DNA from: an uncultured Bacilli bacterium
GTDB taxonomy: Bacteria; Bacillota_I; Bacilli_A; RF39; UBA660
Length of the DNA stretch: 32,824 nt
Direction of reading: 5' to 3'
Assembly: GCA_944371305.1 (NCBI GenBank)
Contig: CALVXM010000014.1
Span: 1 to 32,824 of the forward strand
Shown here: piece by piece, positions 1-32,824 of the stretch
How the letters are laid out: each line of letters starts with the position of its first letter
Numbering within the stretch: position 1 is the first letter of the stretch
Notes under the pieces: generated by a model
The model's input: the letters and a program-made list of their open reading frames with translations, nothing else
The model's database searches: none
What the model was told of the DNA's origin: nothing
Translations under genes and position numbers: made by a program

Positions 1-228
1 ACCAGCAATGCCAGAAGTACAACCAACATATGAAGTACCAGTAATGGATACACCAGAGGTACCAACAATGCCAGAAGTACAACCAGCATATGAAGTACCA
101 GTAATGGATACACCAGAGGTACCAACAATGCCAGAAGTACAACCAACATATGAAGTACCAGTAGTAGACACACCAGAGGTACCAGCAATGCCAGAAGTAC
201 AACCAACATATGAAGTACCAGTAGTAGA
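1..228 (+). repeat. 60-bp tandem repeat, about 3.8 copies in the window
   Basis: Copies begin at 1, 61, 121 and 181 in perfect 60-bp register and differ at only a few positions; the last copy diverges near 229. The period is a multiple of three, so copy-number change would keep the frame and alter only protein length. The array probably continues upstream of the window. Confidence 0.95.
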
Positions 229-436
229 TACTGTTGATATTCCTTCAATTTCTGATAATCAAACGGAGACAAAGAATGTTGGTAATACAGTTATTGCAAC
301 ATCTCCAAATATTAAATTAGCACTTAATACAATAAGAGAATGTGAAAATACTTTGGAGAAATACGGATTCAATATTGACGTTGAAGAAATTGATTTTGAA
401 GATTCTTATCAAGTAATTATAAAAATTGAAAAATAA
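1..436 (+). CDS. Tandem-repeat protein, 3' part only (gene runs off the left edge)
   Basis: The reading frame is open at the left edge, so the true start lies outside the window and only the C-terminal ~145 residues are seen. The first ~75 residues are almost four copies of a 20-residue unit (MPEVQPTYEVPVMDTPEVPT) rich in Pro, Glu, Val and Thr. The last ~60 residues are a different, non-repetitive segment that looks like a small alpha/beta domain with charged helices, ending in a lysine- and isoleucine-rich strand. No membrane segment or sorting signal is visible in this part. I do not recognise the family. Extended Pro/Glu/Thr repeats are common in surface stalks and in flexible linkers, but nothing here decides between them. 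The gene converges on pgi across a shared terminator. Confidence 0.75.
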   Translation, partial: PAMPEVQPTYEVPVMDTPEVPTMPEVQPAYEVPVMDTPEVPTMPEVQPTYEVPVVDTPEVPAMPEVQPTYEVPVVDTVDIPSISDNQTETKNVGNTVIATSPNIKLALNTIRECENTLEKYGFNIDVEEIDFEDSYQVIIKIEK

Positions 437-460
437 AAAGGTAGTTAGTTACCTTTTTTT
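435..460. terminator. Bidirectional intrinsic terminator between convergent genes
   Basis: A 9-bp perfect stem (AAAAAGGTA at 435-443, TACCTTTTT at 450-458) with a 6-nt loop is flanked by A and T runs, so it can end transcripts from both sides. It overlaps the stop codons of both the repeat protein gene and pgi. Confidence 0.8.
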
Positions 461-1617
461 AATTCTTTTTTTAATAAATCCTTATATGTGTTCACACCAG
501 GTTGGTCAAATGGATTTACATGTAATAAATATCCTCCTGTGGCAGCTGCTACTTCAAAGAAATGAATAAGCATACCTAAGTGCAATTCATCTAGTTCATC
601 TAAAGTAATGATATTACTTTCACAACCAGCCATAAAATGAGCTTCAGCTACTTTATCCACTGCAATTTGATTTAACTCTTCTAATTTATTATTTTTTGTT
701 TTATAATTAATAACGGTTTCAAAAATAATTGGATTTCCATCTTGATAAAATTGTCCTAACGAATGTAAATCTCTAGTGTTAATAGAAAGGCTTGGGAAAA
801 TGCCTTTTTTATTTTTTCCTTGAGTTTCACCAAATAATTGTTTTAACCAGTCTCCAAAATATTGTAGTTTTGGTTCATATATGGAAAAAATTTCAATAAA
901 TTTTTTCTTTTTATATAATATATCTCTAATAATAGCATATTCAAAAGCTTTATCTTGATTATAGTTTTTTGCACCTTCTAATAAGTTATCAATATTTATT
1001 CCACTAACTGCTATTGGCAGTAAACCGACAGTAGTTAAAACAGAATATCTTCCTCCTATTTGTCTAGGAATGTTAAAAGAAGTAAATCCTGAATTAGCAA
1101 GTATTCTTAACTTACCTTCTTTTTCATCGGTTGTTATGATTATTCTTTGTTTTAATTCTTCATCATTATACTTTTGTTTCATTTTTTGAAAAAGTTGAGT
1201 AAAGGTTTCAATTGTTTCTAAAGTGGTACCTGATTTTGAAATAACATTTATTATCGTTTGCTTATTCTGCATATAGTTTAATAAGTCATCTAGATATGTA
1301 CCAGAAAGAGAAGTGCCAGCAAAAATAATTTCAGGATTGGTTTTGTTGAAATAGGGAGTTAGAGCATTAATAATAGCTTTAGCGCCTAAAAATGATCCCC
1401 CTATTCCAACGACAATAAATAATTCACAATTATTTTTAATATATTCACTTATTGTTTTAATTTTGTTGACTTCTTCATATGAGATGCAGTTATCAATATT
1501 GTACCAATCCAACATTTCACCACCATTTTTCAAAGTTTCCTTAATTTTAAAAATTTCCTTATTATATTTTTTTAATTTCTTCGGTTTTTGATACGTATTA
1601 AAGTCAAAATTTAACAT
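445..1617 (-). CDS. pgi: Glucose-6-phosphate isomerase
   Basis: Cytosolic enzyme that interconverts glucose-6-phosphate and fructose-6-phosphate. The protein has 390 residues, shorter than the roughly 450 usual in Bacilli. Family motifs are present in order: GIGGSFLGAKA and SKSGTTLET (sugar-phosphate binding), GGRYSVLT (first PGI signature), GETQGKNKKG (region of the catalytic Glu), HSLGQ, and the C-terminal signature FDQPGVNTYK with its catalytic Lys. The usual Glu of GVExxK is Asn here. The ATG at 1617 follows a strong AGGAGG site that lies inside the end of the glucan synthase gene; the two genes overlap by 14 nt, which implies co-transcription and probably translational coupling. Family assignment is firm. 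Confidence 0.96.
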   Translation of the reverse strand: MLNFDFNTYQKPKKLKKYNKEIFKIKETLKNGGEMLDWYNIDNCISYEEVNKIKTISEYIKNNCELFIVVGIGGSFLGAKAIINALTPYFNKTNPEIIFAGTSLSGTYLDDLLNYMQNKQTIINVISKSGTTLETIETFTQLFQKMKQKYNDEELKQRIIITTDEKEGKLRILANSGFTSFNIPRQIGGRYSVLTTVGLLPIAVSGINIDNLLEGAKNYNQDKAFEYAIIRDILYKKKKFIEIFSIYEPKLQYFGDWLKQLFGETQGKNKKGIFPSLSINTRDLHSLGQFYQDGNPIIFETVINYKTKNNKLEELNQIAVDKVAEAHFMAGCESNIITLDELDELHLGMLIHFFEVAAATGGYLLHVNPFDQPGVNTYKDLLKKELKKGN

Positions 1618-4600
1618 TATTACCTCCTACTGAAACAATTATCTCATGTTTCTGATTATCAAAATTTAAAGGAATATATTGTGTTTTAATGATATGGCCA
1701 TCCATAGTTATTTGTTTTTTATCTTGTACATTAACTATGATGTGGTATTTAGTGTTATTAATATTATAATTGATTTCAAATTTTTTCCATTTATTTGGTA
1801 TATGTGGCTCAATAAACAATTTGTTACCCTCTTTTTTAAATCCTAAAATATCGATTAAGGCTACTCGATAAAACCATCCGGCACTACCTGTATACCAACT
1901 CCAACCACCGTGTCCTTCAAAATCTTGATTACTATAAATATCAGCAGCTATAACATATGGTTCGATTTTATATTTATCAGTAGTTTCTTTACTTTTAGTT
2001 CGTTCAATAGGATTAATCATTTGATAGGTTTTGTAAGCTAAATCATATTTGCCTAGCTTTATTAAAGCTTGTATATACCAAGCAACAGCATGTGTATATT
2101 GCCCACCATTTTCTCTAATTCCATTTGGATAATTCATGATATATCCTGGATTGTTTTCATTTTTTGAAAAAGCAGGAGTTAGCAATTTAACAATATTAAG
2201 ATTTTTATCGACTAGTTGATCATCGATAGCTTTTAAAATTGATGGTATTTGTTTTTTAGTAGCAATACCAGTTAAAATGGCAAAACATTGAGAAATTAAA
2301 TCTATTTTACATTCACTATTATCTTTTGATCCAAGTTTTTGACCATTGTCGAAAAAGGCTCTTAAATAATAATCACCATCCCAAGCTTTTTCTAACAGTG
2401 ATGTTTTTAAAGAGTTTTTTAATTGTTCCCAATCATTAGTATTTAATTTTTGATCATATTTATTACTTATATAGATAAACTTGTCTAGACAATCATATAG
2501 GAAAAAGCTCAACCATACGCTAGTTCCACGTCCCTTTTCTCCTACCTTGTTCATGCCATCATTCCAATCTCCACCACCAATTAAAGCAAGGCCATTAGAA
2601 CCTATACTTGATTGAGCTTTTTTGATAGCTAAATGGCAATGTTCAAATAAAGTAGCTTTTTCTAAAGAGTAAGTATAATTAATACCTTTTTCCATTTCAT
2701 TTTCTTTTAAGCTTTCTCCTTGAACAAATGGTATTTTTTCTTTTAAAATATCATAATCATTAGTAATTTTTATATATTCATAGACAGCTTGAATTAACCA
2801 TAAATAATCATCTTTGTAGCGTGATCTTAAACCGTTATTAGTTTCTTTATGCCACCAGTGAAGAACATCGCCTTCTGTAAATTGATGTTTAGCATTCCAT
2901 AAAATTTGTTTTCTGGTTATATCAGAATTAATAGTACAAATATTCATTGCATCTTGTAATTGATCACGGAAACCATATGCTCCTCCTACTTGATAAAAAC
3001 CAGCTTTAGCGAATAATCTTGAGGTAATTGTTTGATAAGCTAACCATCCATTAACCATATAATTGAAACTGTCATCAGGTGTTTTAATTTGAATTTCTTC
3101 TAACATATTTTTCCAGTATTTTTCAACCTTTTTTTCTTCTTTTTTGATTTTGTTAATGGTATTATATTTGTCTAATAAAGGTTCAACCTCTTCATTAGCT
3201 CCTAAAATGAAAGCAAATTCTTTTACTTCATCATGTTCAAGATAAATAACTGTTTCCATTTGTTTATAGATAATTTTTTTGATTTCAACGTCGATAATTG
3301 GTAATGTACAACTCATAAAAGTAGTTAAATTTTTAAAATGTTGACTATATTTATTGATTAATGCAATATAATTTTTTTCAATGTTGAACTCACTTAAAAT
3401 ATATCTTCCTGTTTTTTCTTCTGTAACACCAAGACAAGGATTGATCCAATATTTAAAGGTTAGACGTTGTTTTTTAGAATTATTATTTTTAACTTTAATT
3501 GTATAAAATTTAATTGGATCATCTGTGGCAACAAATTGTTTTAATATAATGTCAAAACCGTTAATTCTACCTTGCCAACTTATGCTACCAAAACTCATTT
3601 CACAGTAATCATAATTAAGATTGATATCATTAATTTTGATACCTTCTGATATATCATTTAGTAATGGATCATTAGTCCAAGAAGTTAATTTATATTCGCG
3701 ACTGTTATTAGCATAAGTAAATCCTGTTGCATTATTAGAAATGATACTACCAAAGTTAGGATTAGCTATAACATTACACCAGATTAAAGGTGTATCAGAA
3801 CAAGTTATAACATATTTTTTTCCATTATTGATAAATCCACCATAATTATTATAAAATTTTAAATTTTTATAATTATATAATATAGGTAAACTGTCTTTAA
3901 TTATTCTTTTTTCTTTTCTAGAAGTTATGTTTGATTTTTGTAACTCTTTAACAAAAGATTCTAAGGTATGATGTTTTTTACTATCGATATTTAATCTAGC
4001 TACAGTTTTAAATAAATTAATTTCTTCAAAAGAAACATCATTTGGATCGATAATGTATATATTACCAGGAATTTTATTAAAACTATTTATAGCATACATA
4101 TGGTACTTTTCATCATCAATTTCTTTAGCTATGATATCTTTATCGTCAAGACGACTATTTAAAATGACAAGATCTATAAAAATAGACTTACTTTTATAAT
4201 ATTCAAAGGCATGTAATAATTCTTTTATTAAACTTAAATCATCGGAGCTTTCCACTTCTAAGAAAATAATAGGTCTATCTCCAGATATTCCAAATCGCCA
4301 TAAATTTGTTTGATTTAAGGTATTGTTTTTAACAATATTTTCTCTTTCTTCGGTTATTAAAATGTGGCTAGTTTGATATAAATAATTTAACATTGTATTA
4401 TAAATACGCATATCATGTCCTGTAATATTAACTATTTTATTACTAACATTATTCATGATCGTGGCGACTTCAAAAGCTTTTTGAGAAATGTTTTCTTTAG
4501 AGTTAAAAGTTCTCACAATATCTAAAACTTGTTCTTTTGATTTTCCAAAACCACTAATTAAATATACCGTTTTCTCACCATTACTAGGAATCGTTATTTG

Positions 4601-7600
4601 ATTTCTTAAACTGATAATAGGATCAATACAAGTTCCAATTTTATTAGATAACTTTTGATTTAAAGCGATAGGATTTTCACCGTTATGATTTCTCCCAATA
4701 AAATTATTTCGATCTGTTTCATAACTATATTTTTGATTTGGATTGTCAATTAATAATCTATTAATTAAATAATAATGACCATTTTTATCTCTTAATTTAC
4801 GGTGCATGATAATAGCATTATTTTCTTCATCATATTCACTTTGGATGAATAAATTTTGAAAGGTTCTATGACTGATATCATCAATGTTATCCGATAAAAT
4901 TGGCTCAGTATAAGTAGTTAATTCTAAAGTTTTATTTTCATTGCTAGTATTTTTAAAGGTAATTTTTCTTATTTCGGCATGATGTGTTTTAGTGACAACT
5001 ACTTCTGTAGTGGTTATAATTTCGTTGTCAGACCTAATGAATTTAATTTTATCTAAAGCGAATACCACTTCGTATTTTTCGGGCATAACGTTAATTGGGG
5101 AATAGGTATTTGACCATATTTTATTTGTGTTTATATCTTTAATGTATAGGAATAAACCATAATCTTGTTCTGTTAGTTTTCGATAACGATTCATTTGAAT
5201 TGTGCGATAACGACTAAAACTATTACCACGGTCATTCATGAAGACACTATATTTAGAATTTGATAAAACTGATAGTTCAGGGAGTGTTGCTAGATTATGA
5301 AATACTCTTATATCATTAATAAATGGTTCTTTATCGTAAGTGTATTTTTTATATTTTGCAATATTAATATCGATAATTGGTTTTAATTGAACTTTTTCTT
5401 TATTTAAAATTTCAAATGCGTGATTATTGATATCATTAATAAAGTATTTTTGTAAAATATTATCTTTTAAAGTATTAGTAATACTTCCCAAAATCATCCC
5501 TTGATGATGTGCAAAGTAAGAAAGAACAACTTGCTTATCTTCAGTATCATAAGATTCAAAAAAGCCGTATTGACCTATTAAATTTAAGCTTTCTAATTTT
5601 TTCATATTGTAAATGACATCTTTAGGAAATAAAGAAAGAGCTAAAATAGAACTGTAAGGCGAAATAACAATTCGATTATTATTTTCCTCCTGTAATTTTA
5701 AATAAGGTGTTGCAAAAGCTTTATATTTATAATTTTGGGCATCATCTAATTCGTTATAAGCTGATTCCGATATGCCCCATGGATAATTAGGATTAATTTC
5801 TCTCATAAATTCTTTTTGAGTGAAAAAAGCAAAATCATAACTTTCATCAATTAAAGTATTATCGTAACTTGGAATAAACAAAAGAGGCATAAAATATTCA
5901 AATGAAGTTCCTGACCAAGAGACTAATCCTTTTTTTCTTTTATAAGTTGTAAGCGTTTTATCCAAATTAAACCAATGTTTGACTGGAACATCACCTTTAG
6001 CTATAGCAACAAAACTAGTAATTCTACTTTCACTAGCAAATTTATTATAGTTGAATGGTTCTAACAATCCTTCGTCAGCATTATATCCAATACTAAAAAC
6101 ACCTTGATTATAAAGACAAGTGAAATTGGTTTGATTAATTAATGTTTCTATTTTTTTTACTAATTGAGTGTTGTCAATTTTCTTTAAGAATTCTTTTACT
6201 GTTATTAGACAAGCCACAAAATTACCACTATCAACCGTTGATATAAAATTAGGATATAAAATTTCTAATGTATCAATGCGGTACCAGTTATAAAGATGAC
6301 CATTCCATTTTTTTAACTTTTCCACAGTATTAATAATTTTGCTGATGTAATCGATAGTTTTATCTTTATTAATAAATTCTAGTTCGTAAGCAGAAATAAT
6401 TGAAGTTAATGATAAACCAATATTAGTAGGAGATGTTTTATAATCTAACTTTTGTTCACGATTTAATTGATAATTATCCGGAATTAGATAATTATTTTTA
6501 GAAATTAAATTGTCTTCAAAGAACTTCCAAGTTAAAAATGCTTTATCTTTTAAATAATTTTGTTCGGTAACTTTTAATTTTTGTTCTGGGGTTTTAATGT
6601 TTTTGCTTATTGCATGAGCTAAGAAAGGACCGATTATAAAAAATATAGCAATGATAGTATTTTCAATTGGATAATTAGAAAGGATTTTAGAAAAAATGAT
6701 TAAAGCTAAAGCAACTAAATAATTTATCCAAAATTGTTTTAAATGATTGCTTAAAGTTGCAGAAACTTGTTTAGCAGCATCTTCAGCAGTCATCCATTGT
6801 AGTAAATGTTTTTTACTAATAAACATTCGATAAAGAGCTTTAACAAATGATTTAAAATATAAATAAGCATTAAATGGAATACTTGTAAAAACAGATAAAG
6901 TTCTCAGTATAAAAGCTTGGTAACCAAAAGCCATAATTTTGTAATATTTTAAATTAGTGCTTTTTTGAATTACAAATAATTGGATTAAGTAAGAAATAAC
7001 TGGCAACATAACAATTAGTAAAACAAATAAAAGCCACCAATAAGGGTGAGTTATTGAACAACTAGCTAAAGAAAGTAAAATAATTAATAAGGAAAAATCA
7101 AGTAATCCTCTTCTAATATTGTCGAAAATTTTCCACTTTCCTAATAAATTGATTGGGTTTTTAATTTTTTCGTTCTTTTCATTTTTGACCATTTTTTTGA
7201 GCCAAGCAATTATTTGAATATCTCCTCTTGCCCATCTTGATCTTCTGGTTGCATCAACTAAAAATTTGGCTGGGAAATCATCGACTAATTCAATATCAGT
7301 TGGACATCCACACCTTAGATAATTTCCTTCAATTAAATCATGACTTAAAATTAAATTGTTGGGGAAACTACCTTTTAAAATCTGTTGGTATATTTTTAAA
7401 TCATAAATTCCTTTACCAGTGAAACTACCTTCACCAAAAACGTCTTGATAAAAATTAGGTGTTATTGTAGTGTAAGGATCTAATCCACCAATTCCAGCAT
7501 ATATTTGAGAAAATAATGATTGATTAGTTGATTCAATATCAACACTGATTTTAGGCTGTAAAATACCATAACCCTTAATCACTTTGGTTTTTTCTTCATT

Positions 7601-9256
7601 TAAAATAGGTTTATTTAATGGATGAGCCATGGTTCCAACTAATCTTAAGGCACTATTTAAGATTAATTGAGTGTCGACATCTAGAGTTATAACGTATTTG
7701 ATTTCATGACTAAAATTTTCAAATGTATGAACTTGAAATAAATTCTTTTGTTCAGCTTTAGATAAGTTTCCTAAAATCAAATCATTAAAATGTAATAGAG
7801 CTCCCCTTTTTCTTTCAAATCCTAAATAAGAGTTTTCACCTTTATTATATTTTCTAGTTCGATAAGCAAAATAAAATAAATTTTTACCATATTTTTTATT
7901 TAGCTCCTCAACTTTTTTAACACCTGCTTTTTTAATTTCTTCATCTTTTTCATAATGTTCACATTTACATTCACAGGCATCTGCTAAGAGTGTAAAATAA
8001 AGATTAGAAGATTTATTTGATAGATAAAATTTTTCTAAGTTAGTAAAAACTTCTTCAACTTTTTCTTTATTTTTTACAATTGTAGGTACTACAACCATTG
8101 TTTTGTATTTGCTTGGGATATCTTTTTCAAAATCTAACTTTGGAAGTGGTTTAGTTGGGAATATTTTCAAATAAATCTTGTTTAGGAAAGTTATTACAAT
8201 TTCACTGATCGGAATCCATAAAATAATAAATCCTAACCATTTTGCTTTAATGAAATAGTTTGTTAAAAACAAATCAATAATTGTAGTTAGAATAACAATT
8301 ATGGAAATATAAATAATTGTCTTTAAATATTGATTTTGTTTTGGAAATAAAAGATTTCCTATATTATTATCTTTATCAATTAATTCTTTAGCAAAATCTT
8401 CAATATTTTGCTTGTTTTTTTTAGCAAGTTTTATTAATTGCTTTCTATAAAGATTTTTAGTTTCTAAAGTCATAATTGAATAAAAAGGATCTTTATTTAA
8501 AATTTTTTCAACTGGACATAATTTATTATGAAGATTTTCTAATTTTATTAAATTAGTTTTTTGAATACTATAGAAAATATTAGCTATTAAAATATCATTA
8601 TTAGTGCTTTCTAGATGCTCATCATTAATTATTTTTTTTAATGAAAGATCTTTATCATTAAGTAACTGATGAAATTGTTTAAAAATGTTATTAGTTAAAT
8701 TTCCGAGGTCTTTTAATTTTTCATTTAAGTAAACTATATTAGTAGGTTTTTTATAAAAATCAGCTTTAAGATAATCTTTTAACACAATATTTTTTTTATT
8801 TAAACCATCTTTCTTAATTATATTGATAAGTTCATCTATTTCTTTTCTTTGTCTTAAAACAGCTTTTTCTTTAAGACAAATTTCATTAACTTTTTGTATT
8901 AAAAGAATTGATAAAGCAATCGGAATTATTTCTATTTCTTGATATATTAAATGAATGTTATTATCTTTGCAGTAATTCTTAACTTCGATAATCAATTTTT
9001 CTTCATCTATTTTATAGTTGTTTTTTTCTAAAACATTTTTTAATAGACTCATTATATCGTTGTTTTTAATCAAATATTTATTGTGTTTTGAATCTTTTAA
9101 AAATTGGTTAATATGCTCTTTTTTTTCGACAATCAAATAGTAATTATCGACGATCCATTCGTTAGAAATACCAATAAAATAATGTTTTTTAGTAATTTTC
9201 ACTAATTCATTATAATATTTAGTAATATTTTTAAAATCTTGCTTAATTTTAATCAT
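1604..9256 (-). CDS. ndvB: Cyclic beta-1,2-glucan synthase (NdvB/ChvB/Cgs type)
   Basis: A giant membrane enzyme of 2550 residues that makes beta-1,2-glucan from UDP-glucose, cyclises it and trims it. Visible modules: an N-terminal region (1-310); membrane segments near 313-365; a GT84 glycosyltransferase (about 375-700) with LLADA, the DxD in TLDVDTQ near 525, HDLIEG near 638 and RSRWARGD near 675; further membrane segments at about 715-890; a glucoamylase-like domain of the GH144/GH162/GH189 clan (about 930-1300, with WSGTSFEYFMPLL); then a C-terminal GH94 phosphorylase-like part (about 1310-2550) with GFRDQLQDA near 2095, GGGDWNDGMN near 2228 and GGWSWYTGSAGW near 2455. Brucella and Agrobacterium homologues are nearly 2900 residues. 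It starts at the ATG at 9256 and ends in TGA inside pgi. It occupies almost a quarter of the window. Confidence 0.95.
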   Translation of the reverse strand: MIKIKQDFKNITKYYNELVKITKKHYFIGISNEWIVDNYYLIVEKKEHINQFLKDSKHNKYLIKNNDIMSLLKNVLEKNNYKIDEEKLIIEVKNYCKDNNIHLIYQEIEIIPIALSILLIQKVNEICLKEKAVLRQRKEIDELINIIKKDGLNKKNIVLKDYLKADFYKKPTNIVYLNEKLKDLGNLTNNIFKQFHQLLNDKDLSLKKIINDEHLESTNNDILIANIFYSIQKTNLIKLENLHNKLCPVEKILNKDPFYSIMTLETKNLYRKQLIKLAKKNKQNIEDFAKELIDKDNNIGNLLFPKQNQYLKTIIYISIIVILTTIIDLFLTNYFIKAKWLGFIILWIPISEIVITFLNKIYLKIFPTKPLPKLDFEKDIPSKYKTMVVVPTIVKNKEKVEEVFTNLEKFYLSNKSSNLYFTLLADACECKCEHYEKDEEIKKAGVKKVEELNKKYGKNLFYFAYRTRKYNKGENSYLGFERKRGALLHFNDLILGNLSKAEQKNLFQVHTFENFSHEIKYVITLDVDTQLILNSALRLVGTMAHPLNKPILNEEKTKVIKGYGILQPKISVDIESTNQSLFSQIYAGIGGLDPYTTITPNFYQDVFGEGSFTGKGIYDLKIYQQILKGSFPNNLILSHDLIEGNYLRCGCPTDIELVDDFPAKFLVDATRRSRWARGDIQIIAWLKKMVKNEKNEKIKNPINLLGKWKIFDNIRRGLLDFSLLIILLSLASCSITHPYWWLLFVLLIVMLPVISYLIQLFVIQKSTNLKYYKIMAFGYQAFILRTLSVFTSIPFNAYLYFKSFVKALYRMFISKKHLLQWMTAEDAAKQVSATLSNHLKQFWINYLVALALIIFSKILSNYPIENTIIAIFFIIGPFLAHAISKNIKTPEQKLKVTEQNYLKDKAFLTWKFFEDNLISKNNYLIPDNYQLNREQKLDYKTSPTNIGLSLTSIISAYELEFINKDKTIDYISKIINTVEKLKKWNGHLYNWYRIDTLEILYPNFISTVDSGNFVACLITVKEFLKKIDNTQLVKKIETLINQTNFTCLYNQGVFSIGYNADEGLLEPFNYNKFASESRITSFVAIAKGDVPVKHWFNLDKTLTTYKRKKGLVSWSGTSFEYFMPLLFIPSYDNTLIDESYDFAFFTQKEFMREINPNYPWGISESAYNELDDAQNYKYKAFATPYLKLQEENNNRIVISPYSSILALSLFPKDVIYNMKKLESLNLIGQYGFFESYDTEDKQVVLSYFAHHQGMILGSITNTLKDNILQKYFINDINNHAFEILNKEKVQLKPIIDINIAKYKKYTYDKEPFINDIRVFHNLATLPELSVLSNSKYSVFMNDRGNSFSRYRTIQMNRYRKLTEQDYGLFLYIKDINTNKIWSNTYSPINVMPEKYEVVFALDKIKFIRSDNEIITTTEVVVTKTHHAEIRKITFKNTSNENKTLELTTYTEPILSDNIDDISHRTFQNLFIQSEYDEENNAIIMHRKLRDKNGHYYLINRLLIDNPNQKYSYETDRNNFIGRNHNGENPIALNQKLSNKIGTCIDPIISLRNQITIPSNGEKTVYLISGFGKSKEQVLDIVRTFNSKENISQKAFEVATIMNNVSNKIVNITGHDMRIYNTMLNYLYQTSHILITEERENIVKNNTLNQTNLWRFGISGDRPIIFLEVESSDDLSLIKELLHAFEYYKSKSIFIDLVILNSRLDDKDIIAKEIDDEKYHMYAINSFNKIPGNIYIIDPNDVSFEEINLFKTVARLNIDSKKHHTLESFVKELQKSNITSRKEKRIIKDSLPILYNYKNLKFYNNYGGFINNGKKYVITCSDTPLIWCNVIANPNFGSIISNNATGFTYANNSREYKLTSWTNDPLLNDISEGIKINDINLNYDYCEMSFGSISWQGRINGFDIILKQFVATDDPIKFYTIKVKNNNSKKQRLTFKYWINPCLGVTEEKTGRYILSEFNIEKNYIALINKYSQHFKNLTTFMSCTLPIIDVEIKKIIYKQMETVIYLEHDEVKEFAFILGANEEVEPLLDKYNTINKIKKEEKKVEKYWKNMLEEIQIKTPDDSFNYMVNGWLAYQTITSRLFAKAGFYQVGGAYGFRDQLQDAMNICTINSDITRKQILWNAKHQFTEGDVLHWWHKETNNGLRSRYKDDYLWLIQAVYEYIKITNDYDILKEKIPFVQGESLKENEMEKGINYTYSLEKATLFEHCHLAIKKAQSSIGSNGLALIGGGDWNDGMNKVGEKGRGTSVWLSFFLYDCLDKFIYISNKYDQKLNTNDWEQLKNSLKTSLLEKAWDGDYYLRAFFDNGQKLGSKDNSECKIDLISQCFAILTGIATKKQIPSILKAIDDQLVDKNLNIVKLLTPAFSKNENNPGYIMNYPNGIRENGGQYTHAVAWYIQALIKLGKYDLAYKTYQMINPIERTKSKETTDKYKIEPYVIAADIYSNQDFEGHGGWSWYTGSAGWFYRVALIDILGFKKEGNKLFIEPHIPNKWKKFEINYNINNTKYHIIVNVQDKKQITMDGHIIKTQYIPLNFDNQKHEIIVSVGGNNVKF

Positions 9257-9286
9257 GAAATCACATCCTATTCAGTATACATACAA

Positions 9287-9315
9287 ATAATATCATTTTT
9301 TTGTGTTTATGTAAA
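9287..9315 (-). promoter_or_regulatory. Promoter of the ndvB-pgi operon
   Basis: Read on the minus strand, TTTACA (9310-9315) and TATTAT (9287-9292) are separated by exactly 17 nt, and TGA directly before the -10 box gives an extended -10. This is the best-formed sigma-A-type promoter in the window. It leaves a leader of roughly 25 nt before the ATG at 9256. Confidence 0.75.
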
Positions 9316-9356
9316 TAACGTAAGCTTTGTTAAATAAGACAAAATAATACAATCAT

Positions 9357-9388
9357 AAAAAAACTATAAAGATAGTAAACTTTATAGT
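9357..9388 (-). terminator. Orphan hairpin with T-run on the minus strand
   Basis: A perfect 9-bp stem (ACTATAAAG at 9363-9371, CTTTATAGT at 9380-9388) has an 8-nt loop. Read on the minus strand it is followed by seven T residues, the form of an intrinsic terminator. It lies upstream of the ndvB promoter, with no minus-strand gene ahead of it, so it would only stop antisense or read-in transcription. It may instead be a DNA-level element. Confidence 0.5.
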
Positions 9389-9438
9389 CTAAATAAATAA
9401 TTATTTTTCAAATTTGTATAAAAATTTTATCTAGTTTT

Positions 9439-9452
9439 TATAATAATATGAT
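9439..9452 (+). promoter_or_regulatory. Possible promoter of the four-helix membrane protein gene
   Basis: TATAAT at 9439-9444 and TATGAT at 9447-9452 are overlapping candidate -10 boxes shortly before an AAAGGAG ribosome binding site (9465-9471). No convincing -35 box is present; TTGTAT at 9414-9419 is 19 nt upstream of the first box. Confidence 0.4.
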
Positions 9453-9475
9453 AAAATTAAAATGAAAGGAGTATT

Positions 9476-9967
9476 ATGAAAAATTATGTTTTAGGAGTTA
9501 TTGGTAGTATTATTGGTGCTTTGATTGCTACTTTGCCATGGATATTGATGTATATTTATGGCGAAATGATGCTTTCTTTATTAGCTATATTGATTGCTTT
9601 TGGCGCTTTTTATGGTTATAAATTGTTTAAGGGTAAAATTGATAAAAAATTACCAATCATTATTTCAGTTGTTTCAATAATTGCGATATCTATTGCCACT
9701 TTGATCATTATTCCGGGGGCTTTATTAATTGAAGCTGGTGTTGACGCAAATATTGAAAATTTTAAAATTTTATACGAAGATAGTGAATTTTTTTCAGCAA
9801 TTATGAAAGATTATGTGGTATCAATAATATTTACTATTATAGGTATTAGTGGTGTTGTAATTAATTTAAAAAAACAGTTAAATAGTGGTGTTTCATCCGA
9901 AGAAATTACTTTGATGAATAAGAAAGATACTTCAAAAAAAATTGAAGAAAATAATCAAAAATTTTAG
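9476..9967 (+). CDS. Four-helix integral membrane protein, function unknown
   Basis: The product has 163 residues with four hydrophobic segments at about 4-26, 31-50, 60-85 and 110-128, and a short Lys/Glu-rich cytoplasmic tail. The first segment is Gly/Ala-rich (LGVIGSIIGALIA). Between helices 3 and 4 lies an acidic loop with no Cys. I do not recognise a catalytic motif. Similar small Gly-rich four-helix proteins are common in Clostridia and Bacilli and are generally annotated only as membrane proteins. The ATG follows AAAGGAG at good spacing. It appears to be alone in its transcription unit, divergent from ndvB. Confidence 0.8.
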   Translation: MKNYVLGVIGSIIGALIATLPWILMYIYGEMMLSLLAILIAFGAFYGYKLFKGKIDKKLPIIISVVSIIAISIATLIIIPGALLIEAGVDANIENFKILYEDSEFFSAIMKDYVVSIIFTIIGISGVVINLKKQLNSGVSSEEITLMNKKDTSKKIEENNQKF

Positions 9968-10000
9968 TTAACATTAGAAGTTTAAATGTAGAATGTTTAT

Positions 10001-10147
10001 ATGAATGATAATTTTCAATCGCCATATGATTATGGACTTAATCAAGATGAACTAAGGTGATGTGTTTTATAAACAAATAGCACCCAAGATTTTACTTATG
10101 ATTCATTTGAAGATTATTATGAAAATGAAGAATTTACTTGTCAATAA
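10001..10147 (+). pseudogene. Decayed short reading frame with two in-frame stops
   Basis: From the ATG at 10001 a Tyr/Asp/Asn/Gln-rich frame runs 19 codons to TGA at 10058. The same frame meets TAA at 10070 and then stays open, with coding-like composition rich in Asp, Glu, Tyr and Phe, until TAA at 10145. The even register on both sides of the stops suggests a broken small gene. It could equally be a real 19-codon peptide or chance. A good terminator follows directly. Family unknown. Confidence 0.3.
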
Positions 10148-10165
10148 TAAGTAATTTCTTTTTTT
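10134..10165 (+). terminator. Intrinsic terminator after the membrane-protein unit
   Basis: TTACTTG (10134-10140) pairs with TAAGTAA (10148-10154) around a 7-nt loop, with one G-U pair, and is followed by a T-rich run to 10165. Confidence 0.65.
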
Positions 10166-10194
10166 AGATAAAATAATCAAAATTTATAAAAAAC

Positions 10195-10284
10195 TGATAT
10201 AATAAATAAAAGAAAATTATATTATTTAATTTTAACATTTATATTAAATAAATTTGATGTTGCAATTAAATTGTACGTTTAATT
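10195..10284 (+). promoter_or_regulatory. uvrB upstream region: extended -10 promoter and inverted repeat
   Basis: TGA-TATAAT (10195-10203) is an extended -10 box with no clear -35, placing transcription start roughly 100 nt before uvrB. The leader contains a 7-bp inverted repeat (AATTAAA at 10264-10270, TTTAATT at 10278-10284). No Bacillus-type SOS box (CGAAC-N4-GTTCG) is seen. Apart from these elements, 10166-10314 holds no gene. Confidence 0.5.
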
Positions 10285-10314
10285 TTGGTAAAAAAGAAAG
10301 GAAGATGATTTAAA

Positions 10315-12258
10315 ATGTTTGAATTAGTATCTAAATATAAGCCTAGTGGTGATCAACCCCAAGCAATTGAAAAATTAGTTCAAGGGATTAATAATAATGA
10401 AAAATTTCAAGTATTACTAGGTGCTACTGGTACTGGTAAAACATTTACAATCGCTAATGTTATTAAAGAAGTAAATAAACCAACTCTTGTTTTAGCTCAT
10501 AATAAAACGTTAGCAGGACAACTTTATGCGGAATTGAAGGAATTATTTCCTAATAACGCTGTGGAATACTTTGTCTCATATTATGATTATTATCAACCGG
10601 AAGCTTACGTTGCTAAAACTGATACATATATAGAAAAAGATGCTTCAATTAATGATGAAATTGATGAATTAAGACATGCTGCTACTGCTTCACTATTAAA
10701 TAGACGTGATGTGATTGTCGTAGCTTCAGTTTCTTGTATATATGGTATTGGTGAAAAGGATGAATATAAAAATAAAATGTTAACTCTTTCTGTTGGCGAT
10801 GAGGTTGAAAGAGATCAAATTTTAGAAAAATTAGTTGAAATGTTGTATGAGAGAAATAATTTAGATTTAAAAAGAGGTAGTTTTAGGGTAAGAGGCGATA
10901 TTTTAGAAATTGTTCCTATCAATCAACACAATCATGCTATTAGAGTTGAATTTTTTGGAGATGAAATTGATAAAATAAGTGAAATAGATACTTTAACAGG
11001 TGCAGTTTTAAATAACAAAAAATCAATATCTTTATTTCCTGCTAGTCATTTTGTCACTAGTGAAAATAAATTAAAATTAGCTATAGCTAATATTCGTAAA
11101 GAATTAGAAGAACAATTAGAAAAATTTAAATCTGAAAACAAATTATTAGAGTATCAAAGATTGCAGGAACGAACTAATTATGATTTAGAAATGTTAGAAG
11201 AAACCGGTTTTTGTCGAGGGGTTGAAAATTACTCAAGACATATTGCACTAAAACCTAAGGGAGCAACCCCTACTACCTTAATTGATTTTTTTGATGATGA
11301 TTTTTTAATGATTATAGATGAATCTCATGTAACTTTACCGCAAGTAAGAGGAATGTATAATGGCGATCGAGCAAGAAAAGAAGTGTTAGTTAACTATGGT
11401 TTTAGACTTCCTAGTGCTATGGATAATCGCCCTTTGAAATTTGCTGAATTCGAAGCAAAAATCAATCAAGTTATTTGTGTATCAGCTACTCCTGGTGATT
11501 ATGAATTAGAAAAAACTAATCACAAATTTGTAGAACAAATTATTAGACCAACAGGATTGTTAGACCCTGAAATTACTGTTAAATCTGCAAAAGGTCAAAT
11601 TGATGATTTAATAAATGAAATTAATAATCAAATTTCAAATGGAGAACGAACTTTAATTACAACTTTAACAATTAGAATGGCAGAAGAACTAACAAATTAT
11701 TTAAAAAAATTAGATATTAAAGTTGCTTATTTACATACCGAAGTTAAAACATTGGAAAGATTAAAAATAATTAGTGAATTAAGAAAAGGTAAATACGATG
11801 TTTTGGTTGGTATAAATTTATTAAGAGAAGGTCTTGATATTCCTGAGGTTAGTTTAGTGGCAATATTGGATGCTGATAAACAAGGTTTTCTAAGAAGTAA
11901 TCGTAGTTTGATTCAAACTATTGGTAGAGCGGCTAGAAACGCTAATGGTAGAGTAATAATGTATGCTGATACAGTAAGTGATTCAATGGAAGAAGCTATA
12001 AAAGAAACTTCTAGAAGAAGGGAAATTCAAAAAAAATATAATTTAGAACACCATATTATTCCTAAAACGATTATTAAGGAAATTAGAGAAGTTGTTACTA
12101 ATAATTTAGAAAAAGAACCAACTAAGATGAATAGAAAAGATAAACAAAAATTGATGAGTGAAATCGAGAAAGAAATGAAAGAAGCAGCTAAAAATTTAGA
12201 TTTTGAAAGGGCTATGGAATTAAGAGACATATTATTTGAATATAAAAGTGAAAAGTAA
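10315..12258 (+). CDS. uvrB: UvrB, excinuclease ABC subunit B
   Basis: The damage-verification helicase of nucleotide excision repair; UvrA hands it the DNA and it recruits UvrC. The protein has 647 residues, full length for the family (about 660). Visible features: Walker A GATGTGKT at 36-43; the beta-hairpin region with [10 protein letters not shown] near 94; the DESH Walker B at 335-338; helicase motifs V and VI ([22 protein letters not shown]); and a C-terminal UVR motif that binds UvrC ([12 protein letters not shown], about 625-640). The ATG follows AAAGGAAG. In most Bacillota uvrA lies immediately downstream; here the next gene is lgt, so uvrA must be elsewhere. Confidence 0.98.
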
Positions 12259-12280
12259 TATTTCTCTTTTTCTAATAGTA

Positions 12281-12289
12281 TGATATAAT
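12281..12289 (+). promoter_or_regulatory. Extended -10 promoter of the lgt operon
   Basis: TGA-TATAAT lies 33 nt before the lgt start, with only a weak -35 (TTTCTC at 12261-12266). There is no terminator between uvrB and lgt, so read-through from uvrB is also likely. Confidence 0.55.
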
Positions 12290-12321
12290 TAAATAGTAGA
12301 TATTAGGAAGGAAAGTGAAAT

Positions 12322-13137
12322 ATGAATCCCGTTTTACTAGATCTTGGTTTTATAAAAATATATTGGTATTCGATAATGATTTTATTGGGTGTATTTGTTG
12401 GGGGATCTTTAATTTTACGTGAATGTAAAAGATTTAAAATTTCTGAAAATTATGTTATCAATATGATTTTACTTTGTATGATTTTTAGTATTATTGGAGC
12501 AAGACTTTATTATGTTGCATTTAATTGGAGTTATTATAGTCATAATTTGCTCGATATCTTGAAAATCTGGGAAGGTGGACTTGCCATTCACGGTGGAATT
12601 TTATTTGGATTGATTTTTATTATATTTTATACTAAAAAATATAAAGTTAATACTTGGCGGATGTTAGATATAATTGTAGTCGGACTTATTATTGGCCAAG
12701 CTATAGGACGTTGGGGTAATTTCTTTAATGGTGAAGCTCATGGACCTATTACTAGTTTAGAAACTTTACAAAATTTATTTATTCCTAATTTTATAATTGA
12801 TGGAATGAATATCGGTGGATCTTATTATCACCCTACTTTTCTTTACGAGTCTTTATGGTGTCTAATAGGTTTTATCATATTATTAATTCTTAGAAGAAGA
12901 CGTTATTGTAAAATTGGTCAAACAACAGGTTTATATTTTATTTGGTATGGAATTGGTAGATTTTTGATCGAATCATTACGTACTGATAGTTTGATGTTAG
13001 GATCTTTCAAAATGGCTCAAATTATTTCAATTGTACTAGTTGTTGTAGGTATAATAATTCTGATTTTAAAATCTCGTGGTTCGAAATTAGAAAATAGATA
13101 TAATGACAAGGAGAATATAGATGACATACAATTTTGA
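12322..13137 (+). CDS. lgt: Lgt, prolipoprotein diacylglyceryl transferase
   Basis: Membrane enzyme that moves diacylglycerol from phosphatidylglycerol onto the lipobox Cys of preprolipoproteins, the first step of lipoprotein maturation. The protein has 271 residues and about seven membrane segments. Key motifs: IYWYSIMI near the N-terminus, the conserved HGG at 90-92, the Lgt signature GRWGNFFNGEAHG starting at 129, and HPTFLYE near 174. A client lipoprotein with an LTGC lipobox is encoded at 23284-23826. The start follows a purine-rich GGAAGGAAAG site. The 3' end overlaps trxB by 17 nt, indicating one operon. Confidence 0.97.
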   Translation: MNPVLLDLGFIKIYWYSIMILLGVFVGGSLILRECKRFKISENYVINMILLCMIFSIIGARLYYVAFNWSYYSHNLLDILKIWEGGLAIHGGILFGLIFIIFYTKKYKVNTWRMLDIIVVGLIIGQAIGRWGNFFNGEAHGPITSLETLQNLFIPNFIIDGMNIGGSYYHPTFLYESLWCLIGFIILLILRRRRYCKIGQTTGLYFIWYGIGRFLIESLRTDSLMLGSFKMAQIISIVLVVVGIIILILKSRGSKLENRYNDKENIDDIQF

Positions 13138-13996
13138 TTGTGTTGTAGTCGGTTGTGGAATTGCTGGTATGACAGCAGCGATCTACCTGAAAAGATCAAA
13201 TGTCAACGTTTTAGTGTTAGACAATGATGCTCCAGGTGGATTGTTAAATAAAATAAGTGTAGTTGAGAATTATCCTGGTTTTAATCGAATTAGTGGACCA
13301 GATTTAGCTTATAAAATATATGAACAAGTTAATGAGTTAGGTATTGAAGTTAGATATGGCAAAGTTTTGGAAGTTAAAGATCATATTATAACTACTGACT
13401 TAGAGCAGATAAGTGCTGATAAAATTATTTTGGCAATTGGTCGAAAAGCCCGTAAGCTAGAGAATACTAATAATTTAAAAAATGTTAGTTATTGTGCAGT
13501 TTGCGATGCAAATTTATATAAAGATAAAATTGTTGCAATAGTTGGGTATAGTAATTCAGCAGTTGAAGAAGCTTTATATTTGGCAGATATTTGTAAAAAA
13601 GTTATTATTATTAGTCGTGGAGAAAAACTAAAAGCTGAAGAAATTTTAATTGATAAGGTAAATAATAAAAATAACATTGAAATTCAATTTAATTGTGTTA
13701 TAGAAACGTTAAATAGTGAAAATAATATTTTAACAAAAATTAATACCAATAAAGGTTCATTTTCGATTGATGGATTATTTATTGCTATTGGTTATGAGCC
13801 AAATACTGAATTTTTAAAAGATTTAAAAAAAGATAATGGCTATATAATTGTTGATGAAAAAATGAAAACTAATGTTGATTATATTTATGCTTGTGGCGAT
13901 ATTATAAAAAAAGATATTTACCAATTGACTACTGCCACTGGTGAAGCTACTATTGCTGCTATTAATGTGAAAAAGGAATTGAGTGTAAGGAGTTGA
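13121..13996 (+). CDS. trxB: Thioredoxin-reductase-like flavoprotein with atypical NADPH site
   Basis: FAD-dependent disulfide reductase of the low-molecular-weight thioredoxin reductase family, 291 residues against about 310-320 in typical TrxB. The N-terminal FAD motif is GCGIAG (11-16), the redox-active pair is CAVC (125-128), and the C-terminal FAD segment is YACGDI. The NADPH-domain motifs are poor: the usual GGGDSA is GYSNSA (142-147), and the HRRxxxRA motif that grips the NADPH 2'-phosphate is SRGEKLKA (165-172). The electron donor may therefore be NADH, ferredoxin or something else, as in the clostridial ferredoxin-dependent flavin thioredoxin reductases. The start is set by AAGGAG just before the ATG at 13121, inside lgt. 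It ends in TGA, close to the next gene's start. Confidence 0.85.
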   Translation: MTYNFDCVVVGCGIAGMTAAIYLKRSNVNVLVLDNDAPGGLLNKISVVENYPGFNRISGPDLAYKIYEQVNELGIEVRYGKVLEVKDHIITTDLEQISADKIILAIGRKARKLENTNNLKNVSYCAVCDANLYKDKIVAIVGYSNSAVEEALYLADICKKVIIISRGEKLKAEEILIDKVNNKNNIEIQFNCVIETLNSENNILTKINTNKGSFSIDGLFIAIGYEPNTEFLKDLKKDNGYIIVDEKMKTNVDYIYACGDIIKKDIYQLTTATGEATIAAINVKKELSVRS

Positions 13997-14001
13997 TTTA
14001 A

Positions 14002-15663
14002 ATGTCATATAAAAAATCAGGTTTTACTTTAGTAGAATTGATTGGCGTGGTAATTTTATTAGGATTAATTGCTTTAATTGCTATACCACCAATTATGAAT
14101 TCAGTTAGAAAAACTAAAGGTGAAATCAGTGATGCTAGCAAAGAAATTTTATATAGTGCAACAGCATCATACCTTAGCGCTCATGAAAACGAATATCCTA
14201 AGACTAACGGTAATGTTTATTGTATAACTCTTAGTGATCTAGTAAAAGAAGAATATTTAGCTACAGAAGTTTATGATTCAGTAACAGGTGAACCAATTTC
14301 TTTGGATAACAAGGTTGAAGTTATTGTCGGTAATGGCAGTTACAGTTACAATTTAAATAACAATTGTAATTCTTCTTCTAGAAGTTTAATAGCTACATTA
14401 TTAAATCAATATAAAACTTCTAATACTACGGGATTACTTAGAGATAACACCAATCCTAATATATATTATTACAAAGGTACTAACGCTCAAGTTAACAATA
14501 ATCATTTATGGTATGGTGGTTTTGCTTGGCGTGTTATTTCAATCGATACAAATGACAATACTTTAACGTTAATAAGTCAACAACCTTTGACTGTTTTACA
14601 ACCGGCCAATAAGGTTTGGACAAATAAAACTCAATATGAATCAAGTTATATTAATAATTGGTTAAATGAATATTTTTATAATATGTTAGCAGTTAATATT
14701 AAAAATAATATTGTTAATAGTACTTTTAATGTGGGAATAGCTAGCAATGTTGATGAAATAACGACAAATCAAAAAGTTGGTTTACTAGATTATGATCAAT
14801 ATATTAAAGCTGGTAGCACTAATTCTTATTTAGATATAAAAGATAATTTTTGGTTAGGTAATCGTAATAGTGCTAGTGAAATAAAAAATGTTACATATAA
14901 TGGTACAACTTATAATAATGATGTATCTTTGGCTGATGGAATAAGACCAGTAATTAAAATCAAAGATATAACTATTACAACTGGATCTGGTACGATGTTA
15001 GCTCCTTATAGTATAGAACAAAAATCTACTAATACTTCAGATGTTCAAGTTGGTGAATATATAACTGTACCTGTTATAGGTGATTATTGTGGAAGTGACA
15101 ACAAGTGTACTTTTAGAGTAGTAAGTAAAGATAGTGATAGTATTAAAGTAGTATTAAATGGATTATTACCTACTGTAAGTCAATATGGAAATAATTCTAC
15201 AATTACAAAACAACATACTATATATACTTCTCTAGATAGCTTTTTTATCAGTGTCAACGATAGTTATAAATATTCAAATAACAAAGCGTTTAATATAGGA
15301 GCCTATTTGTCAACTAGTAATGTGGGTCAAAATTATGAAGATATAAAAGATGAAACAATAAATTATAATGTTGGGTTACCGACTATTGGAGAATTATTTA
15401 GCGGTAACGATATAGATTTATCAACAACTGGCTCAAAGACTTTTGTCGATATAAATACGATAGAAAATTCTTCAATATCAGATTATTACTGGTTAATGAA
15501 TCGTTATAGCGATGATTTAGTTCGAAGAGTAAACAATTTAGGTCATGGAGATGGTGCTGGTCCAGCCAATTCACACGGAATTCGTCCTGTAATTTATTTA
15601 AAAAATAACTTAACTTTTACAGGTGGAAATGGTACCGCTCAAAATCCTTATACGTTGGATTAA
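14002..15663 (+). CDS. Large type IV pilin-like protein with duplicated C-terminal domain
   Basis: The 553-residue product has a class III signal: MSYKKSG/FTLVELIGVV, with prepilin-peptidase cleavage expected after Gly7, the conserved Glu at mature position 5 (E12) and a hydrophobic helix to about residue 32. A pilin-like headpiece follows to about 125 with one Cys at each end. The rest is two related domains (about 128-345 and 350-553). Each contains an (F/W)RV(I/V) strand and ends in GIRPVI-(K/L)K, then a G-x-GT-x-x-PY-x-(I/L) motif; this resembles the DUF6273-type C-lectin-like repeats of gut Bacillota proteins. The start follows AAGGAG that overlaps the end of trxB, so it is in the lgt-trxB operon. 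It would act outside the membrane, perhaps as a minor pilin or adhesin. Confidence 0.82.
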   Translation: MSYKKSGFTLVELIGVVILLGLIALIAIPPIMNSVRKTKGEISDASKEILYSATASYLSAHENEYPKTNGNVYCITLSDLVKEEYLATEVYDSVTGEPISLDNKVEVIVGNGSYSYNLNNNCNSSSRSLIATLLNQYKTSNTTGLLRDNTNPNIYYYKGTNAQVNNNHLWYGGFAWRVISIDTNDNTLTLISQQPLTVLQPANKVWTNKTQYESSYINNWLNEYFYNMLAVNIKNNIVNSTFNVGIASNVDEITTNQKVGLLDYDQYIKAGSTNSYLDIKDNFWLGNRNSASEIKNVTYNGTTYNNDVSLADGIRPVIKIKDITITTGSGTMLAPYSIEQKSTNTSDVQVGEYITVPVIGDYCGSDNKCTFRVVSKDSDSIKVVLNGLLPTVSQYGNNSTITKQHTIYTSLDSFFISVNDSYKYSNNKAFNIGAYLSTSNVGQNYEDIKDETINYNVGLPTIGELFSGNDIDLSTTGSKTFVDINTIENSSISDYYWLMNRYSDDLVRRVNNLGHGDGAGPANSHGIRPVIYLKNNLTFTGGNGTAQNPYTLD

Positions 15664-15690
15664 ACGATTATCAAAGCGATAATCGTTTTA
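15662..15690 (+). terminator. Intrinsic terminator after the pilin gene
   Basis: A perfect 11-bp stem (AAACGATTATC at 15662-15672, GATAATCGTTT at 15678-15688) with a 5-nt loop is followed by a T-rich tract. It begins inside the pilin stop codon. Confidence 0.8.
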
Positions 15691-15715
15691 CTTTTACCAT
15701 TTTAAATGATATAAT
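15687..15715 (+). promoter_or_regulatory. Promoter of yvcK-whiA
   Basis: TGA-TATAAT (15707-15715) has TTTACT (15687-15692) 17 nt upstream of the -10 box; the -35 overlaps the tail of the preceding terminator. Confidence 0.6.
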
Positions 15716-15751
15716 TAGACAAATAACAAATAAAATTAATTGGGTGATATT

Positions 15752-16699
15752 ATGAATAAAAAAGTTGTAATTTTAGGTGGAGGAACCGGATTGTCTACCC
15801 TACTTCGTGGTTTGAAACAATTTCCTATTGATATAACTGCTGTTGTTGCAGTATCTGATGATGGTAGAAGTACTGGCAAATTAAGGCAAGAATTTAATGT
15901 TCCTGCTGTTGGTGATATAAGACAAGTAATTGTTGCTTTATCTGAAACTGAACCATTAGTTCAAAAATTATTAAATTATCGTTTTAAAACCTCTAGTGAT
16001 TTAAATGGTCATGCTTTGGGTAATTTATTATTGACTGGTTTAATCGAAGTAGCTGGTGATATGTCATCGGGAATTGAATCATTAGGGAAAATATTAAATT
16101 TAAAAGGTAAAGTATTACCGCTTACCGAGGATAATGTTGTTTTAATGGCTAAAATGGATGATGATGCTATTATCGAAGGTGAACACAACATTACCGAATA
16201 TAATGGAAAAATAAAAGAAGTGTTTTATAAAGAAGAACCCCATGTTCTTAATGAGGTTGTTAAAGAAATAGAAACAGCTGATTTAATAATTTTAAGTATG
16301 GGTAGTTTATTTACTAGTATATTACCTAATTTAATTTGTAAAGAGATAAAAAAAGCTATCGATAATAGTAAAGCTGAAATTATGTATATTTGTAATATCA
16401 TGACACAACCTGGGGAAACAGACAAATTTAAGGCTAGTGATCATGTTAATACAATTAACAACTATTTAGGAAATAAAAAGGTATCTATTATTTTAGCTAA
16501 CAATGGTCCAATAACGAAAAAAATGAAAGAAAAATATGCGAATTTAGAACAAAAAGATCCGGTCGTATTTGATAAACAAAATTTAAAAAACATTTGTAAC
16601 AAAGTAATTGCTGATAATTTTGTCGCTGTAACAGATGAGACATTAAGACATGATATTATTAAATTAGGTTTCCATATTTATTCATATTTAATGTTTTAG
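15752..16699 (+). CDS. yvcK: YvcK, gluconeogenesis factor (CofD-like family)
   Basis: In Bacillus, YvcK binds UDP-sugars and is needed for growth on gluconeogenic carbon and for normal cell shape. It is related to the lactyl-phospho-transferase CofD but is not that enzyme. The 315 residues begin with the nucleotide-binding loop GGGTGLSTLLRGLK, followed by VAVSDDGRSTGKLR, PAVGDIRQ and the GHALGNLLL segment, all hallmarks of the family. The ATG at 15752, after GGGTGAT, is preferred to an upstream TTG at 15740. In Bacilli the gene normally lies between rapZ and whiA; here whiA follows after 9 nt but rapZ is absent and the pilin gene takes its place. Confidence 0.95.
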   Translation: MNKKVVILGGGTGLSTLLRGLKQFPIDITAVVAVSDDGRSTGKLRQEFNVPAVGDIRQVIVALSETEPLVQKLLNYRFKTSSDLNGHALGNLLLTGLIEVAGDMSSGIESLGKILNLKGKVLPLTEDNVVLMAKMDDDAIIEGEHNITEYNGKIKEVFYKEEPHVLNEVVKEIETADLIILSMGSLFTSILPNLICKEIKKAIDNSKAEIMYICNIMTQPGETDKFKASDHVNTINNYLGNKKVSIILANNGPITKKMKEKYANLEQKDPVVFDKQNLKNICNKVIADNFVAVTDETLRHDIIKLGFHIYSYLMF

Positions 16700-16708
16700 G
16701 AGGTATAT

Positions 16709-17620
16709 ATGTCCTTTACAAGTGAAGTTAAAAATGAAGTTAGTAAATCAGAAGTTAACGAATTAGAAATAATAGCTGAATTGTCAGCTATTATTTCAAC
16801 TGGAGCTATAATTGAAAATGATATTAAAATAACCACTGAAAATGCTAGTGTAGCAAGAAGAATTTTTAATTTTGTTAAAGAATTATATAAAATCAATCCT
16901 TTGATAACTATTAGAAAAGGTATAAATTATAAAAAAAAGAATTTATATATAATTCAAATTAAAGATAAAAACATTTTATCTTATCTAGGTATAAATGAAA
17001 ATTCTAAAATTCCTTTAGAATATATAATTGATGATGAAGAATGTTTAAGGGCATATCTAAGAGGTTTATTTTTAATGACGGGTTCAATTAATGATCCTAA
17101 AAAATCAAGATATCATTTGGAGTTTTTAGTGGAAAATAAAGAATATGCGGAATTTATCAACGATTCATTAAATAAGTATCAATTAAATAGTAAGGTTTTA
17201 AAGAGAGAAACAAAATATATGATCTATATTAAAGAAGCTGAAAAAATAAGTGATTTTTTAAGAATAATTAATGCTTTTAATGCTGTTATGTATTATGAAG
17301 ATATAAGAATATATCGCGATCATAAAAATATGACTAATCGTCTTAACAATTGTGAACAAGCTAATGTTGATAAAATGATTGAAACTGCTAATAATCAAAT
17401 CAAAGATATTGAATTGATTAATGATAAAGTTGGATTAGAATTATTAAATGAAAAAGAAGAAATAGTAGCTCAATATCGAATGAAATATAAAGATGTATCA
17501 ATTCAAGAACTAAGTGAAATCATTTCTTTAGAAACAGGGAAAAAAATAACTAAATCTGGGGTTTATCACCGCTTGAAAAAAATAAGTGAATTAGCTGAAA
17601 AATTAAAAAACAATTGTTGA
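16709..17620 (+). CDS. whiA: WhiA, homing-endonuclease-derived DNA-binding protein
   Basis: A conserved Gram-positive protein that affects cell division and chromosome organisation; in Streptomyces it is a sporulation regulator. The 303 residues hold a degenerate LAGLIDADG-type region (about 90-200, with LRAYLRGLFLMTGSI) and a C-terminal helix-turn-helix (about 255-300, with SIQELSEII and TKSGVYHRLKK). The AGGAGG site overlaps the yvcK stop codon, so the pair is translated together. Length and motif order are normal for the family. Confidence 0.95.
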   Translation: MSFTSEVKNEVSKSEVNELEIIAELSAIISTGAIIENDIKITTENASVARRIFNFVKELYKINPLITIRKGINYKKKNLYIIQIKDKNILSYLGINENSKIPLEYIIDDEECLRAYLRGLFLMTGSINDPKKSRYHLEFLVENKEYAEFINDSLNKYQLNSKVLKRETKYMIYIKEAEKISDFLRIINAFNAVMYYEDIRIYRDHKNMTNRLNNCEQANVDKMIETANNQIKDIELINDKVGLELLNEKEEIVAQYRMKYKDVSIQELSEIISLETGKKITKSGVYHRLKKISELAEKLKNNC

Positions 17621-17677
17621 AATTTGTTAAAATATGGAACCATTTTATTTTCCCTTTTTATTATTTTGATTTTATAG

Positions 17678-17683
17678 TATAAT
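17678..17683 (+). promoter_or_regulatory. Candidate -10 box of the gdpP-rplI-dnaB operon
   Basis: TATAAT lies 16 nt before the preferred start at 17700 within a T-rich gap after whiA. No clear -35 box is seen. Confidence 0.45.
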
Positions 17684-17699
17684 ATTTATGGGTGAAATT

Positions 17700-18671
17700 A
17701 TGGAGCAAATATTTAAGACATTAACTGAGCTTATTAAAAACCATAATCATATATTGATTATGACTCATAGAAATCCAGATTTTGATGGCATGGGTTCAGC
17801 TTTTGGTTTACAACAAATCATTAAAAGTTTCAAAAAAGAAAGTTATATTTGTATAAATAGTAATGAAAAAAATAAAGCTTTAGTAAAAGCTTATAATTTG
17901 TTAAAAGAAAATGACGTATATTTTGAGACGGTTTTAAAAACTAAGGTTAACGAATTAATTAATGATGAAACTTTGTTGATTATTTTGGACACTCATAAAC
18001 AAGAAATGTTAGAGGTTCCAGAACTTGCAAATAAAGTTAAGAATATTGCTTTAATTGATCATCATATTAAAAATAAATCATATATCAAAGATATTACTTT
18101 TAGTTATATAAACGCTAATTTGTCGAGTACTGTTGAATTTATGGCCAACTATATTAAATATCTAAATAAGAAAGTTGATCCATTAATAGCAACTTTTATG
18201 TTGGCAGGATTAGAAATAGATACAAATAATTTCAGATTAAAAACCACTAGTAAGACCTATGAAGCGGCTTCTTTTTTAACTATACTTGGTGCTGATAACA
18301 CGTTGAAACAAGAAATTTTACAAGAAAATAAACAAGATTATATTAAAAGAGAAAAATTAATTGAAAATAGTTATATGATTAATGATAGTATGATCTTATG
18401 TGTAGCTAATGAAGATTACTATGAAAATAAAGATTTAGCTTATATAGCTCAACAATTACTAGGTTTTGAAAACGTTAAATGTTCATTTGTTATCGGAAAA
18501 TTAAAGGAAAACTTGATTGGTATCAGTGCTAGGTCGATTGGCGATGTTAACGTTGAAGAAATTATGGAAAAATTAGGTGGCGGTGGACATTTAAATGAAG
18601 CTGCAACACAAATCAAAGATAAGACGATTAATGAAGTAAAAAAACAACTTATTGAGACGATTGGAGGATAA
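17700..18671 (+). CDS. gdpP: GdpP-type DHH/DHHA1 phosphodiesterase lacking the N-terminal half
   Basis: The 323-residue protein matches only the catalytic half of GdpP, which hydrolyses cyclic-di-AMP. It has a DHH domain with [12 protein letters not shown] (23-34) and the DHH triad at 120-122, then a DHHA1 domain ending in GISARS and GGGGH (293-297). GdpP is usually about 650 residues, with two membrane helices, a PAS-like and a degenerate GGDEF domain in front; only 79 nt separate this start from whiA, so those parts are not encoded here. The order gdpP-rplI-dnaB is as in Bacillus, which supports descent from gdpP; a stand-alone Pde2/NrnA role (pApA or nanoRNA cleavage) is the alternative. 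The ATG at 17700 follows GGTGA. Confidence 0.85.
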
Positions 18672-18672
18672 T

Positions 18673-19113
18673 ATGAAAGTAATTTTTATCAAGGATTTAA
18701 AGGGTCAAGGTAAAAAAGGTGATATTAAAGAAGTTAAAGATGGTTACGGCAATAACTTTTTAATAAAAAATGGTTATGCCATTATAGCTAGTCAAGGTAA
18801 TTTAAAACATTTTGAATCTCAAAAAAATAAAGAGCTATTAGAAGAAAATTTATATATTAAAGAATGTGAAAAGATTAAAGAACAAATAGAAAAATTAACG
18901 ATTAACATTAAGGTTAAAGTTGGTAAATTAGATAAAGTTTTTGGTAGTGTTAGTACTAAACAAATCGTAACTGAATTAAAAAAGTTAAATTTTGATGTTG
19001 ATAAAAATAAAATTAAAATTGATGTTCCTTTAACTAGTTTAGGAACGCATATTGTTTTAGTAGAATTGCATAAACAAGTAATAGCAAAATTGAAGATAAA
19101 TTTAGTAAAGTAG
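18673..19113 (+). CDS. rplI: Ribosomal protein bL9
   Basis: Large-subunit protein that binds 23S rRNA and extends from the ribosome near the L1 stalk. The product has 146 residues: the N-terminal L9 signature ([16 protein letters not shown], then [13 protein letters not shown]), a long charged linker helix, and a C-terminal domain. The ATG at 18673 comes one base after the gdpP stop; the GGAGG site lies in the end of gdpP, so the two are coupled. Confidence 0.97.
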
Positions 19114-19120
19114 GTGTTTT

Positions 19121-20473
19121 ATGAAAGATAAAATAATACCTCATAGTATTGAAGCTGAGCAATCTGTTTTAGGTTCAATGTTTTTAACTAAATATGCCTT
19201 ACAAAAAAGCATAGAAAGTTTAAATGAAAATTTATTTTATCTCGATAGTCATAGCAAGATTTTTTCGGTGATGCGGGATTTATCTGAAGCAAATAAACCG
19301 ATTGACGTTATGACTGTTAGTGAAGAATTAAAAAAAAGAAATTGGTTAAATTTAATCGGTGGTATTGAATATTTAACAGAAGTAGCCAAAAGTGTTCCAA
19401 CTTCAGCTAATATTGATGAATATATTAGAATAGTAGAAGAAAAAGCTATTTTAAGAAGGTTGATTGATGAAGGAACAGCAATAGTTACTGAGGCATATAA
19501 CTCAACTAATAGTATTAATGAAATTTTAGATAGTGCTGAAATGAAGATTCTAAATGTTGTAAAAACGAGAAAAGGAACAGAATTTCGCAGTATTCAAGAT
19601 GTTTTGTTTAAAACACAAGCAGATTTAGAAAAAATTTCTAAAAACAAAGGTGAAATGACAGGAATATCAACTGGTTTTTATAAATTGGATAAAATAACTT
19701 CTGGACTACATCCTAATGAACTTATCATTATTGCGGCTCGTCCTGGTATGGGAAAAACTGCTTTCGCGCTTAATTTGGCTACTAATATGGCTATGAATAA
19801 TAATACAGTAGCTCTATTTAATATGGAAATGAGTGCTGAACAATTAGTTAGTAGAATGTTAGCTTCAGTGGGTCAAATATCAGGTGATAAATTAAAAAAC
19901 GGAAATTTAAAAAATGAAGATTGGAAAAGAATTAATGAAGCGATTAGCCGTTTAGCCGATACTAAAATGTATATTGACGATACTTCTGGTATGACTATTA
20001 GTGAAATAAGGGCAAAATGTCGAAGACTCGCTTCTATGAAAGATGGTTTGGATGTAATTATTATCGACTATTTACAATTGATTCAAGGATCAGATCGTTA
20101 TAAAGGCAATCGTGTTCAAGAAGTAACTGAAATATCACGTAATTTGAAAACATTAGCAATGGAATTAAAAGTTCCAGTTATTGCTTTATCACAATTATCC
20201 CGTAGTGTTGAAGGAAAAGGAAGAAAAGATAACCGTCCTATTTTGAGTGATTTAAGAGAGTCTGGATCAATTGAACAAGATGCTGATATAGTTGCGATGT
20301 TGCATAGAGAAGATTATTATGATCGCGAAGCTTTAATTGATGAAAATACTAGTAGGACAACCTTAATTATTGCTAAACATCGTAATGGTCCAGTTACGGA
20401 TATACCACTAATTTTTAAAACTAATACTAGTACATTTAATTCTGTTGATGAGAGTATAGAAGGTGATTTATGA
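19121..20473 (+). CDS. dnaB: Replicative DNA helicase (DnaB family; DnaC in Bacillus)
   Basis: Hexameric helicase that opens the replication fork. The 450 residues show the N-terminal DnaB domain (SIEAEQSVLGSMF, about 8-110) and the RecA-like motor with Walker A RPGMGKTAF (207-215), Walker B IIIDYLQL (D316) and SQLSRSVE, then DLRESGSIEQDADIV. Length is normal and no intein is present. The start follows a modest AGGTG site overlapping the rplI stop. Its TGA stop overlaps the ATG of the next gene. Confidence 0.97.
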   Translation: MKDKIIPHSIEAEQSVLGSMFLTKYALQKSIESLNENLFYLDSHSKIFSVMRDLSEANKPIDVMTVSEELKKRNWLNLIGGIEYLTEVAKSVPTSANIDEYIRIVEEKAILRRLIDEGTAIVTEAYNSTNSINEILDSAEMKILNVVKTRKGTEFRSIQDVLFKTQADLEKISKNKGEMTGISTGFYKLDKITSGLHPNELIIIAARPGMGKTAFALNLATNMAMNNNTVALFNMEMSAEQLVSRMLASVGQISGDKLKNGNLKNEDWKRINEAISRLADTKMYIDDTSGMTISEIRAKCRRLASMKDGLDVIIIDYLQLIQGSDRYKGNRVQEVTEISRNLKTLAMELKVPVIALSQLSRSVEGKGRKDNRPILSDLRESGSIEQDADIVAMLHREDYYDREALIDENTSRTTLIIAKHRNGPVTDIPLIFKTNTSTFNSVDESIEGDL

Positions 20474-22071
20474 AAAAAATAGGTCCCATTATAACCTGTT
20501 TAATATTGGGAATAGTATTATTTCTTCTTTGTTTTGATTATAGTAAAAATGATTTTCCCAATGAATTATATAATGTTTATTTGGATGGTGAATATTTAGG
20601 TGTTATAAATTCTAAAGAAGAATTGGAAAAATATATCAATGCTCAAGCAGATCATTTGATCAATGTTAAAGAAGTCACTAAAACTTATTGTGAAGGTGAT
20701 CGTAGTTTAGAAGATATCTTTAAAGATGAGGATATAAAACAAATAATAAGTAGTGCTAAAGATGTTAAATATTATGAAAATGAAGGTAAAAAATGTGCTG
20801 ATGTAATTATCGAAGATGGTGAGACCATTGAAAATGTTTATACTCCCCAAGGACTTAATATCGAAAAAGTTTTAACATATTCTGGTAATGTTAATACGAT
20901 AGAAGAAGTTTATTCAAAGATTGTTGATTTGAAATCATTTACAATTAAGGGTTATCAGTTTACTATGCATGACGAAGATAAAACATCATATATCTACGTA
21001 ACAGATAAACAAATCTTTGAAGATGCAGTTAATCAATTAATAGCTACATATGTTGGAAGTGATGACTATAAAGCATATATTGAAGGTAACCAACTAGAAA
21101 TTGATACGGTAGGATCTTTAATCGAAAATGTTTATATTCAAGAAGATATAACAGTTAAAGAAGAACAAATTCCGATAGATCAAAAAATATATACTGACGC
21201 TGATGAATTAGCGCAATTTCTTTTATATGGAGAAAATCCTGTTACTAAAACTTATACAGTTAAAGAAAATGAAATGATTGAAGATATTGCTTTTGTTAAT
21301 GAAATTAGTAATCAAGAATTTTTAATTTCTAATCCAAAATACAAAGATGAAAATAGCATGATAGCTGTTGGTACACCTGTTTTAATAAAACAAACTGATC
21401 CACAGTTAAAAGTTGTAATTGAAAAATTTATTGTTGAAGATAAAGTCAACGAATACAAAACAGTTTATCAATATGATGACACAGAGTATGTAGGATATAC
21501 TGAAGTTATCCAAGAAGGGGAAGACGGATTAGAAAGAGTAAGCCAAAGACAAAAGATTGTTAATGGAAACATTGAATTTGTCGATCCGGTAAGTAAAGAG
21601 ACATTAAAAAATAGTGTCGATAGAATCGTCCTTAAAGGAGATAAATATGTTCCAAATGTCGGTGATTTAAGTAACTGGGCTTGGCCTAGTGAAAGTGGTT
21701 GGACAATTACTGATAATTATGAGTGGCGTATTCATCCAATTACTGGAGAACGTAAATTCCATCAAGCTATTGACATAGCCGGTACAGGATATAATTCGGC
21801 AATTTATGCCGCTAATAATGGTACAGTTATAACAAAAGAATACCACTACTCTTATGGAAACTATATTGTTATTAATCATAATAATGGTTATTATACTTTA
21901 TATGCTCATATGAATAAATTCTATGATGGAGTTGATGTTGGAACTACAGTTGCTCGTGGACAACAAATTGGTTATGTTGGATCAACCGGATATTCTACTG
22001 GACCTCACATTCACTTTGAAGTTTGGAAAGGCTGTCAACATTGTGATATCAGCCCTTGGAGTATATATTAA
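20470..22071 (+). CDS. Membrane-anchored G5/M23 (LytM) endopeptidase
   Basis: A cell-surface peptidoglycan hydrolase of 533 residues. An N-terminal membrane anchor (about 5-23) is followed by about 230 residues without a recognised domain, a LysM-like stretch (about 260-306), a G5-type segment (about 314-390) and an M23 zinc peptidase domain (about 395-530). The zinc ligands are visible: H431 and D435 in HQAID, and H513/H515 in HIHFE. The architecture fits cleavage of peptide cross-bridges in the wall. It begins with a 4-nt ATGA overlap with dnaB and ends in a TAATG overlap with walJ, so it is fully embedded in this operon. In Bacillus the walRK two-component genes and their partners lie upstream of walJ; here only this wall enzyme is found. 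Confidence 0.9.
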   Translation: MKKIGPIITCLILGIVLFLLCFDYSKNDFPNELYNVYLDGEYLGVINSKEELEKYINAQADHLINVKEVTKTYCEGDRSLEDIFKDEDIKQIISSAKDVKYYENEGKKCADVIIEDGETIENVYTPQGLNIEKVLTYSGNVNTIEEVYSKIVDLKSFTIKGYQFTMHDEDKTSYIYVTDKQIFEDAVNQLIATYVGSDDYKAYIEGNQLEIDTVGSLIENVYIQEDITVKEEQIPIDQKIYTDADELAQFLLYGENPVTKTYTVKENEMIEDIAFVNEISNQEFLISNPKYKDENSMIAVGTPVLIKQTDPQLKVVIEKFIVEDKVNEYKTVYQYDDTEYVGYTEVIQEGEDGLERVSQRQKIVNGNIEFVDPVSKETLKNSVDRIVLKGDKYVPNVGDLSNWAWPSESGWTITDNYEWRIHPITGERKFHQAIDIAGTGYNSAIYAANNGTVITKEYHYSYGNYIVINHNNGYYTLYAHMNKFYDGVDVGTTVARGQQIGYVGSTGYSTGPHIHFEVWKGCQHCDISPWSIY

Positions 22072-22820
22072 TGAAAATATCTGTTTTGGCTTCTGGTTCC
22101 AAAGGAAATTGTACTTATATCGAAACTAATTGTACTAAAACTTTGATAGATATTGGTATGAGTAATTTGTATATTGAAAAAAAATTGATATCATTAGGAA
22201 TCGATCCTGATGATATCAATAATATTTTTATAACACACACTCATGTTGATCATATAGCTGGATTAAAAGTTTTTGTAAAAAAACATCATCCAACTGTTTT
22301 TCTTACACAACTTATGTATAATGAATTAAAAGATGTTATTACTGATTATGTTATTATTGAAGATAAAATTGTAACAGCAGATTTAACAGTTGATTTTTTT
22401 AAAACTTCTCATGATGCTTCTGATTCGGTTGGTTATATTTTTAAAAGTGATGATAAAGAATTTGTATATGTAACAGATACTGGTTATATTAATATTAAAA
22501 ATATCAAAAAAATTACTAATAAAGATTTTTATACATTTGAAAGCAATCATGATATCGAACTATTAATGAATAATCCTAATTATCCTTATCAGACTAAACA
22601 AAGAATTTTAGGTGATAAAGGACATTTATCTAATATTCAATGTTTAGATTATTTAAGAAAAATAGTTGGTAACAAAACTAAGTATATTGTTTTAGCTCAT
22701 CTTTCTGAACAAAACAATCAGCCTAGTTTAGCTTTAGAAAATTTGCAAGGAAAATTAAATGATAATATTAAAATAATGGTTGCAAAACAAAATGAAAATA
22801 CCGAGTTGATTGAAATATGA
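22071..22820 (+). CDS. walJ: WalJ/YycJ-family metallo-beta-lactamase-fold hydrolase
   Basis: A 249-residue cytosolic protein of the YycJ group, linked in Bacilli to coordination of wall metabolism, division and replication; its substrate is not settled and a nuclease role has been proposed. The metal-binding HTHVDH signature lies at about 59-64, followed by SHD (about 116), TDTGY and an ESNHD motif near 161. The ATG at 22071 shares its A with the stop of the peptidase gene; TTGGAG lies upstream. Linkage to rlmH matches Bacillus. Confidence 0.92.
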   Translation: MKISVLASGSKGNCTYIETNCTKTLIDIGMSNLYIEKKLISLGIDPDDINNIFITHTHVDHIAGLKVFVKKHHPTVFLTQLMYNELKDVITDYVIIEDKIVTADLTVDFFKTSHDASDSVGYIFKSDDKEFVYVTDTGYINIKNIKKITNKDFYTFESNHDIELLMNNPNYPYQTKQRILGDKGHLSNIQCLDYLRKIVGNKTKYIVLAHLSEQNNQPSLALENLQGKLNDNIKIMVAKQNENTELIEI

Positions 22821-23248
22821 TTAAAATAATATGTGTTGGAAAATTAAAAGAAAAATATTTAATAGATGCATGTCTAGAATATTTTAAAAGAATTAGTAAG
22901 TATACTAAAATAGAAATTGTTGAATTAAAAGATAGTAATATTCTAGAAGAAAAAGAAAGAATTTTAAAACATATTACTAAAGACTACATTATAACTTTAG
23001 ATATTGAAGGAAATAGTATTGATTCCCCTACTCTAGCTAAAAAAATTGATAATATTTTGATTAATAATCCTAATATCACTTTTATTATAGGTGGTTCAGA
23101 AGGATTACATCAAGATATTAAGAAAATTAGTAATTTTAGTTTATCGTTTTCTAAATTAACCTTTCCTCATCAACTTTTTAGAGTTATGTTGTTAGAGCAA
23201 ATATACCGCAGTTTTAAAATTATAAATAATGAGACATATCATAAATAA
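22817..23248 (+). CDS. rlmH: RlmH, 23S rRNA pseudouridine-1915 N3-methyltransferase
   Basis: SPOUT-class methyltransferase that modifies pseudouridine 1915 in helix 69 of 23S rRNA on assembled 70S ribosomes. The 143 residues show the family's SAM-binding knot (TFIIGGSEGL) and the highly conserved C-terminus (LTFPHQLFRVMLLEQIYR, then YHK). It is about 16 residues shorter than the usual 159, with the loss in the variable middle region (around 40-55), so it is complete. It overlaps walJ by ATGA. Confidence 0.97.
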   Translation: MIKIICVGKLKEKYLIDACLEYFKRISKYTKIEIVELKDSNILEEKERILKHITKDYIITLDIEGNSIDSPTLAKKIDNILINNPNITFIIGGSEGLHQDIKKISNFSLSFSKLTFPHQLFRVMLLEQIYRSFKIINNETYHK

Positions 23249-23280
23249 AAATCGAACCATAAATGTTCGATTTTTTTTAA
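23247..23280. terminator. Strong terminator between convergent rlmH and lipoprotein genes
   Basis: An 11-bp perfect stem (23247-23257 with 23265-23275) and a 7-nt loop start inside the rlmH stop codon and are followed by a T-run on the plus strand; A residues on the other side let it act on the minus strand too. Confidence 0.85.
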
Positions 23281-23283
23281 AAA

Positions 23284-23826
23284 TTAAAACCAACCAGATA
23301 CAAATGAACAATTTCCACTGCTATTTTGGAAGGTTGCATTTAAATATCCACCATCTTTATTAACCCATAAGTATTCTTTCGAATATGGTGTTTTTTCGAC
23401 TAGGATTCCTTCAGCTCCGATTCTGTTTACGAAATCTTCATATTTTAATTCTATTCCATCGTTCAAATCCTTTTCTATATCGTCATATTTATCTAGGTTA
23501 ACTTTATCATTTTTAAAATTATCTTCCTCAATATAAATTTTAATATATGATTCATCACTTGAATAGTAAGTTACTTCTAGTTCGCTATTGTCGGATAATT
23601 TCCAACTATAAGTATTATATTCTTCATCGATTAATTCACCATCAAAGCCAACAATCTTGTTTATTTCTTCGACTGTATCAGTTATTTCAATTTGTTTAAT
23701 ACATTCTGTTGCAACACATAAACCTTTTGTTTCTTGATTTTTAACATAATCAGGTTCATTATTACATCCAGTCAAACTAACAATTGTAAATATTGTTAAA
23801 AAAGTATATAAAATTTTATTTTTCAT
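23284..23826 (-). CDS. Putative lipoprotein with two BLIP/SmpA-like repeats
   Basis: The 180-residue protein has a lipoprotein signal: Lys2-Asn3-Lys4, a hydrophobic core and the lipobox LTGC with Cys21 as the lipidated residue. The mature part seems to contain two similar units (about 45-100 and 125-180), each with a short helix, a Gly-x-x-Gly turn and then Tyr-x-Trp strands, as in the BLIP or SmpA/BamE-like fold; this is a visual impression. The AGGAGG site overlaps the stop of the upstream gene. It is the last gene of a three-gene operon and would sit on the outer face of the membrane. Function unknown. Confidence 0.75.
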   Translation of the reverse strand: MKNKILYTFLTIFTIVSLTGCNNEPDYVKNQETKGLCVATECIKQIEITDTVEEINKIVGFDGELIDEEYNTYSWKLSDNSELEVTYYSSDESYIKIYIEEDNFKNDKVNLDKYDDIEKDLNDGIELKYEDFVNRIGAEGILVEKTPYSKEYLWVNKDGGYLNATFQNSSGNCSFVSGWF

Positions 23827-23834
23827 AAATCCTC

Positions 23835-24227
23835 CTACATTGGTTCTATAACTTCAAAAAGTAATAATAAATAAATAATTATACCCATAGCTAATAAAAT
23901 ACCATTTAATATACAACCAGTTATCGCTAAATTTTTGTATGATTTCATGCTTTTAGCTGCCAAACTAAATCCTAATCCGCTTAAAAAAAGACTAATAAGC
24001 AGCGACATACCAATAAAAATAGCGCTAAAGATTCCTCCTGCTCCTATTAAAATTGAGATGATTGCATATTTCTTAGTGTTAGGTAATATTATATTTTTTG
24101 TTTCTTGATTTAAGTTATTATTTTGATTAACATTATAATTTGGTTGTTCGTTTTGCAAGGCGTAGCCACAGTTAATACAAAATTTTTCATTATTATTATT
24201 TTGTGTCCCACAATTATTGCAAAGCAT
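23835..24227 (-). CDS. Zinc-ribbon membrane protein, function unknown
   Basis: The 130 residues begin with a zinc ribbon (C3, C6, C17, C20 as CxxC pairs), then an Asn/Gln-rich linker (about 25-45) and two or three membrane segments (about 52-80 and 98-122). Such N-terminal ribbons fused to DUF4190-like membrane regions are frequent in Bacillota and have no agreed function. The AAAGGAGG site lies in the end of the upstream gene, with a 14-nt overlap, so the genes are co-translated. Confidence 0.75.
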   Translation of the reverse strand: MLCNNCGTQNNNNEKFCINCGYALQNEQPNYNVNQNNNLNQETKNIILPNTKKYAIISILIGAGGIFSAIFIGMSLLISLFLSGLGFSLAAKSMKSYKNLAITGCILNGILLAMGIIIYLLLLFEVIEPM

Positions 24228-24903
24228 TTTGTCCTCCTTTTAATATTTTTATTAAATCATCCATACAATTATAAGATTTATAAATGGTGATTTTTTTGTT
24301 TTGTTTGATTTTTTGATTGCCCATTATCATATAGTCACAGTTAATTTGAACTTTTTTGTTATTTTCTTTAAAACTATAAATTTTTAATATTTTAAGCACA
24401 ATAGCTCCAGTTGTTTGATTGGATAATTCTACTATTTTGGCGATAATTTCTGGATTTCTCATAATTTTAGCAGATTTATTTAAAGCATATAAGCTAGCAA
24501 TTGATCCGATTCCTTTAACAGAATCACCTAAAGTTTGATTAAAATTTTCCAAAATGCTCCCGACTGCCATTCCACCAATAAATAAATCTTCGCCATTGTT
24601 TAATTTTTTAACTATATATAAATTGTTGTTTGATATAGCTAATCCAGTTAGTTGTGCTTGAATTTTTCCTCTTTGTTTAATAATATAAAATATAATCACT
24701 CCGATAAAAATAAATGTATAAATTAATATAAAATCCTCGTTTGTATCATCTAATAGAATCAACATTAAAAAAAATGTTATCATCATTACTATAACGATTA
24801 AAAATATTTGTAAAAGCATTTTCCCAATCGATAGATTATTGCTGGTTTTTTTAGCCTCTTTTTCTGAATAACAAAAAACTCTACTTACAACGTTATTTTC
24901 CAT
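24214..24903 (-). CDS. Membrane protein of unknown function, first gene of the minus-strand trio
   Basis: A 229-residue protein with a ~30-residue cytosolic lead, two membrane helices (about 28-50 and 58-75) and a ~150-residue soluble C-terminal part that is probably cytosolic. That part includes a Gly/Ser-rich stretch (GGMAVGSILE, GIGSIASLYAL) and a basic C-terminus. I do not recognise the family. The ATG at 24903 is chosen because AAGGAGGTGAG lies just upstream; an earlier in-frame start would place that site inside the gene. A TATAAT on the minus strand (24925-24930) could be its promoter. Confidence 0.7.
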   Translation of the reverse strand: MENNVVSRVFCYSEKEAKKTSNNLSIGKMLLQIFLIVIVMMITFFLMLILLDDTNEDFILIYTFIFIGVIIFYIIKQRGKIQAQLTGLAISNNNLYIVKKLNNGEDLFIGGMAVGSILENFNQTLGDSVKGIGSIASLYALNKSAKIMRNPEIIAKIVELSNQTTGAIVLKILKIYSFKENNKKVQINCDYMIMGNQKIKQNKKITIYKSYNCMDDLIKILKGGQNALQ

Positions 24904-24924
24904 CCCACATCTCACCTCCTTATT

Positions 24925-24930
24925 ATTATA
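24925..24930 (-). promoter_or_regulatory. Candidate -10 box for the minus-strand trio
   Basis: TATAAT on the minus strand lies 21 nt before the ATG at 24903, giving a very short leader that just includes the ribosome binding site. The -35 is weak (T-rich). Confidence 0.4.
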
Positions 24931-24974
24931 ATAGCACAATATTATTTAAAAAGCCACTAATAATAGAATATTTT

Positions 24975-24993
24975 TATACAATATGTATATAAT
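24975..24993. promoter_or_regulatory. Candidate operator overlapping the XRE gene promoter
   Basis: TATAC-N5-GTATA (24975-24989) is a short perfect dyad of the type bound by XRE/Cro-like dimers. It overlaps a possible -10 box (TATAAT, 24988-24993) ahead of the regulator gene and lies in the shared region with the divergent trio. A second TATAAT is at 25001-25006. Confidence 0.35.
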
Positions 24994-25038
24994 ATTAATC
25001 TATAATAAGTGAGAAAATATATATGGATGGTGACCATA

Positions 25039-25308
25039 ATGCAATTTGATCCAAAAGATGATCGTTATATTTACGATGTAGTTAGTAAAAATATTAAGTA
25101 TTTCAGGTTACATAATAATAGTCAATATAGTTCTTATGGCAAAATGACTCAAGAACAGTTAGCTGAGAAATGTGATTTAAGCCATAGTTTAATAAGTAAC
25201 ATAGAATCAGCTAAGGTTCAACAATCTTTTAGTTTGGCTGTTCTTTATCGTATAGCTAGAGTTTTAGAGGTTGATATTAAAGAATTTTTTGTAGAACGAA
25301 AATTTTAA
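25039..25308 (+). CDS. XRE-family helix-turn-helix regulator
   Basis: A small (89-residue) DNA-binding protein with a single XRE-type HTH (about 35-85: MTQEQLAEKCDLSHSLISNI, then LYRIARVLEVDIKEFF). The N-terminal ~30 residues are an extension with Asp/Lys and Tyr. No ligand or signalling domain is present. The ATG at 25039 follows GGTGA; an upstream GTG at 25009 is less likely as it abuts a -10-like box. Its position between a divergent membrane-protein operon and the nucleoside operon makes either a possible target; self-repression is also plausible. Confidence 0.85.
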   Translation: MQFDPKDDRYIYDVVSKNIKYFRLHNNSQYSSYGKMTQEQLAEKCDLSHSLISNIESAKVQQSFSLAVLYRIARVLEVDIKEFFVERKF

Positions 25309-25321
25309 ATTTTCGTTTTTT
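25295..25321 (+). terminator. Terminator after the XRE gene
   Basis: A near-continuous palindrome (AACGAAAATTT at 25295-25305 and AAATTTTCGTT at 25307-25317) covers the end of the coding region and runs into a short T-tract. Confidence 0.7.
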
Positions 25322-25330
25322 ATATTAATG

Positions 25331-25339
25331 TGATATACT
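25331..25339 (+). promoter_or_regulatory. Extended -10 promoter of the deoD operon
   Basis: TGA-TATACT lies 22 nt before the deoD ATG, without a good -35; a GGAGG site follows at 25351. Confidence 0.55.
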
Positions 25340-25360
25340 TAATATAGAATGGAGGTTTAT

Positions 25361-26083
25361 ATGATTGAAACACCACATATAAAATGTAATAAAGAAGATG
25401 TATCTGATTTTGTTTTAATGCCTGGTGATCCACTTAGGGCTAAATATATTGCAGAAACATACTTAAAAGATTATAAATTGATTAATTCTGTTCGTAATAT
25501 GTTAGGATACACAGGCTTTTATAAAAATAGAAAAATAACTATTTTTTCTTCTGGCATGGGTATGCCTAGTATGGGAATTTATTGTTATGAATTATATAAA
25601 TTTTTTGATGTTAAGTACATTATTAGAATTGGGACTGCCGGTAGTTTTAATGATGATATTGATATTTTAGATATTGTTTTAAGCACTAGTTCTTATACTG
25701 AAGGTAATTTTGCTTATAATTTTAATAATATAAAATGTAATGAGAAAAAATCGAGTGATTTTTTGAATAAAAGAATAATGAAAAAAGCTGAAGATTTAAA
25801 TATGAAAATTAAAATCGGCAGAACATTTTGTGGAGAATGTTTTGATCCTTATCTTGATAATGGTAATGTTTTATTAGAAAGATTACCTAAAGATATTGTT
25901 GCTGCTGAAATGGAAGCTTTTTCTTTGTTTTATGTAGCTGATTATTTAAATAAAGAAGCTAGTTGTTTAATGACTATTTCAGATAATATTAAAAAGAAAA
26001 AAAATATAACTAGTGAACAACGTCAAACATCATTAGATGAGATGATTAAACTAGCGTTAGAAACAAGTTTGGAGGTAAAATAA
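25361..26083 (+). CDS. deoD: DeoD-type purine nucleoside phosphorylase
   Basis: Cytosolic hexameric enzyme that splits purine (deoxy)nucleosides with phosphate into base and (deoxy)ribose-1-phosphate. The 240 residues show MPGDPLRAKYIAE near 20, the phosphate/ribose motif SSGMGMPSMG near 65, RIGTAGSF near 88, the AAEMEAF motif near 182 and the catalytic Asp in ISDN near 207. Length is normal. The ATG at 25361 with GGAGG six bases upstream is preferred over the ATG at 25349, which overlaps that site. It shares one base with cdd (TAATG). Confidence 0.95.
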   Translation: MIETPHIKCNKEDVSDFVLMPGDPLRAKYIAETYLKDYKLINSVRNMLGYTGFYKNRKITIFSSGMGMPSMGIYCYELYKFFDVKYIIRIGTAGSFNDDIDILDIVLSTSSYTEGNFAYNFNNIKCNEKKSSDFLNKRIMKKAEDLNMKIKIGRTFCGECFDPYLDNGNVLLERLPKDIVAAEMEAFSLFYVADYLNKEASCLMTISDNIKKKKNITSEQRQTSLDEMIKLALETSLEVK

Positions 26084-26457
26084 TGGAATTAATGGAAAAA
26101 GCAATTGTAGCTAAAAAAAAATCATATAGTCCCTACTCTCATTTTAAAGTAGGAGCTGCTTTACTTACTTCAGATAATCAAATATATCAGGGATGCAATA
26201 TAGAAAATGCATCTTATACACCTACTTGTTGCGCAGAAAGAGTTGCTTTTTTTAAAGCTATTAGCGCTGGTAAAAAAGAATTTAAAGCTATTGCTATAAA
26301 TGGTGATATTCCTTTTTGCTACCCATGTGGAGTATGCCGTCAGGTTATGAAGGAATTTTGTGATGATGATTTTAAAATTTATGTAGGGAATGAAAAAGAA
26401 ATTAAAGAGTTTACGTTGAAAGAGTTACTACCCTATTCTTTTGATATGGAGAAATAA
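26083..26457 (+). CDS. cdd: Cytidine deaminase
   Basis: Zinc enzyme that turns cytidine and deoxycytidine into uridine and deoxyuridine for salvage. The 124 residues have the family's SHFKVGAALL start, the CAE motif (C50 zinc ligand, E52 proton shuttle) and PCGVCRQ (C82 and C85 zinc ligands), typical of the homotetrameric Bacillus-type enzyme with three Cys ligands. Its products feed directly into the pyrimidine phosphorylase encoded next. Confidence 0.96.
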   Translation: MELMEKAIVAKKKSYSPYSHFKVGAALLTSDNQIYQGCNIENASYTPTCCAERVAFFKAISAGKKEFKAIAINGDIPFCYPCGVCRQVMKEFCDDDFKIYVGNEKEIKEFTLKELLPYSFDMEK

Positions 26458-26459
26458 CT

Positions 26460-27722
26460 ATGCACATGTATAATATTATTGAAAAAAAGAAAAACAAACT
26501 AGAACTAACTAAAGAAGAAATTGCTTTTTTTGTTAATGGTTATGTCAATGATGAAATTCCTGATTATCAAATGGCTAGTTTACTTATGGCCATAGTTTTA
26601 AACGGTATGACTGATAAAGAAATAGTAGCTCTTACTTTAAGTATGGCTAATTCTGGTGATAAACTTAGTTGGAAAGAAAATTCGGTTGATAAGCATTCGA
26701 CTGGTGGTGTTGGTGATAAAACTACCCTTATTATTGCTCCTATCGTCTCCTGCTTGGGGTGTCAAGTAATTAAAATGAGTGGAAGGGCTTTGGGGTATAC
26801 TGGTGGTACAATTGATAAATTAGAATCAATTCGCGGTTTTAAAGTACAATTAGATGAGGATACATTAAAACAACAATTAGAAAAACTTAATATAGCTATT
26901 ATCAGTCAAACTAAGAATATTGCTCCAGCTGATAAAAAGATATATGCTTTAAGAGATGTGACAGCTACGGTTGAAAGTATACCACTAATAGCTTCTAGTA
27001 TTATGAGTAAAAAAATAGCTAGTGGTGCTAAAAACTTGGTTTTAGATGTTAAAGTTGGCAGTGGTGCTTTTATGAAAAATATTACTGATGCTAGATTATT
27101 GGCTAAAACGATGGTGATGATTGGTAAAGAAGCTGGTATCAAAACAGTGGCGGTTTTATCTAATATGGATCAACCATTAGGACAAAATATTGGAAATCAA
27201 TTAGAAGTTCAAGAAGCTGTTTCATTATTAAATGGTAATGGCCCTTCTGACTTAAGGGAGTTATCTATAACTTTGGCTAGTTATATGGTTAGTATTACCA
27301 AAAATATTAATTATGAAGAAGCTTTAAAATTAGTTGTAGAAGTATTACAAAATAAAAAAGCTCTTCAAAAATTTAATGATTTAGTTTCATCGCAAGGTGG
27401 TACTTTAGATTTGGATAATAAAGCTAAGTATCAATATAAAGTGTTATCTAATAAAGAAGGTTATATAACAAAAATGGATACTGCTACAATTGGTAAGATT
27501 AGTGGCTTGTTAGGAGCGGGAAGATTAGTCAAAGAAGATAAAATTGATTATTATGCAGGAATTATTTTAAATAAAAAAATTAATGATTATGTCTATAAGG
27601 GAGATTTATTAGCCACTTTATATACCGATAAAGAAATTGATTTAAGAAATGATTATCTTAATTGTTTAACTTTTTCAAATAAAAAAGTTAATAATAATAT
27701 AATTTTAGAAGTAATTAGGTGA
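26460..27722 (+). CDS. pdp: Pyrimidine-nucleoside phosphorylase
   Basis: Splits uridine, deoxyuridine and thymidine with phosphate to the base and (deoxy)ribose-1-phosphate. The 420 residues (about 434 in Bacillus) contain KHSTGGVGDKTTL, the family signature SGRALGYTGGTIDKLE near 109, and a C-terminal barrel-sandwich domain. The first ATG (26460) is chosen because GGAG is 10 nt upstream and the N-terminus then aligns with known Pdp proteins. Two bases separate it from cdd. It could equally be named deoA; the Bacillus-type broad pyrimidine enzyme is favoured by context with cdd. Confidence 0.94.
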   Translation: MHMYNIIEKKKNKLELTKEEIAFFVNGYVNDEIPDYQMASLLMAIVLNGMTDKEIVALTLSMANSGDKLSWKENSVDKHSTGGVGDKTTLIIAPIVSCLGCQVIKMSGRALGYTGGTIDKLESIRGFKVQLDEDTLKQQLEKLNIAIISQTKNIAPADKKIYALRDVTATVESIPLIASSIMSKKIASGAKNLVLDVKVGSGAFMKNITDARLLAKTMVMIGKEAGIKTVAVLSNMDQPLGQNIGNQLEVQEAVSLLNGNGPSDLRELSITLASYMVSITKNINYEEALKLVVEVLQNKKALQKFNDLVSSQGGTLDLDNKAKYQYKVLSNKEGYITKMDTATIGKISGLLGAGRLVKEDKIDYYAGIILNKKINDYVYKGDLLATLYTDKEIDLRNDYLNCLTFSNKKVNNNIILEVIR

Positions 27723-27727
27723 TTATA

Positions 27728-28192
27728 ATGCAAGAGTTAGTAAATATGTTAATTAGTAAAAATAAAACTATAGCGACGATGGAATCTTGTACAGGTGGCG
27801 CTTTAGTAAATGAAATAACTAATGCTTTAGATGCTAGTAAAGTTTTAAAATTTAGTGCGATAACTTATAGTAATGAATATAAAATAAAAATGGGTGTTGA
27901 TAATAAGATTATCGATAAATTTACCGTTTATAGTATAGAAACTGCTAAAGCAATGAGTAAAACGATAAGCAATTTTACTGATTCAAATTATGGAATTGGT
28001 ATTACTGGTAAATTGAATTGTGTTGATGAAAATAATTTAACAGGTAGTGACAATATGGTTTTTGTAAGTATTTATGATAAAGATAATGACAATTATTATA
28101 CGATGAGTATCGAAGTTTTAGATCAACCACGAAGTTTAAATAAAAAATTAATTGTCGATAAAATATGTTTATTTTTAAAAAATATTGTATAA
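27728..28192 (+). CDS. pncC: CinA C-terminal-type protein (PncC-like amidase)
   Basis: A 154-residue stand-alone CinA C-terminal domain; characterised members deamidate nicotinamide mononucleotide in NAD recycling. The active-site motif ESCTGG (about 18-23) and the TYSNE strand near 53 are clear. The normally conserved VTGIAGP turn reads ITGKLNC here, and the following Gly-rich loop is altered, so activity is less certain. The ATG at 27728 is set by AGGTGA, which overlaps the pdp stop. It is the last gene of the nucleoside operon. Confidence 0.82.
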   Translation: MQELVNMLISKNKTIATMESCTGGALVNEITNALDASKVLKFSAITYSNEYKIKMGVDNKIIDKFTVYSIETAKAMSKTISNFTDSNYGIGITGKLNCVDENNLTGSDNMVFVSIYDKDNDNYYTMSIEVLDQPRSLNKKLIVDKICLFLKNIV

Positions 28193-28193
28193 A

Positions 28194-28199
28194 TTGACT
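28194..28199 (+). promoter_or_regulatory. Possible -35 box before spoIIR
   Basis: TTGACT follows the pncC stop directly. A matching -10 is not convincing (TAAATA at 28216 after 16 nt), and no clear sigma-F-type box was found. spoIIR may therefore be read from the upstream operon or from a promoter I cannot define. Confidence 0.25.
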
Positions 28200-28202
28200 T
28201 TT

Positions 28203-28256
28203 AAATAACCAATATTAAATAGGTGAGGAAAATGAAAAAATTAATATTGGTTATTT
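28203..28256 (+). promoter_or_regulatory. 16-bp perfect inverted repeat enclosing the spoIIR ribosome binding site and start
   Basis: AAATAACCAATATTAA (28203-28218) is exactly complementary to TTAATATTGGTTATTT (28241-28256). The 22-nt loop holds the AGGTGAGG site and the ATG at 28232. As RNA it would present the initiation region in a loop; as DNA it is a long dyad. There is no T-run, so it is not a terminator. Confidence 0.7.
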
Positions 28257-28750
28257 TAGTAATATTAGGTTTTTATATTTTTGCTGGTCATGTTAGTAGT
28301 TTGGTTATTCCTCCGGATGCTTTAAGAATTAGAATAATAGCTAATAGTAATAGTGAATATGATCAAAAAATAAAGCAAATTCTTAGAGAAAAAATTCAAT
28401 ATCGAATGTATGAATTATTAAAAAATACCAAAGGTGTTAACGAGGCAAGAAGAATAATAAACAATAACTTAAACAATATTGATACTGAAGTAAAAGAAAC
28501 TTTACAAAATCTTAATTATGATTTGGATTATAAAATTAACTTTGGATTAAATTACTTTCCTAGTAAGGAATATAAAGGAATTAGTTATGAAGAAGGTTAT
28601 TATGAATCTTTAGTTATCACTTTAGGAGAAGGAAAAGGGGATAATTGGTGGTGTGTTTTATTTCCACCTTTATGTTTAATTGAAGCTGAAGAAAGTGATG
28701 AAGTAGAGTATACTTCTTTCGTCAAAGAGTTATTAGAAAAATATTTATAA
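28232..28750 (+). CDS. spoIIR: Stage II sporulation protein R
   Basis: Secreted forespore protein that triggers SpoIIGA to process pro-sigma-E in the mother cell. The 172 residues start with a membrane/signal segment (about 2-22), then the family hallmark ALRIRIIANSNSEYDQKIK, a helical middle, and the C-terminal LGEGKGDNWWCVLFPPLC motif (about 132-149), with one Cys on each side of a Phe-Pro-Pro turn. The ATG at 28232 is preferred to the in-frame GTG at 28223. It stands between the nucleoside operon and tilS, not near other sporulation genes. Confidence 0.93.
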   Translation: MKKLILVILVILGFYIFAGHVSSLVIPPDALRIRIIANSNSEYDQKIKQILREKIQYRMYELLKNTKGVNEARRIINNNLNNIDTEVKETLQNLNYDLDYKINFGLNYFPSKEYKGISYEEGYYESLVITLGEGKGDNWWCVLFPPLCLIEAEESDEVEYTSFVKELLEKYL

Positions 28751-28776
28751 CTCTTTTATTTTGTTTGATTTTATTA

Positions 28777-28782
28777 TATAAT
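28777..28782 (+). promoter_or_regulatory. Candidate -10 box for tilS
   Basis: TATAAT in the 49-nt gap after spoIIR, 18 nt before the tilS start; the -35 is only T-rich. Confidence 0.45.
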
Positions 28783-28799
28783 GAATAAGGTGAGATATT

Positions 28800-30128
28800 G
28801 TGGACAAGGTATATGATAATTTATTAAATAGATTAAAAATAAAATATGGTGATGCAATTGTTGTTGGTGTCTCTGGTGGGCCAGATTCTATGGCTTTATT
28901 GCATATTTTAGTAAGATTAAAAAAAGCTTTAGATTTACAAATCATCGTAGCTCATGTTAATCATAATACAGGGAGAAAAGGACAATTTGAAGAACAAAAA
29001 TTTGTTTCTAATTATTGTATGGAAAATAGCTTGGTTTTTGAAACGATGATTATTGAAGAATATGGTGATGATAATTTCCACAATGAAGCAAGAAGCATTA
29101 GGTATAATTACTTTTGTACCTTGGCAAAAAAATATCACGCTAAATATGTATTTACAGCGCATCACGCCGATGATTTAATCGAAACAATTTTGATGCGAAT
29201 TGTAAGAGGCTCTACTTTAAGAGGTTATAGTGGTTTTTCTGAGGTTGTAAAAATGAATGATTATTATATTGTAAGACCTTTAATTCATGTTACTAAAGAT
29301 GAAATATATGCCTATTTAAATAAATATAATCTCAAATATATGACCGATCAGTCTAATAATAAAGATGTTTATACAAGAAATAGATTTAGAAAATATATTG
29401 TTCCTGAATTTAAGAAAGAAGATAAGTTAGTTCATGAAAAATTTTATAAATTTAGTAAAACTTTATTAGAATATAACGATTATATCGATAAACAAGTTAA
29501 TAAAATATATAATAAGATAGTTCCAGAAAATGTTTTAAATATCGAAGAATTTTTGAAACAGGAACCTTTAATTCAAACTAAAATTATCTATTTAATGCTA
29601 GAAAAAAATTATCAAGATGACTTGATGTTATTGACTGATAAACATTGTGAAATAATTCATAATCTAATTTTATCTAAAAAAGCTAATGCCACTTTACATT
29701 TGCCAAATAATATTCAAGCTGTTAAATCATATAATAATTTAGAGCTTACCAAGCTAAACATTAAAGATAATATATATGAAATTCAAATTTCTGAATATTT
29801 AAATTTACCAAATGGTAAAAATTTAGAAATAGTTAAATCTAGTAAAATTGATGATAATAATATATGTAGGTTAGATTTTTCTTCTGTTAAACCACCTTTA
29901 TACGTAAGAAATCGTCACGATGGTGATAAAATGACTGTTAAAGGTATGCTTGGAAGAAAGAAAATATCTGATATTTTTATTGAATGTAAAATAGCTACTA
30001 AAGATCGCGATTTATGGCCTGTTGTATGTGATGCTGATGATAATATTGTTTGGTTACCAGGTCTTAAAAAATCGAAATTTTGTAAAGAAAAATTAGAAAA
30101 GTGTGATATAATACTTAAGTACTATTAA
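28800..30128 (+). CDS. tilS: TilS, tRNA-Ile lysidine synthetase
   Basis: Adds lysine to C34 of the CAU-anticodon tRNA-Ile so that it reads AUA, an essential activity. The 442 residues show the PP-loop SGGPDS (25-30), the HVNHNTGRKG loop, FTAHHADDLIET and RGSTLRGYSG, a middle helical domain and a C-terminal domain (RNRHDGDKM, GRKKISDIFIE, RDLWPVV). It starts with GTG after AGGTGA; no in-frame ATG near the start fits. In Bacillus the order is tilS-hprT-ftsH; hprT is missing here and ftsH follows after 14 nt. Confidence 0.96.
   Translation: MDKVYDNLLNRLKIKYGDAIVVGVSGGPDSMALLHILVRLKKALDLQIIVAHVNHNTGRKGQFEEQKFVSNYCMENSLVFETMIIEEYGDDNFHNEARSIRYNYFCTLAKKYHAKYVFTAHHADDLIETILMRIVRGSTLRGYSGFSEVVKMNDYYIVRPLIHVTKDEIYAYLNKYNLKYMTDQSNNKDVYTRNRFRKYIVPEFKKEDKLVHEKFYKFSKTLLEYNDYIDKQVNKIYNKIVPENVLNIEEFLKQEPLIQTKIIYLMLEKNYQDDLMLLTDKHCEIIHNLILSKKANATLHLPNNIQAVKSYNNLELTKLNIKDNIYEIQISEYLNLPNGKNLEIVKSSKIDDNNICRLDFSSVKPPLYVRNRHDGDKMTVKGMLGRKKISDIFIECKIATKDRDLWPVVCDADDNIVWLPGLKKSKFCKEKLEKCDIILKYY
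30104..30112 (+). promoter_or_regulatory. Extended -10 promoter for ftsH within tilS
   Basis: TGA-TATAAT lies in the last codons of tilS, 30 nt before ftsH, and could give ftsH its own transcript. A strong GAGGAGG site follows. Confidence 0.5.
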
Positions 30129-30142
30129 ATGAGGAGGTTTAT

Positions 30143-32110
30143 ATGAATAAAAAAGACATTAGAAAAAGCTTATTACCGTATTTAGTTTTATTTGTAATAA
30201 TGCTTGGAATTCTTTATTTCTTTAATATTGCTAATCGTAAAGTAAATCAATTCACATATGATGAATTTATTGATCATATGAACAATAAAGAAATTAAAGA
30301 AATTATGATTGTACCAAGAAGTGGTGCGGGTGTTTATGAAATAGAAGGAAAATTAAATAGTTATGGTGAAAGAGAAACTTTTACTTTGAAAGTTCCTTTA
30401 TCAAATGAAATTATTGCTAAGATATTAGAGGGAGAAGAAAATTATGGCTTTGAGATAACTACTGCTTCTGATCCTGACTCAAGTGCCTTACTACTATTCT
30501 TAGTTAATATTTTACCGCTTTTATTATTATTTGGAATTGGTTTTTATTTTGTTAGTAAACAAATGGGTTCAGCTAATAAATCAATGGATTTTGGACGTAG
30601 TCGTGCTCGTTTAAATGAACAAAATAATAAGGTAACATTTAAAGATGTTGCTGGTTTGGATGAAGAAAAAGAAGAAGTTGCTGAATTAATCGATTTCTTA
30701 AAGAGTCCTAAAAGATTCCAAAAGTTAGGAGCTAGAATTCCTAAAGGTGTATTGTTAGTTGGTCCTCCAGGAACTGGTAAAACTTTATTAGCTCGTGCGG
30801 TTGCTGGCGAAGCTAATGTTCCATTTTATTACATAAGTGGTTCAGAGTTTGTTGAATTGTTTGTCGGAGTTGGTGCTTCTCGTGTAAGAGATATGTTTAA
30901 ACAAGCTAAACATAATGCTCCGTGTTTGATTTTCATCGATGAAATTGATGCAGTCGGACGTCAAAGAGGAGCAGGTCTTGGCGGTGGTCATGATGAAAGA
31001 GAACAAACATTAAATCAATTATTAACCGAGATGGATGGTTTTGGTGCTAATGAAGGTATTATCATCATTGCTGCTACTAATAGACCAGACGTTTTAGATC
31101 CAGCTTTACTTAGACCAGGTCGTTTTGATAGACAAGTACAAGTTAATTTACCTGACGCTAAAGGTCGTGAAGAAATATTGCAAGTTCATGCTCGTGGCAA
31201 AGTGTTTGCTAAATCAGTATCACTTAAAAATATTTCAGAGCGGACTGTTGGATTTAGTGGAGCCGATTTAGAAAATTTACTTAATGAAGCAGCACTACTT
31301 GCGGTTAGGAGAAATAAAGAAAGTATTACAATGGCTGAAATCGATGAAGCTCATGACCGTGTTCTAATGGGGCCTGCTAAAAAATCTAAAAAATATACAG
31401 AAAACGATAAAAAATTAGTTGCTTACCATGAGGCCGGTCACGCTGTTTTAGGTATTAAATTAGATGGCGCTAATGATGTACAAAAAATAACCATCATTCC
31501 TCGTGGTTACGCTGGTGGTTATACGATGATGCTTCCTAAAGAAGAAAGATTTACTGCTACCAAACAAGAATTATTAGAACGCATTATTGGCTTGTTAGGT
31601 GGACGTGTTGCTGAAGAATTAGTTTTTGGAGAAATTACAACTGGCGCTCATAATGACTTTGAGCAAGCTACTAAAATAGTTCGTGCTATGGTTACTGAAT
31701 ATGGTATGAGTAGTTTAGGTCCACTTCAATTAGAACAAAATGAAGGTAGTGTTTTCTTAGGTAGAGATTATAACAAATCACGTAACTTCTCTGGTCAAGT
31801 TGCTTATGAAATTGATCAAGAAATGCGTAAAATAATGGATGAATGCTATAAAAAAGCTCAAAAAATTATTAAAGAAAATAGAGATTTATTAGATCTAATA
31901 GCAAATACTTTAATTACTAAAGAAACTTTAACTAAAGAAGAGATTGATTATTTAGTAGAACATAAACATTTACCAAATGATGAAGAAGATGAAGTTAAAG
32001 AAGAAACTTTGGAAGAACTAAAACTTAAAGCCAAAGAATTAAAAATCAAAGGTTATACTAAAATGACTAAAGAGGAATTAAAGGATGCTATTGAAAAAGC
32101 TAAAGATTAA
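30143..32110 (+). CDS. ftsH: FtsH, membrane AAA+ zinc protease, with Rho_N/SAP-like tail
   Basis: Membrane-bound hexameric protease that extracts and degrades membrane and regulatory proteins with ATP. The 655 residues contain two membrane helices (about 9-27 and 112-135) around an extracytoplasmic domain, the AAA+ module with Walker A GPPGTGKT (207-214), Walker [11 protein letters not shown] and the SRH ([20 protein letters not shown]), then the M41 zinc site HEAGH (429-433). After the protease domain an acidic linker leads to a final ~33 residues ([20 protein letters not shown], then LKDAIEKA) that resemble a Rho_N or SAP-like helix-extended-loop-helix. I know of no standard FtsH with this end. 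Confidence 0.97.
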
Positions 32111-32127
32111 AATCTTTAGTTTTTTTT
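32100..32127 (+). terminator. Terminator after ftsH
   Basis: CTAAAGAT (32100-32107) pairs with ATCTTTAG (32112-32119) around a 4-nt loop and is followed by eight T residues; it begins in the last ftsH codons. Confidence 0.8.
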
Positions 32128-32382
32128 GTCAAGTTTTTTTAAAATTTTTTGGTGTGTTTATTATAGTTTTAATAAGTATGTGGTATTTGACAATAATGAT
32201 TAAAAAAGAAAATATTTTAGATGCTATTAAGATAGGAAAATATATAAAAATTCTTATTTTTTTTATAAACTTTAAAAAAGTTTCCGTGTGTGTGTAATTT
32301 TTATATTGACTATAGTTTAATTGTGTGTTAGACTTAATTTATAGTAAAGGTAATATATTTTACATAAGAGAGGAGTTTTTAA
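32128..32382. other. A+T-rich intergenic region before the second pilin gene
   Basis: No gene is supported here. It contains long T-runs, a short GT dinucleotide tract (32286-32295) and possible promoter parts: TTGACT at 32306-32311 and TATAGT at 32340-32345, which are too far apart to form one good promoter. A GAGGAG site closes the region before the ATG at 32383. Confidence 0.5.
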
Positions 32383-32824
32383 ATGAAAAAAGGCTTTACA
32401 TTAATCGAATTATTGGCCGTAATAATAATACTTGGGATAATAGCATTAATAACTTTTCCAATAGTCGATAATTCAATAAAAAATAGTAAGCAAGCAGCAT
32501 TAGAAAGAACCGTTGGTAGTATAGAAGAAGCAGCTCATAATTATAGTTCACAAAATAATTTAGGATATCCTGAAGAAGAAAAAGCAATATCATTAGATGA
32601 ATTAAAAAGTAGTGGTTTTTTGACTTCTGATATAACTAATCCAGTAACCAATGAAGAAATGACAGGATGTGTATTATATAGGTGGGATGAGGCACATAAT
32701 CAATACGTATTTCGCTATGATGAAGAATGTGACAGTAATGATGATGAAGATGTCGCATTGGTAGGTTCACCAATAGAAGAAAAAGCAAAAGAATTAGTTT
32801 ATGAAAATAATGCTTGTAAAACAG
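32383..32824 (+). CDS. Type IV pilin-like protein, 5' part (gene runs off the right edge)
   Basis: The frame from the ATG at 32383 stays open to the window end (147 codons). It begins MKKG/FTLIELLAVIIILG, a class III prepilin signal with cleavage expected after Gly4, Glu at mature position 5 and a hydrophobic helix to about residue 25. The headpiece has the same plan as the pilin at 14002: a helix, then ISLDEL, a short loop with PVTNEE and a pair of Cys (about 107 and 123) around a Tyr-rich strand. An acidic Asp/Glu stretch and a new helix follow, so more domains may lie beyond the edge. The start follows GAGGAG. Confidence 0.85.
   Translation, partial: MKKGFTLIELLAVIIILGIIALITFPIVDNSIKNSKQAALERTVGSIEEAAHNYSSQNNLGYPEEEKAISLDELKSSGFLTSDITNPVTNEEMTGCVLYRWDEAHNQYVFRYDEECDSNDDEDVALVGSPIEEKAKELVYENNACKT

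Follow-up and report, generated by a model that had tools for sequence, protein, structure and literature searches.

A two-headed type IV pilin-like protein between trxB and yvcK, probably a fixed former target of a diversity-generating retroelement in an uncultured gut bacterium

The window analysed here, a stretch of 32,824 nucleotides from an uncultured Bacilli bacterium, encodes between trxB and yvcK a 553-residue prepilin-like protein, P0001, with two related C-terminal domains, as originally predicted. Sister genes elsewhere in the genome carry related heads in which mismatches to the template repeats (TRs) of a diversity-generating retroelement (DGR) are biased towards adenines, and P0001 itself is probably a two-headed member of this family that was once such a target but has since become fixed. 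The original prediction, which had seen P0001 as a possible adhesin, thus stood in part; the DGR-diversified head family and the roughly 32 prepilin matches of the genome had been missed. The features of the window that matter here are:

13121–13996, plus strand: trxB, ending 5 bases upstream of the P0001 start
14002–15663, plus strand: P0001, 553-aa type IV pilin-like protein with two DUF6273-type heads (open reading frame, Pfam, paralogues)
14002–14106, plus strand: class III signal and hydrophobic N-terminal helix, residues 1–35 (Pfam N_methyl, alignment with solved pilins)
14107–14367, plus strand: pilin headpiece (stalk) with Cys74 and Cys122 (paralogue comparison)
14368–15018, plus strand: head 1, DUF6273 domain, residues 123–339 (Pfam, homology to head 2)
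14866–14949, plus strand: slot matching DGR variable region (VR) 1 of sister genes, without adenine bias
15019–15660, plus strand: head 2, diverged DUF6273-like domain, residues 340–553 (hhalign, repeated GIRPVI and GTxxxPY)
15505–15588, plus strand: slot matching VR2 of sister genes, adenine bias not clear
15662–15688, plus strand: terminator-like hairpin, before yvcK without an intervening TR cassette
15740–16699, plus strand: yvcK (profile matches)
32383–32824, plus strand: second prepilin, cut through by the contig end

The translation of P0001 begins MSYKKSGFTLVELIGVV and contains the class III signal that had been proposed for it, MSYKKSG-FTLVEL, with cleavage expected after Gly7. The Pfam N_methyl match (residues 4–28, 1.9e-4) lies barely above the cut-off and TIGR02532 falls slightly short of its own (score 16.0 versus 16.3); residues 4–63 align with solved type IV pilins. 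The protein is unusually long for a pilin, and its headpiece bears the anticipated cysteines (Cys74 and Cys122; head 2 has two more at positions 363 and 369). A domain search of the C-terminal region, as the original prediction had suggested, returned DUF6273 at residues 200–321 (9.5e-10, 39 bits versus a gathering cut-off of 23.5), and the two heads of about 215 residues each are homologous over 155 columns (hhalign, 98.2%, E 5.9e-14), the DUF6273 assignment of head 2 being made via this alignment to head 1 only. The headpiece gave no hhalign profile match to either head. Both heads contain GIRPVI (residues 313–318 and 526–531) as claimed, while the second repeated motif has three residues between its halves, GT-x-x-x-PY, and not the two that had been given. 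Downstream, the proposed terminator corresponds to one terminator-like hairpin, found where 0.3 would be expected, with a weak T run. DUF6273 has been reported as a C-type-lectin fold and as a DGR target in phages (PMC10743442, PMC11792537). Our assignment of this fold to the P0001 heads draws on Pfam and this literature because the two predicted structure models were unusable (pLDDT 32 and 35, exceeding 70 in the N-terminal helix only).

The genome, a fragmented metagenome-assembled genome (MAG) of 1.14 Mb in 47 contigs that is 92% complete, encodes one copy each of PilB (C8:40017, 4e-127), PilC and the prepilin peptidase PilD, the latter two adjoining each other on C26; no retraction ATPase was seen in it. 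Peptidase and assembly ATPase, on whose presence the original prediction had staked itself, are thus both encoded. N_methyl prepilin matches number 33, of which 32 lie above the curated cut-off, although contig ends cut some matches and could have inflated the number of genes slightly. Cleaved by this peptidase, P0001 would enter a PilB/PilC-driven filament or a membrane-anchored pseudopilus as a minor or tip-type subunit, and its two C-type-lectin-like heads may bind ligands; display as an adhesin on a filament, as had been suggested, is plausible from the sequence. That P0001 instead serves secretion or competence as a pseudopilin whose heads play no part in adhesion seems improbable to us: weak GspG and ComGC matches (N-terminus only) and the single PilB, PilC and PilD fit such a role, but neither a pair of lectin-type heads nor as many as some 32 prepilin matches would be usual for a secretion pseudopilus, and the diversified heads of the sister genes described below suggest recognition. 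Besides the type IV system, a tentatively Tad-like locus encodes a CpaF-type ATPase and a CpaB/RcpC-like protein (G000:C6:32000-40000, L060), three very long prepilins of about 800–880 residues stand in tandem (G000:C1:21700-28500, L051), and a prepilin near PilB carries an ALK/LTK-type glycine-rich domain (PF12810, 1.4e-46; G000:C8:38053-39390, L062:10054-11391).

The heads of P0001 (residues 116–552) recur at 50–61% identity on C5, C26, C4, C29 and C22, joined in these paralogues to different stalks, and truncated versions occur on C1, C11 and at another site of C5. Conversely, a prepilin on C12 has the same stalk type (58%) joined to an unrelated, FGE-sulfatase-like head, so that recombination has shuffled heads and stalks. 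The least conserved parts of the heads are two stretches at about residues 289–316 and 502–529 (0.52 versus 0.78 elsewhere, p 8e-12). Recent gene conversion from silent cassettes of the Neisseria type is unsupported, as the paralogues are just 66–73% identical at the DNA level, and scans of viral contigs found no relatives. The FGE-sulfatase-like heads occupy the C-termini of prepilins or fragments at four places (G000 C12, L069; C5, L064; C8, L062; C26, L123) and end in a variable stretch ahead of SSRAVLS, resembling another DGR-type target; no TR for them was found among the loci examined.

An Asn-rich, template-like copy of the variable stretches led us to search for a reverse transcriptase (RT). 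C23:1-2069 is a DGR locus, containing an upstream TR, a MutS-I-like protein (MutS_I, 2.4e-5), Avd and RT (PF00078, 1.8e-17; phrog_1423, 8.4e-78). Avd is matched by NF033474 (5e-10) and by the PHROG family 'Avd protein of DGR' (7.7e-14); its score of 39.6 stays below the curated NCBIfam cut-off of 80 and is still significant in three libraries. The MutS domain I-like protein between TR and Avd comprises 136 residues (L122:349-759) and is also present in the RT loci of six congeners. The TR 3’ end occurs seven times in the genome: in five TR cassettes (C23, the end of C1, C5, C15 and C30), four of which lie apart from the RT gene, and in two pilin–TR hybrids (C11 and C1:97540). Each cassette combines a hairpin (ACACCTTGCC...GGCAAGGTG), GGGTGTAAG, a 75-base core and about 140 conserved bases that close with a terminator-like stretch. 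Across the genus we counted 29 TR 3’ ends in 13 of 18 genomes (reversed-pattern control, 0); seven of the 29 lie beside RT genes, the remainder having no RT within the flank examined. RT relatives are present in 68 of the 141 genomes of the family. RT 3’-end remnants with stops and 61–62% identity (G000:C2:104307-104519, G046:C26:2425-2580) mark earlier DGR copies that have decayed. The two hybrids and a third in genome G158 (G000:C11:37358, L076; C1:97540, L055; G158:C15:10886, L204) are target genes that run into the 3’ end of a TR cassette and have lost the second head; they represent either VR–TR recombination or assembly chimeras, all genomes compared being MAGs or drafts in which hybrids and contig ends at repeats may be artefacts. 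Several contigs of the present genome end in TR-type repeats.

The gene order uvrB-lgt-trxB-pilin-yvcK-whiA is as had been claimed (profile matches). The original prediction further held that the pilin occupies the place of rapZ. RapZ (PF03668) was indeed not found in the genome, by a search of imperfect sensitivity that also missed the Bacillus subtilis control; the replacement itself is rejected, as the congeners examined have no rapZ in the gap before yvcK, with or without a pilin there, and some leave it empty. Loss of rapZ and presence of the pilin are thus separate events. Fifteen congeners with yvcK were compared. Three have nothing in the gap (one of these also lacks trxB) and one has a 450-base spacer. 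Three contain an intact prepilin, accompanied by a TR in two of them, and one retains a head remnant plus TR. At contig ends, two show a TR and one a P0001-type head. One congener has a transposase in the gap and one another open reading frame; in the last two the gap is cut short. The order trxB-prepilin-yvcK, for which a survey of neighbours had been proposed, therefore exists in some congeners, with the gap otherwise occupied or empty. In congener G157, a prepilin with P0001-type heads and a TR sit between trxB and yvcK. The pilin is a variable occupant of this gap and not a successor of rapZ. Elsewhere in the window (1604-9256, minus strand), a 2550-residue protein with GH94 catalytic, supersandwich and glycoamylase domains resembles the back half of cyclic glucan synthases and is large given the small genome.

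VR mismatches to the TR core were counted separately for adenines and other bases. The C25 prepilin (L057) differs from the C15 TR at 15/25 and 12/25 adenines in its two VRs and at 0/50 other bases (p 1e-9 and 2e-7); with mismatches at TR adenines only, it is a DGR variable protein. P0001-type heads on C5 (14/28 adenines versus 6/47 non-adenines) and in genome G150 (17/28 versus 7/47) share the bias but have drifted somewhat, and some sister VRs carry many non-adenine changes too. For P0001, the VR2 slot gave 17/33 adenine versus 21/56 other mismatches (p 0.14; bias not clear) and the VR1 slot 10/32 versus 29/58 (no adenine bias). A partial alignment of VR2 yielded 11/17 versus 11/32 (p 0.04), which we do not take as a signature because the non-adenine mismatches stay at 11/32. 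Neither slot has a DNA-level match to a TR, and no TR lies beside the gene. P0001 thus shows neither mismatches confined to adenines nor an adjacent TR, and we therefore call it a fixed relative of the targets, probably retired. It could in principle still be an active target if its TR is located elsewhere or dropped out of the draft assembly, in line with about 92% completeness, contigs ending at TRs and congeners with a TR exactly at the trxB–yvcK site. We give this little credence, since the interval between pilin and yvcK is fully assembled without a TR and P0001 differs from every TR found about as often at non-adenines as at adenines.

Its former status as a target is inferred from relatives, because its own slots lack a clear adenine bias. 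This leaves some room for the view, unlikely but deserving more weight than continued activity, that P0001 never was a target: an ordinary two-headed pilin-like adhesin, from or beside which the targeted copies evolved, its slots reflecting drift at exposed loops. The missing bias would agree with this, as would a full-length homologue on the same stalk in genome G046 (57%, at a different site) that likewise shows many non-adenine changes. However, the heads closest to those of P0001 (C5, 60–61% identity) have TR-like VRs and are followed, about 180 bases further on, by a TR, and a target–TR unit occupies the very same locus in G157. As P0001 has neither an adjacent TR nor a DNA-level match to one, it is most likely a former target, now fixed, that keeps the architecture and the hypervariable slots.

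According to our preferred model, P0001 belongs to a two-headed family of this genus whose heads are rewritten by the DGR: a single RT/Avd/MutS-I locus would work with TR cassettes scattered beside the target genes, remote TRs being served by the RT in trans, and TR RNA would be copied with errors at adenines into a VR at the ligand-binding face of each head. The odds lean slightly towards the wider proposal that a cellular DGR in reduced-genome gut Bacilli acts in trans on dispersed cassettes of a prepilin with its own TR, diversifying both lectin heads and leaving fixed copies such as P0001, with the trxB–yvcK gap as a recurrent landing site. If so, DGR-diversified surface structures would extend to type IV pilin-like proteins, each subunit having two variable heads and a single RT drawing on several template cassettes in dispersed positions, and fixed copies like P0001 would be a record of the variants retained. 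In an uncultured gut genome of about 1.1 Mb, a head-editing mutator alongside some 32 prepilin matches suggests a major investment, be it in variable attachment or in evasion of immunity or phages.

Our literature search, with subscription papers mostly outside its scope, returned no report of type IV prepilins as DGR targets and, for orphan or trans templates, nothing matching the dispersed-TR arrangement; pili are absent from the main text of Roux et al. (PMC8144416). With type IV pilins and pseudopilins of the GspG/ComGC type, P0001 has in common the GFTLVEL signal, the N-terminal helix and the presence of prepilin peptidase and PilB/PilC in the genome; it differs from ordinary members in its 553 residues and the addition of two lectin-type heads. 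The DUF6273 DGR targets of gut phages (tentaclins, Faecalibacterium prophage; PMC10743442, PMC11792537) contain the same Pfam domain and, like our sister genes, a VR at its C-terminal end and DGR-mediated change. The phage proteins are receptor-binding proteins, whereas those described here are cellular prepilins with two heads per protein and one VR per head. For Bacteroides, DGR diversification of type V pilus tip adhesins has been described (Macadangdang 2024, as related in PMC12632263), so that there, as proposed here, a DGR acts on pilin-borne ligand-binding domains in gut bacteria. Type V pilins are lipoproteins that undergo cleavage at the cell surface as the pilus is assembled, in contrast to the type IV prepilin signals of the present proteins. 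Cyanobacterial DGRs (PMC7517822) likewise serve several targets away from one RT, with the CLec domain on different N-termini. There, the remote targets match the TR or TRs of the DGR loci, whereas in the genome studied here the TR cassettes themselves are dispersed beside the targets.
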